Source of the DNA: Candidatus Eisenbacteria bacterium
GTDB taxonomy: Bacteria > Eisenbacteria > RBG-16-71-46
Direction: 5' to 3'
Assembly: GCA_020847735.1 (NCBI GenBank)
Contig: JADLBL010000020.1
Coordinates: 1-64,000 of the forward strand
DNA length: 64,000 bases
The notes beneath the pieces were generated by a model. That model had not been told where the DNA came from and searched no databases. It saw only the letters and a program-made list of their open reading frames with translations. Positions 1 to 64,000 of this stretch are shown here, piece after piece. Made by a program: the position numbers and the translations under genes. Every line of letters starts with the position of its first letter. Position 1 is the first letter of the stretch.

Positions 1-1
1 G

Positions 2-232
2 GTTCAGCAGCGCCAGGTTCTGGAAACGATCGGGTCGAACTACCGCGTCACCGCGCGGAAGGCGCTCTACGACGCGAAGAAACCGTTCACGCTCATCAAG
101 GCGACGGGGTCAGATTCTGACTGGTGCGCCACTCTCCGAGACGTTCGAACTTGGATCCTCGAGAATCCCGACTTCTACATGCCGGCCTTCGAGTGGAGCG
201 CCCTCCCAAGCCGCGACAGGGCTGTCGCCTGA
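2..232 (+). CDS. C-terminal fragment of an unrecognised protein
   Basis: An open frame runs from the left edge to a TGA at 230-232 and gives 76 residues with a protein-like composition (for example ALYDAKKPFTLIKATG and a Trp/Asp-rich end). The start lies outside the window. I do not recognise the family; it has no visible Walker, zinc or membrane motif. It belongs to the less GC-rich accessory block and its codon use resembles the genes at 2577-7170 more than the core genes to the right. It may be the tail of another island gene. Confidence 0.5.
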   Translation, partial: VQQRQVLETIGSNYRVTARKALYDAKKPFTLIKATGSDSDWCATLRDVRTWILENPDFYMPAFEWSALPSRDRAVA

Positions 233-253
233 CACCCTCTTCGAGGAAGCGAG

Positions 254-466
254 CTAACCTTCGATCAGCTGACGCAAGTACCCTCGGAGGGAACGTTCGA
301 TGTCACTGCGCGGCAAGTCGAGCTTCCGAATCAAGCCGATGCCGTAGTGCCGAAGGATAGCGCGTTGGCTCGGGCTTCGACGAAGGGGTGCGCCGAGACG
401 CGGCAGCTTGGCGAGTTGCTTGATGATGGCCGCGACATCTGCGGGTTTCGTTGGTCTGTAGTACAT
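254..466 (-). CDS. Small hypothetical protein (70 aa)
   Basis: ATG at 466, TAG at 254-256. The product is basic, with no membrane segment, and has a plausible residue mix, with third-position GC similar to the other island genes. There is no Shine-Dalgarno-like stretch before the ATG, so the start is unsure and it could be the remnant of a longer gene. It converges with the fragment ending at 232. I do not recognise the family. Called mainly because nothing better explains the stretch. Confidence 0.35.
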   Translation of the reverse strand: MYYRPTKPADVAAIIKQLAKLPRLGAPLRRSPSQRAILRHYGIGLIRKLDLPRSDIERSLRGYLRQLIEG

Positions 467-718
467 AAGGGGAGTTGTGTGTAAGTGAATGTAGTTCGGC
501 CGGCCCGCATATCAGCGCGCAGGAACAATCGGTTCGCTCACGCGAGCGCAGATCCGCTGCCATCAGCGGGCGGGGTTCACCGCGAGGCGAGAGGTGCATC
601 GGCCTGGAAGGCTCGAACGTAGAGCGCGCATACTATATCACAAATACAGATTCTTGCAAGCAGTTCGCCTTTAGCGCGCTGACCGTCGCCGGTCTGTGTA
701 GTTGCCCCAGTGGCGAAC
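467..718. other. Non-coding gap in accessory block
   Basis: No convincing gene. The open frames here have unlikely compositions. An AT-rich patch near 630-660 stands out in GC-rich surroundings and could hold a promoter, but no clear -35/-10 pair was found. The AlbA_2 gene ends at 719, reading leftwards into this gap. Confidence 0.4.
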
Positions 719-1735
719 CTATCGCCATTTCGTCGCCGACCACGGCCTTCCGCCGGTCACTTGATCCATCCAACCACTGCGATACGTCGTCACCGATTTT
801 GGTCGCTCCTTCGGCGGGTCGGCACCCCAAAAGTGCCGGCCCTCGGCGTTCGTGCCAGTGGACTCAATGGAGGTCTCCACCGTGACGTGATCGGACTCGG
901 GCAGCGGGTCGAGGTGCATCCGCAAGTCGATCGCCTTCGCGGCGGCGATCTCCTCGACCGGCACCACGGTGAACCCCGACATCCGGATCCGGCCGGGGCC
1001 ATCGACCACCACCTCGTCGGCGCCATAGTGGATCGTCTTGGACTTCCGCTCACCCAGTGGCATCAATCCGCCGCGGAGGTCCACAAACCCACGAGGTTCG
1101 CCCCAGCGTGCTTCCATCGAGCACTGGTGGAGCGGCAGCACGAGGCGCTCGGGGGTCTGGGGGACGACGTACAGCGTGACGTCGACGCTCAGCGATGGTT
1201 CGTGTTTGTCGGTGAGGCCGGTTGCAGCTTTGGCTCGCAACACTTGGAGTTCGGGCACGCGCGCTCGCGGAACAAGCAACCGGATGAGGTCGGTGTGACG
1301 CGCCGAGCGGGTAGCCGTGCCCTCTCGCCACGGCACCTCCCACAACCCCGAGCTGTCCGTCGGATCCTGCCGGTGCTTGACGACGTATGGCGGGCGATCG
1401 GGCTCGAAGTAGAGAACGTGCACGCCCTCTACGATCAGGTGCTCCAGGCGTGGCGGGGAGGGATCAAGGAAGCTCGCCACCTGTGTCCACCAACGCGAGA
1501 ACTCCGGATCCTTCGGCAGCGCGACCGGCCCCACGCACTCCTTGATGCCGATGAGGACGAGGAATGGCTCTGTCCGAGCGGCGTTCGCCAGCCCCGCAAT
1601 GCGACGAGCGGCCTTTGCCGGCTCCACGAACGACTCCTTCAACTCGACCCGGTCGTCCTCGACGCGTCGGCCGGCGCGTGAGTCGTCGATGACCGCAAGT
1701 GCCCACGCTTCGATCTGCGCTTTCGACTTCGGCAT
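719..1735 (-). CDS. AlbA_2 (Schlafen-type) domain protein
   Basis: A 338-residue protein. Near the N-terminus E31-LKES and the stretch at 46-64 (IAGLANAARTEPFLVLIGI) match the AlbA_2 pattern of E-x-K, a helix ending in A-N, then a hydrophobic strand. This fold is known in Schlafen-like nucleic-acid-binding proteins and in several bacterial defence genes. The C-terminal 200 residues are not recognised. The ATG at 1735 was chosen over a longer frame to 1855 because GAGAGG lies about 6 nt before it. It follows the membrane protein gene at 1791-2492 by 55 bp on the same strand, so the two probably form one transcript divergent from the methyltransferase operon. A role in regulating or assisting that operon is inference. 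Confidence 0.6.
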   Translation of the reverse strand: MPKSKAQIEAWALAVIDDSRAGRRVEDDRVELKESFVEPAKAARRIAGLANAARTEPFLVLIGIKECVGPVALPKDPEFSRWWTQVASFLDPSPPRLEHLIVEGVHVLYFEPDRPPYVVKHRQDPTDSSGLWEVPWREGTATRSARHTDLIRLLVPRARVPELQVLRAKAATGLTDKHEPSLSVDVTLYVVPQTPERLVLPLHQCSMEARWGEPRGFVDLRGGLMPLGERKSKTIHYGADEVVVDGPGRIRMSGFTVVPVEEIAAAKAIDLRMHLDPLPESDHVTVETSIESTGTNAEGRHFWGADPPKERPKSVTTYRSGWMDQVTGGRPWSATKWR

Positions 1736-1790
1736 CGTGTCCTCTCGAGAATCGTGCGTCGCGACATCCGCGCCCTCGGCCGTTGAGAGA

Positions 1791-2492
1791 TCAGACGGCG
1801 TAGGTGTCGTCGAACTTGAAAGCCTTCCACAGCGTCTGCGCATCCTGAAGGGCATTGGCCAGGACTGCTTCCAGAGCGGCCTTGTCCTCTGCTGCGGGCG
1901 GTTTGCGTTCGGGGTGTTCGCCGTAGTGGAGCTCGAGCGTGGTGCGCCAGAACCGCTCTCGGATGAACCAGCGGGCGACCAACCGCCGTATCGAGGCGTC
2001 GGTGATCAGGACGAGCCGTTCGCGATTCTGGTCGTAGCACTCACGAGCTCTGTCCAAGTGCTCGAAGAAGTTGGCGGGGATCACCGCGTCGTTCTCCACG
2101 AAGTTGATCAGGGTCGGCAGCTGCGCACGGTAGAACCATAGGCTCTCGGCCAGCATGTCGACGAAGACCTCGCGCGACGCGGAGTCGTCAGCCGCCCTCT
2201 TGCGCTCGTGGGCATCGACGGCCGTCTGGGATGCCGCTTCCCAGCCCTTTCGAGCCGTCTCAGCCGCCTTGCGCCATCCCCTGACGGCAAAGTACCCGGT
2301 GACGACGAATCCACCGATGGTCACGAACCATCCCACGACATGTGCCGCGGTGATCCCGCCGTATGGAGCCTGGTGTTCGGCGAGAGCCACCCAAGCCGTG
2401 TCGTGAACTACGAGGGTATCAACCCGCAACGAGGTGGCCAGGAGCGAGTCCTTGTGCGCGACGACGCCAAGAAGCGAGTCAATCACAGACAT
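1791..2492 (-). CDS. Hypothetical protein with one membrane segment
   Basis: A 233-residue protein. One clear transmembrane helix lies at about 49-70 (rich in G, V, F), followed by a basic stop-transfer stretch and a long charged, probably cytoplasmic helical part. ATG at 2492 has AGGGGG about 5 nt upstream. It is the first gene of a leftward pair with the AlbA_2 protein and lies back to back with the methyltransferase gene (84 bp between starts). The family is not recognised. Its layout (short N-terminal part, single TM, helical cytosolic part) recalls membrane partners of defence effectors, but that is only an analogy. Confidence 0.6.
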   Translation of the reverse strand: MSVIDSLLGVVAHKDSLLATSLRVDTLVVHDTAWVALAEHQAPYGGITAAHVVGWFVTIGGFVVTGYFAVRGWRKAAETARKGWEAASQTAVDAHERKRAADDSASREVFVDMLAESLWFYRAQLPTLINFVENDAVIPANFFEHLDRARECYDQNRERLVLITDASIRRLVARWFIRERFWRTTLELHYGEHPERKPPAAEDKAALEAVLANALQDAQTLWKAFKFDDTYAV

Positions 2493-2552
2493 CCGGCCCC
2501 CTGACTGCCCTCACAGGACCACGTGATTGCGGCTGGAGAGGGCTGTCATTGC

Positions 2553-2578
2553 TTTGACTGCTGACGTTCGGCTAGAGT
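2553..2578 (+). promoter_or_regulatory. Possible promoter of the methyltransferase operon
   Basis: TTGACT at 2553-2558 and TAGAGT at 2573-2578 resemble -35 and -10 boxes, but the spacer is only 14 nt. If used, transcription would start beyond the GTG at 2577 and support the TTG at 2637 as the real start of the methyltransferase. Confidence 0.3.
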
Positions 2579-3602
2579 GCCCACGACTGGCACCGTTCGC
2601 CGCCCTAACCGCCGCTCCGGCAAGAGGCTCCACGAGTTGACGACTACCGCTCTTCCGCCTGCCCGGCCCGGACAGATCAGACGCCGCAAGGTCCGGATCG
2701 CCTACGAGACCACCTACGGCACGGCCTACTACGGCACGGCCGAGAACGTCTTGGGCGACCCGTGGTTTCAGCGGCGCTACGCCGGCAAGGTTCAGCTGAT
2801 CTTCACCTCACCACCGTTCCCTCTGAACCGCAAGAAGAAGTACGGCAACCTTCAGGGCCAAGAGTACGTGAAGTGGCTGGCCGACTTCGCGCCTCGATTC
2901 AGGGAACTGCTCACGGCGGACGGGTCCATCGTGATGGAACTGGGCAACGCCTGGGAACACGGCGCTCCCACCATGTCCACCCTTGCGCTGAAGGCGCTGA
3001 TCGCGTTCCAGGAGGAGGGCAAGCTCCAGCTCTGCCAGCAGTTCATCTGCCACAATCCGGCTCGTCTCCCTGGGCCGGCACAGTGGGTGACGGTTGAGCG
3101 GATCCGGGTCAAGGACACTTACACCCATGTCTGGTGGATGTCCCCGACGGCGAATCCGGCCGCCGACAACCGTCAAGTGCTGACGGAGTACAGCCCCTCG
3201 ATGCTGAAGCTCCTGAAGACGAAGAAATACAACGCTGGCATTCGCCCTTCCGAGCACAGCATCGGCGACGAATCGTTCTTGAAGGACAACAATGGGGCAA
3301 TCCCGGCCAACGTCCTTACGATGGCAAACACGAAGGCCAACGATCCGTTCCAAGTCTACTGCCGGAAACATGGTCTCAAGGGGCACCCAGCTCGGATGCC
3401 CGCTGGGCTCCCCGAGTTCTTCGTCAAGTTTCTCACGAAGCCTGGGGACATTGTCCTCGACCCATTCGGCGGCAGCAATACGACCGGTGCCGTGGCGCAG
3501 AAGCTCAAGCGCAAATGGGCTGCGATCGAGCCGGTACCAGAGTACATCGAGGCGTCTCGCGCGAGGTTCGCCGCACTGCGGATGCTGGAGCCGGCGAGGT
3601 AG
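2577..3602 (+). CDS. Site-specific DNA methyltransferase, beta class
   Basis: Probably methylates cytosine N4 or adenine N6 in a short DNA target. TSPPF (77-81) is the catalytic motif IV and DPFGGSNTTG (295-304) the SAM-binding motif I; motif IV before motif I defines the beta class. Length (341 aa) fits a solitary methylase. GTG at 2577 has no ribosome site; TTG at 2637 has AGAGG about 9 nt upstream and may be the true start, giving 321 aa without losing a motif. It heads a four-gene operon; the helicase starts 13 bp after its TAG. Likely role: marking host DNA so that the downstream helicase, nuclease and ATPase spare it. Target base and sequence cannot be told from this sequence. Confidence 0.9.
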   Translation: MPTTGTVRRPNRRSGKRLHELTTTALPPARPGQIRRRKVRIAYETTYGTAYYGTAENVLGDPWFQRRYAGKVQLIFTSPPFPLNRKKKYGNLQGQEYVKWLADFAPRFRELLTADGSIVMELGNAWEHGAPTMSTLALKALIAFQEEGKLQLCQQFICHNPARLPGPAQWVTVERIRVKDTYTHVWWMSPTANPAADNRQVLTEYSPSMLKLLKTKKYNAGIRPSEHSIGDESFLKDNNGAIPANVLTMANTKANDPFQVYCRKHGLKGHPARMPAGLPEFFVKFLTKPGDIVLDPFGGSNTTGAVAQKLKRKWAAIEPVPEYIEASRARFAALRMLEPAR

Positions 3603-3615
3603 GGGGGATTCCTCG

Positions 3616-4845
3616 ATGTCCGCTCCTTGGCACCTCGCCCCATCGCCACGCGGCTGGCAGAACGAGGCCTTGGAACTCTGGGCCAAGGACTATCGCGGAA
3701 TCGCCAGCGTGGTTACAGGTGCGGGCAAGACGGTCTTTGCCGAAATCTGCATGCTCCGGGTTCGCGAACGTTGGCCGTCCACTCGGTTCATCGTTGTTGT
3801 ACCGACCATCGCCCTGCTCGACCAGTGGTACATCAGCCTCACCGAGGAGCTTTCAGTCCCGCAGGTGGAGATCGCCACCTATTCAGGCGTTGGCAAGGCG
3901 GCGGAGCCAGCGCGAATCAACCTCGTCGTCCTCAACACTGCACGAACTGTCGGCCCGGAACTCGCGAAGGGAGTCGAAGCGTGCCTCATCGTCGACGAAT
4001 GCCACCGGGCGGGCAGCCCGATCAACGCGAGCGCACTTCGCGGAAGCTACGTCGCCACACTTGGCCTATCGGCGACACCGACCCGGGACTACGATGAGGG
4101 ATTCAAAGAGCACCTGGTCCCTGCGCTCGGGCCGATTGTCTACGAGTACGGCTACGAGCGGGCACGGACTGAGGGTATCGTCGCCCCATTTCGGCTAGTC
4201 AACGTGAAGGTCCCGCTCCTCGATCACGAGGCTGAGGAGTACAGCACACTCACCGGACGCGTGGCTCGGTTATTCCAGATGGTCAAGTCAGGGCGTGCCG
4301 ATCCGGATCAGCTGAAGCGCCTCCTCCAGCGACGCTCAGCCTTCATCGCGAATACACGCCTGCGCATCCCGATGGCCGCGAAGATCATCGACCAGGACAA
4401 GCGCCAGCGCGCGATCATCTTCCACGAGCGGATCGCCAGCGCGAACGCCATCGCTTCGCTTCTCCGCGCGCGTCACGTCAATGCGACTATCTACCACACG
4501 CGCATCGGCGAGACGATCCGACGGGAGAACCTGCGATTGTATCGCAAAGGCCTCTTTGATTGCCTCGTAACCTGCCGCGCGCTCGACGAAGGCATCAATG
4601 TGCCTGAGACGAGAGTAGCAATCATTGCGGCATCAACGCGAAGCACACGGCAGAGGATCCAACGGCTTGGGCGCGTGCTCCGACCGGCGCCCGGTAAGAC
4701 GTGTGCAACCGTCTACACTCTGTACTCAACTCGCCCCGAGCATCAACAGTTGCTCAAGGAGTCCGAACGACTCGGCGAAGTCGCTCAGGTGCATTGGGTC
4801 AAGGGAGGTGTGGCCGCGCGTGAACAGGATCCTGATCAACGATGA
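3616..4845 (+). CDS. Short SF2 (DEAD/DEAH-like) helicase
   Basis: A 409-residue two-domain ATP-dependent DNA translocase or helicase. Seen: Q-motif-like RGWQNEALELW (12-22), Walker A VTGAGKT (33-39), Walker B DECH (127-130), motif III SATP (152-155) and motif VI QRIQRLGRVLR (346-356). It lacks any fused nuclease, which sets it apart from type I HsdR and type III Res subunits, and is close to a bare RecA-pair core like the XPB/UvrB-type SF2 group. ATG at 3616 has AGGGGGG 8 nt upstream; a longer frame to 3292 only shadows the methyltransferase. Its last 26 nt overlap the next gene, which implies translational coupling. Confidence 0.9.
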   Translation: MSAPWHLAPSPRGWQNEALELWAKDYRGIASVVTGAGKTVFAEICMLRVRERWPSTRFIVVVPTIALLDQWYISLTEELSVPQVEIATYSGVGKAAEPARINLVVLNTARTVGPELAKGVEACLIVDECHRAGSPINASALRGSYVATLGLSATPTRDYDEGFKEHLVPALGPIVYEYGYERARTEGIVAPFRLVNVKVPLLDHEAEEYSTLTGRVARLFQMVKSGRADPDQLKRLLQRRSAFIANTRLRIPMAAKIIDQDKRQRAIIFHERIASANAIASLLRARHVNATIYHTRIGETIRRENLRLYRKGLFDCLVTCRALDEGINVPETRVAIIAASTRSTRQRIQRLGRVLRPAPGKTCATVYTLYSTRPEHQQLLKESERLGEVAQVHWVKGGVAAREQDPDQR

Positions 4846-5626
4846 GTGGTACGACCCAGTAGACACCGACGCAACCTACGAAAGTGCTTTCGAGGGCGTC
4901 GTAATGGGACAGGCCGCTTCCCTGTTCCCGGGGTACCGTGCTCTCCCATTCAAGATCATCGTTGAATCCGAGTACGGGTCCGCCCGGGCTGACTACGCGC
5001 TGATTGAGCGGGGCTACCAGAACTGGTGGGTGGTCGAGGTCGAGATGGCCCATCACTCGCTCCCGGGCCACGTCGCGCCTCAGGTGCTTTCCCTCGGGAG
5101 CGCGGTCTATGGTGCCGACGCCACTGACTACATCATGGGCAAGGCTCCTGAGCTGGAACGTGTACGCGTGCAGGAGATGCTCCGGGGGCTGGCGCCCAAG
5201 ATCCTTGTCGTCGTGAACCGGCCGGTCCCGGATTGGGCGCCGCACTTGCAGCCGCTCGGTGCCGAGCTGGCAAGCTTCGAGATCTACCGTTCGGCTCGGA
5301 ACCGGTACGTGTACCGGGTCGATGGGTTCTTGCCATCGGCCGGAAGCGAGCAGGTCTCGCGGTGCTGGCTCGAGCCAACTATGCCCTTCATGCTTCGCAT
5401 CGCTTCGCCAGGGAGCGTGCCGCTCGCGAATGCAGAACCCATCCAAGTCCTCTGGCAAGGGCGAGTCACGACGTGGAAGCGCGCTGCGGCACGCGACGCG
5501 TTGTGGCTCATTTGCACCGACCGTAACCCCCTCGATCCGGGCCGACAGTACGAGATGGCCTGCCTCGAAGAGGGGGTGCTACTGTTTCGTGAGACTCCGC
5601 ACCGTGCACCGTATGGAGGTAGGTGA
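4820..5626 (+). CDS. Predicted PD-(D/E)XK nuclease of the defence operon
   Basis: A 268-residue protein with no close family that I can name. A hydrophobic strand with D58 (RADYALI) is followed 15 residues later by VVEVE (E73-x-E75) in a second strand, with an acidic helix (E21, E25) near the N-terminus. This fits a restriction-endonuclease fold whose ExK is replaced by ExE, as in BamHI (D94, E111, E113). GTG at 4820 has GGGAGG 11 nt before it; upstream frame is antisense-like junk within the helicase gene. It overlaps the helicase end by 26 nt and its TGA (5624-5626) shares one base with the next ATG. Position between helicase and ATPase supports a cleavage role. The fold is inferred from pattern only. 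Confidence 0.65.
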   Translation: MNRILINDEWYDPVDTDATYESAFEGVVMGQAASLFPGYRALPFKIIVESEYGSARADYALIERGYQNWWVVEVEMAHHSLPGHVAPQVLSLGSAVYGADATDYIMGKAPELERVRVQEMLRGLAPKILVVVNRPVPDWAPHLQPLGAELASFEIYRSARNRYVYRVDGFLPSAGSEQVSRCWLEPTMPFMLRIASPGSVPLANAEPIQVLWQGRVTTWKRAAARDALWLICTDRNPLDPGRQYEMACLEEGVLLFRETPHRAPYGGR

Positions 5627-7170
5627 TGTCCTTGAAACTTCAGATCGGTCTCGACGCCATCTCGTCGTACCGGCGGCTCTCCTACTCGGCGTGGCACGCG
5701 CTCGCCGAGTTCGTGGATAACGCGACCCAGGCGTACCTGAACAATCGAGCCACTCTCGACAAGGTCTACGCGGAGGAGGGCGACAAGCTCGAAGTCTCAC
5801 TGACGTATGATCAGGAGGGCGGCCTGATTCGGATTGCGGACACCTCCATCGGCATGAGCTACAGCGAGCTGCAGGCGGCCCTCAAGATCGGGAATCGACC
5901 GGAGATTGCCACTGGGCGGAGCCGATACGGGCTTGGGATGAAGACCGCGGCTTGCTGGCTGGGCGACCTGTGGACGGTGCGAACGAAGAAGTATGGCGAG
6001 ACAAGCGAGTACTCGATCGAGGTGGACGTCCCCCGGGTTGCCGGCGGCGACGATGACCTGCGAGAGCGTGTGGCCTCGGGCTTCGCTCCCGAGAAGCACT
6101 ACACGATCATCGAGATCACGAAGCTCCACCGAGTCTTCCAGGGTCGCACCATCGGCAAGATCAAGAACTTTCTCCGTTCCATGTATCGGGAGGACTTTCG
6201 CCACAGCAGGTTGCGGCTGCTCTGGCAGGGCCAAGAGCTCACGTGGGAGGAACTTGATGCCCAGCTCCTGCGCTCGCTGGAAGACAAGATCTACAAGAAG
6301 GAGTTTAACTTCGAGATCAACACCAAGCCCGTTCGGGGCTGGGTTGGGGTCCTTGCCTCCGGAAGTCGTTCGATGGCTGGGTTCTCCATTCTGCACTGCG
6401 GGCGTGTCGTCAAGGGCTGGCCCGACGCGTGGCGGCCGTCGACGCTCTTTGGCCAGATCCTCGGCAGTAACGACCTGGTCAATCAACGGCTAGTTGGCGA
6501 AGTCCACTTGGATGCGTTCGAAGTCAGCCACACAAAGGACGACATCCTGTGGCTTGGCGACGAGGAGGACTTGGTTGAGGAGAAGCTCGAGCAGGAGTGC
6601 CGGGCCTACCGCGAGGTGGCTAGGAAGCATCGTGTCCGAGGCGGAGATCAGCGCGGGCCGTCCGAACTCGAGACGAAGACGGCCCTCGATGAGCTTCAGA
6701 AGGAGCTCGCCTCGCCTGAGATCATCGACACCATTCGACTCGAAACTGCGCCGGACCCCGACACCATCGAGCGTACGTTCAGGACCATCATCGATGCGGA
6801 ACGATCTAGAGAGGCCACGATTCGTGTCGAGATCGACGGCATTGTCCTGAAGGCCTATCTGACCGGAGATCACTCGGAGAACGATCCTTACTTCGTGTGC
6901 GACGCGACGCAGCTGAACGAAGTCGCGGTGGTAATCAACCGGTCACACCCGCACTGGACCCAGCTCTCAGGGCCGGGGAACGTTCTCAACTTCCTCCGCC
7001 ATTGCATCTACGACGCCCTGGCCGAACACATGGCACGTCACAAGAAGGCGACGATCCAGCCCGACACCATCAAGATGTTCAAGGATCGCTTCCTGCGGGT
7101 GCCGATGGAGATGGAGATGGGATCTGGCGGGGGCGGCGAAGAGGTCGCTGACGAGACGCCGGCCCCTTGA
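5626..7170 (+). CDS. MORC/MutL-like GHKL ATPase
   Basis: A 514-residue protein with a full Bergerat ATP-binding fold: N box AEFVDNA (27-33, E28, D31, N32), G1 box DTSIGM (72-77) and G2 box GRSRYGLGMK (97-106). Hsp90, MutL and MORC proteins use this fold as an ATP-driven clamp. The N-box and G-box spelling and the C-terminal part without any histidine-kinase dimer domain favour the MORC/MutL side. The C-terminus (about 330-500) is unassigned and ends in a glycine/acidic tail. ATG at 5626 follows GGAGG by 6 nt and overlaps the nuclease stop by one base (TGATG). Such ATPases next to methylases and SF2 helicases have been described as restriction-like systems in bacteria. Confidence 0.85.
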   Translation: MSLKLQIGLDAISSYRRLSYSAWHALAEFVDNATQAYLNNRATLDKVYAEEGDKLEVSLTYDQEGGLIRIADTSIGMSYSELQAALKIGNRPEIATGRSRYGLGMKTAACWLGDLWTVRTKKYGETSEYSIEVDVPRVAGGDDDLRERVASGFAPEKHYTIIEITKLHRVFQGRTIGKIKNFLRSMYREDFRHSRLRLLWQGQELTWEELDAQLLRSLEDKIYKKEFNFEINTKPVRGWVGVLASGSRSMAGFSILHCGRVVKGWPDAWRPSTLFGQILGSNDLVNQRLVGEVHLDAFEVSHTKDDILWLGDEEDLVEEKLEQECRAYREVARKHRVRGGDQRGPSELETKTALDELQKELASPEIIDTIRLETAPDPDTIERTFRTIIDAERSREATIRVEIDGIVLKAYLTGDHSENDPYFVCDATQLNEVAVVINRSHPHWTQLSGPGNVLNFLRHCIYDALAEHMARHKKATIQPDTIKMFKDRFLRVPMEMEMGSGGGGEEVADETPAP

Positions 7171-7207
7171 AATGTGGAGCCAGTCGTAACCGTCGTCTGA
7201 CGCCCAC

Positions 7208-7237
7208 CCTTCCGCGGAGCGTCACGATGCCGGAAGG
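7208..7237 (+). terminator. Possible terminator after the defence operon
   Basis: CCTTCCG (7208-7214) and CGGAAGG (7231-7237) can pair across a 16-nt loop and are followed by TTCTCTC. The stem is short and the loop long, so this is a weak candidate. It sits between the convergent ATPase gene and the membrane protein gene ending at 7277. Confidence 0.35.
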
Positions 7238-7276
7238 TTCTCTCGAAGAGGTGGTTGCCAGCAGGGCTGGGGCAAA

Positions 7277-7741
7277 CTAGTTAGCCGTCGTGTCCGCTAT
7301 CGCAGTACGGCGTGGGACTTGGGCGCTCTTCGCTCGCGTGACAAGGAACATGAGAGCCACTGTGAGTACTAGGCCCAAGGACACGCCCGCTCCGGGATCT
7401 CGGCTCCCATATTCGTAGATGCGCTGCTGAACGCTCGGCAATACCGCGAATCCGACCGCCATGCAGCAGCTCCAGATCGCTTGGCGCCGGGATCGCTGAA
7501 GTAGCGCAATCGCGCTCAAGACCACAAACACGCCGACTGAGACTTGGCCTCCCACCCGAAGTTGCCTGAAGTAGGATGCATCCGCGGCGGCTATCAGAGC
7601 CTGATGAACACCGTCGCAGCCTGGCCCCCCACAGATCTTTGACCAACTCGGTGCGGGCAGGGTGATTTCAAGGAACAGGCTTGCGAGGAGGAGGACAAGT
7701 ATCGCAAGGAGGATGGGGCGTAGTGATGAGCTAATATGCAT
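7277..7741 (-). CDS. Hypothetical four-helix membrane protein
   Basis: A 154-residue very hydrophobic protein with about four membrane segments: an N-terminal one, then two in the middle and one near the C-terminus before a basic tail. A Cys-rich loop (CGGPGC) follows the first segment, outside the membrane by the positive-inside rule. ATG at 7741 was preferred to an upstream codon at 7759, which would fall within the hairpin. TATAAT lies just before the ATG, so the mRNA may be nearly leaderless. Family not recognised; no link to the convergent defence operon is visible beyond position. Confidence 0.6.
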   Translation of the reverse strand: MHISSSLRPILLAILVLLLASLFLEITLPAPSWSKICGGPGCDGVHQALIAAADASYFRQLRVGGQVSVGVFVVLSAIALLQRSRRQAIWSCCMAVGFAVLPSVQQRIYEYGSRDPGAGVSLGLVLTVALMFLVTRAKSAQVPRRTAIADTTAN

Positions 7742-7744
7742 TCT

Positions 7745-7752
7745 GTAATTAT
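7745..7752 (-). promoter_or_regulatory. -10 box TATAAT before the membrane protein gene
   Basis: On the minus strand a perfect TATAAT lies a few bases before the ATG at 7741, within an AT-rich run that follows a strong hairpin. No good -35 is visible because the hairpin occupies that place, so the hairpin may double as a terminator of the upstream gene and as a regulator of this promoter. Confidence 0.4.
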
Positions 7753-7758
7753 ATAGCA

Positions 7759-7788
7759 AAGCGACGCGCTTCGCAAAGCGCGTCGCTT
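7759..7788 (-). terminator. Perfect 13-bp hairpin, likely terminator
   Basis: AAGCGACGCGCTT (7759-7771) and AAGCGCGTCGCTT (7776-7788) are exact reverse complements with a 4-nt loop. On the minus strand the stem is followed by an A/T-rich run, as in an intrinsic terminator for the lipoprotein gene ending at 7823. Confidence 0.65.
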
Positions 7789-7822
7789 GGAGAGTGGCCG
7801 TTGTGGCCGCGTGCAGTCCTGA

Positions 7823-8305
7823 TTACCAGGCGAGTTGGAAGCGGGACGCGAGAGTCTCCTTGCTAATGAAGATCTTGTGCGTGTACCACCACCAGCCGTC
7901 CGCGAACAGCATGTAGGTCTGGCAGTTGCTCGAGATGTTCCCGCCGCCACGGCTCGGCCAGATCATCCACTTGTTGAGCCAGTCGTACTGCTGGCCGTTG
8001 TAGAAACGAGCCGTCGGGTACGGGCGGCTCATGCTGCACGAGCTCCAGAACCACATGACGACGTGCTCTTGGCTCGGGTTCTTCGGATCGCGCCAGTGCT
8101 CGTCCACGTAGTAGGGCCGAACGACGTAGCTGTACGTGGCGGCAGGCGACGCGGGCGGCCTGCTCACTCCCTGAGCGGAATCGCTCACCTGCGCGACATC
8201 AGCCTTGGGAGCAGTCGGTGAATCACTGCAGCCAGCCAATGGGATGGCCAGACCGACGAGCGCGACCACCAAGACGATGACCGCACGAAACGGAAGCGTG
8301 CGCAT
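7823..8305 (-). CDS. Hypothetical lipoprotein
   Basis: A 160-residue protein with a basic N-terminus, a hydrophobic segment and lipobox LAGC (C26), so likely lipid-anchored after signal peptidase II cleavage. After the Cys comes a Ser/Pro/Thr/Ala linker, then an aromatic-rich domain (many Trp and Tyr) with three Cys that could form disulphides. Start ATG at 8305 has GAGGAGG about 7 nt upstream; a longer frame to 8383 has no signal sequence at its start. The domain is not recognised. The CSDSPTAP style of lipoprotein start is common in FCB-related phyla, which hints that this block is at home in such a genome. Confidence 0.7.
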   Translation of the reverse strand: MRTLPFRAVIVLVVALVGLAIPLAGCSDSPTAPKADVAQVSDSAQGVSRPPASPAATYSYVVRPYYVDEHWRDPKNPSQEHVVMWFWSSCSMSRPYPTARFYNGQQYDWLNKWMIWPSRGGGNISSNCQTYMLFADGWWWYTHKIFISKETLASRFQLAW

Positions 8306-8799
8306 CGCGCACCTCCTCGGTGGTCGAGTCGTGCTGCCCTCGTCCATCCCCAGCGGTCGCCGTGGTGTTCGTGGCAACCGCACGACCCGGAGCCACCTTT
8401 GCTTGGGCTAGGAACCCAAGTGCAGGATCGGTGATCCGGGTGACCGCGTCAAGAAAAAGCAGCGGCCGGATGCACATGCCCGACGGGCACGGCACCCGAC
8501 CGCCGCAGGAGACGACCTTTCTCTCAACCTAGGGTTCCTAGCGCCAAGGAGGAGGTTCTGGTCGCCTATACCACCAAGAAAAAGGGAACGGTCGCCGCCA
8601 TCAGGCAGCAACCGTGGGAGCGGTCGCTAGTGAGCGCTCTTGGCCCCGACGAAACGGAGCACGGTGGACGTACGTCGCATACACCTTCCGACGATCGTTC
8701 CGATGCGGCCTCAAAGGAGCAAGCACTCCATGAACGGGGCGGAGACTACTCCGCCATGCGATCCATGCAAGAGGATTCTGCAACAGGGCTAAGGTGTTG
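8306..8799. other. Non-coding gap with inverted repeat
   Basis: No supported gene in 494 bp. It contains an 11-bp perfect inverted repeat at 8407-8417 and 8532-8542 (listed separately). A 70-codon frame at 8601-8813 on the minus strand has weak start signals and an Arg-rich end and was not accepted. Confidence 0.4.
8407..8542. repeat. 11-bp perfect inverted repeat, 136-bp span
   Basis: GCTAGGAACCC at 8407-8417 is the exact reverse complement of GGGTTCCTAGC at 8532-8542. The left arm also lies within a smaller stem, CTTGGG (8402-8407) with CCCAAG (8415-8420). The 114 bp between carry no gene. It could be the ends of a tiny mobile element, a recombination site or paired operator half-sites; no target duplication was recognised. 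Confidence 0.45.
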
Positions 8800-9243
8800 T
8801 CAATGGCCCTCATGGTCTTCGCCCAGCGCCCGATCGAGTTTTCGGCGTGTTCGACGACTAGGCGGGTGGTTCCGCAGCTCGACGTTCCTCACGGTCCGAA
8901 TGTCGACCCCGGCCCGCTGTGCCAACTCTCCCTGCGTAAGCCCGAGCCGGAGCCGGGCCGCCCGAACTTGCCCGGGCGGGCCGTCCAGTTCGGGCACGAG
9001 GCCGCGCCCGAGGACGGCTTCGATCGACGGCCAACGTCGCGCGAGCGGGAGGGACTCGTCTCGCTCCCAGGCGGCGACGGTCACCTCCCAGACGTCTAGC
9101 CGCTGGGCGAGGGTGTGTTGCGTCAGCCCGAGATCCATCCGGCGCTGGCGGATTCGCTGCCCGAGCGTTTCCGGCTTGTGCGGATAACCCCTTGGGAACA
9201 CGCGTGGTTTGCAGCCGGACAATGTGCGTTGAGTAAATGGCAA
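8800..9243 (-). CDS. Double XRE-family helix-turn-helix protein
   Basis: Up to 147 residues with two XRE (HTH_3) units: about 27-70 (LGQRIRQRRMDLGLTQ...WERDE) and about 90-137 (RAARLRLGLTQGELAQRAGV...). Such tandem-HTH proteins bind DNA and are often carried by islands and phages. The family usually begins a few residues before YPHKPETLG. TTG at 9243 is the first possible start and GTG at 9201 the next, and neither has a ribosome site. The frame begins right at the point where comM homology stops (about 9250), so its own promoter and start may have been lost. Confidence 0.65.
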   Translation of the reverse strand: MPFTQRTLSGCKPRVFPRGYPHKPETLGQRIRQRRMDLGLTQHTLAQRLDVWEVTVAAWERDESLPLARRWPSIEAVLGRGLVPELDGPPGQVRAARLRLGLTQGELAQRAGVDIRTVRNVELRNHPPSRRTRRKLDRALGEDHEGH

Positions 9244-9250
9244 CGCTGGC

Positions 9251-10294
9251 CCACGGGTTCATCGCCGCCACCAGCAGCGGCCGCGCCGGGAAGTGCGCGT
9301 GGCCGCTCGCGCGCGTGAGGTGCACGGCGCCGGTCTCGAGCGGCTCGCGCAGGGCGTCGAGCAGCGTGCGCGGGTACTCCGCGAACTCGTCGAGGAAGAG
9401 CACTCCCTGGTGCGCGAGCGACAGCTCGCCCGGACGCGGCGGCGATCCGCCGCCGATCAGACCGGCGCGGGTGGTCGAATGATGAGGGGCGCGAAACGGG
9501 CGCTCGCACATCATGCCGTTGCCGGGCAGGCGCAGCCCTGCGGCCGAGTGGAGCCGCGTCACGACCAACGCTTCCTCGGGTTCGAGGGGCGGGAGCAATC
9601 CGGGCAGCCGCACCGCGAGCATGGACTTGCCCGCGCCCGGCGGGCCAATGAGCAGCAAGTGATGTCCGCCTGCGGCGGCAATCTCGAGCGCGCGCCGCGC
9701 CATCGCCTGCCCGCGCACATCGGCCAGGTCCGCCCGGCCGTCGGCGCGCGCGTCGGGCGACGCCGGCGCGGCTCGCGGCAGCGATTCTCCGCGCAGCCAT
9801 TCGAAGGCTTCGAGCAGCGTCGCGGCGGCGAGGACTTCGAGCCCCTCGACGAGCGCGGCCTCGGGGGCGGCTTCGGCGGCGCAGACCAGCGTGCGCGCGC
9901 CGGCACGCCAGGCGGCTTCGGCAAGCGAAAGGGTTCCGCGCGTGCCTCGCAGACGACCGTCCAGGGCAAGCTCGCCGAGCGCGGCCGCGCGCTCGAGCCG
10001 CTCGGACGGCGCCTGTCCGGTCGCGACCAGCATCCCGAGCGCGAGCGCGAGGTCGGCCGACGCGCCCTCCTTGCGGCGGCCGGCGGGGGCGAGGTTCACG
10101 GTGACGCGGCGCTCGGGCGGCGCGAGTCCGGTGTTGCGCAGCGCCGGCCACACCCGCTCGCGCGCCTCGCGCGCGGACGAATCGGGCAGGCCGACCATCA
10201 CGAACCCGGGCAGCCCCGGGCCCATGTCCACCTCGCAATCGGCCGCGAAGGCTTCGAGTCCCCACAGCAGCGCGGTGCGCACGCGGGCGAGCAT
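9251..10294 (-). pseudogene. comM: Truncated comM (Mg-chelatase-like YifB family)
   Basis: ComM is a AAA+ hexameric helicase that helps branch migration during natural transformation. The first 348 codons are intact: the N-terminal fold (WGLEAFAADCEVDMGPGLPG), Walker A GPPGAGKS and Walker B LFLDEF are all seen, up to LLVAAMNP. The family then continues with a Cys-rich PCPCG segment and about 150 more residues; here the sequence changes after the first two bases of the expected Cys codon (9251) and reads into unrelated DNA until 8858. ATG at 10294 has GAGGA just before it. The C-terminal third is not in the window. Loss by insertion of the 1-9250 block is likely; an assembly join is possible. 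Confidence 0.85.
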
Positions 10295-10489
10295 GGTCCT
10301 CGCGCGGGGGCGGGTCGTGCCCGCGGGTTGCAAGAGCCGTGCGCGGCCGGCCGAGTTCGCGAGCTGCGGCCGCGTGCATGCGCGGCAGCCGGCTTCGAGG
10401 TCGCAGAGGGGTCTGCGCGGGCCGTTCGCGACGTGTCCGGCGTGCACGATCCGGCCACGCCGTGCGGGGCGGCGCCGCCGAGACGGGCT

Positions 10490-13171
10490 CTACCGCGTTC
10501 GCTGCGCCGCGCGCCAGTTCACGACGACCGTCATCGGCGTACTGGCTTCGCCCGCGGTGACGAGGAACAGGAAGCGCTTGCCGTCGGGCGCGACGTCGTA
10601 GACGTTCCGGCGCGCGCTGCTCTCGACCACGACACGGAAGAGCGGCTGCGGCGTGCCGGGTGAGAACGTCGTGCCGACGGTGACGGGCACCGCCATCAAC
10701 CGCCGGTCGGGCGAGAGGTAGAAGATCTCGCGGCCGTCGTGGCTCCAGAAGGGATCGGTGCCGCCGCGCGTCGAGATCTGCCACTTGCCCGCGGAGCCGT
10801 GGAACGGGACGACGTACACCTCGGCGCGGCCGGATTCGTCGGACTCGTAGACGATCCAGCGCGCATCGGGCGAGAAGCGCGCCCGGCCCTCGCCGAAGGG
10901 CGTTCCCAGGACGCGCTGGGGCGGCGCGGCGCCCGAAGCCGGCACGGCGAATACGTCCATGCCGCTGCCCGCCGTGATGCCCTGGAAGAGGATCCACTGG
11001 CCGTCGCGGGACCAGTCGAGCACGGCGCTCCCCCCGAAATGGCGGGCGACGATCCTCGTCTCTCCGAGGCCGGTGGCGGACTTCACGGCCACGGCGTCGG
11101 AGTCGCCGGCCTGCACGGTCCACGCGATGCTGGAGCCGTCCGGCGACCAGACGGGATTGCCATCCGGAGCGGGGTCGAACGTGAAGCGCGTGCTGGTGCC
11201 CCGCACGAGATCCATCACGCGCAGATCCATGTTGGTGCTGCCGACTTCGCGCAGCCGGATGGCCACGCGGTCGGCGCCCGGCGACAGCGCCGGTGCGCGG
11301 AAGTCGGCGGCCGGCGCGAGCTCGGCGAGCTCGCGCCCCGTCCGGTCGAGCCACACCAGGCGATTCTTGGTCTCGCCGGTCGAGCGGTAGACGAGCACGC
11401 CGTTGCGGGAGACCGTGAAGTTGGCGAGGGCATTGCCCGCGACGGGCAGATCCTCGGCGACCGGGAAGGGCTCGCCCTGAAGCTTCATGGCCCGGGCGTC
11501 GAAGCGCTGAGCGAGCAGCGTGCGGTCGCGCGCGAACAGCAGGTACCCGTCGGGGGAGTACTCGACGCGCGAGCCGGCGATCTCGAGCCGGCGGGTCGCG
11601 GTGTCGCCGAGCGCGCCGAACATGATCTCCGACGTCCCGGTGCCGCCGCTGATGCGGCTGAAGAAGAAGTGCCGGCCATCGGGCAGGAACGCGGGCCAGC
11701 CGACCTGGGCGACGCTGTCGCCGCGGATCGCCACCGTCGGCACGCCGCCCGCGGCGCTGACGCGCCAGATGGGGTCGGATCCGCCGCCGTCGAACAGGAT
11801 GACGTCGTTCCTGCTCCACGAGCCGTCGGAGCCGGACGGCGCGTCGCACACCACCGTCGCGGGACCGCCCGCGAAGGGGATCTTCTTGAGCTTGCCGCCG
11901 GCGATGAACCCGAGCATGCGGCTGTCGGGCGACCAGAACGGCGCCGCGGCGCCCTCGGTGCCGGGCACGACGTTCGCGGCGAGCGCGTCGAGCGGTCGCA
12001 CCCAGATCATCTTCCGCCCGGCGGAGTCCTCGGCCGCGAAGGCGATCACCCGTCCGTCGGGAGAGAGCCGCGGCATGCTCATGGTGCTGACCGAGGGTGG
12101 CACCGGAACGGTGAAGCGGATGACTCCGGCGTCCGCGCCGCCGCCGCCCGTGCCCGCGCGCAGGGCGAAGTATCCGGCCGCGAGCGCCGCGAGCACCGCG
12201 GCGCCCCAGGCGAACGGTTCGCGCCGCAGGCGGCGGCGCGGCGCGAGCGGCGCGGCCACTCCCGACTGCGAACCGGACTGCGCGATCCAGGTGAGTTGCA
12301 GCTTCACGTCGTGGGCGGTCTGGATGCGCTCCTCGGGGTCCTTGGCGAGCAGCCCGCGCACGAGCGCCTCGAGAGCGGGCGGCGCCAGCGGCACGAGCGT
12401 GCTCATCGCCGGCGGCTCGGTGCCCATGATCGCGCCGATCAGGCTGGCCTGGGTGCGGCCCTCGAACGCGCGGCGGCCGGTGACCATTTCGTAGAGCACG
12501 CAGCCCAGCGCCCACAGGTCGCTGCGCACGTCGGACTCGCGGCCCTCGAGTTGCTCGGGCGCCATGTAAAGGAAGGTGCCGACGATCGCGCCCTCGGCGG
12601 TGAGCGGCGAGGCCACGGTGGGCGATTGCGTCAGGTGCGGGATGCCGCTGCCGCTGCCCGTGCCGGGTCCCGCGACGCCGGCGGCGCGCGCCAGCCCGAA
12701 ATCCATAAGCTTGGCGCCCGAGCGCGTGAGCATGACGTTGCCCGGCTTGAAGTCGCGGTGGACGATGCCGGCGCGGTGCGCGCGGTCGAGCGCGTCGGCG
12801 ATCTGGATGCCCAGCTTGAGCGCCTCGGGGACCGGCACCGGGCCCCTCGCCAGGCGTTGCGCGAGGGTTTCGCCGTCCACCAGCTCCATGACGATGTACT
12901 CGATGTCGCCCGACCCGCCCTCGCCGGGCGCCCGGCCGACGTCGTGGAGGGTGCAGATGTGCGGGTGGTTGAGGCTCGAGATGGTCCGCGCCTCGCGCTC
13001 GAAGCGCGCGTGCACCTCGGCGTTCTCGCGCAGGTGCTGCGGCAGGACCTTGATGGCGACGTCGCGTCCCAGGCGCGTGTCGCGCGCACGATAGACTTCG
13101 CCCATGCCGCCGGCCCCGAGCGGCGAAAGGATTTCGTAGGGCCCGAGTCTGGTGCCGGTGGTCAGGTGCAT
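10490..13171 (-). CDS. Ser/Thr protein kinase with beta-propeller C-terminus
   Basis: An 893-residue receptor-like kinase. Kinase domain 10-275: glycine loop GAGGMGEVY (19-27), K41, HRD (138-140), DFG (157-159). A membrane segment follows near 320, then about 550 residues of TolB/WD40-like repeats with recurring SPDGR- and W-rich strands, which would form a periplasmic propeller. This architecture is typical of Acidobacteria, Gemmatimonadota and relatives, and is thought to sense an extracellular ligand. ATG at 13171 has no ribosome site but TACTGT ends 8 nt before it, so the mRNA is probably leaderless. It stands 195 bp before comM on the same strand. Confidence 0.92.
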   Translation of the reverse strand: MHLTTGTRLGPYEILSPLGAGGMGEVYRARDTRLGRDVAIKVLPQHLRENAEVHARFEREARTISSLNHPHICTLHDVGRAPGEGGSGDIEYIVMELVDGETLAQRLARGPVPVPEALKLGIQIADALDRAHRAGIVHRDFKPGNVMLTRSGAKLMDFGLARAAGVAGPGTGSGSGIPHLTQSPTVASPLTAEGAIVGTFLYMAPEQLEGRESDVRSDLWALGCVLYEMVTGRRAFEGRTQASLIGAIMGTEPPAMSTLVPLAPPALEALVRGLLAKDPEERIQTAHDVKLQLTWIAQSGSQSGVAAPLAPRRRLRREPFAWGAAVLAALAAGYFALRAGTGGGGADAGVIRFTVPVPPSVSTMSMPRLSPDGRVIAFAAEDSAGRKMIWVRPLDALAANVVPGTEGAAAPFWSPDSRMLGFIAGGKLKKIPFAGGPATVVCDAPSGSDGSWSRNDVILFDGGGSDPIWRVSAAGGVPTVAIRGDSVAQVGWPAFLPDGRHFFFSRISGGTGTSEIMFGALGDTATRRLEIAGSRVEYSPDGYLLFARDRTLLAQRFDARAMKLQGEPFPVAEDLPVAGNALANFTVSRNGVLVYRSTGETKNRLVWLDRTGRELAELAPAADFRAPALSPGADRVAIRLREVGSTNMDLRVMDLVRGTSTRFTFDPAPDGNPVWSPDGSSIAWTVQAGDSDAVAVKSATGLGETRIVARHFGGSAVLDWSRDGQWILFQGITAGSGMDVFAVPASGAAPPQRVLGTPFGEGRARFSPDARWIVYESDESGRAEVYVVPFHGSAGKWQISTRGGTDPFWSHDGREIFYLSPDRRLMAVPVTVGTTFSPGTPQPLFRVVVESSARRNVYDVAPDGKRFLFLVTAGEASTPMTVVVNWRAAQRTR

Positions 13172-13179
13172 GGGGCGGC

Positions 13180-13185
13180 ACAGTA
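13180..13185 (-). promoter_or_regulatory. -10-like TACTGT, leaderless start of kinase gene
   Basis: TACTGT lies 8 nt before the ATG at 13171, matching the TANNNT pattern seen before several other first genes in this window. Confidence 0.4.
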
Positions 13186-13272
13186 CGACACGCCCGCGCC
13201 CCGGCGATACGGAGAAATCGCCCGTCGCGTGCGGCGCGGCGAGCGCAGCGACCGGCCCAGGGCGCGCGGCGA

Positions 13273-14166
13273 CTACTTCTGCTTCGTCCGGGGCAGAGGC
13301 TGCACCAGTTCGGCCGCGAGCTCCCACGGCTTCGACTGCCCGCGGTGCCACACGTGCACGTAGAAGCCCGAGTCGGGCGCCGCCGGATCGCCGGTGACGT
13401 ACGATCCGTACGTGTAGCCGAGGTCGCCGCTCCTCGAGGTGAACTGCGCGAACGACATGAGCGTCGCGCTGCTCTCGCGAACGCGCAGGCTGTCGCAGGC
13501 GGGCTCGATGCCGACGACGCGCGGCATGCCCTCGCGCATCACGATCACGAGATCGGCGCCCAGTTTCGCGAGCGCGGCGGCGGCGCCGCCCTGCTTCGCG
13601 ATTTCGCCGAAGTCCGCGTCGGCCTTCCACAGCGAGCGGCGCCGGTCGAGCGGTCCGCGGCCCGAACGCGGCGCGGTCGCGGGCGGCAAGAAGACCGGCT
13701 CGTGCGCGGGGGCGGCGTGCCGGGAATGCGAGACCCCGATGTCGAGCGCGGCGAGGAAACGGCCGTCGGCCTGGCGCCGCCAGACGGTGAGGTACTCGCC
13801 CCACGCGGCTTCCTCACGACCCCGGTCGGGCCGCCAGGCCCACGGCCCCGTCGTCCAGCCGAGGTCGCCTCCGCCGCTGATCGCCGCGTAGGCCGGCCGC
13901 CAGGACAGCACCGCCCGGTCGGGCTTCGCCGCGTTCCAGGACTTGCGGCCGTTGACGGGTCCTGGCCGGAAGACGACGCCCGTCGGCGCGAGCCATGTGA
14001 GGAATGCCGCCCGGGTGCTCTTTTCCGCCGCGTCATGGGCGAAGGCGCGCTCGCACTCGACCAGCGTTGCGGCCGTCGGCGGGCCCGCGGGTGCCGGAGC
14101 GGTGGCCGGGGTCGCGCCGGCGAGCAGCGCGAACCAGGGGAGCGTGATGAACAGGATCGGCTTCAT
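13273..14166 (-). CDS. Exported NTF2/DUF4440-like protein
   Basis: About 297 residues with an N-terminal signal peptide (hydrophobic stretch, then Ala/Pro-rich cleavage zone). The mature part starts with a helix-rich segment (ECERAFAHDAAEKSTRAAF) followed by strands, like the SnoaL/DUF4440 group of the NTF2 fold, and a second, similar-looking half ends with YVHVWHRG. No catalytic residues can be assigned. ATG at 14166 and an ATG 15 nt upstream (14181) are both possible. TGCTATGAC at about 14238-14246 on the minus strand may be its promoter. It lies 101 bp upstream of the propeller kinase on the same strand. Confidence 0.65.
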   Translation of the reverse strand: MKPILFITLPWFALLAGATPATAPAPAGPPTAATLVECERAFAHDAAEKSTRAAFLTWLAPTGVVFRPGPVNGRKSWNAAKPDRAVLSWRPAYAAISGGGDLGWTTGPWAWRPDRGREEAAWGEYLTVWRRQADGRFLAALDIGVSHSRHAAPAHEPVFLPPATAPRSGRGPLDRRRSLWKADADFGEIAKQGGAAAALAKLGADLVIVMREGMPRVVGIEPACDSLRVRESSATLMSFAQFTSRSGDLGYTYGSYVTGDPAAPDSGFYVHVWHRGQSKPWELAAELVQPLPRTKQK

Positions 14167-14434
14167 GGCGGGTGTTCCCATGGACCTTCGGTATCGAACC
14201 GGTCCGAACCGGGCCGGCCCGCGAAACCCTCGCGCCGAGTCATAGCACCCGGTGCGCGCCGGCGCGAACCGGACGCGGTGACGGTCCCGGGCCCGGCGCG
14301 CGCCTTCGCCGGCCGGTGCCCTTGCAGGATGCAACGAGGGTGCGGAATGCGAAGGTCCTTCCTCAAGTCACGCGCCGGCAAATCCGAAAACTCACTCGGC
14401 CCTCGCACCTCCTACCCATTCGGAGAGCAGCCCG

Positions 14435-16393
14435 TTGCACAGGCCCATCGCGCGATACCTGAGGCGTTACCGGGACCGGCTCGTGGATGCGATGCAGCGT
14501 CCGCTCGCCGGGACGCTCGGTCCCTCGCGCGCCCGCGACGAGGCTCAGGCGCTCGTCTCGGAACTGCGCGAGGCGTTCCTCGGTCCCGACCCGCGGGCGT
14601 TCATGAAGCCGCTCGGCGTTCGCATCGCCGGCTGGTGCGACGCCGGCGTGGACGAACGCGCCATCGGCGAGGCGCTGCTCGCGATCGTCCGTTCGCCGGC
14701 GCTGCCCGATCCGCCCGTGCAGGAGGTGCTGGCCCGCGAGAAGCGGCAGAGCGAGAAGTTCGCCGCGCTGCTCGCCGTGAGCCATGCGGTCGTCAACACG
14801 CTCGACCTCAACGTCATCCTGACCACCATCGCCAAGAAGGTTCGCGAGGTGATCCAGACGGACGAGTGCACCGTGTTCCTGTTCGACGAGAAGGAGCAGG
14901 TGCTCTACCCGGTCGTGTGCGACGCCAAGGCCTGGATGGAGGAAATGATGGCCATTCGCCTCAAGCTCGGCGAAGGCATCACCGGCATGGTCGCGCTCAC
15001 CGGGCGCGGCGAGATCGTGGACGATGCCGAGACCGATCCGCGCTCGGTGTCCGTGCCCGGCACGCCGCCCGAGCCCGCCGCGCTGCTGTGCGTTCCGCTC
15101 GTCAGCCAGGACAAGGTGGTCGGCGTCATCACGCTCTCGCGCCTCGGCACGCGCACGTTCCAGCAGGAGGACCTCGAGCTGGCCACGCTGTTCGCCGGGC
15201 AGTGCAGCGCCGCGATCGCGAACGCCCGCATGTACGAGAGCATGAAGGCGGCCTACGACGAGCTGCGGGACACGCAGGCCCAGCTCGTGCAGGCGGCGAA
15301 GCTCAACGCGCTGGGCGAGATGGCCGGCGGGGTGGCGCACGACTTCAACAACATCCTCGCGGCGATCCTCGGGCGCACCCAGCTGCTGTTGCAGACGGTG
15401 CCCGAGCACGAACTGCGCCGGCAGTTGCTGGTGATCGAGCAGGCGGCGCTCGACGGCGCGCAGACGGTGCGCCGCGTGCAGGAGTTCACGCGCGTGCGCC
15501 AGGACGAACACTTCCAGACGGTGGACATCAACCAGGTGCTGCTCGGCGTCACCGAGCTGACGCGTCCGGTGTGGGAGTCGGGCGCGAAGCGCAAGGGCGT
15601 CTCGATCGACCTGCACCTCGAGCTGGGTGCGACCAGCAGCACGGTCGGCAACGCCTCCGAACTGCGCGAGGTGTTCACCAACCTGGTGCTCAACGCCGTG
15701 GACGCGATGCCCAACGGCGGCGAGCTGTGGATCACCTCGAGCAACGGCCAGGGTGTGGTGAACGTGCAGCTCCGCGACACCGGCATCGGCATGGACTCGA
15801 CGATCCTCGGCAAGATCTTCGATCCGTTCTTCACGACCAAGGCCGTCAAGGGCACCGGGCTGGGTCTTTCGGTCGCCTACGGCATCGTTACGCGCCATCG
15901 CGGCACGATCACGGTGGACAGCGAGCCGGCGGTCGGCACGCTGTTCACGCTGACGTTCCCGGTCGGGACCGCCCCCGACGAGTCCCTGCCCGCGGCCGAC
16001 GACGCGCCGCTGCCGAAGCGGCGGGTGCTGGTCGTGGACGACGAGGAGATCGTGCTCGAGGTGCTCGCCGACCTGCTGACCGCGATCGGCATGGACGTCG
16101 AGCGCGCGCTCGGCGGCGCCGCCGGCGTCGAGGCCGTCCGCGGCGGTCAGTACGACGTGGTGTTCACCGACCTCGGCATGCCCGAGGTGAACGGCTGGGA
16201 CCTCGCGACCGCGGCCAAGGAGCGCAGCTCCGCGACCGCGGTCGTGCTCGTCACCGGCTGGGGTTTCCAGCTGGGCGAGGACATGGCGGTTTCGGGCGGC
16301 GTGGACCTCATCATGGCCAAGCCGTTCTCGTGGGACGACGTGCGGCAGGCGCTGCGCCAGGTCGCCGTGCTCATGGAGCGCAAGGCGGCCTGA
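14435..16393 (+). CDS. Hybrid sensor histidine kinase with GAF and receiver domains
   Basis: A 652-residue cytoplasmic signalling protein. Order: N-terminal helical region (1-100), GAF sensor (about 115-265), dimerisation and phosphoacceptor helix with H302 (GGVAHDFNN), ATPase domain with N box (NLVLNAVDAM), G1 DTGIGM, F box DPFFTTK and G2 GTGLGL, then a receiver domain (530-650) with D535/D536, phosphoacceptor D579 and the terminal Lys in MAKPF. No membrane segment, so the signal is probably intracellular. Start is a TTG at 14435, backed by GGAGAG 8 nt upstream; no better ATG exists before the N-terminal helices. No partner regulator gene is adjacent. Confidence 0.92.
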   Translation: MHRPIARYLRRYRDRLVDAMQRPLAGTLGPSRARDEAQALVSELREAFLGPDPRAFMKPLGVRIAGWCDAGVDERAIGEALLAIVRSPALPDPPVQEVLAREKRQSEKFAALLAVSHAVVNTLDLNVILTTIAKKVREVIQTDECTVFLFDEKEQVLYPVVCDAKAWMEEMMAIRLKLGEGITGMVALTGRGEIVDDAETDPRSVSVPGTPPEPAALLCVPLVSQDKVVGVITLSRLGTRTFQQEDLELATLFAGQCSAAIANARMYESMKAAYDELRDTQAQLVQAAKLNALGEMAGGVAHDFNNILAAILGRTQLLLQTVPEHELRRQLLVIEQAALDGAQTVRRVQEFTRVRQDEHFQTVDINQVLLGVTELTRPVWESGAKRKGVSIDLHLELGATSSTVGNASELREVFTNLVLNAVDAMPNGGELWITSSNGQGVVNVQLRDTGIGMDSTILGKIFDPFFTTKAVKGTGLGLSVAYGIVTRHRGTITVDSEPAVGTLFTLTFPVGTAPDESLPAADDAPLPKRRVLVVDDEEIVLEVLADLLTAIGMDVERALGGAAGVEAVRGGQYDVVFTDLGMPEVNGWDLATAAKERSSATAVVLVTGWGFQLGEDMAVSGGVDLIMAKPFSWDDVRQALRQVAVLMERKAA

Positions 16394-16412
16394 GCGCAGT
16401 CGCCGGCCGCGG

Positions 16413-17024
16413 TCAGCGCGTCGAGGCCGCCGGAAGCGAGCTGCCCTCTGCGGGCAGCCCGAGCGCGGTCGAGGCGACGTTCACCCACGCCTCGCGGGGC
16501 AGCTCGAAGCGGTCGAGGCCGCGCACGCGGCCCGCGCGGTCCACGAGGAACCAGGCCGGCGAATCCTGCCGCGTGTACGGATCGAGCACGTTGTACTGCG
16601 CCCCGATCGCGCGCTGGCGATCGGGCACGACCGGAAACGTGAGCGACAGGCGCCGGACGACCTCTCGGCACGCGCCGACCCGCCAGTCGAGCACCGCGAC
16701 GGGAACCACGCCCAGCCGGGTCAGGCGTTCGGACTCGCGCTGCAGCCGCCGCAGGTCCGCCTCGTCGGCGCCGAAGACCAGCAGCACGTCGCCCTGGGCG
16801 CGAAGGTCACGCAGGCGCGCGGTGCCGCCGGCGAGCGTTTCGTAGGCGAAGTCCGGCGCGCCCGAGCCGGTCACGACGGTGGCGTATTCGGTGCCGGTGC
16901 CGAGCGGAACCGGCGCCGGCGACCGGGGACGATCGAGCGGCCCGCCGGCCGCGCCGGCCGCGAGGGCAAATCCCGGAAACCCGAGCAGGGCGGCGAGGGC
17001 CACCGGGAACAGGATGCGATTCAA
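16413..17024 (-). CDS. Exported thioredoxin-fold protein lacking CxxC
   Basis: A 203-residue protein with a signal peptide (1-23) and an AhpC/TSA-like fold (GSGAPDFAYETLAGGTARLRDLR, then strands to RVRGLD). The usual active-site Cys after the first core strand is missing: the strand LLVFGADEADLRRL has none, and the only Cys is C119. It therefore cannot work as a normal thioredoxin or peroxiredoxin. TTG at 17024 has GGAGG 7 nt upstream and puts the signal peptide at the N-terminus. A related but distinct protein follows at 17175-17747. It converges with the histidine kinase (19 bp gap). Confidence 0.75.
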   Translation of the reverse strand: MNRILFPVALAALLGFPGFALAAGAAGGPLDRPRSPAPVPLGTGTEYATVVTGSGAPDFAYETLAGGTARLRDLRAQGDVLLVFGADEADLRRLQRESERLTRLGVVPVAVLDWRVGACREVVRRLSLTFPVVPDRQRAIGAQYNVLDPYTRQDSPAWFLVDRAGRVRGLDRFELPREAWVNVASTALGLPAEGSSLPAASTR

Positions 17025-17174
17025 TTTCTGACCTCCGGAAGAGCGACACGAGTGCGGTGCGGACACGAGGATGCACCGGTCGTATCGGCCCCTCCGGGTG
17101 CCCGGTTGAATCACTGCGAAACGCGATTTCGCAAAGCCGCGCGCGCCAGCGCTTCAGCGATTCGGATTGCGAAG

Positions 17175-17747
17175 CTAGAGGCCCGTGACGGCGTATTGCA
17201 CGGCGCGGGCAGCGTCGCTCGGGACAAGTCCCTCACGAATCTCGATGCGGACGACGACGCCCTTGGGGTCCACGATCACGTAGCCCGGCAGCGGCTGGTT
17301 GCGGCTCATGTCGTAGGCCCCGTAGAGCGCGGCGATGTCGCCGGTCATGTCGTCGAGCAGCAGCGCCTTCGTGTCGCGCCGGGCGGCCCACGCGGCGAGC
17401 TGGCTCACCTTCTCGGCCACGACGCCCAGCACGACGGTCTGCTCCGGCACCGCACGGGCCAGCGAGTCGAGCGAGCCCAGCGCGCGGCGCGGGCAGAAGC
17501 ACACGACCGCCCACTGGCCGCGCAGGTTCGAGAGCCGGACCTTGCCTCCGCCCGCGAGCGGCAGATCGAAGTCCGGCGCGCGGTCGCCCTTCTCGACGCT
17601 GCCGAGCGACAGGCGCGGCGAGGACGGTATGCCGCCGGCCGCGGCGCGCTTGTCGGTCGGTGGTTGCGCGGGCCGGTAGCGATCGGTCTGCGCCGCGGCG
17701 GGCGCGGCGGCGAGCAGCAGGGCGAGGACGAATGCGATCCGCGGCAT
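17175..17747 (-). CDS. Exported peroxiredoxin-like protein, altered active site
   Basis: A 190-residue protein with signal peptide (1-20, cleavage after AAA) and an AhpC/TSA domain (KGDRAPDFDLPLAGGGKV...GYVIVDPKGVVV). In typical members the strand ends F-Y-P-x-x-F-T-P-x-C; here it reads FCPRRALGSLDSL, so the peroxidatic Cys is replaced by Leu/Ser and two new Cys (C83, C85) sit two residues apart within the strand itself. Function may be binding rather than peroxide reduction. ATG at 17747 has GGAGG 7 nt upstream. Same strand and 150 bp upstream of the other thioredoxin-fold gene. Confidence 0.78.
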   Translation of the reverse strand: MPRIAFVLALLLAAAPAAAQTDRYRPAQPPTDKRAAAGGIPSSPRLSLGSVEKGDRAPDFDLPLAGGGKVRLSNLRGQWAVVCFCPRRALGSLDSLARAVPEQTVVLGVVAEKVSQLAAWAARRDTKALLLDDMTGDIAALYGAYDMSRNQPLPGYVIVDPKGVVVRIEIREGLVPSDAARAVQYAVTGL

Positions 17748-17814
17748 GTCGGCACCTCCTCCACGGCCTTTCGCGGCGGACGGGCCGCCGTGCGATGAGG
17801 GGGGCGCGGAGCCT

Positions 17815-18831
17815 TCAGCCGGCCAGGCGTCCCCCGGATGCCGGGGCGCGAGCGACCTCGTCGCGCAGCGCCGCGAGGTTGGCCTCGGGGCTGTGGGGCG
17901 GGATCGAACATCCCGGCGCGACCAGCCAGCGCCGTCCGCCCGTCTCGGCGAGCGCACGGCGATACTGCTCGAGTACGGCCTCGGGATTACGATCCTGCAG
18001 CGCGCCCTCGTGGGCGATGCCGCCCATGACGGCGCCCGGCAGGCGCGCGAGGCCCTCGGCCAGCGACGGGTTCGCGGGCGCCAGCGCGTCCCAGGAGAAC
18101 GCGCCGACGGGATAGTCCGCGAATTCGAACAGCAGACAGTCGTCCTTGCAGACGTGCATCGTGTGATAGGGCGACGGGCCCGCGGCGGCGAGCAGCCGCA
18201 GGTCGTAGGGCCGCGACCAGCGCCGCAGGTCCTCGGGGGTGACGAACCGGCGGCAGCCCCAGTCCACCGTGGCGAGGTAGAGCCCGTCGGCGCCGGCCCG
18301 CAGGTACGCGCCGGCGAGCCGTTCGAACACGCGCGTCACCACTTCGAGCGCGCGCGCCACGCGCGCCGGCTCGGTGACGAGGTGCTCGCGCAGCAGTCCC
18401 GGCGGCTCGGTGAGCTCGGCCAGGATCGCCAGCGGGGTGAACACGGTGGCGAGAACGGGCACGTTCGGCGGGACGGCGGCGCGCACGAGACGCACGGCCT
18501 CGAGCTGCTCGCCGAGCGCCCCCGCGTCGTGCGGAATCTCGGCGATGCGATCCCAGTCGGCGGCCTCGTGCACCGGCCAGCGTTCGAGCACGGGCTTTTC
18601 GTCCGGCACTCCCGGGTAGCGGTAGCGGACGCCCCAGTCCTCGACGTGATAGTGCTTGCGGGGGTTGATCTTGATCCAGTCCCAGCCGAAGCGCCGCCAG
18701 CGTTCGACGGTGTGCTCGGCGAGGTCGCGGGCGCTCGACTCACGGTGGTACACATGGCCCCAGAAGGAAATCGGGGGTCGGTCCACCGGCTGGCCACGAA
18801 GGGCCGCGAGCACCCGGTCGCGCTCGGTCAT
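17815..18831 (-). CDS. Uroporphyrinogen decarboxylase-family protein
   Basis: A 338-residue TIM-barrel protein of the UROD/MtaA superfamily: N-terminal ERDRVLAALRGQPVDRPP is a family hallmark, and the C-terminal ..WLVAPGCSIPPHSPEANL.. matches the last barrel strand. True HemE signatures around the substrate aspartate are not evident, so this is more likely one of the broad family of corrinoid-linked methyltransferase-like or unknown enzymes than the haem enzyme. Start ATG at 18831 has TAACTT ending 6 nt before it. It is divergent from the lipoprotein gene at 18949, with leaderless-type signals on both sides. Confidence 0.85.
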   Translation of the reverse strand: MTERDRVLAALRGQPVDRPPISFWGHVYHRESSARDLAEHTVERWRRFGWDWIKINPRKHYHVEDWGVRYRYPGVPDEKPVLERWPVHEAADWDRIAEIPHDAGALGEQLEAVRLVRAAVPPNVPVLATVFTPLAILAELTEPPGLLREHLVTEPARVARALEVVTRVFERLAGAYLRAGADGLYLATVDWGCRRFVTPEDLRRWSRPYDLRLLAAAGPSPYHTMHVCKDDCLLFEFADYPVGAFSWDALAPANPSLAEGLARLPGAVMGGIAHEGALQDRNPEAVLEQYRRALAETGGRRWLVAPGCSIPPHSPEANLAALRDEVARAPASGGRLAG

Positions 18832-18837
18832 GGCTCC

Positions 18838-18843
18838 AAGTTA
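18838..18843 (-). promoter_or_regulatory. -10-like TAACTT, leaderless UroD-family gene
   Basis: TAACTT lies 6 nt from the ATG at 18831. The spacer GGAGCC could also pair weakly with 16S rRNA but sits too close to work well. Confidence 0.4.
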
Positions 18844-18936
18844 GACCCGCGCCGCGCGCGCCTCAAGCACTCGCTGCCGGCCCGGTCCGGGCCACGCCGC
18901 CGCGGGCGGGCGCTGGCGTGCCGCTGCGGGCGCGGC

Positions 18937-18942
18937 TACCGT
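18937..18942 (+). promoter_or_regulatory. -10-like TACCGT, leaderless TonB-like gene
   Basis: TACCGT lies 6 nt before the ATG at 18949; there is no ribosome site between. Confidence 0.35.
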
Positions 18943-18948
18943 CCGGCC

Positions 18949-19500
18949 ATGAAGCTCCCAGCGGCCGTGTGCCTGGCGCTGCTCGCCCTCGGTTGCGCCC
19001 CGCGTGCCGGACCGCGCGCCGCGCGCGAGGGCCCCGAGACCCTGGCGGTGTCGGTGCTGGGCGATACGTCCGAAGCCGGCACGCTTCGCCCGGCACGCTT
19101 CGGCGCCGCGCCGGGGGCAAGGCTGACGCTCGTGCGCATCGCGACCGCCCGGGCGGACATCGGCGCGGCGCTGCCGGTGCCCGAGCCTTCGGCGCCGCCG
19201 GCGCACGACGAATCGCCGACGGAAGCCTCCGGTGACGACATCCTGCGTCCGCCGCTGCCCCGCGGAACGGCGACGCTTCGCGTGCGGGCCGACCGGCCGG
19301 CGTGGGTCGAGTTCGACGTGCGGGTGGACGAAGCCGGCGAGGTCACCGACGTCATCGCCGTCGCCGGCGACGCCGACCCGGCGGTCGTCCGCGCGGCGAC
19401 CGACGCCGCGCTCGCGCTGCGCTGGCATCCCGCGACGCGACGCGGGCAGCCGGTGGCGGTGTGGTGCCGCCAGCGGTTCGAAGCGGGCCCGGGGCGCTGA
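18949..19500 (+). CDS. Lipoprotein with TonB C-terminal-like domain
   Basis: A 183-residue protein. The N-terminus is a lipoprotein signal (MKLPAAVCLALLALGC). The C-terminal 75 residues (AWVEFDVRVDEAGEVTDVIAVAG...ALRWHPATRRGQPVAVW) match the TonB energy-transducer C-terminal fold, with the G-x-V strand, helix and R-W-x-P-A turn. The middle is a Pro/Ala-rich linker. TonB itself is anchored in the inner membrane; a lipid-anchored form is unusual and may bind a partner in the periplasm. No TonB-dependent receptor is nearby. Converges with the GNAT gene (10-bp gap). Confidence 0.72.
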   Translation: MKLPAAVCLALLALGCAPRAGPRAAREGPETLAVSVLGDTSEAGTLRPARFGAAPGARLTLVRIATARADIGAALPVPEPSAPPAHDESPTEASGDDILRPPLPRGTATLRVRADRPAWVEFDVRVDEAGEVTDVIAVAGDADPAVVRAATDAALALRWHPATRRGQPVAVWCRQRFEAGPGR

Positions 19501-19510
19501 GCCGCCGCGC

Positions 19511-20437
19511 CTACTCCCGCCGACCTTCGGCGCGGCCCCAGATGCGACGGGTGCGCGCGACCTCGAAGCCCTCGGAGCGGTAGAGCGAGAGGGCGCCTTC
19601 GTTGTCGCCGTCCACCATCAGCGTGACGGGACCGGCGGCGTTCGCCTCGAGCCAGCGCACCCCCCAGCGCAGCAGCGCCCGCCCGAGACCGATGCCGCGC
19701 GCCTCGTGCGTCGTGCCGAGCACGCCGACCTCGCCGCGCGTCGCGTGCCGCTCGTTGCGGCAGAAACCCACGCAGCGGCCGTCGCGGTAGGCGAGCAGCA
19801 GGCCTTCGGCGGCGAACGTCGGGTCGGCGGCGAGATTGCGCCCGGTCTCCTCGTTCGCCACCACGAACCGGTAGTGCTGCGCGAAGGAATCGTTGTAGGC
19901 GGCGGTCCAGTCGGCGAACATCGGGTCGCTGTGGTCGAACGTCCGCCGCTCGATTCCCGCCGGCCAGGCCGGCTCGGCCGCGCCGCCGCGCGGGCGTTCC
20001 ATGAGCCAGAACCAACGCTCGTGCGCGAAACCGAACTTCGCCGCGAGCCGCTCGGCGGCCTCGTTCGGCATCCACGCGCTGCCCGCCACCTCGATGGCGC
20101 CCGCTCCCGCGCCTGCCTCGCGGACGAACGCGAGCAGCGCCTCGGCGAGCCGGCTGCCCACGCCGCGGCCGCGGAAGCGCTGGCGCACCCCGACGCGCAG
20201 CATGGTCCAGACGCCGTTCGCCTGCGGAAGCGCCCAGGGCACGCCGAAGCCGGCGATCTCGCCTCCGACTTCGGCGATGCGAATGCCCGCCTGCACCAGC
20301 CGCCGGTCGTGCAGCTTGTGCTCGAGCCCCTCGGGTCCGAGGAACTTGTCGAAGTGGGGAGCGAGTTCGGGTTCATGCAGGGCCGCACGCAACGGCTCGC
20401 GATCGGCGGGCGTCCAGGCTCGCAGGGTGACGTTCAT
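19511..20437 (-). CDS. Tandem GNAT acetyltransferase
   Basis: A 308-residue protein with two GNAT domains. Each has its acetyl-CoA loop: RFRGRGVGSRL in the first half and ARGIGLGRALL in the second. Double-GNAT proteins include mycothiol synthase-like and many unassigned N-acetyltransferases; the substrate is unknown here. ATG at 20437 was chosen because it starts directly with the first strand (MNVTLRAWTPADREPL) and TAGCGT ends 7 nt upstream; a longer frame to 20548 is Arg-rich and overlaps the divergent hldE1 promoter. Confidence 0.85.
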   Translation of the reverse strand: MNVTLRAWTPADREPLRAALHEPELAPHFDKFLGPEGLEHKLHDRRLVQAGIRIAEVGGEIAGFGVPWALPQANGVWTMLRVGVRQRFRGRGVGSRLAEALLAFVREAGAGAGAIEVAGSAWMPNEAAERLAAKFGFAHERWFWLMERPRGGAAEPAWPAGIERRTFDHSDPMFADWTAAYNDSFAQHYRFVVANEETGRNLAADPTFAAEGLLLAYRDGRCVGFCRNERHATRGEVGVLGTTHEARGIGLGRALLRWGVRWLEANAAGPVTLMVDGDNEGALSLYRSEGFEVARTRRIWGRAEGRRE

Positions 20438-20444
20438 CCGCGAC

Positions 20445-20450
20445 ACGCTA
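20445..20450 (-). promoter_or_regulatory. -10-like TAGCGT, leaderless GNAT gene
   Basis: TAGCGT with a 7-nt gap before the ATG at 20437. Confidence 0.4.
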
Positions 20451-20524
20451 GAAAGCTCCGGGCCGCGCGTCAACGGCCGGCGCGCGCGGCGCAGCGGACT
20501 TTGACGGCCTCGCGCGGGCGCGCG

Positions 20525-20530
20525 TAGCCT
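20525..20530 (+). promoter_or_regulatory. -10-like TAGCCT, leaderless heptose kinase gene
   Basis: TAGCCT with a 7-nt gap before the ATG at 20538 and no ribosome site. Confidence 0.4.
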
Positions 20531-20537
20531 GCCGCGC

Positions 20538-21539
20538 ATGTCCGTCACCGCCTTCGCTCCCGAGCGGCTCGAGTCGCTGGTGGCGCGCTTTCCGGGCCGC
20601 CGGCTGCTGGTGCTGGGCGATCTGATGCTCGACCACTACCTGTGGGGGCGCTGCGACCGCATCTCGCCCGAGGCCCCCGTGCCCGTCGTCGAGATCGAAC
20701 GCGAGAGCAGTTCGCTCGGCGGTGCCGGCAACGTCGCCGCCAATCTCGCCGCGCTGGGTGCGCGCCCGGTCCTGGTCGGCGTGCTCGGCGAGGACGCGCG
20801 GGCGCAGCAGCTGCTGGACGCGTTCGCCGCGCGCGGCGTGGACACGCGTTCGCTCGTGCGCGACGCGACGCGGCCGACGACGATCAAGACGCGCATCCTC
20901 GCGCAGAACCAGCAGGTCGTGCGCGCCGACTGGGAATCGCGCGCCGACCTCGCCGGCGAGGCGCTCGCCGGGGTGCTCGGGGCGCTCGCGCGCGAGCTGC
21001 CGAACTGCGAGGGACTGGTGGTCAGCGACTACGGCAAGGGCATGGTCACGCCCGCGGTGCTCGAGCAGGCCATCGGGCTCGCGAAGGCGGCGAAGCTGCC
21101 GATCAGCGTGGATCCCAAGGAAAGCCACCTCGACGCCTACCGCGGCGTCAGCATCCTGACCCCGAACCAGCACGAGGCGGGCTGGGTGATGGGCCGGCGG
21201 GTCACCGACGCAGCCAGCCTCATGGAGGTCGGCTGGGGCCTGCAGAAGCGGCTGGACGTCGAATGCGCCCTCGTCACGCGCGGCGCCGACGGCATGAGCC
21301 TGTTCGAGAAGGGGGGGCGCTACACCCACCTGCCGACCGTCGCCCGCGAGGTCTTCGACGTGACGGGCGCCGGCGACACCGTCGTGAGCGTGGTCGCGCT
21401 CGCGCTCGCGGCCGGCGCCGACTATCCCGAGGCCTGCCATCTCGCGAACCACGCCGCCGGCGTCGTCATTCGCGAGGTCGGAACCGCCACGTGTTCGCCC
21501 GATCAGCTCCGCCGCTCGCTCGCCGGGGTCGCGCCGTGA
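20538..21539 (+). CDS. rfaE1: D-glycero-beta-D-manno-heptose-7-phosphate kinase
   Basis: A 333-residue PfkB-family sugar kinase, first domain of HldE. It phosphorylates heptose 7-phosphate at C1 for the LPS inner core. Seen: GDLMLDHYLWG (N-terminal substrate region), GGAGNVAAN and the catalytic DVTGAGDT motif near the C-terminus. In E. coli this is fused to the nucleotidyltransferase; here the two are separate genes overlapping by 4 nt (GTGA at 21536-21539). Leaderless start likely. Confidence 0.93.
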   Translation: MSVTAFAPERLESLVARFPGRRLLVLGDLMLDHYLWGRCDRISPEAPVPVVEIERESSSLGGAGNVAANLAALGARPVLVGVLGEDARAQQLLDAFAARGVDTRSLVRDATRPTTIKTRILAQNQQVVRADWESRADLAGEALAGVLGALARELPNCEGLVVSDYGKGMVTPAVLEQAIGLAKAAKLPISVDPKESHLDAYRGVSILTPNQHEAGWVMGRRVTDAASLMEVGWGLQKRLDVECALVTRGADGMSLFEKGGRYTHLPTVAREVFDVTGAGDTVVSVVALALAAGADYPEACHLANHAAGVVIREVGTATCSPDQLRRSLAGVAP

Positions 21540-22036
21540 CCGGCGGGACGTTCGAGCTTCCCTCGGCCGCCGCCGCGAAGCTCGCCATCTGGCGCGCGGC
21601 TCGGGAGCGGATCGTCTTCACGAACGGCGTTTACGACCTGCTGCACCGCGGGCATGTCGAATACCTCGAGGAGGCGCGCGCGCTGGGCGACCGCCTGGTG
21701 GTCGGCGTGAACAGTGACGCCTCGGTGCACCGCCTGAAAGGCCCGACCCGGCCCATCCTGCCGCAGGGTGATCGCGCCGGGCTCCTCGGAGCGCTGGCGT
21801 GCGTGGACCTGGTCGTGATCTTCGACGACGACACGCCGCTGCGGCTCGTCGAGGCGGTGCGGCCCGACGTTCTCGTGAAGGGCGCCGACTGGGCCGCGGA
21901 GGCGATCGTCGGCGCCGACTTCGTGCTCGCCCGTGGCGGACGCGTCGAGCGCATCCCGCTGCGCGAAGGTCTCAGCACCTCGGTGATCGTGAAGCGCATC
22001 CGCGAGGGCCGAAGCGCGCTCGATCCGTGGACGTAG
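21536..22036 (+). CDS. rfaE2: D-glycero-beta-D-manno-heptose 1-phosphate adenylyltransferase
   Basis: A 166-residue cytidylyltransferase-fold enzyme, second domain of HldE. It makes ADP-heptose precursor from heptose 1-phosphate and ATP. The nucleotide-binding HxGH is in VYDLLHRGHVEYLEEA and the family ISSTxI-like end is LSTSVIVKRI. GTG at 21536 overlaps the stop of the kinase gene, so translation is coupled. Together the pair shows that the organism makes heptose-containing LPS, in line with lptF/lptG at 46438-48923. Confidence 0.93.
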   Translation: MTGGTFELPSAAAAKLAIWRAARERIVFTNGVYDLLHRGHVEYLEEARALGDRLVVGVNSDASVHRLKGPTRPILPQGDRAGLLGALACVDLVVIFDDDTPLRLVEAVRPDVLVKGADWAAEAIVGADFVLARGGRVERIPLREGLSTSVIVKRIREGRSALDPWT

Positions 22037-22229
22037 ACCGCCGCGCGCGGTGCGCGGCGCGAACGCGGCCCGCGGGCTTCGTGTCCGGCCGCGACTGGCG
22101 GTGCGGGATGCGGACGGGTTAGCATCCGCGCCGGCCCCCGCTCAGGACAGGACCGCGGCGCCCCCGGGCCGCGCGCTTCGCACCGCAGTTTCAGGCAGCC
22201 GACGTCCGGCTGGAGCGAGCACAGACCGG

Positions 22230-22772
22230 GTGAACTCCTCCGATACTCCGATTCCTCGCCGCATCTCGTCCCGGTACCTGCCCGAGGTGTACGAGGAGTT
22301 GCGCCAGATCGCCGAGGGCTACCTGAGGCGCGAACGGCCCGACCACACGCTCGAGCCGGCGGGCCTCGTGCACGAGGCCTACCTCAAGCTCTCGGCGCAG
22401 TCGAAGCTGGCGCCGAACGACCGCCGGCACTTCCTGGCGATGGCCGCGGGCGCGATGCGCCAGATCCTCGTGGACCACGCCCGCGCCGCGAACGCGCTCA
22501 AGCGGGGCGGCGGCTGGCAGCGCATCACCGTCTCGGAAGCGATCACGGAGGCCTCGCGGGGTAGTGAGCATCTCCTGACGCTGGACGCCGCGCTGCAGCG
22601 CCTCGCGGCCGAGGACGAAGTCGCGGCGTTCATCGTGGAGATGCGTTTCTTCGCCGGTCTCACCGAGGTCGAGATCGCCGCCGAACTCGGGCGCAGCGAG
22701 CGCTGGGTGCGCGGGCAGTGGTCGCACGCGCGCGCCTGGCTGCGCAGGCAAATGGCAGCCGAGGAAGCCTGA
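22230..22772 (+). CDS. ECF-type sigma factor (Acidobacteria-like group)
   Basis: A 180-residue sigma factor with region 2 (YEELRQIAEGYLRRERPDHTLEPAGLVHEAYLKL) and region 4 (FIVEMRFFAGLTEVEIAAELGRSERWVRGQWSHARAWLRRQM). The HTLEPAGLVHEAYLKL and FLAMAAGAMRQILVDHAR stretches are hallmarks of the ECF group common in Acidobacteria, Planctomycetes and Gemmatimonadota, usually linked to Ser/Thr kinases. A kinase gene converges on it from 25750. No anti-sigma gene follows. GTG at 22230 has a distant GGAG; TTAGCAT near 22120 may be the promoter of a leader of about 100 nt. Confidence 0.9.
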   Translation: MNSSDTPIPRRISSRYLPEVYEELRQIAEGYLRRERPDHTLEPAGLVHEAYLKLSAQSKLAPNDRRHFLAMAAGAMRQILVDHARAANALKRGGGWQRITVSEAITEASRGSEHLLTLDAALQRLAAEDEVAAFIVEMRFFAGLTEVEIAAELGRSERWVRGQWSHARAWLRRQMAAEEA

Positions 22773-23230
22773 GGTCCGCGGGGTCCCGGGGTCGCGCCGC
22801 GACCTGAGAGCGCCCGCGTCGGCCGTAGCTTCGCCGCGCTCGCGCCGCGCCGGGCGCGGGCGTGAGCGCGACTTCGGGGCTGCGCCCGAGCCCGCCCGAA
22901 ACGCGTCCGCCGGAGAATCCCGCCGCCCCGGGAAGATTTCCGTGCCGTTTTCGGGTGCATGGCCCGCTTTCCCTTATGTCGGTCGTGCCGTCCTTCATCC
23001 GGCGCGACCGTCGGACCGGCTCCGGCGCGGGTTGAGCGAAGTCCGCCGGGGCCGGTGCCCGCCCAACGAATCCGGCGTGCGGGCCGCACGCGAGGCCGCC
23101 GGTACGGGTCGCAGATGCCTTCGGGGGAAGCGCTGACGATACCGGCCGGCGGTCTGTTTTCCGGGCGCCTCGCCTTGCGGCGGTCGGACCGGCGACGCTG
23201 GTTCGTCCGGCGGCCGTGACGTCCCGGGCG
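22773..23230. other. Non-coding gap between convergent genes
   Basis: About 460 bp between the ECF sigma gene and the kinase gene. Short frames exist on both strands but are Arg/Pro-rich without start signals. No terminator-grade hairpin with a T run was found by eye. Confidence 0.4.
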
Positions 23231-25750
23231 CTAGAACGGAACGGCCATCGGGTACCGCAGGTCGAATCGCCGCGGCGGTCCCGAGTCGAGCCGCTGCGAG
23301 CACCGGGTCGCGAGCCATCGGGTTCGGGGCGACAGGCCGTGCGTGTTCCTGTGAAGCCGATCCAGCACCTGGCGGGTTCGGATGGCCTGGCCCTGCAATC
23401 CCCCGATCGCGAATCGCTGCGCGGAAATGCGCAGGCGCTGGAAATCCTCCTGCGTCGCGATCACGGGCGCCCGCTCACGCGTGAGCGCGCGATCCGACTC
23501 GTCGAGAGCGCGCGCGGCCTGATCGAGACGGGCGGGGTTTCGCTCGACGCAGGCCAGGTCCACGAGCACCTCGGCGCGACCGATCGAAAGCAGCGCGAGA
23601 TCCTGCGCTGCGAGCACGACGTCGCCGCCCCCGGGCGCCTCCAGGGCGGTCAGGGCCAGTTCGAGATGGCGCACCTGCCGCCCCGGGTCCGCCGTCCACC
23701 ATGCGGCCAGCCGATGCGCGCGCGCGAGTTCTCGGCTCGAGTAAATCACGCTGGTGTACCCCGGCAGGTCGGCGCGCAGCCGGCGGGCGTCGGCGAGCCG
23801 CACGAGCGCGGAGTCGAGCAACGCGTGGTCGTGGGTGAGCAGCGCCGAACCCAGGTAGGCGCTCCCCAGGTCGTGCTCGAGCGAGGCGAAGGCGGCGCCA
23901 TCCAGCCATGATTCCACGAGCGAGATGGCGCGGCGGAGCCTGAGCAGACCCTGCAGCGCGGCGCTGGAGTCGCTTCGGTCGTAGCCGAGGCGCGCCAGGC
24001 CGGCTCCGACTCCCTGCAGCCAGCCTGCCAGCGCGCTGCGTTCGTCGCTGGTGCCCGGGGTCGGCTGGCGAAGCAGCGTGTCCGGCGGCGCGCCGGGCCT
24101 GAACTCGCGCAGGCCCTGTCGCCGAATCTCGAGCGCGCGGGCGTGTGCCGTTTCGGGATCCCGCAACCGCGCGAGGTCGTCGAGCGCCATGGCGGCCGAC
24201 TTCCAGGTTTCCGTTCCCAGGGGAGTGAGCGCCTGACCGGCGACGATGCCCAGCGTGTCCGGCTGCGCGGCGATCCGCACGGTTCGCAGGGTCGTGCCCG
24301 CGGAAGACCAGCTCGCCGCCGCGCGCTCGTACAGGTCGGCGTCGTAGGTCCGCTCCGCGATCAGGTACTCGGCCTCTCCGAGGCGGAACTGAACCAGCCC
24401 GCGGACCTGTCCGCACCATGGCTGGCGCGCGACCGTGCGAAGCAGCGCGAGCGAGCGCAGCACGTGCGCGCGGGCCTCGCGCAGGCGGGGCAGCGAGCGG
24501 GTGTTGAAATGCAACCGCACCGCGGCGCTGTCGGCCTCGTTCATCGCCCGCCGAAAGACGTGCGCCGGAGCGAGCGCACCGCTCGCCCAGTCGAGCGGCG
24601 ATGGCGGAGGGCCGAGGAATCCGAACACCCAGAGGAGCGCGCCGACCGCGGCGGCGAACATCACGCTGTTCCGGCCGGCGGCCAGCCACCGTCCGGCGTC
24701 CTCGCGCGGCGCGCGTGCGAGCGGCGCGCGCCCGCCGGCGATGCGCCGAAGATCCGCGGCGAGCAGCGCGGCGGAAGCGAGCCGGTGCGCCGGATCCTTC
24801 ACGAGCGCGGCCCGCAGCAGCCGTTCGAGCGGACGGCGCAGCTTCACGGGGAGCTCGTCCATCGGGCGCGGAGGCGCCGTGAGCACCGCGACGAGCGCGC
24901 GATGCACCGAATGCTCGGGCACCTCGAACGGCAGGCGCCCCGTCATCAGCTCGTAGGTCAGCACGGCGAGCTGGTGGACGTCCGAGCGCGGCCCGATGCC
25001 CTCGGGACGGGCGTCGGCCTGCTCCGGGCTCATGTAGCGAATCGTCCCGAGGAGCTCTCCCGCGTTGGTGTGCAGGGTCGTCGCGCGCAGATCGCTGTCC
25101 ACCAGCCGCGCCACGCCGAAGTCCAGCACCACCGGCGAGCCGTCCGGGCGGACGAGGATGTTCTCGGGCTTCAGGTCGCGGTGGACGACGCCCTGCGTGT
25201 GCGCATGCTCGGCCGCGTCGCACACGCGGGCCATGAGCTCGAGCCGCGCTTCCAGGCCGTGCTCGCGCGCGGACCAGGCACGCAGGTCCTCTCCCTGGAT
25301 GAGCTCCATGGCGAGCCACGGCCGGGGTCCGACCGGCCCCTCGTCGAGGCCGGTCTCGATCGCCCGTGCGATGCCGGGGTGGTCGAGCCGCGCGAGGACC
25401 GCCGCTTCGCGCCGGAATCGCGCCACGAGGACCGGGGAGAGCAGGCCGCCGCGCAGCACCTTGAGCGCCACGGGGGGGCCGTCCGCGCGGCGCGCGAGGT
25501 ACACGACGCCGATACCGCCGCGGCCCAGCTCACGCACGATCTGCCAGGGACCGATGCGTTCCGGAGCAGTATCCGGCAGGGGCTGGGCCTCGAGTTCTCC
25601 CGGCTCATCGTTGAACGCGAACAACTCCTCGACCTCGCGCTGGAGCTCGCGGTCGTGCCCGGCTTCGCGCCGGACGAACGCTTCACGCTCGCCCTCGGGC
25701 AGCTCGAGCGCGCGAACGAAGATGGACTTGGCGGCTTCGTAGCGGCGCAC
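23231..25750 (-). CDS. Ser/Thr protein kinase with helical repeat C-terminus
   Basis: An 839-residue receptor-type kinase. N-terminal helical lead (1-60), kinase domain 66-340 with glycine loop GRGGIGVVY (76-84), K97, HRDLKPEN (190-197), DFG (210-212), a membrane segment near 365, and about 450 residues of TPR-like alpha repeats (many A-rich helices with R/L). Such N-terminal leads and TPR tails mark kinases found beside ECF sigma genes in Acidobacteria-like genomes, and one ends 458 bp away in convergent order (22230-22772). GTG at 25750 has GGAG about 9 nt upstream; TAGACT near 25826 on the same strand could be its promoter. Target unknown. Confidence 0.9.
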   Translation of the reverse strand: MRRYEAAKSIFVRALELPEGEREAFVRREAGHDRELQREVEELFAFNDEPGELEAQPLPDTAPERIGPWQIVRELGRGGIGVVYLARRADGPPVALKVLRGGLLSPVLVARFRREAAVLARLDHPGIARAIETGLDEGPVGPRPWLAMELIQGEDLRAWSAREHGLEARLELMARVCDAAEHAHTQGVVHRDLKPENILVRPDGSPVVLDFGVARLVDSDLRATTLHTNAGELLGTIRYMSPEQADARPEGIGPRSDVHQLAVLTYELMTGRLPFEVPEHSVHRALVAVLTAPPRPMDELPVKLRRPLERLLRAALVKDPAHRLASAALLAADLRRIAGGRAPLARAPREDAGRWLAAGRNSVMFAAAVGALLWVFGFLGPPPSPLDWASGALAPAHVFRRAMNEADSAAVRLHFNTRSLPRLREARAHVLRSLALLRTVARQPWCGQVRGLVQFRLGEAEYLIAERTYDADLYERAAASWSSAGTTLRTVRIAAQPDTLGIVAGQALTPLGTETWKSAAMALDDLARLRDPETAHARALEIRRQGLREFRPGAPPDTLLRQPTPGTSDERSALAGWLQGVGAGLARLGYDRSDSSAALQGLLRLRRAISLVESWLDGAAFASLEHDLGSAYLGSALLTHDHALLDSALVRLADARRLRADLPGYTSVIYSSRELARAHRLAAWWTADPGRQVRHLELALTALEAPGGGDVVLAAQDLALLSIGRAEVLVDLACVERNPARLDQAARALDESDRALTRERAPVIATQEDFQRLRISAQRFAIGGLQGQAIRTRQVLDRLHRNTHGLSPRTRWLATRCSQRLDSGPPRRFDLRYPMAVPF

Positions 25751-25991
25751 GCGAATGCGCTCCGGATTCGGGGACGCGCGGGCCGCTACGGGGGGTGGGC
25801 CGCGGGAGAGTGGTCGGGAGCGAAGTCTAGCCCGCCCGGTTCGGGACCCGCCACCCGCGCGACCGGCGCGGCGTGCTTCCTTGCCTCGAAACGCTCACTC
25901 CGTTAGTTTTCCTCGTCCATTTTCACCCCCCCCTCTTGCGACTCCCGGGATGCCGCCCCCGGCCCGGAGGCGCCGCCGACCGGGAGTTCCC

Positions 25992-27131
25992 ATGAATCTT
26001 CACGAATACCAGGGCAAGGAGCTGTTCGCCCGCTTCGGCCTGCCGGTGCTTCCCGGGCAGGTCGCCGCCACGCCCGAGGAGGCGCGTGACGTCGCGGCCT
26101 CGATCGGCGGGCTGGTGGTGATCAAGGCGCAGGTGCAGGCCGGCGGGCGGGGGAAGGCCGGCGGCGTGCAGCTCGCTCGCACGCCGGAGGAGGCCTTCGA
26201 GAAGGCCCGCGACATTCTCGCGCTGACGATCAAGGGGTTGCCGGTCCGCCGCGTGCTGGTGGCCCAGGCCGCGGACATCGCCAGGGAGTACTACCTCTCG
26301 ATCGTCATGGACCGGGAAGCGAAGGCGCCGCTGATCATGCTGTCCGCCGAGGGCGGCGTGGAGATCGAGGAGGTCGCGCGCACCGCGCCGGAGAAGATCC
26401 TCAGGCAGCACATCGGGCTCGATGGATTGCGCCCGTACCAGGCGCGGAACCTGATGGCGAAGGTCTTCACGGACTCGAAGCAGGTGGCGCAGGCCGCCGA
26501 CATCCTGCTCAAGCTCCACCGAGTGTTCACCGAGAGCGACTGTTCGCTCGCCGAGATCAATCCGCTCGCGGTGACGCCCGAGGGGCGCGTGATCGCGCTC
26601 GACGCCAAGGTCGTGCTCGACGACAACGCCGACTTCCGTCACCGCGACCGGGAACACTGGCGCGATCCGGGCGAGGAGACCGCCGGCCAGAAGCTCGCGC
26701 GCGAGAAGGGGCTGTCGTACGTGAAGCTCGACGGCGACATCGGCTGCGTCGTGAACGGCGCGGGTCTCGCGATGGCGACCATGGACCTCATCAAGCACTA
26801 CGGCGGCGAGCCCGCGAATTTCCTCGACATCGGCGGCTCGTCGAATCCCGAGAAGGTCACCGCCGCGCTCCGGATCATCACCGGCGAGTCGCGCGTGCGG
26901 GCGATCCTGTTCAACATCTTCGGCGGCATCACGCGCTGCGACGACGTCGCCAACGGCATCGTCACGTCGCTGCGCGAATCCCCGCTGACCGTTCCGCTCG
27001 TCATCCGGCTCACCGGCACCAACGAGGACAAGGCCCGCCAGATCCTGTCCGATTTCGGCCTCGGGGCCACGACCAGCATGGACGAGGCGGTGCAGATGGT
27101 GATCGCCCGCGCCCAGGAGGTGAACGCGTGA
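25992..27131 (+). CDS. sucC: Succinyl-CoA synthetase beta subunit
   Basis: A 379-residue ADP/GDP-forming subunit of the TCA-cycle enzyme that couples succinyl-CoA cleavage to nucleotide phosphorylation. Full ATP-grasp domain starting [19 protein letters not shown], with [11 protein letters not shown] and the C-terminal [15 protein letters not shown] that contacts the alpha subunit. ATG at 25992 has GGGAG 7 nt upstream. TTAGTTTT near 25904 is a possible promoter. It overlaps sucD by 4 nt. Confidence 0.96.
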
Positions 27132-28183
27132 GCATCCTGATCGACCGGAACACGCGGCTGATCGTGCAGGGCATCACCGGCCGCGACGGCGCGTTCCACA
27201 CCCAGCAGATGATCGCGTACGGAACCCGGGTGGTCGGCGGCGTCACTCCGGGCAAGGGCGGCGAACGCGTTCACGGCGTGCCCGTCTTCGACTCGGTCGC
27301 CGAGGCGATCGAACAGACGAAGGCGAACGCCTCGGTGATCTACGTGCCGGCGCCGTTCGCGGCCGACGCGATCCACGAAGCGGCCGACGCCGGCATCGCG
27401 CTGATCGTCTGCATCACCGAGGGCCTGCCGGTGCGCGACACGCTCGGCGCCTTCCACAAGGTCCTGGCGCTGCGCGGCGCCGGCAACCCGCTCGGCAAGC
27501 CGCGGCTGATCGGACCGAACTGTCCAGGCCTCATCACGCCGGGGCAGGCGAAGGTCGGCATCCTGCCGGGGCACATCGTCACGCCGGGCCCGGTCGGGGT
27601 CGTCTCCAAGAGCGGCACGCTCACCTACGAGGTGGTCAAGCAACTCACGGACCGCGGACTCGGCCAGAGCACCTGCCTCGGAATCGGCGGCGACCCGGTG
27701 ATCGGCACGGACTTCATCGACGCGCTGACGCTGTTCGAAGCGGACCCCCGGACCGAGGGGATCGTGCTGATGGGCGAAATCGGCGGCAACGCCGAGGAGC
27801 AGGCGGCCGAGTTCATCCGCCGCCGCGTCAGCAAGCCCGTCGTGGCGTTCGTCGCCGGCCAGACGGCGCCGCCCGGCAAGCGGATGGGCCATGCGGGCGC
27901 GATCATCTCGGGCGGGACCGGCACGGCCGCCGAGAAGATGGCGGCTTTCGAGGCCGCGGGCGTTCCGGTGGCGCGCATCCCGTCGGAGATCCCCGAGCTG
28001 ATGGCCGAACTCCTGCAGCGTCGCCGCGCGCGCCGCCGCAACGGCAGGGAAGCGGACCACGGCGCCACGAAGCCCCGGGCGACCGCCGCGAGAAGGTCTC
28101 CCGCGCGAAAACCCGCCGCGAAGAAGCCCTCCGCGAAGCCGCGGGTCGCGAAGCCGGCGAAGAAGGCCGCGAAGAAGAAGTAG
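27128..28183 (+). CDS. sucD: Succinyl-CoA synthetase alpha subunit with basic tail
   Basis: A 351-residue subunit that binds CoA and carries the phosphohistidine (in [10 protein letters not shown]). The enzyme body ends near residue 295 (IPELMAEL), the usual length. About 55 more residues form a Lys/Arg/Ala/Pro-rich tail with repeats of AKKP/ARKP type, like a histone H1 C-terminus, ending in KKAAKKK. The tail is in frame, has the same codon style, and no stop separates it, so it is a true extension. GTG at 27128 overlaps sucC (GTGA). Confidence 0.95.
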
Positions 28184-28271
28184 GGATCCACCCGGGCGGC
28201 GGTGAGCCGCCCTGCGGATCCTCGGGACAGGCGCGCGGCCGGCTGGCCGCGACGCGAGAGACATCAAAGGA

Positions 28272-28293
28272 AAGGGTCGCGTACGCGACCCTT
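28272..28293. promoter_or_regulatory. 22-nt perfect palindrome before ndk
   Basis: Eleven bases from 28272 are followed by their exact reverse complement up to 28293 (AAGGGTCGCGT/ACGCGACCCTT). As RNA it would fold with a tight turn; as DNA it could bind a dimeric repressor. It sits 15 nt before ATG 28309, next to GAGGAGAGAGG, so it may act on ndk translation or end the sucCD transcript; no T run follows. Confidence 0.5.
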
Positions 28294-28308
28294 CGAGGAG
28301 AGAGGTCC

Positions 28309-28731
28309 ATGGCGCTGGAGCGCACGCTGTTCATCGTCAAACCCGACGCCACGGAGCGAAACCTCGTCGGGCGCATCCTCGCGCACGTCGAGGACCAGGG
28401 ATTCCGGATCGTCGAGGCCCGGTTCGCGCGCCTGACGCGCGAACAATGCCAGGAGTTCTACGCCGAGCACGTGGGCAAGCCGTTCTTCAACGACCTCGTG
28501 GACTTCATGACGTCGGGTCCGGTCATGCTCTGCTGTCTCGAGCGCGAGGCCGCCGTCGCGACCCTGCGCGACGTGATCGGCGCCACCGATCCCGCCCAGG
28601 CCGCACCGGGCACGATCCGCAAGCTTTACGCGAAGTCGAAGGGATCGAACTCGGTGCATGCCTCGGACAGCACGGCGTCGGCCGAGCGCGAGGTGAAGCT
28701 GTTCTTCGGTGTCGCGGCGCTGACCCACTGA
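28309..28731 (+). CDS. ndk: Nucleoside diphosphate kinase
   Basis: A 140-residue enzyme that moves the gamma phosphate between nucleoside triphosphates and diphosphates through a phosphohistidine. Family features: TLFIVKPDATERN at the start, FYAEHVGKPFF, and the active-site His in SNSVHASDS with the flanking GTIRKLYA. Full length. Strong ribosome site GAGGAGAGAGG before ATG 28309. It stands alone between sucCD and the fab cluster. Confidence 0.97.
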   Translation: MALERTLFIVKPDATERNLVGRILAHVEDQGFRIVEARFARLTREQCQEFYAEHVGKPFFNDLVDFMTSGPVMLCCLEREAAVATLRDVIGATDPAQAAPGTIRKLYAKSKGSNSVHASDSTASAEREVKLFFGVAALTH

Positions 28732-28910
28732 CTGCGACGGTCCACGTCCGCACGAAGTCCTGCCCGAAGCGGCGACGCGCCGCGACCCGGGCTCGTGTCC
28801 GCCATGCCTTACGCCCATGCGGCAAGGTGGCCCCGGTCTTCGGGGCTGGCCTGCGGAGAAGGCGAGGACGTCTTTCCCCGCCCGGCTGGACGAAAACCGC
28901 GCGCCTGTGC

Positions 28911-28916
28911 TAGCTT
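28911..28916 (+). promoter_or_regulatory. Likely -10 of the DUF177-rpmF-fab operon
   Basis: TGTGCTAGCTT holds an extended -10 (TG-N-TAGCTT, hexamer at 28911-28916). It lies about 45 nt before the first gene at 28962 and is the only promoter-like site before this long operon. Confidence 0.4.
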
Positions 28917-28961
28917 GCGCGCGCTTCTGAGGGGTCGGCCTCGCGCCGACTCGTTCGTTTA

Positions 28962-29450
28962 TTGAGCGATTTCATCCTCGATTTGGCCACCCTTCGGTCC
29001 TCGTTCGACCGGGTGGAGATCGAAGCGCCGGCCGCGGAGGCCGGGCTTGCCGACACGGAGTGGCGCGGTTCGGTCCGCGCCTCGCTCCGCGTCGAGAAGT
29101 CCGGTGACCGCGTTTCGGTGCGCGGAGACGTGTCGTCCACGGCCCGCCTCGAGTGCGTGCGCTGCCTGCGCGCGTTCGACCTGGCGATGTCCGTGCCGTT
29201 CACCGCCTTCGCGGATCGCAGGGGAAACGCGGATTCCGCCGAGGAGGACGTCCTCGAGCGGGACGACTACATGCTGTTTCACGACGGGCGGCGGCTGGAC
29301 CTGCGCGAGAGCGTTCGCGAAACGCTGCTGCTCGAGTTGCCCATCACTCCCCATTGCCGGGAGGATTGCCCGGGGCTCTGTCCGAAGTGTGGCGCCGACC
29401 TGAACCTCGGCCCGTGCGGATGCGCGCGCGTGACGCCACGCCTCGGATGA
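28962..29450 (+). CDS. DUF177 (YceD) family protein
   Basis: A 162-residue protein of the YceD/DUF177 family, nearly always encoded just before rpmF and linked to 23S rRNA maturation in some bacteria and plants. Cys pairs are seen in LECVRCLRAF and in the C-terminal CREDCPGLCPKCG, which could bind zinc. Start TTG at 28962 gives the canonical short N-terminus, but there is no clear ribosome site, so the start is only probable. Next gene is rpmF, 28 bp downstream. Confidence 0.85.
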   Translation: MSDFILDLATLRSSFDRVEIEAPAAEAGLADTEWRGSVRASLRVEKSGDRVSVRGDVSSTARLECVRCLRAFDLAMSVPFTAFADRRGNADSAEEDVLERDDYMLFHDGRRLDLRESVRETLLLELPITPHCREDCPGLCPKCGADLNLGPCGCARVTPRLG

Positions 29451-29478
29451 CGCCCCGGCTCGGAGGAGGACCCGATCC

Positions 29479-29661
29479 ATGGCGGTTCCGAAGCGACGTC
29501 ACTCGTCCACGCGCGGCAAGAAGCGCCGCACCGGATGGAAGCTGGCCAAGCCGGGCCTGAACGTCTGCGGTCACTGCGGCGCGCCGCGCCAGCCGCACCG
29601 CATCTGCCCGAGCTGCGGGCACTACCACGGCGAGGAGATCGTCACGCCGCGCGAGCGGTAG
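29479..29661 (+). CDS. rpmF: 50S ribosomal protein L32
   Basis: A 60-residue ribosomal protein. Typical MAVPKRRHSSTR start, basic middle and a four-Cys zinc ribbon (CGHC...CPSC). ATG at 29479 has GGAGGAGG upstream. Order DUF177-rpmF-plsX-fab is the classical arrangement that ties ribosome and membrane synthesis. Confidence 0.97.
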   Translation: MAVPKRRHSSTRGKKRRTGWKLAKPGLNVCGHCGAPRQPHRICPSCGHYHGEEIVTPRER

Positions 29662-29677
29662 GCGGCGGCCGACCCAC

Positions 29678-30700
29678 ATGCCCAACGTCCCGCGCATCGG
29701 GATTGATGCGATGGGAGGCGATTTCGGCCCGCAACCCGTGGCCGAAGGCGCCGCGCTCGCCCTGCGCCAGTCGCCGGGGCGTTTCGAGCTCACGCTCGTC
29801 GGCGACGAGCCCGAGATTCGCGCGGCGCTCCGCCGCGCCGGCGCCGAGCGCCTGCCCGTCTCCATCGTGCACGCCGCCGGCCGCGTGGACATGGGCGCCA
29901 AGGCCGCGGCGGTCGCGCGCCGCAGCGACACCTCGCTCGGCGTGCTGACGCAGCTCCACAAGGAGCGCCGCCTCGACGCGATCTTCAGCGCCGGCAACAC
30001 CGGCGCGGTCGTCGCCACCGCGCTGCTCGGCCTCGGCCGCATGGAGGGCGTTTCGCGCCCCGCGCTCGCCGCCCGCTTTCCCAACGTGCGCCAGGGGACG
30101 GTGGTGCTCGACGTCGGCGCCAACGCCGAGGTCAAGGCCCAGTACCTGCTGCAGTTCGCGCACATGGGCGCCTGCTACGCGCGTCATCTTCTCGGACGCG
30201 AGAATCCGACCGTCGGGCTGCTGTCCATCGGCGAGGAGGACTCGAAGGGCAACCAGCTCGTCCAGGAGACGCTGCCGATGCTGCGGGCCGCCAAGCACCT
30301 CAACTTCATCGGCAACGTCGAGGGCCGGGACCTGTTCAAGGGCACGTGCGACGTGATGGTGACCGACGGCTTCACCGGCAACGTCCTGCTCAAGACCGCC
30401 GAAGGGGCGGCCAGCTTCATCGGCGGGACGCTCAAGTCCGAGATGCGGCGCGATCCGCTCTCGCTGCTCGGCGCGCTGTGCATGATGCCGGCGCTGGGCC
30501 GCCTGCGGAAGCGGCTCGACTGGGAGGAGTACGGCGGCGTGCCGCTGCTGGGCGTCAACGGCGTGTGCTTCATCGGGCACGGGGCCAGCGGGCCGAAGGC
30601 GTTCCACAGCGCGATCCGCGCCCTCACCACGTTCGTCGAGCAGCGCGTCAACGAGCACATCCGCGAGGAGATCCTGAGTGACGACGTCACCGCGGCCTGA
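29678..30700 (+). CDS. plsX: Phosphate acyltransferase PlsX
   Basis: A 340-residue enzyme that turns acyl-ACP into acyl-phosphate for phospholipid synthesis. Signature IGIDAMGGDFGP at the N-terminus, SAGNTGA and the C-terminal GVNGVCFIGHGASG are all present. Full length. ATG at 29678 lies 16 bp after rpmF. Its end overlaps fabH by 23 nt. Confidence 0.96.
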   Translation: MPNVPRIGIDAMGGDFGPQPVAEGAALALRQSPGRFELTLVGDEPEIRAALRRAGAERLPVSIVHAAGRVDMGAKAAAVARRSDTSLGVLTQLHKERRLDAIFSAGNTGAVVATALLGLGRMEGVSRPALAARFPNVRQGTVVLDVGANAEVKAQYLLQFAHMGACYARHLLGRENPTVGLLSIGEEDSKGNQLVQETLPMLRAAKHLNFIGNVEGRDLFKGTCDVMVTDGFTGNVLLKTAEGAASFIGGTLKSEMRRDPLSLLGALCMMPALGRLRKRLDWEEYGGVPLLGVNGVCFIGHGASGPKAFHSAIRALTTFVEQRVNEHIREEILSDDVTAA

Positions 30701-31745
30701 GTCCCTGCGCGGCGTCACGATCACCGGCACGGGCATGTACGTGCCCGACCGGGTGCTGACGAACCGCGACCTCGAGCAGCTCGTGGACACTTCCGACGAA
30801 TGGATCGTCGAGCGCACGGGCATTCGCGAACGGCGCATCGCCGCGCCGGACCAGGCCTCCTCCGACCTCGCGCTGATCGCCGCGCAACGCGCGCTGGCGA
30901 TGGCGAAGGTGGACGCGAAGGACGTGGACCAGATCGTCCTCGCGACGACGACGCCCGACCGCATCCTGCCCTCGTGCGCGTGCACGATGCAGCGCAAGCT
31001 CGGGGCCACGAAGGCGGCTGCGTACGACATGTTCGCGGCCTGCACCGGATTCATCTTCGGCATGGGGCTGGCCCGGGGGCTGATCGGCGGAGGCGTCGCC
31101 GAAACGGTGCTGGTCGTCGGCGTCGAGACGCTGTCGCGCATCGTGGACTACGGCGACCGCAACACCTGCGTGCTGTTCGGCGACGGCGCCGGCGCGGCCG
31201 TCTTCCAGGCCTGCGAGCACGGACTCGGCATCCACGCGGTGGACATGCGCAGCGACGGCGAACTGGGCGAGGTGCTCGAGGTGCCGGCGGGCATCTCGCG
31301 CAACCCGGCCAGCGAGCGGACCGTCGCGGGCCGCGAGCACTTCATCCGCATGCAGGGCAAGAAGCTGTTTCCGTTCGCCGTGCGCAGCATGGAGCACTCG
31401 ACGCGCCACTGCTGCGAACTCGCCGGCTGGGCGGCGGACGACGTGGACGTGTTCGTGCCGCACCAGGCGAACCTGCGCATCATTGACGGGGTTCGCGAGC
31501 GGCTCGGGCTCTCGCCGGAAAAGGTGTACGTGAACATCGACCGTTTCGGGAACACCTCGTCGGCCTCGATTCCGGTCGCGCTCGACGAGCTCGTGCGCGC
31601 GCGCAGGGTCACTCCGGGCTCGAAGGTGGCCTTCGCGGCCTTCGGCGGCGGCGCGACCTGGGGGGCGAGCACGATGACCTGGACCGCGCCGGTTCCCGAG
31701 CCGGCCGAGCTGGCGGCCGCCGGCGCGACGGGCAGGGCTTCGTGA
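30678..31745 (+). CDS. fabH: Beta-ketoacyl-ACP synthase III
   Basis: A 355-residue condensing enzyme that starts fatty acid chains from acetyl-CoA (or branched primers) and malonyl-ACP. Catalytic triad seen: Cys in AACTG, His in PHQANLR and Asn in GNTSSAS. About 20-25 residues longer than usual, through a Pro/Ala-rich C-terminal end. GTG at 30678 lies within plsX; an ATG-like alternative farther in would remove the first strand. Overlaps fabD by 4 nt. Confidence 0.96.
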   Translation: MTTSPRPESLRGVTITGTGMYVPDRVLTNRDLEQLVDTSDEWIVERTGIRERRIAAPDQASSDLALIAAQRALAMAKVDAKDVDQIVLATTTPDRILPSCACTMQRKLGATKAAAYDMFAACTGFIFGMGLARGLIGGGVAETVLVVGVETLSRIVDYGDRNTCVLFGDGAGAAVFQACEHGLGIHAVDMRSDGELGEVLEVPAGISRNPASERTVAGREHFIRMQGKKLFPFAVRSMEHSTRHCCELAGWAADDVDVFVPHQANLRIIDGVRERLGLSPEKVYVNIDRFGNTSSASIPVALDELVRARRVTPGSKVAFAAFGGGATWGASTMTWTAPVPEPAELAAAGATGRAS

Positions 31746-32692
31746 AGCTGGCGTTCCTTTTTCCCGGCCAGGGCGCGCAGAGCGTCGGCATGGGGCGCTC
31801 GCTCGCCGGGGCGCATCCCGAGGCCGCGGACGCGTTCGCGACCGCCGACCGCGTGCTGGGCTATTCGCTGAGCACGCTGTGCTGGGAAGGCCCCGCCGAG
31901 GAACTCCGCAAGAGCGTGCACACGCAGCCGGCCCTGCTCACGCACAGCGTCGCGGCGCTCCGCCTGGTGCGCGCCGCGGGGCTCGCGCCCGCGTTCACGG
32001 CCGGCCACAGCCTCGGCGAATACTCGGCGTGCGTGGCCGCCGGAGCCGTGTCGTTCGAGGACGCGCTGCGCGTGACGGGCAGGCGAGGCGAACTGATGTA
32101 CGCGGCGGGCGTGCAGCGGCCCGGCGCGATGGCGGCCCTGCTCGGTCTCTCGCGCGAGGACGCCGAGGCCGCGTGCGCCGACGCCGCGTCCGCCGGCATC
32201 GTGCGCGCCGCGAACCTCAACGCTCCGGGGCAGGTGGTGATCTCGGGCGAGCCGGCCGCCGTGGACGCCGCCTGCGAGGCCGCGAAGTCGCGCGGCGCGC
32301 GGCGCGCGATCCGGCTCGAGGTGAGCGGCGCCTTCCACTCGCCGCTCATGGCCTCGGCCGCGGCCGGACTGGCCGAAGCGCTCGACGGGATCGCGATTCG
32401 CGATGCCGACTGCCCGGTCGTGTCGAACGCCTGGGCGCGTCCGCTGCGGAAGGCCGACGAGATTCGCGCCGCGCTCAAGGAGCAGCTGCTCGCCCCGGTG
32501 CGCTGGGAGGAATCCATGCGGGCGCTGCTCGCCGCCGGCGTCGAGGGCTTCGTCGAGCTGGGCAGCGGCAAGGTGCTGCGCGGCCTGCTGCGCACCATTC
32601 ACAAGGACGCGGCGAGCTGGAACGTCGAGGACCCCGAGAGCCTGCAGGCGACGCTGGCCGCGGTCGGTTCGGCGGCCGGGAGGGGCGCATGA
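31742..32692 (+). CDS. fabD: Malonyl-CoA:ACP transacylase
   Basis: A 316-residue transferase that loads malonyl groups onto ACP. GQGAQ near the start, the nucleophile Ser in GHSLGEYSA and His in the later SGAFHSPLM are present. GTG at 31742 overlaps the fabH stop (GTGA), and its own TGA overlaps the fabG ATG (ATGA), so translation is chained. Confidence 0.96.
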
Positions 32693-33471
32693 GCGACACC
32701 CGGGTCCTGACCGAGGCCGCGTTCGCGCGGGATCTCGCGGGTCAGGTGGCGTTCGTGACGGGCGGCGCGACGGGCATCGGGCTGGCCGTGGCGCGGCGAC
32801 TGGCCGCGGCCGGGGCGACGGTCGCGATTTTCAACCGCAACGCCGAGCGCGCACAGGCGGCCGTTTCCGCCATCGCGGACGCCGGCGGGACGAGCTTCGC
32901 GTTCGCCACCGACATCGCCAGCGCCGAGTCCGTCGAGCGCGGCTTCGGTGCCGCGCTCGGGCAGCTTCAGCGGGTGGACGTGCTCGTCAACAACGCCGGC
33001 CTGACCCGCGACGGGCTGTTCATGCGCATGAGCGACGAACAGTGGCAGCAGGTGCTCGACACGAACCTCGGTGGCGCGTTCCGCTGCTGCCGGGCGGTCG
33101 CGCGGCCGATGATGAAGGCGCGCTACGGCCGCATCGTGAACATCTCGTCCGTCGTCGGGCTGATGGGCAACGCCGGGCAGGTGAATTACGCGGCCTCGAA
33201 GGCCGGCCTGCTCGGGCTCACGAAGTCGCTCGCGCGCGAGCTCGCCCCGCGCAGCGTGACGGTCAACGCCGTCTGCCCGGGATTCATCGAGACCGACATG
33301 ACGGCCGCCCTGCCCGAGGGCGCGCGTGCCGATCTGCTGGCCCGAATCCCGCTCGGCCGCCTCGGCGGCCCCGGCGAGGTCGCCGAGGTCGTGGCGTTCC
33401 TCGCTTCGCCGCGGGCCGGCTACGTCACGGGCCAGACCTGGACCGTGGACGGCGGCATGGTGATGGAGTAG
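32689..33471 (+). CDS. fabG: 3-oxoacyl-ACP reductase
   Basis: A 260-residue short-chain dehydrogenase. NADPH-binding [13 protein letters not shown] motif, catalytic Ser in NISSVVG and YxxxK (YAASK), and the C-terminal [10 protein letters not shown] found in FabG. About 12 extra residues precede the first strand. ATG at 32689 overlaps fabD. Confidence 0.96.
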
Positions 33472-33512
33472 TAAGGCGCAGCGAACCCCAACCGGCACAG
33501 GAGGTGAATGGA

Positions 33513-33755
33513 ATGGCAGCTTTCAGTGAAGACCGCGTCCGCGAAATCATCGCGAAGGAGCTCGAGGTGGACGCCAAGCAGCTGACGCCCGAGGCCAAGT
33601 TCATCGAGGACCTCGGCGCGGACTCGCTCGACATCGTCGAACTGGTCATGGCGCTCGAGGAGGAGTTCGGCCTCGACATCCCCGACGACGACGCGGACAA
33701 GATGAAGACCGTCGGCGACGCGATGAAGTACCTGCAGGAGCACGCGAGCGCGTAA
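33513..33755 (+). CDS. acpP: Acyl carrier protein
   Basis: An 80-residue acidic four-helix carrier. Phosphopantetheine attaches at S38 in [16 protein letters not shown] lies about 10 nt before ATG 33513, the strongest ribosome site in the operon, in keeping with high expression. A 120-bp gap to fabF carries no obvious terminator. Confidence 0.97.
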
Positions 33756-33875
33756 CGCGCCGACCGTGTCGCGGATCGCGTTTCGCCCGCCGCGTCGCCC
33801 GCGGACCCCTCGGGGGCCGGGCGGCGCGGGACGACGGCACGATTCGCGTGACATCACCCCGGAGAAGGGCAGGAG

Positions 33876-35123
33876 ATGAGCACGAACGGACCTCGCATCG
33901 TCGTGACCGGAGCCGGCGTCGTATCGCCGGTCGGCAACGACGTCGAGGCATGCTGGAACAACCTCGTCGCGGGCGTTTCGGGCGCCGGACCCATCACCCG
34001 GTTCGACGTCACGAACTTCGACACGAAGTTCGCCTGCGAGGTGAAGGACTTCAGCTTCGAAGGCGTGATCGACCGCAAGGACGCGAAGCGCATGGATCGC
34101 TTCGTCCAGTACGCGGTCGTCGCCGCCGCCGAAGCCGTACGCAATGCCGGACTCGATCCCGTTCGCACCGACCCGGAGCGGGTCGGCGTGCTGATCGGCT
34201 CGGGCATCGGCGGCATGGAGACCTTCGAAACCCAGCACAGCGCGCTCGTGGAGAAGGGTCCCGGCCGCGTCAGCCCGTTCTTCATCCCGATGATGATTTC
34301 GGACATGGCCGCCGGCCAGGTGTCGATCCAGTTCGGGTTCAAGGGCCCGAACTTCGCCACCGTGTCGGCGTGCGCCTCGGGCGCACACGCCATCGGTGAG
34401 TCGCTGCGACTGCTGCGCGCAGGCGACGCCGACGTCATCATCGCCGGCGGAGCCGAAGCCACGATCACGCCCATGGCGGTCGCGGGCTTCAACTCCGCAC
34501 GGGCACTCTCCCTCAGAAACGACGATCCCCAACGCGCGAGCCGCCCGTTCGACAAGGACCGGGACGGCTTCGTCATCGGCGAAGGTGCGGGGCTCGTGGT
34601 CCTCGAGACCGAGGACCATGCCCGGCGCCGCGGCGCGACGATCCTTTGCGAGCTCGTGGGCTACGGAGCCTCGGGAGACGCCTATCACATGACCGCTCCC
34701 TGCGTGGACGGCAACGGCGCGGCGCGCGCGATGAAACGCGCGCTCCAGGACGCCGGGATGGCGGCCGACGAGGTGACCTACATCAATGCCCACGGCACGT
34801 CGACCCCCGCCGGAGACCCCATCGAGGTCACGGCGGTGAAGTCGGTTTTCGGCGCTCACGCCGGCCGGCTCATGATGGGTTCGACGAAGTCCATGACCGG
34901 CCACCTGCTCGGTGCCGCCGGCGGGCTCGAAGCGGTCGTCACCGCACTCGTCCTGGCGCGAGGGGTCGTTCCACCCACCACCAACCTCGACACACCGGAT
35001 GAGGCATGCGACCTCGATTTCGTACCGAATCAGGCCCGAACGCTGAGCGTGAAGGCCGCCCTGTCGAACTCGTTCGGGTTCGGCGGGCACAACGTCAGTC
35101 TGGCGATGAGGGCTTCCAGGTAA
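33876..35123 (+). CDS. fabF: Beta-ketoacyl-ACP synthase II
   Basis: A 415-residue elongating condensing enzyme. Active-site Cys in SACASG, His in NAHGTST and His in KSMTGHLLGAAGG. GGAGAAGGGCAGGAG before the ATG gives a good ribosome site. Full length, ends in the usual NSFGFGGHNVSLAMR. The rnc frame begins at or near its 3' end. Confidence 0.97.
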   Translation: MSTNGPRIVVTGAGVVSPVGNDVEACWNNLVAGVSGAGPITRFDVTNFDTKFACEVKDFSFEGVIDRKDAKRMDRFVQYAVVAAAEAVRNAGLDPVRTDPERVGVLIGSGIGGMETFETQHSALVEKGPGRVSPFFIPMMISDMAAGQVSIQFGFKGPNFATVSACASGAHAIGESLRLLRAGDADVIIAGGAEATITPMAVAGFNSARALSLRNDDPQRASRPFDKDRDGFVIGEGAGLVVLETEDHARRRGATILCELVGYGASGDAYHMTAPCVDGNGAARAMKRALQDAGMAADEVTYINAHGTSTPAGDPIEVTAVKSVFGAHAGRLMMGSTKSMTGHLLGAAGGLEAVVTALVLARGVVPPTTNLDTPDEACDLDFVPNQARTLSVKAALSNSFGFGGHNVSLAMRASR

Positions 35124-35281
35124 AGGCCCGCGCGCGACGCCGCGGAGGACGCGGCCGCCGGCGCGGTGGACGCGCCGTCGCGCCGCCGGCGCCGAAGCGC
35201 CGTTCGTTCCTCGGCTGGCTCAAGTCGCTGTTCGGCTTTCCGCGCACCGCTCCGCGTCCCGGACGCAGGAACGAGCGGCGC

Positions 35282-36589
35282 GTGGAGGCGCTCGCGCAGC
35301 AGGAGTCCCGCACGCTCGCCGAGTTCATGCGCCGCTACGGGATCACCTTCCGCGATCCCGGACTGCTCAAGCTGGCGCTGACGCATCGCTCCTACCTGAG
35401 CGTCACCGGGCAGGAGCCGAGCGAGTCCAACGAGCGCCTGGAGTTCCTCGGGGATTCGGTGCTCGGACTCGTGACCAGCGAGTATCTGTACCTGCGCCAT
35501 CCCGGCGAGCACGAAGGCCAGCTGACGAAGACCAAGTCGTTGCTCGTCTCGAAGGCGATCCTGTCCCGGCGGGCGCTGCGCATGGGGCTCGGGAACTACG
35601 TGCTCCTCAGCCACTCCGAGGTGGAGTCCGGCGGCCGGAAGCGGCTGTCCATCCTGGCCGACGCGTTCGAGTCCGTTCTGGGCGCGGTGTACCTCGACCA
35701 GGGCTTCGAGACGGCGCGCCGCTTCATCCATCGGTGGCTGCTCGCGGAGTCCGACGCGATCGTCTCCGACAAGCAGCACACCAACTACAAGAGCGACCTG
35801 CAGGAGTACGTGCAGAGCACCTATCACACGCATCCGGTCTACCGACTGCGCAGCGAATACGGTCCCGACCATTCCAAGTACTTCGTGGTTGACGTAATGG
35901 TCGGTCGCCGGACCCTGGGCCAGGGGCGCGGACAGAACAAGAAGGAGGCCGAGCAGGCGGCGGCCCGGCATGCGGTGGAGAGCGTCGAACAGCAGCGCCG
36001 CGCGGCGCGGGGGGCGGTGGAGCGCGAGCCCGCCGAAGTCCGCGGCGACGACGAGGCCAGTTCGGCCGACAGCCGCCGCCGCCGCCGGGGTCGCCGGTCG
36101 CGAGGACACGAGCGCGACCGCGAGTCCGAGCCGTCCACCGGCGCGACCGCGGCGGAGCCCGCGTGGGAGGAGGAGCGCGAGCCGGCCGAGGCGGACTTCG
36201 CGCCCGAGGATTCCGGCGAGGACGATCTCATCGAGGACGAGTCCGTCGAGGACGACGGGCGCGCCCCCGAAACGGATGCCGGGGACGACCGGGACGAGTC
36301 CCGGGAGCCCGCGGCGCGACGGGAGTCCCCGGAGCAGGCCGCGCCGTCGCAGGAGCCGGCCCGCGACGAGACACGACTCGACCCCTACGGGTTCGCCGAG
36401 GAACGCGGTGTCCGGCCGGTCGTGGAACTTTCGGGAAGCGAAGCGGAAGCGCCGGATGAGGCCGCCGAGTCGCGGGATCGCGACGCGCGCATCGAGGAGA
36501 TCGAGCGCGCCATGGCCAGCTTCGGCCGCCAGCGCGAACGCCACGGCGGCGGCGAGCGGTACGGCCGCAAGGGCCGTCGCGGGCGCTGA
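35282..36589 (+). CDS. rnc: Ribonuclease III with long charged tail
   Basis: Cuts double-stranded RNA in rRNA and mRNA processing. From GTG 35282 the protein has 435 residues: RNase III domain (signature NERLEFLGDSVL at 50-61; second acidic site in ADAFESVLGAVYLDQG), dsRNA-binding domain (NYKSDLQEYVQ... to AAARHAVE, up to about 235), then about 195 residues of Arg/Glu/Asp-rich disordered tail. The frame upstream (35124-35281) is also protein-like (basic, with SFLGWLKSLFGF) but has no ATG/GTG/TTG; the next ATG is 35006, inside fabF. So the true start is unclear. Following fabF is the standard place for rnc. Confidence 0.9.
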   Translation: MEALAQQESRTLAEFMRRYGITFRDPGLLKLALTHRSYLSVTGQEPSESNERLEFLGDSVLGLVTSEYLYLRHPGEHEGQLTKTKSLLVSKAILSRRALRMGLGNYVLLSHSEVESGGRKRLSILADAFESVLGAVYLDQGFETARRFIHRWLLAESDAIVSDKQHTNYKSDLQEYVQSTYHTHPVYRLRSEYGPDHSKYFVVDVMVGRRTLGQGRGQNKKEAEQAAARHAVESVEQQRRAARGAVEREPAEVRGDDEASSADSRRRRRGRRSRGHERDRESEPSTGATAAEPAWEEEREPAEADFAPEDSGEDDLIEDESVEDDGRAPETDAGDDRDESREPAARRESPEQAAPSQEPARDETRLDPYGFAEERGVRPVVELSGSEAEAPDEAAESRDRDARIEEIERAMASFGRQRERHGGGERYGRKGRRGR

Positions 36590-36640
36590 CGTGCCGGCTT
36601 CCGGCCGTACGCGTCATGGAGACGCGACGAAGTCGCGTGC

Positions 36641-36646
36641 TAGGCT
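36641..36646 (+). promoter_or_regulatory. -10-like TAGGCT before the TPR gene
   Basis: GTGCTAGGCT gives an extended -10 (TG-C-TAGGCT) ending 10 nt before ATG 36657, so the leader would be only a few nt. Confidence 0.4.
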
Positions 36647-36656
36647 TCGCGCAACC

Positions 36657-38330
36657 ATGAGGCTCCTCCTGCTCGTCGCCGCGCTCGCCGCCTTCGTCCT
36701 GCCCGCTTCGGCCGCGATCGCGCCGGCGGACTCCGGCGCCGGCGCCTACCGGAGCGAGCAGGCGCTGCGCCATTACCTGCAGGGCCGCTGGCTCGAGGAG
36801 GCCGAACGCCCGCAGGACGCGCAGGCGGAGTTTTCGCGCGCCCTGTCGCTCGATCCCGGCGCCGCCGACGTCATGCTGCACCTGGCCGAGCTGGCGGCGA
36901 ACTCCGGCGAGTCGGGCCGCTCGCTCGAACTCGCGGATCGTATCCTCGGGGATGACCCCGGCAACGCCCGGGCACTGTGGCTGCGCGGCGCGGCGCTCTT
37001 CAATCTCGGCAGGGCGGGCGAGGCCATCGGACCGCTCGAGGCCGCGAGTCGCGCCGACTCGCTGAATCCGGACTACGCGCGCACGCTCGCGCGGGTCGCC
37101 GAAGCGCTCGACCGCCTGCCGGTGGTCTTCGCCGCATGGGAGCGGGTGACGCGCCTGGACGACGAGGACGCCGAGGCGTGGTTCCAGCTCGCCACGGTCG
37201 CGATGCGGGTGGGCCGCTTCGGTCTGGCCGACAGCGCGCTCGACCGCTCCGACGAGCTCAATCCCGTGCGGCCGGGAGCGCTGCTCCTGCGCGGCTGGAT
37301 CCGCCAGTACACGGGCCGGCCCGCCGAGGCGGCGGAGTTCTTCCGCCGGCACCTCGAGATCCACTCGGGCGACCAGGCGACCCGCCGGCAGCTCGTGCTG
37401 CTGCTCCTGAGGCTCAAGCGGCCGGGGGAGGCGTTCCGCGAATCGCAGCGGCTCGCGGCCGCCCGGCCCGAGGACCCGGACGCGCTGCAGCTCGAGGCCG
37501 ACTGCGCGTTCGCGAGCGGCAACGAAGTGGCCGGAACGCGGGCGCTCGCCAGCCTGCGCGCGCTGGCGCCGGACGACCCCGGGCTCGTGCTGCGCAGCGT
37601 CGCGGTGCTGGCGCGGCACGATCGCTCCGACGAGGCGCTGCGCGTCGTCAACGAGTGGACGCGCGTGCGGGCGGACGACGAGCGCGCGCTGTCGCTCGCG
37701 GCGCGCGCGCGCGCGATCGCCGGCCGGTACGATTCCGCGGCCGTGTACGCGCGCCGGCTCGTCGAGGCGACGCCCGACTCGGTGGACGCCCGCACGCTGC
37801 TGGCGCGCATCTACCAGGATTCGCGCCGCTGGCCCGAGGCCGTCGAGGCGTGGCGCGCGGCGCGCGCGCTGGCGCCCGACGATCCGCAGCTGATGCTCGA
37901 CCAGGGCTACTGCCTCGAGCGCGCCGGCGACATCGCGGGCGCGATCGAACTGGGCCGCAAGGCGCTGGAACGGGCGCCGGAGATGGCGGGAGCGCTCAAC
38001 TTTCTCGGCTATCTGCTCGCGGACAACGGTCGCGATCTCGAGGAGGCGCTCGGTCTCGTCACGCGCGCGCTGGCGCAGGATCCCGACAACGGCGCCTACG
38101 TGGACTCCTACGGCTGGGTGCTCTACCGGCTGGGGCGGCTCGCGGAAGCGCGCACGCAGCTGGAAAACGCGCTGGCCATCACCGGCGGCGACCCGGAGAT
38201 CCACGAGCACCTCGGGGACGTTTACCGCGACCTGCGGATGCTCGACCGCGCCCGGGAACAGTACCGGGCCAGCCTTGCCGCGGACTCGCGCAACACCCGT
38301 GTCCGGAACAAGTTGCAGCAGCTTCGCTGA
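36657..38330 (+). CDS. Exported TPR-repeat protein
   Basis: A 557-residue protein with a signal peptide (MRLLLLVAALAAFVLPASA) and about a dozen TPR-like helix pairs through its whole length. The C-terminal run (ALNFLGYLLADNGRDLEEAL.. then VDSYGWVLYRLGR) is a common motif of outer-membrane-associated TPR proteins. Such proteins scaffold complexes; no enzymatic motif is seen. It stands alone after rnc with its own promoter and ends 78 bp before the sigma gene. Confidence 0.85.
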   Translation: MRLLLLVAALAAFVLPASAAIAPADSGAGAYRSEQALRHYLQGRWLEEAERPQDAQAEFSRALSLDPGAADVMLHLAELAANSGESGRSLELADRILGDDPGNARALWLRGAALFNLGRAGEAIGPLEAASRADSLNPDYARTLARVAEALDRLPVVFAAWERVTRLDDEDAEAWFQLATVAMRVGRFGLADSALDRSDELNPVRPGALLLRGWIRQYTGRPAEAAEFFRRHLEIHSGDQATRRQLVLLLLRLKRPGEAFRESQRLAAARPEDPDALQLEADCAFASGNEVAGTRALASLRALAPDDPGLVLRSVAVLARHDRSDEALRVVNEWTRVRADDERALSLAARARAIAGRYDSAAVYARRLVEATPDSVDARTLLARIYQDSRRWPEAVEAWRAARALAPDDPQLMLDQGYCLERAGDIAGAIELGRKALERAPEMAGALNFLGYLLADNGRDLEEALGLVTRALAQDPDNGAYVDSYGWVLYRLGRLAEARTQLENALAITGGDPEIHEHLGDVYRDLRMLDRAREQYRASLAADSRNTRVRNKLQQLR

Positions 38331-38408
38331 ACCCCCGGGTCGCCCGCCCGGGAATCGCCCGGAACCGGCGCGGGACGCGGGGGTATCACGAGCACGGAGA
38401 GGTTCCGC

Positions 38409-39032
38409 TTGGCCCCTGACCGAAACCCCCCGCTCGCCCAGATCGTGAGCCTGTCGGACGAAGACCTCATGGCCCGGGTGGCCGAGGACGACGACCGCGC
38501 GTTCACGGAGCTGGTGGGGCGTTTCCAGGGCCGGGTCACGAACCTCGTCAGCCGGATCCTGAACGACCGCAACTGCGCGGACGACCTGGCGCAGGAAGTG
38601 TTCGTGCGGGTGTTCGTGCACCGGCGGAACTACCGGCGCGGTTCGAAGTTCTCGACGTGGATCTTCACGATCGCGGCGAACCTCGCCAAGAACGAGATTC
38701 GACGCAGGGTCAGGAGACGGAACTGGTTTTCGCTGGACGCGCTGACGGAGATGCTCCACGACAGCGTTCCCCAGCTGGCGGATCCCACCGAGTCCCGCGA
38801 AACGGGGCTCGAACGCGAACAGTTGCAGGGTGAGATCGGCAAGGCCATCGTCACCGTGCCCGAAAAGTACCGTCTCGCGCTGGTGCTGCGGGACATCGAG
38901 GGCCTGGCCTACGAGGAGATCGCTGAAGTGCTCGGTGTTCCGGGCGGAACGGTGCGCTCGCGCATCAATCGCGCCCGGAGCATGCTGAAGCGCAAGCTCC
39001 AACCGCTACTACGAAAGCAGGCAGAACCATGA
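38409..39032 (+). CDS. RpoE-type ECF sigma factor
   Basis: A 207-residue sigma-70 family factor. Region 2 (AFTELVGRFQGRVTNLVSRIL...DDLAQEVFVRVF with FSTWIFTIAANLAKNEIRRR) and region 4 (LVLRDIEGLAYEEIAEVLGVPGGTVRSRINRARSMLKRKL) are complete. Start TTG at 38409 has GGAGAGG about 7 nt upstream. The ATG of the zinc-finger anti-sigma gene overlaps its stop, so the two are made together. It probably controls a cell-envelope stress response, given the HtrA-like gene third in the operon. Confidence 0.94.
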   Translation: MAPDRNPPLAQIVSLSDEDLMARVAEDDDRAFTELVGRFQGRVTNLVSRILNDRNCADDLAQEVFVRVFVHRRNYRRGSKFSTWIFTIAANLAKNEIRRRVRRRNWFSLDALTEMLHDSVPQLADPTESRETGLEREQLQGEIGKAIVTVPEKYRLALVLRDIEGLAYEEIAEVLGVPGGTVRSRINRARSMLKRKLQPLLRKQAEP

Positions 39033-39613
39033 AGCGTTGCGGACGGGCCCGGGACCTGTTCGGGCCGTATTGGGACGACGAGGTCACGCGCGCCGAGCGC
39101 GAGTGGCTCGAGGCGCATTTCCAAGCCTGTCCGGACTGTCGTGCCGGGTACGAGCAGTTCGCCAGGACGCTCGAGGCGATGGCCACCCTGCCACGCGCGG
39201 AAGCCGCGCCCGACCTCGCCGCCCGCGCGCTCGCGGCCGCACGCCGCGCCGCCCCGGCGCCCGACGTCATCTTCGTGCGCGAGACGCCGCGCTGGGTGCC
39301 GGTGACGGCGGCGGTTGTGGCGCTCGTGCTCGTCGCCGCCTCGATCGCCCCCTATCTCGCGGGAATGCGATTCGGCGCCCCGCTCGCGGGCCGCGTCGCG
39401 GCCGTGCCCGAGGCGCGCCTGGTCCCGGCGCGCGTGTCCGGAGCGGAGCCGGTGAGCGGCACGATGGCCACCGCCGTCATGGACAGCCTGTTCGATCACA
39501 GCGAAGACGTGGATTTCGTCCTCGATCCGGTCAACCCGCGCGAGGGACGCGCCGCGGCGGGCATGCGGCTGCCCGGCGGGGTCCAGGCCGAGCAGACGGT
39601 CATCACCTTCTGA
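39029..39613 (+). CDS. Membrane anti-sigma factor with zinc-finger domain
   Basis: A 194-residue protein. N-terminal ZAS-type zinc finger HxxxCxxC (H30, C34, C37), one membrane helix (about 89-111) and a periplasmic tail of about 80 residues. Such proteins hold the partner ECF factor at the membrane until a signal leads to release. ATG at 39029 overlaps the sigma stop codon (ATGA). The partner is the factor at 38409-39032. Confidence 0.9.
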   Translation: MKRCGRARDLFGPYWDDEVTRAEREWLEAHFQACPDCRAGYEQFARTLEAMATLPRAEAAPDLAARALAAARRAAPAPDVIFVRETPRWVPVTAAVVALVLVAASIAPYLAGMRFGAPLAGRVAAVPEARLVPARVSGAEPVSGTMATAVMDSLFDHSEDVDFVLDPVNPREGRAAAGMRLPGGVQAEQTVITF

Positions 39614-39638
39614 TCCGCCGGAGGCGGGCCGAGACAAC

Positions 39639-40901
39639 GTGAACGCATCCGAGTCGAGTCGGCGCCGCGCGAGCGACGAACGGGCGGGCCCCCGCAGGCG
39701 CGGCCCGCGGGCGCTGCTGACGCTCGTGGCGGTGCTGCTGGCGGTCGCGTTCGCGGCCGGTCGCGCGGCCGCCCAGGGCGCGCTCTCGGCCGTCGAGTCG
39801 GACCTCGACCAGCTCACACGGCGAGCGCGGCCTTCGCTGCTCACGATCGTCGCGCAGAGCCCGATCTCGGCCGAGGGCACGGCCTCTCCGTCGGGCGGCG
39901 CGCGGCGCGTGCACAGCCGCGTCGGGTCGGGCGTCGCGGTCGGCGTGGACGAGGTGCTCACCACGGTCAGCGTGGTGATCGGCGCCGAGCACTTGCTCGT
40001 GCTCACCGCGAACGGCCTGCAGGCCGAAGCGGTGATCGCCGGCATCGACCCGATCCGCAACATCGCGCTGCTGCGCGTGAGCGGGCTCGCGTTGCCGCCG
40101 CTGCGCCTGGCGCCCAAGCCGGCCAGCCTCGGTGACTGGGTGATCGTGCTGGGAAGTTCGTACCGGGGAGCGCCCACGCAGTCCGTCGGCAACATCGCGT
40201 TCCGCTTCCGCGAACCCGGCTCGAGCCTGCTGCAGCTGACCAACGAGGTGTATCCGGGCAACAGCGGGGGAGCCGCGGTCAACTCGCGGGGCGAACTGCT
40301 CGGCCTGGTGCAGGGCGAGCTCGGCTCGCCCGAGGCCCCGGGCCGCCGCGAGCGCGGCGAACGCAGGCCGGGCGGCATCAGTCTGGTCATTCCGGTCGAG
40401 GACATCCGCGAGCCCCTCGAATCGCTGCGCCGCGACGGGCATGTCGAGCTCGGCTACCTCGGCGTCTCGACGCGCGGCGCGTTCGTGGACAGCGACACCG
40501 AGCCGGGTCTGCGCGTGCCCATCGGCGCGATCGTCGAGGCGGTGCAGTCCGGCGGACCGGCGGACCGCGTCGGCCTGCGCAAGGGCGACCTGATCGTCGC
40601 CTACCAGGACCAGCGCGTGGAGTACCCCGAGCAGCTCGCGCGCTGGGTGGCCGCGACGCGTCCGGGCACGGTCGTGAAGCTGGTCTGGGCGCGCGACGAA
40701 ATGCAGCGGACCGGGCAGGTCCCGCTGACCGGATCACCCACGGCGATTCCGAGCTGGATGCGCCTGAACGTCGGGACCCCGCAGGCCGTCCGGCCCGCGG
40801 CCACCGGCGGCGAGCGGCGCATGGACGAACTTCAGAGCGAGATCCGCCGGCTGAGCGCCGAGCTCGACCGCCTGCGCCAGGCGCAGGACTCGACGCGCTG
40901 A
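39639..40901 (+). CDS. HtrA/DegP-like protein with degenerate catalytic triad
   Basis: A 420-residue exported protein: signal anchor (about 24-44), trypsin-like domain (60-270), one PDZ domain (about 280-365, LGYLGVSTRG...VGLRKGDLIVAY) and a short coiled coil (about 392-415). The nucleophile is kept (GNSGG, S209), but the His position reads LTTVSVV (S111) and the Asp position reads PIRNIALL (N141). Two of three triad residues are thus lost and proteolysis is unlikely; it may act as a chaperone or sensor. GTG at 39639, 25 bp after the anti-sigma gene. Confidence 0.85.
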   Translation: MNASESSRRRASDERAGPRRRGPRALLTLVAVLLAVAFAAGRAAAQGALSAVESDLDQLTRRARPSLLTIVAQSPISAEGTASPSGGARRVHSRVGSGVAVGVDEVLTTVSVVIGAEHLLVLTANGLQAEAVIAGIDPIRNIALLRVSGLALPPLRLAPKPASLGDWVIVLGSSYRGAPTQSVGNIAFRFREPGSSLLQLTNEVYPGNSGGAAVNSRGELLGLVQGELGSPEAPGRRERGERRPGGISLVIPVEDIREPLESLRRDGHVELGYLGVSTRGAFVDSDTEPGLRVPIGAIVEAVQSGGPADRVGLRKGDLIVAYQDQRVEYPEQLARWVAATRPGTVVKLVWARDEMQRTGQVPLTGSPTAIPSWMRLNVGTPQAVRPAATGGERRMDELQSEIRRLSAELDRLRQAQDSTR

Positions 40902-40913
40902 AGCGCCCGCGTG

Positions 40914-40919
40914 TAGGTT
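40914..40919 (+). promoter_or_regulatory. -10-like TAGGTT, leaderless aroB
   Basis: GTGTAGGTT ends 8 nt before ATG 40928, with no ribosome site between. It would start an aroB-aroQ-accB-pilT-accC transcript. Confidence 0.4.
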
Positions 40920-40927
40920 CCGCGGCG

Positions 40928-42031
40928 ATGGCGGACCTCCTGCTCGGCTATCCACCGGCGGCCGGTCGCTCGCGCGTGCGCGTGGCGCGGGGCGCGCTCG
41001 CGCGCCTCGGGGCGTTCGTGCGCGAGACCACGGGTGCGCGTACGGTCGCGCTGGTCTCAGACCGGCGCGTGGACCACCTGTGGGGCGGGCTCGCCCGCCG
41101 CTCGCTGCGCCGGGCGGGTGTGGCGGCGCTGCCGTTCCCGGTTCCCGCCGGCGAGCGGGCCAAGTCTCCCGGCCAGCTGGCGCGGCTCTGGGAAGGCTTC
41201 GCGGCGGCGGGTCTGTCCCGCGCCGACGCGGTCGTGGCGCTTGGCGGCGGGACGACGGGCGACCTGGCCGGACTGGCGGCCGCGACCTGGCTGCGGGGCG
41301 TGCCGTGGGTGTGCGTGCCGACGACGCTGCTCGCGCAGGTGGACAGCAGCGTCGGCGGCAAGACCGCCGTGGACCTCGACGCCGGCAAGAACCTCGTGGG
41401 CGCTTTCCACCAGCCGGCCGGTGTGCTCGCTGACCCCGAGGTGCTGGGCACCCTGCCGGCGCGCCAGGTGCGCGCGGGGCTCGCCGAGGTCCTCAAGAAG
41501 GGCTTCGCGGTGGAACGGCGGCTCTTCGAGTGGTGCGAGCGCAACGCCGACCCGCTCGCGGCCGGCGAGAGTGCGGCCCTCGCGGAGGCGGTGAAGCGGG
41601 CGATCCGCGTCAAGGCGCGAATCGTGCGAGCCGACGAACGCGAGCGCGAGGGCGGACGGCGCACGGCGCTCAACTTCGGGCACACGCTCGGGCACGCCCT
41701 CGAGGCCGCGCTCGGCTACCGGCGGCTGCTGCATGGCGAGGCGATCGCGATCGGCATGCGCGTCGCGGCCGAGCTGAGCGTGGCGGTGGCCGGGCTGCCC
41801 GCGGGCGAGCGGGTGAGGCTCGAGGCGATGCTCGACCACGTCGGGCTGCCGGTGCACATGCCGGCGGTGCGAATCCCGGCGCTGCGAGCCGCGATGGCGC
41901 GCGACAAGAAGCGCCGCGGAGCGGTGGTGCGCTGGGTGTTGACGCCCCACATGGGCGCTGTTACGTTGCCCCGCGCTGTTCCGTATCCGCTCGTGCGTGC
42001 CGCGCTGCTGCACGCCGGAGCGCGCGGTTGA
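40928..42031 (+). CDS. aroB: 3-dehydroquinate synthase
   Basis: A 367-residue NAD- and metal-dependent enzyme, second step of the shikimate pathway. GGGTTGDLAGLAA (NAD loop), PTTLLAQVDSSVGGKT, the zinc-binding NFGHTLGHALE and the H in GEAIAIGM context are all seen. Full length. It starts a run with aroQ, the next pathway step, 22 bp downstream. Confidence 0.96.
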   Translation: MADLLLGYPPAAGRSRVRVARGALARLGAFVRETTGARTVALVSDRRVDHLWGGLARRSLRRAGVAALPFPVPAGERAKSPGQLARLWEGFAAAGLSRADAVVALGGGTTGDLAGLAAATWLRGVPWVCVPTTLLAQVDSSVGGKTAVDLDAGKNLVGAFHQPAGVLADPEVLGTLPARQVRAGLAEVLKKGFAVERRLFEWCERNADPLAAGESAALAEAVKRAIRVKARIVRADEREREGGRRTALNFGHTLGHALEAALGYRRLLHGEAIAIGMRVAAELSVAVAGLPAGERVRLEAMLDHVGLPVHMPAVRIPALRAAMARDKKRRGAVVRWVLTPHMGAVTLPRAVPYPLVRAALLHAGARG

Positions 42032-42053
42032 CGCACGTGTCCGGTGAGCCCAG

Positions 42054-42500
42054 ATGCGCATCCTGATCCTTCACGGACCCAACCTGCACGCGCTCGGCAC
42101 ACGCGAGCCGGAGATTTACGGCCGCGTCACCCTGGCGGACATCGACGCGCGGCTCGTGGCGCTGGGCGGGGAACTCGGCTGCGACGTCGAGAGCCTGCAG
42201 AGCGATCACGAGGGCGTTCTGATCGAGGCGCTTTATCGGGCGCGCGGCCGCGTCCACGGAGTCGTGCTCAACCCCGGCGGCCTGACCCACACGAGCGTCG
42301 CGCTCCGCGACGCCGTCAAGGGCGCCGCGCTCCCGACGGTCGAGGTGCACGTGTCCAATCCGCACTCGCGGGAACCGTTTCGCCACCAGTCGTTCGTCTC
42401 CGGCGCCGCCCTGGCCGTCGTGCAGGGGTTCGGGGCCGACAGCTACACCCTCGCGCTGCGCGGCCTTCACGCGCACCTGAACCATGCCCGGCAAGGGTAG
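42054..42500 (+). CDS. aroQ: Type II 3-dehydroquinate dehydratase
   Basis: A 148-residue dodecamer-type enzyme that turns 3-dehydroquinate into 3-dehydroshikimate. Key motifs: [16 protein letters not shown] with the catalytic Tyr, [12 protein letters not shown] and [18 protein letters not shown] with the catalytic His. Start ATG 42054. Overlaps accB by 17 nt. Confidence 0.96.
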
Positions 42501-43050
42501 CCGGGCCGGCGGCCGGCCTGCGCGCGGCGTGAAGCCGGCGGCTCGCAAGGCCGATAACGCGGGCGGTGCGTCGGCGGCCGGCTTCGAGCTTCAGGAGCTT
42601 CGGCAGCTGATCCGGCTCGTCCAGCGCACCGGCATCGGCGAGCTCGAGGTCGCTTCGGGCGGCCGTTCGGTGCGCATCTCCGCGGTTTCGACGGCGCCGG
42701 CTTCCGGGTCGGTCGCCGTTCCCGCCGCCGTTCGCACGGCCGGCCCGGCGCCCGAGGCGCCCCCGGCCGCCGCGCCGGCGCCGGACGCCGCGGCCGCGCC
42801 GGCCGGCAACCTCAAGGCCATCACCTCGCCGATGGTGGGCACCTTCTATCGCGCTCCGGCTCCGGATGCCGACCCGTTCGTCGAAACGGGCGACGTCATC
42901 GCGGCGGGACAGACGGTGTGCATCGTCGAAGCCATGAAGCTCATGAACGAGATCGAATCCGAGTTCAAGGGCCGCGTGGTGCAGGTGCTGGTGGAAAACG
43001 CGCAGCCGGTCGAGTTCGGGCAGAAGCTGTTCCTGATCGACCCGGCCTGA
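42484..43050 (+). CDS. accB: Biotin carboxyl carrier protein of acetyl-CoA carboxylase
   Basis: A 188-residue carrier of biotin for malonyl-CoA synthesis. Biotin is attached at K152 in EAMKLM; the thumb loop and the [19 protein letters not shown] strand are typical. The N-terminus has a basic extension (1-33) and the middle is a long Ala/Pro linker. ATG 42484 lies inside the end of aroQ. Unusually, a PilT-type ATPase gene separates it from accC. Confidence 0.95.
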
Positions 43051-43100
43051 CGCGCAGGCCGGGACGCGCCGGGCTCCGGTCCGGCGACGATGGGAGCGAC

Positions 43101-44294
43101 ATGAACATCCGCACGGTGCTCGAAAAGATGATCGCGGCGCGGGCCAGCGACCTCCACCTCAAGGCGGGCACGCCCCCCGTCGTGCGCGTGGACGGCGTGC
43201 TCTACACGCTCGACGAGCCGCCGCCGTCGGCGCAGGACCTGCGCGAGGTTGGGAACCAACTGCTCAACGAGGAGCAGCGCACCTACTTCTCCTCGCACAG
43301 CGAGATCGACTTCGCGTTCGGCGTCTCGGGCCTGGCCCGCTTCCGCGCCAACATCTTCATGCAGCGCGGCACCGCCGCGCTCGCGCTGCGCCACGTCCCG
43401 GTCGAAGTGCCGACCCTGGACGACCTCGGGCTGCCGGCGGTGGTCCGCGAGCTGGCCTTCTCCCCGCGCGGGCTCATCCTGGTCACCGGACGCACCGGCT
43501 CGGGCAAGTCCACGACCCTGGCGGCCATGATCGACACGATCAACCGCACGACCACGCGCAACGTGATCACGGTCGAGGACCCGATCGAGTTCCTGCATCG
43601 CGACCGGTTGTCGTTCATCCACCAGCGCGAGGTCGGGCTCGACACGCAATCGTTCCACGACGGCCTGCGCTACGTGCTGCGCCAGGATCCCGACATCATC
43701 CTGGTCGGCGAGATTCGCAGTCTCGAGACCATGAGCACGGCGCTCATGGCCGCCGACACCGGCCACCTCGTCATGTCCACGCTGCACACGACCGACGTCG
43801 TGCAGAGCCTGCAGCGCATCATTTCGTTCTACCCGCCCCACCAGCACGACGAGATTCGAATGTCGCTCGCGGCGAACCTGCGTGCCGTGATCTCGCAGCG
43901 CCTGATCCCGCGCCGCGACGGCGCCGGCCGCGTGCCGTCGTGCGAGGTCATGGTCAGCACGCCGACGATCCGGGAGTACATCCTCAATCCCGAGAAGATT
44001 CCGCTCATCCACTCGATCGTCGCCGAAGGCGTGACGCAGTACGGCATGCAGACCTTCGACCAGTCCGTGCTGGGGCTGCTGCGCGAGGGCCTCATCACCG
44101 AGGAAGAAGCGCTGCGAAACTGCAACAACCCGAACGAGCTCAGCCTCAAGCTCAAGGGCATCTCGGCCGCGAGCGACCGCACCTGGCAGCCGGTGGCTTC
44201 CGGGTCCGGCGAACGTGCGGAAGGCACCGCGCACGGAGGCGGTGGTCCGGGCGGCGGCAAGAGCCCCTCACCTGAGTGGATGTCCCGCGAGTAG
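43101..44294 (+). CDS. PilT-type twitching motility ATPase
   Basis: A 397-residue hexameric secretion ATPase that pulls back type IV pili. N-terminal domain (ASDLHLKAGTPPVVRVDG), Walker A GRTGSGKS (130-137), Asp box VEDPIEF, Walker B region DPDIILVGEIRSLET and His box STLHTTD. In PilT the Walker B end usually reads GE(M/L)RDLET; here the Asp is Ser. A Gly-rich end of about 45 residues is extra. It could be PilT or PilU-like. ATG 43101 has GGGAG upstream. Its place between accB and accC is not usual. Confidence 0.9.
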   Translation: MNIRTVLEKMIAARASDLHLKAGTPPVVRVDGVLYTLDEPPPSAQDLREVGNQLLNEEQRTYFSSHSEIDFAFGVSGLARFRANIFMQRGTAALALRHVPVEVPTLDDLGLPAVVRELAFSPRGLILVTGRTGSGKSTTLAAMIDTINRTTTRNVITVEDPIEFLHRDRLSFIHQREVGLDTQSFHDGLRYVLRQDPDIILVGEIRSLETMSTALMAADTGHLVMSTLHTTDVVQSLQRIISFYPPHQHDEIRMSLAANLRAVISQRLIPRRDGAGRVPSCEVMVSTPTIREYILNPEKIPLIHSIVAEGVTQYGMQTFDQSVLGLLREGLITEEEALRNCNNPNELSLKLKGISAASDRTWQPVASGSGERAEGTAHGGGGPGGGKSPSPEWMSRE

Positions 44295-44318
44295 CCCCAC
44301 CCGAGCCCCCTGCCGCCC

Positions 44319-45686
<1,368 letters not shown>

Positions 45687-45692
45687 GCCGCG

Positions 45693-46430
45693 GTGGGACG
45701 GGCGCGCGAGGTCCGCGTCGCCCTGTGGACGACATCGCGTCCGTGGCCGGACCGCGTCCCGGCGGAAAGCCGCGTCGTCGTGGTGGACGTCCTGCGCGCG
45801 ACCTCCACGCTGAGCGTCGCGCTCGCGAACGGGGCCTCGCGGATCGTGCCGCTGACCGACACGGCCGAGGCGCTGGCGCGCCGCGACGCCGATCCCGGAT
45901 CGCTGGCGTGCGGCGAGCGCGACGGGCGCATCGTGCCCGGGTTCGACCTCGGCAACTCGCCGTTCGAGTACGCGCCCGGGCGGGTCCGCGGGCGCACGCT
46001 CTACTTCGCGTCCACGAACGGCTCGTGGGCGATGCGCCACGCGGCCTCCCGGGATTCACGTGGGGACGGCTGGACGCTCGGGTCGTTCGTGAGCGCGAAC
46101 GCCACGCTCGAGGGCGTCGCGAACGACGCGGAGGTGTTCGTCGCGTGCGCGGGCAAGGATGGGCGCTTCGCGCTCGAGGACGCGGCCTTCGCCGGCTGGC
46201 TGTGCGCGCGGCTGGCCGAACGGGGAGCGAGGCCCGCCAACGACGCCGCGCGCTTCGCGCTCACGCTCGCGCCCCGCGACGAGACCGAGATCCGCGCCCT
46301 CGTCGAGGGCTGCTCGCACGGCCGCTACCTGCGCTCGCTGGGTTCCGAGTTCGCGCGCGACGTCGAGTTCTGCTCGCGTCTCGACGTCGTCGGCGGGGCC
46401 CGCACGCCGGAGTCCGCGGCCCAGACTTGA
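45693..46430 (+). CDS. comB: ComB family 2-phosphosulfolactate phosphatase-like protein
   Basis: A 245-residue protein of the ComB family (phosphatase in archaeal coenzyme M synthesis). VVVVDVLRATSTL, GNSPFEY, STNGSWAM and ACAGKDGRFALEDAAFAG are family signatures. No other coenzyme M genes lie here, and bacterial members occur widely without the pathway, so the substrate is open. GTG 45693 lies 6 bp after accC; it converges with lptG (7-bp gap). Confidence 0.88.
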   Translation: MGRAREVRVALWTTSRPWPDRVPAESRVVVVDVLRATSTLSVALANGASRIVPLTDTAEALARRDADPGSLACGERDGRIVPGFDLGNSPFEYAPGRVRGRTLYFASTNGSWAMRHAASRDSRGDGWTLGSFVSANATLEGVANDAEVFVACAGKDGRFALEDAAFAGWLCARLAERGARPANDAARFALTLAPRDETEIRALVEGCSHGRYLRSLGSEFARDVEFCSRLDVVGGARTPESAAQT

Positions 46431-46437
46431 GCGGTGC

Positions 46438-47517
46438 TCAGCGCCGCTGGGCCTGCACCATCATGTACAGGCCGATGCCGCCGAACAGGATGTCGCCCAT
46501 CCAGGCGGCCACGTACGGCGGCAGGGAGCCGTAGTGCCCGAGCGCCTGGCCGGCGCGCATGACGCCGTAGTAAAGGAACGAGATGGCGATCGAGAGCCCG
46601 AAGCCGAGCGCCGCGCTCTGCGTGCGCAGCCGCGTCGCCAGCGCGCCGCCGATCAGCACGACGACCAGGCAGATGAGCGGAAACGCGAGCTTGAGGTGCA
46701 GGTCCACGAGATAGTTCGAGACGCGCGCGCCGCTCGCGCGCAGCCGCTCGACGTACTCGCGCAGCTCGAAGAAGTTCATCTGGTCGGGCCGCGCCGCCTC
46801 CTTGGCGAAGTCCTCCGGACGTTCGGCGAGCCCGTTCACGGCCATGCGCTGGAAGGGTTCCGCCTGCTCGCGTCCGCCCACGAACGTGCGCACGAAGCCC
46901 GAGACGAACACCCAGCGGGAGCCGTCCCAGCTCGCCTCGGCGGCGTCGATGCGGCGCACGAGCTGACCGGAACGGAACTCCTGGAGCGAGACCTCGTGCA
47001 TGCGCTGCTCGGGCACGACGTACAGCCGCGCGTACCAGATCCGGCCACCCTCGCCGAGATACGTGAGATTCGGGCGCTCGACGCCGCGGGTGTTCGTGAT
47101 CTGCTGGATGCCGCGGTTGTAGATCTCGTCACGGGCCCGCGTCGCGGGCGGAACGACCCACTCGCCGAGCAGCAGCGAAAGCACCACGCAGCCGATCGCG
47201 ACACCGAACACCGGGCGCATGATGCGCACGAGCGACAGTCCCGAGGCGCGCATCGCGGTCAGCTCGCCGAACTTGTTGAGCTGGCCGAGGGCGAGGAACG
47301 TCGCCAGCAGCAGCGCCACCGGCAGCATCTTGACGACGATGTCGGGGGCGAGGTTCAGGTAGTAGGCGAGCACGAGGTGGAACGCCGCGCGGTGATCGAG
47401 GAACACGTCGATCTTCTCGATGACGTCCACGACCACGAAGATGACGATGAACCCGAGCAGGCCGAGCGCCAGGTACCCGGCGAACTCGCGCAGCACGTAG
47501 CGGTCGAGAATCCTCAC
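46438..47517 (-). CDS. lptG: LPS export permease LptG
   Basis: A 359-residue inner-membrane permease of the LptB2FGC exporter that lifts LPS from the inner membrane. Three N-terminal helices, a periplasmic beta-jellyroll domain in the middle and three C-terminal helices are seen (start VRILDRYVLREF, RASGLSLVRIMRP coupling helix). GTG 47517 overlaps the stop of lptF by 4 nt. Shorter jellyroll than in lptF, as expected for LptG. Confidence 0.93.
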   Translation of the reverse strand: MRILDRYVLREFAGYLALGLLGFIVIFVVVDVIEKIDVFLDHRAAFHLVLAYYLNLAPDIVVKMLPVALLLATFLALGQLNKFGELTAMRASGLSLVRIMRPVFGVAIGCVVLSLLLGEWVVPPATRARDEIYNRGIQQITNTRGVERPNLTYLGEGGRIWYARLYVVPEQRMHEVSLQEFRSGQLVRRIDAAEASWDGSRWVFVSGFVRTFVGGREQAEPFQRMAVNGLAERPEDFAKEAARPDQMNFFELREYVERLRASGARVSNYLVDLHLKLAFPLICLVVVLIGGALATRLRTQSAALGFGLSIAISFLYYGVMRAGQALGHYGSLPPYVAAWMGDILFGGIGLYMMVQAQRR

Positions 47518-48923
47518 GCCGCGGCCCCGGGGGCGACGGGAGGTGCGCCGGGCGGCCGCCGGCGGTGCCGTTCCCGCCGGTGCCAGGGCAGGCGGATGTC
47601 GCACGCGCGGGCGGTCAGGTCCAGACCGAGCAGCCCGAGCAGGATGTTCGCCAGCCAGATGGCCAGCCACGGCGGCAGCCACAGGCGGTTGGCGAGATCC
47701 TCGCCGCCGATCAGGCAGACGTAGTAGAAGAGGAAGAAGCCGATCGAGACGAACGCGATCGCCGGCCCGCCGCGCCGCACGCGCATGCCGATGGGCGCGC
47801 CGATCAGCACGAACACCACGCACGCCGCCGGCAGCGCGAACTTCTTGTGCACCTCGACGGACAGGCTCGCCATGCGCCGCCGCAGCCCCTCGCGTTCCAT
47901 GCGCCAGAGGTCCGCGTCCATGCGCAGGTCGGGGTGGCGCTCGAGCACCGGCTCCAGCGGATCGCCGTGGTGGAACAGCGCCGAAATCGCCAGCCCGGGC
48001 CGGGCCGCGAGCGGCGCCCGTTCCGGCGCGAGGCGCTCGAGGTCCGCGCCCGGAACGCCGGCCGCCCGGAAGCGCAGGCGGCGCTGCTCGAGCGAGCGCA
48101 GGTACTGCGCTTCGACCTCGCCGCGCTCGTCCAGCAGGGCGCGCGCGCTCTTCTCGCGATCGCCGCGCGAGTTCCGCATCGTCCGCTCGAGCATGCCGCC
48201 GGCTCCCTGGACATAGATGACGTGACGCTTGAAGACGAGGCGATGGTAGCGGCGCGGGCCGTCGGCCTCGGGCGGGATCTCGTGGATCTCGCCGTTGGAA
48301 AGCTCGATCACCGCGGTGTGCCCGTCGGGCGTGTAGCGCAGGTAGCCGCTGCGGGCGAGGATCGTGGTGGGCGGCCCGCCGGGGTTCATCTGGTAGATGG
48401 TCACGCCGCGCATCTCGTTGGTGCGGCCGTTCACCGACTTCACGATCAGGTTGTAGCCGGGCAGGTCGGTGATGAACACGCCTTCCTGCAGCTTGACGGT
48501 CGGGCGCATCCGCTGGATGTCCACCAGCAGGTTGGCGAACGCGTGGTTCGCGTCCGGGTAGACGTAGTTGTTGAACAGCGTCAGGCCGACCGCGAGCACC
48601 CCGGCCGCGACCAGGGACGGCACGATCACCCGGAAGAGGTGGACCCCGCTCGCCCTCAGGGCCGTGACCTCGTTGTCCTGGGACAGCCGCCCGAACGCCA
48701 TCAGCTCGGCCACCAGCACCGCGCAGGGCACCGACAGGACGATCACGAACCCCAGCGAGAGCGCAAACAGCTGCAGCACCGCCGCGACCGGGACCCCCCG
48801 GTTGATGACCAGGTCCAGGTAGTCGAAGAGCACGTCCATCTCGAGGATGAACGTGATCACCCCGAACCCGAGGAGAAAGGGAACCAGGTGCTGCCTCAGG
48901 ATGTACCACGAGAGGATCCTCAC
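47514..48923 (-). CDS. lptF: LPS export permease LptF
   Basis: A 469-residue permease, partner of LptG. N-terminal helices (VRILSWYILRQHLVPFLLGF), the coupling helix NEVTALRASGVHLFRVIVPS and C-terminal helices are present. Longer than the usual 360-400 because of about 90 extra residues in the periplasmic part (EKSARALLDERGEVEAQ...), probably a coiled coil, and a Pro/Arg tail. GTG 48923 has TAGATT 8 nt upstream and no ribosome site, so leaderless start is likely. Confidence 0.93.
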   Translation of the reverse strand: MRILSWYILRQHLVPFLLGFGVITFILEMDVLFDYLDLVINRGVPVAAVLQLFALSLGFVIVLSVPCAVLVAELMAFGRLSQDNEVTALRASGVHLFRVIVPSLVAAGVLAVGLTLFNNYVYPDANHAFANLLVDIQRMRPTVKLQEGVFITDLPGYNLIVKSVNGRTNEMRGVTIYQMNPGGPPTTILARSGYLRYTPDGHTAVIELSNGEIHEIPPEADGPRRYHRLVFKRHVIYVQGAGGMLERTMRNSRGDREKSARALLDERGEVEAQYLRSLEQRRLRFRAAGVPGADLERLAPERAPLAARPGLAISALFHHGDPLEPVLERHPDLRMDADLWRMEREGLRRRMASLSVEVHKKFALPAACVVFVLIGAPIGMRVRRGGPAIAFVSIGFFLFYYVCLIGGEDLANRLWLPPWLAIWLANILLGLLGLDLTARACDIRLPWHRRERHRRRPPGAPPVAPGAAA

Positions 48924-48931
48924 GGCCGAGC

Positions 48932-48937
48932 AATCTA
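48932..48937 (-). promoter_or_regulatory. -10-like TAGATT, leaderless lptF
   Basis: GTTAGATT ends 8 nt before the GTG at 48923. It is divergent from the sprA promoter. Confidence 0.4.
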
Positions 48938-49041
48938 ACCCGCCCCGTTCGGAAGCCGCCACTCGAATGGGCGGTTTCACCATGTCCGGCCAGGAGCTGC
49001 GAGACGAGGCAAATGCTTTGACCCCGGCTTCACGGCGCTGC

Positions 49042-49047
49042 TACGGT
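49042..49047 (+). promoter_or_regulatory. -10-like TACGGT before the sprA leader ORF
   Basis: GCTACGGT ends 6 nt before an ATG at 49054 that opens an 11-codon frame. This matches the leaderless pattern and places the sprA transcript start at about 49054. Confidence 0.4.
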
Positions 49048-49053
49048 CGCCCG

Positions 49054-49089
49054 ATGCGCGTGCTTCCCGCTGGCCCGCGTCACGCCTGA
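49054..49089 (+). CDS. 11-codon leader ORF before sprA
   Basis: ATG 49054 to TGA 49087-49089 encodes 11 residues (MRVLPAGPRHA), in the same frame as sprA, whose ATG follows 4 nt after the stop. Reading by ribosomes that start at a leaderless 5' end would finish here and restart at 49093, giving translational coupling. Alternatively the TGA is a mutation or base error within a slightly longer sprA signal peptide with a basic N-terminus. Confidence 0.35.
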   Translation: MRVLPAGPRHA

Positions 49090-49092
49090 CGC

Positions 49093-52000
49093 ATGCTCGC
49101 TTCGCTGACGCTGCCCGCGCTGGCGTTCCTGATGGGCATTTCCGGCATTCCGGGGCTGAACGCGCTGCCCGGGTTGCGAAAGGCTCTCCGGCACAAGCCG
49201 CCGCCGGCCGCCGCCGACTCGCTGCCGCCGCCCTGGAAGTCCGCCTCGCGCCTGGCGGTGGAGCACGACTTCCTCAAGCCGGGGATTCCGGCGTTCGGGG
49301 CTCCGGGCGCTTCCCTGACGATCGTCCCGACCCTCGATCCACGCCGCCTGATCGTCCGCGTGGACCCCGACTCGGGCGTCTACAAGAGCGACGTCGAGGT
49401 GGGCGACCTGCGGCTGGGGATCGGCTACCGCGCGCCGCTGTCGGGCTTCGCGGCGTCGGCCATGCAGCGGAAGTTCAGCCAGCGCTGGATGGAGCGCTCG
49501 CGCAAGGACGTCAACTCGCTCGGCGCTTCCACGCCGGCCACGCACACTGGCGTGCAGCTCCGCCTGCCGGTCGCGCTTCCGACGCCGATCCAGAGCCTGC
49601 TCGGCCCGGGCGGCCCGGCGCTCAATGTCTCGGGAGCCGAGAACATCCGCATCTCGGGGACGAGCAACTGGACGAACCAGCAGACGGGCCTGCTCGGCCA
49701 GCGCCGCTCGCTGTTCCCTTCGCTCGACATGCAGCAGGACCTCGACATCCGCCTCGAGGGTCAGCTTTCGGACCGCGTGAAGGTGAACCTGCTGCAGAAC
49801 TCGGCGAACCAGGTGCCGCTCGCGAACCGCATCGCGATCAACTACCGCGGCGACGAGGACGATCTCGTGCAGGCCCTCGACCTGGGCAACACGAGCCTGT
49901 CGCTGCCGGGCACGCAGTACGTCTCGTACAGCGGCCGGAACGAGGGATTGTTCGGCGTCAAGCTCGCGACCCGCTACGGACCGCTCGACTTCACGGCGCT
50001 GGCGAGCAAGCAGGAAGGACGCAGCGAACGCGCGAGCTATTCGGGCGGCGGCGCCTCGCGCACCCCGCAGATGCTGGCCGACTACGACTACGTCAAGGGT
50101 CAGTACTTCCTGCTCTACGACCCCAACCTGCCGAATCCCAACGCGCCGGGCCTGCCGTCCGTCTACCGGGTGGACGACACGTCCATCCAGCTCTACCTGG
50201 ACGACGGCAACTACGGCAACGACACGAACACGCTTCCCGGTCGGGCGGTCGTGGACCCGCTGCGGGCGCTGCTCGGCGGCCGCTATGCAGGCACGCCGAC
50301 CGACACCGCCGGTTTCCGCGGACGATTCGACCTGCTCAAACCCGGCCCGACCGCCGACTACGAAATCCTGTCCGACTATTACCTGTTCAACGGATTCGCC
50401 TACAAGATCATCCGCCTGCGCCAGCCGATCGTGACCAACAGCAACGCCTGCCTCGCCGTCACCTACACGGCGACCCCGCTCGACCTTTCGGGCAACGTGA
50501 TCGGCGCGCCGATCCGGGTGGGCGGGGACACGGTCTCGACGGCCGGCCCCGACCAGGGTTTCGTCCTGCTCAAGATGCTGAGGGTGCCCCGCAACAAGCA
50601 AACACCGCAGGACCCGGCCAATCCGAGCGTTTCCCTGTACGCACCCGACGGCATGTTCGAGCCGGTGCGCGAGCTGGAGATGAAGAACTTCTACCAGCTG
50701 AACGGCTTCGGCATCGATCCGACGACGTTCTCGATGCAGATCCAGCAGGGACGGAACGATCCGCCCGACAACTTCGCGTCGCTCGGGGACTCGCTGGTGA
50801 GCTACATCGAGCTCGCCGGCCTCGACAACGTCAATGAGAGCGTCTCGCCGCCCGTGAAGGGGCACGATCTCAAGGTGGACGGCACGCTCAACACCGGCGG
50901 TTCGCTCAAGTCCTCGACGCGTTACTTCGTGGACTACAAGAACGGCATCCTGTTCTTCCCGGACCCGCGACCGTTCGCGCCGCGCGTCGCGCCGGCGGAC
51001 TCGCACTACTTCGATCAGGTGATGGACTTCAACGCGAACCGGCGGATGCGATTCGACGGCCCGTCCGACAGCACGAACGCGGCGAACCGCGACATCTACG
51101 ACAAGTACAGCCTGCAGTCGACCGACGCGGCGTACTACCTGGCCCTCGACTACGCGGCGCAGCGGGGTGGCGGCGAGATCTCGCTGGGCAAGGGTTCGAT
51201 CCTCGAAGGCACCGAGGTCGTGACGGTGAACGGCGAGCGCTGGACGCGCGACCGCGACTACACCATTGACTACGACCTCGGCCGGTTGTCGCTCAAGCGC
51301 CAGCTCGGCCCCACCGACCAGCTGAGCGTGGATTACTCCTACGCGCCGCTCTTCCAGCAGGCGTCGAAGACGCTCCTCGGCAGCGCGTTCCGGCTCGAGG
51401 GCCGCAACCGCAGCCTCGGCGGCGCGCTGCTCTACGAGAGCAAGGGGGCCCAGGACCTGCGGCCGCGACTCGGAGAAGAGCCTTCGCGCACGCTGATCAC
51501 CGACCTCAACACCGAGTGGCGCTTCAAGCCCGAGTTCCTCACCCGGCTGGTGGACCGGCTGCCGGGTGTTCGCACGACCACGCCCTCGGAGTTCAACGTC
51601 CAGGCCGAAGTCGGCGCCTCGTTCCCCAACCCGAACACGCGCAACGAGGTTTTCCTCGACGACATGGAGGGCGTCCGCGACGCCGTCTCGCTGTCGCTCT
51701 CGCCGCTCAGCTGGAAGTACGCGAGCCCGCCGCTCATCGCCGACGCCGGCGACATCGTCTCGGGCGTCGCCACCATCTCGCGCTCGATCCTCGCCGACAC
51801 CACGCAGGGCCGGCACCTGCGCAATGCCGAGCTCCGCTGGTATCAGCCGCCCAACTACGTGAAGGAAGGCAACCTCAAGCCGACGCTCGAGGAGGCGCAG
51901 GGCTCGAAGAATCCGCGCCAGGTCCTCGCGTTGACCGTGCCGAAGCGGCCGGCGAATGCGCTGCCGAGCGACAAGCTGTGGGCGGGGCTGACCTACCCGC

Positions 52001-55000
52001 TCGATCAGGTCGGCATCGACCTGTCACGCGCGCAGTTCATCGAGGTCTGGGTGAACGACTTTCGCGACCAGCACGTGCCCGGCACGACCGTGCCGCGCAT
52101 CCGGGGCGATCACGTCAAGCTGCACATCGACCTCGGCGTCGTGAGCGAGGACCAGATGCGCGCCCCCAATCGGCTCCCCGACGGCCGGCTGCAGAGCGAG
52201 GACCAGGTTCCGCGCGACCGGCAGCTGGTCGTGGCCGGCGGCACCGACGAGGACACGGGCTACGACGGCATCAAGGACGAGGACGAGCGCGCGCGCGTCC
52301 AGAGCGGCGCCGCCGTAAGGGCGGACCTGACGACGGCGAGCGACACGGATCCCGAGGGTGACGACTACAAGGACCCGGACGACCGCTTCCACGACATCGA
52401 CCCGCGCAAGTTCACCTTCACCAACGGCAGTGAAGGCAACAAGCGGCTGCTTCCCTACCCCGAGACGGAGGACCTGAACCTCAACGAGCTCGTGGACCAG
52501 GACGAGGCCTACTACGAGTACACGATCGCCCTCGACGACACGAGCCGCTACCTCGCCACCGACGTCTATCGCGACTTCGCGAACGACCCGAAGGTGGTGA
52601 CCCCGGTCTATCCCGACAACGGCTGGCGGCGCTTCCGCATCCCCATCCACGACGAGCAGCGCGTGCAGTTCGGGGTGCCCGACCTGTCGATCGCCCGGAA
52701 CGTGCGCGTCTGGATCGAGGACCTGCAGAAGCCCGACGAGTCGCAGGTGGCCGGCGAGAACGAGGTGCGTCCGCTGCTGCTGATCGGCGGCATCGACATC
52801 GTCGGCAGCCGCTGGCTCGCGAGCGACCTGACGCCGCGGCAGCGGGACACGACCAACACCACGGTGACGCTGAACTCGGTGAACTCGCTCGACGACGCGG
52901 ACGTGTACGTCTATCCGTTCGACCCGGGCGAGACGCGCAACGGCAACCAGGCGCTGACGCGCCGCGAGCAGTCCATGCGGCTCGAATTCACCGAGCTGGC
53001 GCCGGACGACACGCTCGAGGCCTACCGCACGTTTTCGCTGGACGAGAACTACAGCCGCTACGGCGCGCTGAGCTGGTACGCGACCGGCTTCGGGATCGAG
53101 AACTACCGCGACCAGCCGAACGACCGGCTCTTCTACTTCGTGCGGTTCGGGACCGACGAGAAGGGTGACAACTACTACGAGGTCAAGCGTCGCGTGCCCG
53201 CCTCGGTGCGGGACACGCTGCGGCAGTGGGTGGGTTCGCCGGTGCGCGCCGACCTCGCGGCCATCGCCAACCTCAAGCTGAACGGCGACTACCCGACGAT
53301 CGCGCCGTTCCTGTACCGCGTGCCCTACGGCGCGGACGGCGACTCGATCATCATCAAGGGCCGCCCGTCGTTCACCCGATTGCGACGCATCTCGTTCGGA
53401 CTCATCAACGGCTCGGACGCTTCGCCCTCCGGCCCGGTCACGTACCCCGCCGGCGAACTGTGGTTCGACGAGCTGCGCGCCGTGGACGTCGCCAAGGACG
53501 TCGGCTACGCGAATCGCCTGCTCGTCAACGGCCGGCTCGCGAACCTGATGACCTACAACGTCTCGTGGAACACGCTCGACGCGAACTTCCTGAGCGTCGG
53601 CCAGACGCGCGGCAGCGGCAGCCGCACCTCGAGCCTGGCGATCACCTCGTCCATGGACCTGCACCGCTTCTTCGAGGGCACGGGCATCGTGCTGCCGGTG
53701 ACGGCGAGCTGGACACGGAACGTCTCGCGGCCTCGTTTCAGCGCCGGAGACGACGTCGTGCGCACCGGCCGTCAGCAGGAGTTGAGCGAGACCGGCTCGC
53801 AGTCGCGCACGATCTCGACCTCCTACACGCGCAACTGGAGCCAGCGCGCGAATCCCATTCTCCGCTACACGCTCGCCGGCCTGACCGCGAACATCGCCCG
53901 CACCGAGACCGACAGCCACAACCCGACCGGCGGTGGGAACTCGGCGAGCACCAACGCGGGCGTCAGCTGGAACATCGCGCCGAGGTCGCTGCTGGCGCTC
54001 GGCCACAAGGGCCTGCCGTTCAAGCTCTACCCGCTGCCCGAGCGCGTGTTCTGGACCTACACCGTTTCGCAGACGAACAGCGAGTCCTACACGCTCGCGC
54101 CCGACGGCTCGGGGCGGCGCATTCCGAGCGCGAACACCAGCGGCCGCATCGCGGGTCTGACCTTCGGCGCCGATACGCGGCCCATCGAACTGCTGCGCCA
54201 CCACATCGAAGGGCAGCGCGCCCTGAGTCTGGTCGGCGTACCGCTGGATCACCTCGGCTTCATCAACTTCGGCCGGCTGACGCAGTGGCGCCAGAGCCTC
54301 GATGCGAGCTGGGCCGCGCAGCGGGGAAGCGCCTGGCTGCGGCCGTCGCTGCGCTGGAGTTCGAACTACAGCCAGAACAACGATCTGCTTTCCGAAAACC
54401 TGTCGGTGCACGCCATCCAGAACGGCCAGAACATCCAGGTGAACTGGACGCTGCCCTTCGACCAGCTGCGCGGCGCGTCCGCGAATCCGGCCGGAAGGCA
54501 GTACGTGCCGCCCGCCGCCAGCGCCCGCCCGCCGGTGCAACGCCCGCCGGCCGGCGCCGAGCAGGGTCCCATCGGCTCGACTCCGGCGGACAGCTCCGGC
54601 ACCTCGCCCTCGGGCGCCGCCGGCCCCGACTCGCTCGGAGCGCCCGCGGCGCCCGGACAGCCGGGCCCCGCCGATTCGACGGGCGCGGGAGCCCCGGGCG
54701 GATCCGCGATCGGCACGGGCGCTCCGGCGGCCGCGGACAGCGCGCACGCGTCGCCGGCGAAGCCGCCGAGGCCGAGCTTCCGGCTGCCGGGCTTGCGCGA
54801 TCTGCTCGCGCGCGTCGGGCAGGTGCAGACCGATCTGTCCCTCAACCGCTCGAGCAGTTACTCGCGCATGCTCGGCATGCCCGGTCCGCTCTACCTGTTC
54901 GGACTGTCCGAGAACCCGGGGCTCGAGGACAGCACCGGGCGCGTCCGTGAGGTCAACGGCAACGCGATCTCGACCGGCCTCGACTGGCGGCTGAACGCGC

Positions 55001-55719
55001 GCACCCAGGTGCCGCTCGTGTTCAACAGCGCGCTGTCCGTGCGCGGCAGCTACGGCGACCGCACGACGGTCGCGAACGGGGTCGTGGCCCGCACCCGCGA
55101 GCGCCGCTTCCCGGACCTCGAGGTGGACTACGGCCGGCTCGCCGACGCGCTGCGGCTGTCGAAGTTCCTGCGCACGCCACAGCTGCGCACCGGCTGGGGC
55201 TGGTCGCGATCGTGGGAATACCAGGGCGACCGCTCGCGCCAGATCTCGCAGTCGTCCACGCACGACCTGCGCCCGCTGATTTCGGTTCGAGGCAATCTCA
55301 AGAACGGCACGACGGCGGACCTGGGCATCAACATGCGCAACACCTACCGCGAGGTGACGCAGCTCGGCCTTTCCACTCAGACGGACAAGAACACCGATCT
55401 GAACCTCACGCTCACGCGCTCGTACTCGCAGGGTCAGAAGGTGAACGTCTTCGGCCGCACGAGCACGGTCCGCAGTTCGGTCAGCATGAGTCTGGCCACC
55501 GTCTATTCGCACCGCCAGGGCGAGACTCGTATCGCCGGCGTCGGCGTCCAGAACCAGGTGGACGAGACCCAGCTTTCGGTGACCGGCAAGGGCACCTACG
55601 GTTTCAGCTCGAACGTCACCGGCAGCGCGGTGCTCGGCTATAGTGGCCGCACGAACCACGTGCAGAACATCGTCCGCCGCAGCATCCGCGTCGAGCTCAG
55701 CGCGCAGTTCACCTTCTGA
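49093..55719 (+). CDS. sprA: SprA-like type IX secretion outer-membrane protein
   Basis: A 2208-residue exported protein (signal peptide 1-24). SprA forms the 36-strand outer-membrane channel of the type IX secretion system. Family signs: repeated DxxxRLEGQLSDRVKVNLLQNS, the YRGDEDDLVQALDLGNTSL stretch, GLFGVKL, and a C-terminus ending in aromatic LSAQFTF as outer-membrane barrels do. Length fits (2300-2500 in Bacteroidota, slightly shorter here). A Pro/Ala/Ser-rich insert of about 95 residues (about 1800-1895) has no match in SprA that I know. An M28 peptidase gene starts at its last base. Confidence 0.85.
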   Translation: MLASLTLPALAFLMGISGIPGLNALPGLRKALRHKPPPAAADSLPPPWKSASRLAVEHDFLKPGIPAFGAPGASLTIVPTLDPRRLIVRVDPDSGVYKSDVEVGDLRLGIGYRAPLSGFAASAMQRKFSQRWMERSRKDVNSLGASTPATHTGVQLRLPVALPTPIQSLLGPGGPALNVSGAENIRISGTSNWTNQQTGLLGQRRSLFPSLDMQQDLDIRLEGQLSDRVKVNLLQNSANQVPLANRIAINYRGDEDDLVQALDLGNTSLSLPGTQYVSYSGRNEGLFGVKLATRYGPLDFTALASKQEGRSERASYSGGGASRTPQMLADYDYVKGQYFLLYDPNLPNPNAPGLPSVYRVDDTSIQLYLDDGNYGNDTNTLPGRAVVDPLRALLGGRYAGTPTDTAGFRGRFDLLKPGPTADYEILSDYYLFNGFAYKIIRLRQPIVTNSNACLAVTYTATPLDLSGNVIGAPIRVGGDTVSTAGPDQGFVLLKMLRVPRNKQTPQDPANPSVSLYAPDGMFEPVRELEMKNFYQLNGFGIDPTTFSMQIQQGRNDPPDNFASLGDSLVSYIELAGLDNVNESVSPPVKGHDLKVDGTLNTGGSLKSSTRYFVDYKNGILFFPDPRPFAPRVAPADSHYFDQVMDFNANRRMRFDGPSDSTNAANRDIYDKYSLQSTDAAYYLALDYAAQRGGGEISLGKGSILEGTEVVTVNGERWTRDRDYTIDYDLGRLSLKRQLGPTDQLSVDYSYAPLFQQASKTLLGSAFRLEGRNRSLGGALLYESKGAQDLRPRLGEEPSRTLITDLNTEWRFKPEFLTRLVDRLPGVRTTTPSEFNVQAEVGASFPNPNTRNEVFLDDMEGVRDAVSLSLSPLSWKYASPPLIADAGDIVSGVATISRSILADTTQGRHLRNAELRWYQPPNYVKEGNLKPTLEEAQGSKNPRQVLALTVPKRPANALPSDKLWAGLTYPLDQVGIDLSRAQFIEVWVNDFRDQHVPGTTVPRIRGDHVKLHIDLGVVSEDQMRAPNRLPDGRLQSEDQVPRDRQLVVAGGTDEDTGYDGIKDEDERARVQSGAAVRADLTTASDTDPEGDDYKDPDDRFHDIDPRKFTFTNGSEGNKRLLPYPETEDLNLNELVDQDEAYYEYTIALDDTSRYLATDVYRDFANDPKVVTPVYPDNGWRRFRIPIHDEQRVQFGVPDLSIARNVRVWIEDLQKPDESQVAGENEVRPLLLIGGIDIVGSRWLASDLTPRQRDTTNTTVTLNSVNSLDDADVYVYPFDPGETRNGNQALTRREQSMRLEFTELAPDDTLEAYRTFSLDENYSRYGALSWYATGFGIENYRDQPNDRLFYFVRFGTDEKGDNYYEVKRRVPASVRDTLRQWVGSPVRADLAAIANLKLNGDYPTIAPFLYRVPYGADGDSIIIKGRPSFTRLRRISFGLINGSDASPSGPVTYPAGELWFDELRAVDVAKDVGYANRLLVNGRLANLMTYNVSWNTLDANFLSVGQTRGSGSRTSSLAITSSMDLHRFFEGTGIVLPVTASWTRNVSRPRFSAGDDVVRTGRQQELSETGSQSRTISTSYTRNWSQRANPILRYTLAGLTANIARTETDSHNPTGGGNSASTNAGVSWNIAPRSLLALGHKGLPFKLYPLPERVFWTYTVSQTNSESYTLAPDGSGRRIPSANTSGRIAGLTFGADTRPIELLRHHIEGQRALSLVGVPLDHLGFINFGRLTQWRQSLDASWAAQRGSAWLRPSLRWSSNYSQNNDLLSENLSVHAIQNGQNIQVNWTLPFDQLRGASANPAGRQYVPPAASARPPVQRPPAGAEQGPIGSTPADSSGTSPSGAAGPDSLGAPAAPGQPGPADSTGAGAPGGSAIGTGAPAAADSAHASPAKPPRPSFRLPGLRDLLARVGQVQTDLSLNRSSSYSRMLGMPGPLYLFGLSENPGLEDSTGRVREVNGNAISTGLDWRLNARTQVPLVFNSALSVRGSYGDRTTVANGVVARTRERRFPDLEVDYGRLADALRLSKFLRTPQLRTGWGWSRSWEYQGDRSRQISQSSTHDLRPLISVRGNLKNGTTADLGINMRNTYREVTQLGLSTQTDKNTDLNLTLTRSYSQGQKVNVFGRTSTVRSSVSMSLATVYSHRQGETRIAGVGVQNQVDETQLSVTGKGTYGFSSNVTGSAVLGYSGRTNHVQNIVRRSIRVELSAQFTF

Positions 55720-56651
55720 TGGCGACCCGTTCCCGGAATCGGCTGCTGTGGTCCGCGCTGCTCGCTCTGGCGGTGGGCGCGATGCCCGCATGCGCCGGAC
55801 GCTTCCGGGTGGACGGCGCCCGGGCTCTCGCTCGCGTCAGCCGGCAGGTCGAGGCGGGCCCGCGCATCGCCGGCACGCCCGGCAACGCCGTGATCCGGGA
55901 GTGGATCGCCGCGGAGTGCGAGCGGCTCGGCGGCACGGTCGAACGACAGGCCTTCACCGACACGACGCTGGGCCATCCGCTCGAGGTGACCAACGTGATC
56001 GCACGCTTCGGTCCGAATGGCGGGCGGCGCATCGTGCTGTGCGCGCACTTCGACACGCGCCCGTGGTCGGACCAGGACCCCGACTCGGCGATGCGTTCGC
56101 GGCCCGTGCCCGGAGCGAACGACGGCGGTTCGGGCGTGGCCGTGCTGCTCGAGGTCGCGGAGCTCATGGCGCACCGCGCTCCGCCGGTGGGAGTGGACCT
56201 GGTGTTCTTCGACGCCGAGGACCTCGGCCGCAGCGACGCCCCCGACGAGTTCTGCCTCGGCTCGAAGGGATACGCGGCGCGCCTTCCCGCGGCGGGTGAC
56301 CCGGCGCGTCCGGTGGCGGCGTTCCTGTTCGACATGGTCGGCGATCGCGATCTGCAGATCTGGAGGGAGAAGAACTCGAGCGATCGGGCCTCCAATCTCG
56401 CCGCGCTCGTCGTCGAGGGCGCCAGGGCGACGGGGGCGAAGTCGTTTCACGACGAAGTCCGTTACAGCCTCGTGGACGACCACATCCGCCTGCTCGACGC
56501 GGGACTCCCGGCGGTGGACATCGTGGACTTCGACTATCCCGCCTGGCACACGCACCGGGACTCCACCGACCAGGTCTCGGCCGCGAGCCTCGCCGAGGTC
56601 GCGCGCGTCGCCGCCTGGCTGATCTACCGCAGCCCCCTCGCGAAGCCCTGA
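55719..56651 (+). CDS. M28-family zinc peptidase (glutaminyl cyclase-like)
   Basis: A 310-residue exported protein; the N-terminus is hydrophobic with AMPAC (C25) as a possible lipobox. Two-zinc site residues: H110 (CAHFDTRP), D135 (GANDGGSG), E167 (DAEDLG), D206 (DMVGD) and a His in WHTHRDSTD. Spelling FDTRPW and WHTHRDSTD is that of glutaminyl-peptide cyclotransferase-like M28 members. ATG 55719 shares its A with the sprA TGA, so the two are co-translated. It may process N-termini of secreted proteins; that is inference. Confidence 0.88.
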   Translation: MATRSRNRLLWSALLALAVGAMPACAGRFRVDGARALARVSRQVEAGPRIAGTPGNAVIREWIAAECERLGGTVERQAFTDTTLGHPLEVTNVIARFGPNGGRRIVLCAHFDTRPWSDQDPDSAMRSRPVPGANDGGSGVAVLLEVAELMAHRAPPVGVDLVFFDAEDLGRSDAPDEFCLGSKGYAARLPAAGDPARPVAAFLFDMVGDRDLQIWREKNSSDRASNLAALVVEGARATGAKSFHDEVRYSLVDDHIRLLDAGLPAVDIVDFDYPAWHTHRDSTDQVSAASLAEVARVAAWLIYRSPLAKP

Positions 56652-56779
56652 CGCGGCGCCGCGGGCTCCCCGCGCCGCCGACCGACTTCCGGCTTGCCGC
56701 GAGCGGGGGCAATCGGTTAGGTTGCCGGCAGGAGTGGGGCAGGTGCGACCACTCCTTTCTTTGTCTGTAGGGAGCCAAA

Positions 56780-57298
56780 GTGGATGTGAGAGAAGAGGTT
56801 CGCCAGATCGCGACCCCCCTCGCGGAGGAGGAGGGCTACGAGCTGGTGGACGTGGAACAGGCGGCCTCCGGACGGCATCGGGTGATCCGGGTCTACCTGG
56901 ACAAGCCCGGCGGTGTGAGTGTCGGGGACTGCGCGCGTTTCAGCCGGCGGCTTTCGGACTGCCTGGACATGAACCAGACGGTCGCCGGGAGCTACCACCT
57001 CGAGGTGAGCTCGCCCGGGCTGGAGCGGCCGGTCCGGACGCTCGAGCACGTGCGGCGCTTCTCCGGGCAGCGGGTTTCCCTGACGGCGCACGACCCGCAC
57101 GACGGCCGCAGGAACTTCGAGGGTATCCTGCTCGGTCCGGACGGGGAGCGCGCGGGGCTGCGGTTGGACGAGGGCGAGGAACACTGGTTCGAGTGGTCGG
57201 AAGTGAAGTCGGTCCGTTTGGTGGTGGATCCGTGGGCGGGACTGCGGAACTCCAGCGGCCGCGGCGCGGCGGAACGCCGTCGGGGAGGGGCGCGATGA
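56780..57298 (+). CDS. rimP: Ribosome maturation factor RimP
   Basis: A 172-residue 30S assembly factor. Family marks: GYELVDVEQA...VIRVYLDKPGGVSVGDCARFSRRLSD and VSSPGLERP. GTG 56780 has GGGAG about 8 nt upstream. TTAGGTT near 56716 is a likely promoter of the whole rimP-nusA-infB operon. Overlaps nusA by 4 nt. Confidence 0.95.
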   Translation: MDVREEVRQIATPLAEEEGYELVDVEQAASGRHRVIRVYLDKPGGVSVGDCARFSRRLSDCLDMNQTVAGSYHLEVSSPGLERPVRTLEHVRRFSGQRVSLTAHDPHDGRRNFEGILLGPDGERAGLRLDEGEEHWFEWSEVKSVRLVVDPWAGLRNSSGRGAAERRRGGAR

Positions 57299-58666
57299 AC
57301 AACGAAATCCTGGATGCGCTGAGCCAGATCACGCGCGAAAAGAGCGTGGACCGCGCCATGCTCATCGAAACGCTGGAAATGGGCCTCGCGAGCGCCGTCC
57401 GCAAGAAGCACGGCGCCACCGCCGACGTTCAGGTCCGCTTCAACGACAAGTCCGGCACGCTCGAGTGCGCGCTCCGCATGACCGTCGTCGAGAACGTCGA
57501 GGATCCCGCGTTCCAGTGGACGGTCGAGAAGGCCCGCACGCACCGCCCCGACGCGAGCGTCGGCGACGTCATCGTCCTGCCGCTGCCGATCTCCGAGTTC
57601 GGCCGCAACGCGATCCAGACGGCCAAGCAGGTGCTGATCCAGCGCGTGCGCGAGGCCGAGCGCGATCGCGTGTTCAAGGAGTACGCCGACAAGACCGGCC
57701 AGCTCGTGCGCGGCGTGGTGCAGCAGGTGGACCGCGGCAACGTCATCGTGAAGCTCGACTTCTCCGAGGGGCTGCTGCCCGCGCGCGAGCAGATCCCGCG
57801 CTCGTACCACCGGCAGGGCGACTACGTGCGCGCGGTGGTGATCAACGTGGACAAGGCCGCGAAGGGTCCCCAGGTCATCCTGTCGCGCACCCACCCGGAT
57901 TTCCTGCGCCGGCTGTTCGAGTCCGAGGTGCCCGAGATCGCGGACAAGATCGTCGAGGTCAAGGCGGTCTCGCGCGAAGCCGGCGCGCGCTCGAAGATTT
58001 CGGTGCTCTCGACCGACCCGCGCGTGGACGCGGTCGGCTCGTGCGTCGGCCTGAAGGGCTCGCGCGTGCAGAGCATCGTGCGTGAGCTCGGCGGCGAGCG
58101 CATTGACATCGTGCCGTGGTCCAGCGATCCGGCCGTGTTCGTGTCGCGCGCGCTCGCGCCGGCACGGGTCATGGACGTGAAGGTTGCCGAGGCCGACCAG
58201 CGCATGATCGTGGTGGTCGCCGACGACCAGCTGTCGCTGGCGATCGGCAAGGGAGGCCAGAACGCGCGTCTCGCGGCGCGGCTCACGGGCTGGAAGATCG
58301 ACCTCGTGTCGAAGAGCGAGGAGAAGAAGCGCCACGAGCTCGAACGCGCGAGCCGGCTCGAGGTCGAACGCCTCGAACTGGGCGAGGCGACGACCGAGAA
58401 GCTCATCAGCGCGGGAATCGAGACGGTGCAGGAGCTGGTCGCGACGCCGCTCGAGAAACTCATCGAGATCCCCGGCGTCGGCGAGAAGACGGCCGAGAAG
58501 GTGCTCGCGACCGCGCAGGAGTTCATGGCCGCGCAGGCCGCGGCGCTCGCCGCGGCGGCGGTCGAGCACGAGTTCTCGCCGGAAATGGAACCGGCCGCGG
58601 AGGCCCTGCCCGCCGGGGAGAACTCCGGGGCGTCCGCGTCGCCTGAAGCCGCGGAAGGAGCGAGCC

Positions 58667-58677
<11 letters not shown>
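57295..58677 (+). CDS. nusA: Transcription factor NusA
   Basis: A 460-residue RNA-polymerase-binding factor for pausing and termination. N-terminal domain, S1 domain (GQLVRGVVQQVDRGNVIVKLDFSEGLLP), two KH domains (VGLKGSRVQSIVRELGGERIDIV and AIGKGGQNARLAARLTGWKI) and a C-terminal helix-hairpin-helix part (IPGVGEKTAEKVLATAQEF) are seen. ATG 57295 overlaps rimP. No ylxR follows; infB starts 11 nt inside its end. Confidence 0.96.
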
Positions 58678-61249
<2,572 letters not shown>

Positions 61250-61311
61250 CGGGAGGCGGGCCGCGTGCGGCCCGCCTCCCGCCCGCGGCACCCGTGGCCG
61301 GGACCTTCGCC

Positions 61312-61593
61312 ATGGTCGTCGGAATCGTTCGAATCGAGCTGCACCTGCCCGCGTCGCGATCGCTCAAGGACAAGCGGCAGGTGCTGCGAAGCCTCAAGGA
61401 CCGCATTCGCGAACGCGCGCAGGCGTCCGTGGCCGAGGTGGAGCACCAGGACCTCTGGCAGCGGGCCGCGCTCGGTGTGGCCGTGGTGGCGACCGACGGC
61501 GGCCAGGCCCGCGAACGACTGCAGGTCGTGCGCGGGCTGGTCGAGCAGGCGTTCGAGGCGCAGATCACCGACTGGCAGGAGAGCTTCGAATGA
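61312..61593 (+). CDS. DUF503 (YlxP) family protein
   Basis: A 93-residue alpha/beta protein of the DUF503/YlxP family, regularly found between infB and rbfA and possibly linked to ribosome assembly. SRSLKDKRQVLRSLKDRIR and VAEVEHQDLWQRA are family marks. ATG 61312. The rbfA ATG overlaps its stop. Confidence 0.92.
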   Translation: MVVGIVRIELHLPASRSLKDKRQVLRSLKDRIRERAQASVAEVEHQDLWQRAALGVAVVATDGGQARERLQVVRGLVEQAFEAQITDWQESFE

Positions 61594-61961
61594 GGATCCG
61601 TCCCGAAAGGGTCGCGCACCTGATGCGGCGCGAGGTCGCGGACATTCTCGAGCGGCGGCTGCGCGATCCGCGGCTCGGCGCGACCGTGACCGTGACCGAC
61701 GTGCAGGTGACGCACGACCTGTCGTTCGCGCGCGTGTTCGTGACCGTGCTCGGCGACGAGGCGGCACGCGGACCGGCCATGGAAGCGCTGCGTCACGCGA
61801 GCGGTTTCGTCCGTCACGAACTGGGTTCGCGTCTCGACCTGCGCGAAGTGCCCGAAATCCGCTTCGAGTACGACGCCTCGCTGGACCAGGGACGGCGGGT
61901 CGAAGGCCTGCTCCGGCGCATCGAGCAGGGCGATCCCGTCCAGGACGAGGAGTCCGAGTGA
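61590..61961 (+). CDS. rbfA: 30S ribosome-binding factor A
   Basis: A 123-residue KH-fold protein for 16S rRNA 5' maturation. Typical [24 protein letters not shown] and VTVTDVQVTHDLSFARVFVTVLG. ATG 61590 overlaps the DUF503 stop (ATGA). Confidence 0.95.
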   Translation: MRIRPERVAHLMRREVADILERRLRDPRLGATVTVTDVQVTHDLSFARVFVTVLGDEAARGPAMEALRHASGFVRHELGSRLDLREVPEIRFEYDASLDQGRRVEGLLRRIEQGDPVQDEESE

Positions 61962-62920
61962 GGCGCGACCCGCCGGCCGGGTCCGGCGCCTGGGCGGGCC
62001 TGCTTCCCGTGGACAAGCCGGTGGGCGTCACCTCGCACGATGTCGTGGATCGCGCGCGCCGCTCGCTCGGACTGCGCGCGATCGGCCACCTCGGCACGCT
62101 CGATCCGGGCGCGAGCGGGCTGCTGGTGCTCGCGGTCGGGGTCGCCACGCGCTGCGCGCTCGTCTGGCAGGGCGGCGAAAAGACCTACGAGGGCGTCGCG
62201 CGGCTCGGAATCACGACCGACTCGCAGGACCTTCACGGCCGGGTGCTCGCGACGCACGAAGTGCGCGCCGGCGAAACCGCGATACGCGCCGCCGCGGAGG
62301 CGCTGACCGGCGATCTGCTGCAGGTGCCGCCGATGGTCTCGGCGCTCAAGCACCGCGGCCGTCGCCTGCACGAGATCGCGCGCGCGGGCGGGACCGTCGA
62401 ACGCGCGCCGCGCCCGGTGCGAGTCGAAGGCTGGGAATGGCTCGGGTTCGAGGGCCCGGATGCGGCGTTTCGCGTGCGCTGCTCGGGCGGGACGTACGTG
62501 CGCACGCTCGTGCACGACCTGGGCGTCTCGCTCGGCTGCGGGGCGGCACTCGCGGCGCTGCGGCGCACGCGCAGCGCGCCGTTCGGCATCGAACAGGCCT
62601 GCACGTGGGAAGACCTCGGCGGGCTCGGCGCCGTCGAACTGCTCGGGCGCCACGGGATTCCGCTCGATCGGGCGCTCGAAGTCCTGCCCGCCGTGACGCT
62701 CGACGCCGTCGCCGCCGAGGCGCTCGGGCACGGGCGCGGCTTCGCGGTCGCGGCCGATTCGGCGCCGGTCGGCACGGGCGAGCGGTCGGTGGTGTTCCGC
62801 GACGTCTCCGGGCGCGCCCTCGCGCTGGGCGAACTGCGCCCCGGCGGGTTCGCCGGCGAGGCGCTGGCGGCGCCGCGGGTCGTCTTCCCGTGGGCGCTTC
62901 GCGAGGGGCGCGCGGCGTGA
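61958..62920 (+). CDS. truB: tRNA pseudouridine-55 synthase
   Basis: A 320-residue enzyme that makes pseudouridine 55 in tRNA. KPVGVTSHDVVDRAR, the catalytic Asp in GHLGTLDPGASGLL and YVRTLVHDLG are present. GTG 61958 overlaps the rbfA stop (GTGA). Ends with the usual PUA-like part. Confidence 0.95.
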   Translation: MRRDPPAGSGAWAGLLPVDKPVGVTSHDVVDRARRSLGLRAIGHLGTLDPGASGLLVLAVGVATRCALVWQGGEKTYEGVARLGITTDSQDLHGRVLATHEVRAGETAIRAAAEALTGDLLQVPPMVSALKHRGRRLHEIARAGGTVERAPRPVRVEGWEWLGFEGPDAAFRVRCSGGTYVRTLVHDLGVSLGCGAALAALRRTRSAPFGIEQACTWEDLGGLGAVELLGRHGIPLDRALEVLPAVTLDAVAAEALGHGRGFAVAADSAPVGTGERSVVFRDVSGRALALGELRPGGFAGEALAAPRVVFPWALREGRAA

Positions 62921-63846
62921 GCGGCGCGGTCGCGGTCGGCGTCTTCGACGGCCTGCACCGGGGTCACCAGGCGTTGATCGCCCGCGCCGTCGCGCGCGCG
63001 GCCGGTGGACGCTGCGTGGCGGTGAGTTTCGATCCGCATCCCGACCTGGTGCTCGCGAAGGAGTTCCTCGCCCGCGCGCCGCTCACGCCGATTCCCGAGA
63101 AGCAGGAGCGGCTCGCGGCGCTGGGTGCGGAGCTGCATGTGCTGCCGTTCACGCGAGAGCTGGCGGCGCTGTCGCCCGAGGCGTTCGTGGACGAGCACCT
63201 GGTCCGGCCGCTGCGGCCTTCCTGGCTCGTGGTCGGGGAGGACTTCGCGCTCGGGCGCGCCCGCGCCGGCGACGTCGCGCGCCTGCGGGCGATCGGTCGC
63301 GAGCGCGCCTTCGAAGTCGAGGCGGTGCCGTTGCTCAGCGATGGCGGTGAGCCGATCACGAGCACCCGGATTCGCGAGCTGCTCGCCGCCGGGCGCGTGG
63401 CCGAGGCGGGCAGTCTGCTCGGGCGGCGCTACACGCTCGCGGGCCATGTCGTGCGCGGCGACGGAATCGGCCGCAAGCTCGGCTGGCCGACCGCGAACCT
63501 GCGCCTGCACGAGGAGAAATGCCTGCCCTCGCTCGGCATTTACGCCGTGTGGGCGAGGATCGCGGGGGAGGATCGCTGGCGGCCCGGGGCGATGAGCATC
63601 GGGGTCCGGCCGACCTTCGGAGGTCAGGCGGTCACGCTCGAGGTCCACTTGATGGATTGGGAAGGGGACCTCTATGGCCGGGAGCTGGAGGTCCAGTTCG
63701 TGGACTGGCTGCGGCCGGAGCTCTCGTTCGACGGGGTCGAGGCGCTGGTGGCCGCCATCGCCGCCGATGTGGCGCTTGCCCGGCAACGACTTGAGGCGGC
63801 CCCGCCAGCCGAGGACCTGTTCGCCGGACACCGTCCGGGAAACTGA
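62917..63846 (+). CDS. ribF: Bifunctional riboflavin kinase/FAD synthetase
   Basis: A 309-residue enzyme making FMN and FAD. FAD synthetase half: GVFDGLHRGHQ with HxGH, and ISSTRI-like ITSTRIRELL. Kinase half: GDGIGRKLGWPTANL. GTG 62917 overlaps truB; the protein starts right at the first strand, about 15 residues shorter than in E. coli. Confidence 0.95.
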   Translation: MSGAVAVGVFDGLHRGHQALIARAVARAAGGRCVAVSFDPHPDLVLAKEFLARAPLTPIPEKQERLAALGAELHVLPFTRELAALSPEAFVDEHLVRPLRPSWLVVGEDFALGRARAGDVARLRAIGRERAFEVEAVPLLSDGGEPITSTRIRELLAAGRVAEAGSLLGRRYTLAGHVVRGDGIGRKLGWPTANLRLHEEKCLPSLGIYAVWARIAGEDRWRPGAMSIGVRPTFGGQAVTLEVHLMDWEGDLYGRELEVQFVDWLRPELSFDGVEALVAAIAADVALARQRLEAAPPAEDLFAGHRPGN

Positions 63847-63874
63847 GATCCCGCTGGAGTGCGGGCGCGCGTGG

Positions 63875-63883
63875 TGCTACATT
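63875..63883 (+). promoter_or_regulatory. Extended -10 TGCTACATT near right edge
   Basis: TG-C-TACATT at 63875-63883 after ribF, about 100 nt before a likely next gene (ATG 63979 or GTG 63997, the latter with CAGGAGA before it) cut by the window edge. rpsO often follows ribF, but only a few codons are visible, so the gene cannot be named. Confidence 0.4.
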
Positions 63884-64000
63884 GCCCCGTCGCTCCGATC
63901 CCCTCGGGGCCACGGGACGCACCCCGCTCCCTCCGTGGAGACCCTGACACTCCCGGAAGGGGCCTCCATCCCCACCTCATGGCAGGAGACGCCGCTGTGA

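What the first reader, a model, noticed from the sequence alone, without database searches (positions are those of the whole stretch)
2577..7170. Four-gene methylase-helicase-nuclease-GHKL ATPase operon, a candidate defence system
Seen: one tight operon (13-bp gap, 26-nt overlap, 1-nt overlap) with a beta-class DNA methylase, a bare SF2 helicase of 409 aa, a predicted PD-(D/E)XK nuclease and a MORC/MutL-like GHKL ATPase, in a less GC-rich block. Known: Iyer, Abhiman and Aravind described MutL/MORC-type ATPases coupled to restriction-modification genes, and helicase-methylase-ATPase (Hma) systems are listed in PADLOC. Inference: the exact four-part set with a separate ExE nuclease may be a distinct type in which the GHKL clamp acts as the switch between sensing unmethylated DNA and cutting.
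Basis: partly seen in the sequence, partly recalled or inferred. Interest (0 to 1): 0.85.

Follow-up and report, generated by a model that had tools for sequence, protein, structure and literature searches.

The report
Four-gene restriction system with MORC ATPase
A mobile bacterial gene cluster pairs a DNA-marking enzyme with a DNA motor, an unnamed DNA-cutting enzyme and a relative of animal and plant MORC proteins; it recurs across at least nine bacterial phyla, is very probably a defence system against foreign DNA, and no defence-system library searched here lists it as a system.

Summary
In detail: four intact, same-strand genes at 2577-7170 form one closed unit in a low-GC block. The methylase is a full-length M.PvuII relative (predicted N4-cytosine). 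The helicase is an XPB/Rad25 core without the N-terminal domain. The nuclease is a confidently modelled restriction-endonuclease-like protein with invariant E21, D58, E73-x-E75, H84 and Q88, and no named family. The ATPase is a prokaryotic MORC: it carries the MORC signature, and its best fold matches are MORC2 and MORC3. The complete set recurs in 24 other genomes, in two gene orders; helicase always directly precedes nuclease (28/28). Helicase, nuclease and MORC distances correlate at r=0.93-0.94; the methylase is looser (0.5-0.6) and sometimes replaced. Seven loci with upstream sequence lack the helicase, so methylase-nuclease-MORC is the smallest form seen. This is a new, unlisted variant of the MORC-linked restriction-modification systems of Iyer et al. 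2008. It is not Hma (whose ATPase is DUF499); MZA is a cousin with Z1 helicase and DUF4420 nuclease. Most likely mechanism (inferred): methylation marks self DNA, MORC clamps unmodified DNA and licenses cutting by the helicase-nuclease pair. The 'clamp is the switch' idea fits but is untested.

The parts
2577..3602 (+). PvuII-like beta-class DNA methyltransferase, N4-cytosine predicted (341 aa; the GTG start is uncertain, homology begins at residue 41)
   Evidence: PF01555 5e-31; M.PvuII 1BOO single-sequence E 3e-75, family profile E 7e-98; TSPP and DPFxG invariant in 30 relatives
3616..4845 (+). XPB/Rad25-like SF2 helicase core without the N-terminal domain (409 aa)
   Evidence: ResIII and Helicase_C; archaeal XPB 2FWR profile E 1e-51, matched from its residue 91; PbeA helicase part
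4820..5626 (+). Unnamed restriction-endonuclease-like nuclease, E21-D58-E73xE75 with H84 and Q88 (268 aa)
   Evidence: No library match; AlphaFold2 pLDDT 92.6; residues conserved in 34 relatives apart from gaps in one truncated row
5626..7170 (+). Prokaryotic MORC-type GHKL ATPase (514 aa)
   Evidence: HATPase_c_3 9e-19; MORC signature GFSILHCGRVV at residue 252; Foldseek best MORC2/MORC3, E 2e-17; all GHKL motif residues invariant in 38 relatives
8800..9243 (-). Double helix-turn-helix gene at the comM junction, island boundary (context, not part of the system proper)
   Evidence: PF01381; DNA of the junction
9243..10447 (-). N-terminal half of comM (Mg-chelatase ChlI/YifB), interrupted at AAMNP: probable insertion site of the island
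   Evidence: PF13541 and PF01078; the C-terminal half is elsewhere

Best explanation
An ATP-dependent restriction-modification system on a mobile island. Steps and status: (1) the PvuII-like methylase marks host DNA, probably with N4-methylcytosine (family assignment shown; modification and site inferred). (2) The MORC ATPase dimerises on ATP and clamps or loops DNA; on unmodified DNA it licenses the nuclease (inferred from MORC, MutL and VcSduA). (3) The XPB-like helicase core and the ExE nuclease work as one helicase-nuclease unit that opens and cuts DNA (pairing shown by gene order and co-evolution; a complex is inferred). (4) The helicase helps but is not essential to the design, because relatives with only methylase, nuclease and MORC exist (shown in genomes).
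For: Active-site residues of all four enzymes are conserved across relatives. 24 other loci hold the complete set in two gene orders, in nine phyla. Helicase directly precedes nuclease in 28/28 helicase-bearing loci. Distance matrices of helicase, nuclease and MORC correlate at 0.93-0.94. Helicase-less loci keep methylase, nuclease and MORC. Methylase is homologous to M.PvuII, a restriction-modification enzyme. MORC operons are mainly restriction-modification systems (PMC2292703). A GHKL-PD-(D/E)xK protein, VcSduA, defends against phage and needs both ATPase and nuclease residues (PMC12137116). The island is low in GC, absent from the 46 other phylum members searched, and sits in a split comM.
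Against: No activity has been shown for any member. The nuclease has glutamate where the catalytic lysine usually is, and its fold matches are weak, so cutting is predicted, not shown. Two loci carry the other three genes with no methylase in the same cluster (L012, L027) and one (L036) with none found within the fetched stretch, which is odd for a restriction system unless the methylase acts from elsewhere. The target site and the trigger are unknown. The matrix correlation partly reflects shared descent of whole loci.
Confidence: 0.6

Rival explanations
1. The helicase-nuclease pair does the restriction by itself, like CglI/NgoAVII or type III enzymes, and MORC is a regulator, assembly factor or safeguard rather than the trigger.
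For: Helicase and nuclease are always adjacent, mostly with overlapping ends. CglI and NgoAVII restrict with a separate helicase-like ATPase and nuclease gene (PMC4267653; PMC5737866). Archaeal XPB works with its nuclease partner Bax1 (PMC7293015), and Bax1 is among the weak fold matches of the nuclease.
Against: Seven loci with upstream sequence at hand lack the helicase but keep nuclease and MORC, so MORC goes with the nuclease more steadily than the helicase does. MORC correlates with the nuclease as tightly as the helicase does (0.93 and 0.94).
Confidence: 0.2
2. A defence system that does not restrict by methylation state: MORC or helicase senses phage replication or recombination intermediates, the nuclease kills the infected cell or the phage, and the methylase only protects the host from stray cutting or is a neighbour.
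For: The methylase is the least coupled gene (r 0.49-0.60) and is replaced or not in the cluster in some loci (L012, L013, L016, L027, L036, L040). Hachiman shows a helicase-nuclease pair that senses DNA damage (PMC12278908, abstract).
Against: A methylase lies in the same operon in nearly all loci, first in both main gene orders, and its catalytic residues are invariant.
Confidence: 0.12
3. A mobile DNA repair or mismatch-type system, MutL-MutH-like, with no role in defence.
For: MORC/MutL kinship; Iyer et al. allow repair roles for stand-alone relatives (PMC2292703); EndoMS, a mismatch nuclease, is among the weak fold matches.
Against: Patchy distribution, absence from the phylum, low-GC island in a split comM; on the contig holding the other comM half a serine integrase and a ThsB-like TIR gene.
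Confidence: 0.05

Closest known systems
MORC restriction-modification operons with Rad25-like helicase (Iyer, Abhiman and Aravind 2008, PMC2292703)
   Same: MORC ATPase with the signature motif, Rad25/XPB-like SF2 helicase, RE-fold nuclease, DNA methylase in one operon
   Different: There the nuclease is commonly fused to the helicase; here it is a separate, unnamed ExE family and the helicase is a bare core; methylase PvuII-like (they report mostly cytosine and rarely adenine methylases); helicase-less and permuted forms are not described in the text read
MZA system (MzaABCDE; NCBIfam/PADLOC models) and MZA-like loci L041-L055
   Same: MORC/MutL-type ATPase beside methylase, SF2 helicase and PD-(D/E)XK nuclease
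   Different: MZA-like loci have Z1 helicase and DUF4420 nuclease with m5C methylase; ours has XPB core, unrelated nuclease and PvuII-like methylase; the ATPases form separate clades
VcSduA (paraMORC3, Shedu type; PMC12137116)
   Same: GHKL ATPase controlling a PD-(D/E)xK nuclease in phage defence, shown by mutants
   Different: One fused protein with DUF4263 nuclease; no methylase or helicase needed
CglI and NgoAVII restriction systems (PMC4267653, PMC5737866)
   Same: Separate methylase, nuclease and helicase-like ATPase genes; R2N2 helicase-nuclease complex for CglI
   Different: Different nuclease type (BfiI/PLD-like, from general knowledge); no MORC
PvuII restriction-modification system
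   Same: Methylase homologous over its full length
   Different: The nuclease here has no PDB sequence match, so none to R.PvuII; helicase and MORC added
Archaeal XPB-Bax1 helicase-nuclease (PMC7293015)
   Same: XPB core next to a nuclease; Bax1 among the weak fold matches
   Different: No DUF790 match, no XPB N-terminal domain, repair context
Hma (PADLOC 2021, PMC8565338)
   Same: Helicase, methylase and ATPase by name
   Different: m5C methylase and DUF499 ATPase; no Hma model among the matches

Membership tests
Prokaryotic MORC ATPase | Intact GHKL ATP-binding motifs | tested here: met
   E28, N32, D72, G76, G102, G104, K106, T160 invariant in 38 rows; PF13589
Prokaryotic MORC ATPase | GhXhhpXXRhl motif in the S5 domain | tested here: met
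   GFSILHCGRVV at residue 252 in the window protein; strict pattern in most order-A and helicase-less relatives, not in order-B ones, which keep the G and R
Prokaryotic MORC ATPase | Fold closest to MORC rather than MutL or Hsp90 | tested here: met
   Best five hits MORC2 and MORC3, E about 1e-17; Hsp90/TRAP1 close behind; model pLDDT 82
MORC restriction system with Rad25-like helicase (Iyer type 1) | Rad25/XPB-like helicase in the MORC operon | tested here: met
   Profile match to archaeal XPB E 1e-51
MORC restriction system with Rad25-like helicase (Iyer type 1) | RE-fold or HKD nuclease fused to the helicase ('commonly', not always) | tested here: not met
   Helicase is a bare 409-aa core, nuclease a separate gene here and in relatives
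MZA | Z1-domain helicase MzaC | tested here: not met
   No Z1 or MzaC match to the helicase
MZA | DUF4420 nuclease MzaD | tested here: not met
   No DUF4420 match; hhalign probability 0.1%
MZA | MzaB ATPase above the curated cut-off | tested here: not met
   28.5 bits against a cut-off of 850
Hma | DUF499 ATPase HmaC | tested here: not met
   ATPase is GHKL/MORC; no Hma or DUF499 match; HmaC as DUF499 from PMC12839542
PvuII-type N4-cytosine methyltransferase | Full-length homology to M.PvuII with its motif order | tested here: met
   Residues 41-332 on 8-295 of 1BOO, E 3e-75
PvuII-type N4-cytosine methyltransferase | m4C made at CAGCTG | not testable with these tools
   Needs methylation-aware sequencing
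PD-(D/E)XK nuclease superfamily | Restriction-endonuclease-like core with acidic active site | tested here: inconclusive
   Topology and invariant E21/D58/E73/E75 fit; lysine replaced by glutamate; no fold match below E 0.001, though many weak ones are PD-(D/E)XK proteins
XPB-Bax1 machinery | Bax1 (DUF790) nuclease partner | tested here: not met
   No PF05626 match to the nuclease; only weak fold resemblance
Type III restriction-modification | Res subunit with helicase and nuclease in one chain | tested here: not met
   Separate genes
Restriction-modification system | Restriction of unmodified DNA, protection by the methylase | not testable with these tools
   Needs phage or plasmid assays

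The most novel reading that the evidence does not exclude
A distinct class of restriction system in which the MORC clamp, not the helicase, is the obligatory ATP-driven trigger: MORC entraps DNA, responds to its methylation state and licenses a lysine-free (E-D-ExE) nuclease, with the XPB-like motor an optional add-on. The helicase-less three-gene form would be the simplest natural MORC machine and a model for what eukaryotic MORCs do on DNA.
Probability: 0.25. Interest if true: 0.82.

Novelty: new variant of a known kind. Interest (0 to 1): 0.58.

Why it matters
What a MORC ATPase does to DNA is a long-standing question in chromatin biology, and the literature searched here held no experimental study of a prokaryotic MORC restriction system. 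This family offers compact systems, some in named strains (Solimonas soli DSM 21787, Zavarzinia marina Adcm-6A, Flagellimonas sp. S3867), including a three-gene version without helicase, so that the roles of MORC, nuclease and motor can be separated by simple mutants. It also adds a nuclease family that the libraries searched here do not hold.

Tried and rejected
Hma kinship: rejected. Membership in MZA: rejected on helicase and nuclease, though the ATPases are cousins. Nuclease related to DUF4420: no. Nuclease as Bax1: no Pfam support, weak fold resemblance only; the DUF790 search of the own genome says nothing about the nuclease itself. The first genome-contig scan, seeded with the single nuclease sequence, confirmed no relative, presumably because its patterns were too specific; seeding with the ATPase worked. 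That scan is pattern-based, so locus counts are not prevalences. Nuclease in viral contigs and PHROGs, ATPase in phages and PHROGs: nothing. Plasmid hits of the ATPase were MZA-like loci. The nuclease profile in 385 and 396 genomes gave 2 and 4 hits, two of them weak, distant relatives with the ExE...H...Q pattern in other contexts. A hidden other helicase in helicase-less loci: none among the large neighbouring ORFs tested.
Full report
OBSERVATION. Flanking ORFs point the other way on both sides, so the operon is a closed unit of four genes. It lies in a 60-65% GC block that begins at the contig end; the rest of the window is mostly 68-76% GC.

PROTEINS. (1) Methylase: PF01555 and a full-length relative of M.PvuII, an N4-cytosine methyltransferase. 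The order of motifs, TSPPF before DPFGG, is that of the beta class. m4C is therefore the prediction; the target site is unknown. (2) Helicase: an XPB/Rad25 core. The family profile matches archaeal XPB from its residue 91 onward, so the N-terminal domain is missing. The best defence-library match is the helicase part of PbeA. (3) Nuclease: no match in Pfam, NCBIfam, PADLOC, PHROGs or PDB sequences, apart from one meaningless profile hit at E 0.47. AlphaFold2 on 34 relatives gives pLDDT 92.6. E21 lies on a helix, D58 just before a strand, E73-x-E75 on a strand followed by a helix with H84 and Q88, as expected of a restriction-endonuclease-like core; a beta-rich C-terminal region follows. These residues are conserved in every row except for gaps in one truncated one. 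A glutamate stands where the catalytic lysine usually is. Fold matches are weak (none below E 0.001) but include Bax1, EndoMS and MGME1, and many PD-(D/E)XK proteins in the viral library. (4) ATPase: GHKL with all motifs intact and the MORC signature of Iyer et al. at residue 252; best solved-structure matches are MORC2 and MORC3, E about 1e-17, with Hsp90/TRAP1 close behind.

CONSERVATION. A scan seeded with the ATPase returned 54 loci. The full four-gene set occurs in 24 of them: methylase-helicase-nuclease-MORC (10) and methylase-MORC-helicase-nuclease (14). Two more have helicase-nuclease-MORC and two MORC-helicase-nuclease without a matching methylase in the cluster; one of these, L040, has a gene that looks like an m5C methylase next door instead, by its N-terminal sequence only. 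Helicase directly precedes nuclease in 28 of 28 loci with a helicase, mostly with overlapping ends, in both orders. Seven loci (L013-L015, L017, L018, L020, L038) have methylase-nuclease-MORC and no helicase although upstream sequence is at hand; the large neighbouring ORFs that were tested are not helicases. The members span Chloroflexota, Acidobacteriota, Actinomycetota, Pseudomonadota, Planctomycetota, Bacteroidota, Spirochaetota, Cloacimonadota and Electryoneota. None of the other 46 genomes of the window's phylum that were searched has the ATPase, including four of the same genus. The nuclease profile found 2 of 385 genomes in one class and 4 of 396 in one phylum, including the centre genomes known beforehand, so the system is rare and patchy.

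CO-EVOLUTION. Pairwise distance matrices of nuclease, helicase and MORC correlate at 0.93-0.94; the methylase correlates with them at 0.49-0.60. Permutation shows that the correlations are not chance, but shared descent of whole loci contributes. The methylase is divergent in L013 (418 aa; its Pfam match suggests a changed motif order) and L016. The reading is that helicase-nuclease-MORC is a fixed restriction module and the methylase a more exchangeable partner. In the MORC tree the order-B loci form one clade (100/100); the helicase-less loci need two to three changes, so the helicase was probably lost or gained more than once, though several deep forks are unresolved.

COMPARISON. The remaining ATPase relatives, L041-L055, form a separate group; L044, scanned in full, carries an m5C methylase, a Z1 helicase and a DUF4420 nuclease, and two plasmid relatives are annotated with the same kind of set. 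This is the MZA-like arrangement and probably the third type of Iyer et al. (their helicase motif is found in four of these loci). Their nucleases show no relation to ours. Iyer et al. described MORC with Rad25-like helicases, the nuclease commonly fused to the helicase (PMC2292703). So the present system belongs to the known kind 'MORC-linked restriction-modification' and is a variant not held as a system in PADLOC, NCBIfam or Pfam as searched here. VcSduA shows that a GHKL ATPase can control a PD-(D/E)xK nuclease in phage defence (PMC12137116).

MECHANISM. Inferred: methylation of self; MORC clamps and loops unmodified DNA (DNA looping was proposed by Iyer et al.); the nuclease is licensed by MORC; the helicase opens DNA for the nuclease. 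Shown: gene content, conserved active sites, constant helicase-nuclease pairing, optional helicase. Not shown: any activity.

CONTEXT. The island ends inside comM. The N-terminal half of comM is at 9243-10447 (minus strand) and stops at AAMNP; the C-terminal half occurs twice on contig C3, each copy holding the GWLGHPKRGC stretch at its start. Beside one of them lies a 533-aa large serine recombinase, then a ThsB-like TIR gene. Double-HTH genes that look alike lie at comM junctions in the window and on C3. This fits integrative elements in comM; the link between the two contigs is not proven.

VERDICT. Real, intact, conserved and unlisted; a new variant of MORC-linked restriction-modification, with an unnamed nuclease family and a natural minimal form that makes the MORC question testable.

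Noticed in passing
window 9243-10447 (-); L062 13119-13607 (-) and about 6880-7406 (-): comM is split: one N-terminal half in the window, two C-terminal halves on contig C3, both beginning near GWLGHPKRGC; looks like insertion of one or more integrative elements at one site in comM.
   Followed up: partly
L062 13496-15097 (-): A 533-aa large serine recombinase overlaps one comM C-terminal half, a likely integrase of the comM-inserted element.
   Followed up: partly
window 8800-9243 (-) and L062 7414-8133 (+): Similar double helix-turn-helix genes, both starting MPFT, sit directly at comM junctions on two contigs.
   Followed up: no
L062 15583-18885 (-): A ThsB-like TIR gene and an 898-aa HerA/TraG-like ATPase beside the integrase: more defence-island content in the same genome.
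   Followed up: partly
L080 6961-7941 (+), L081 255-1310 (-): Distant relatives of the nuclease with the same ExE...H...Q pattern stand without MORC, one in an island with restriction genes; L081 carries a DUF5655-like part matching PADLOC candidate PDC-S18.
   Followed up: partly
L040 5899-10490: Helicase-nuclease-MORC with an apparent m5C methylase on the other strand instead of the PvuII-like one; its MORC groups with the MZA-like ATPases on a long branch: a possible intermediate.
   Followed up: partly
L012 611-1879 (+), L027 15306-16562 (-): PvuII-like methylases with an N-terminal extension beginning MGRPKA, set apart from the helicase-nuclease-MORC cluster and beside similar 410-aa genes of unknown function.
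   Followed up: no
window 719-1855 (-): 378-aa protein in the same island without any Pfam, PADLOC, NCBIfam or PHROG match.
   Followed up: partly
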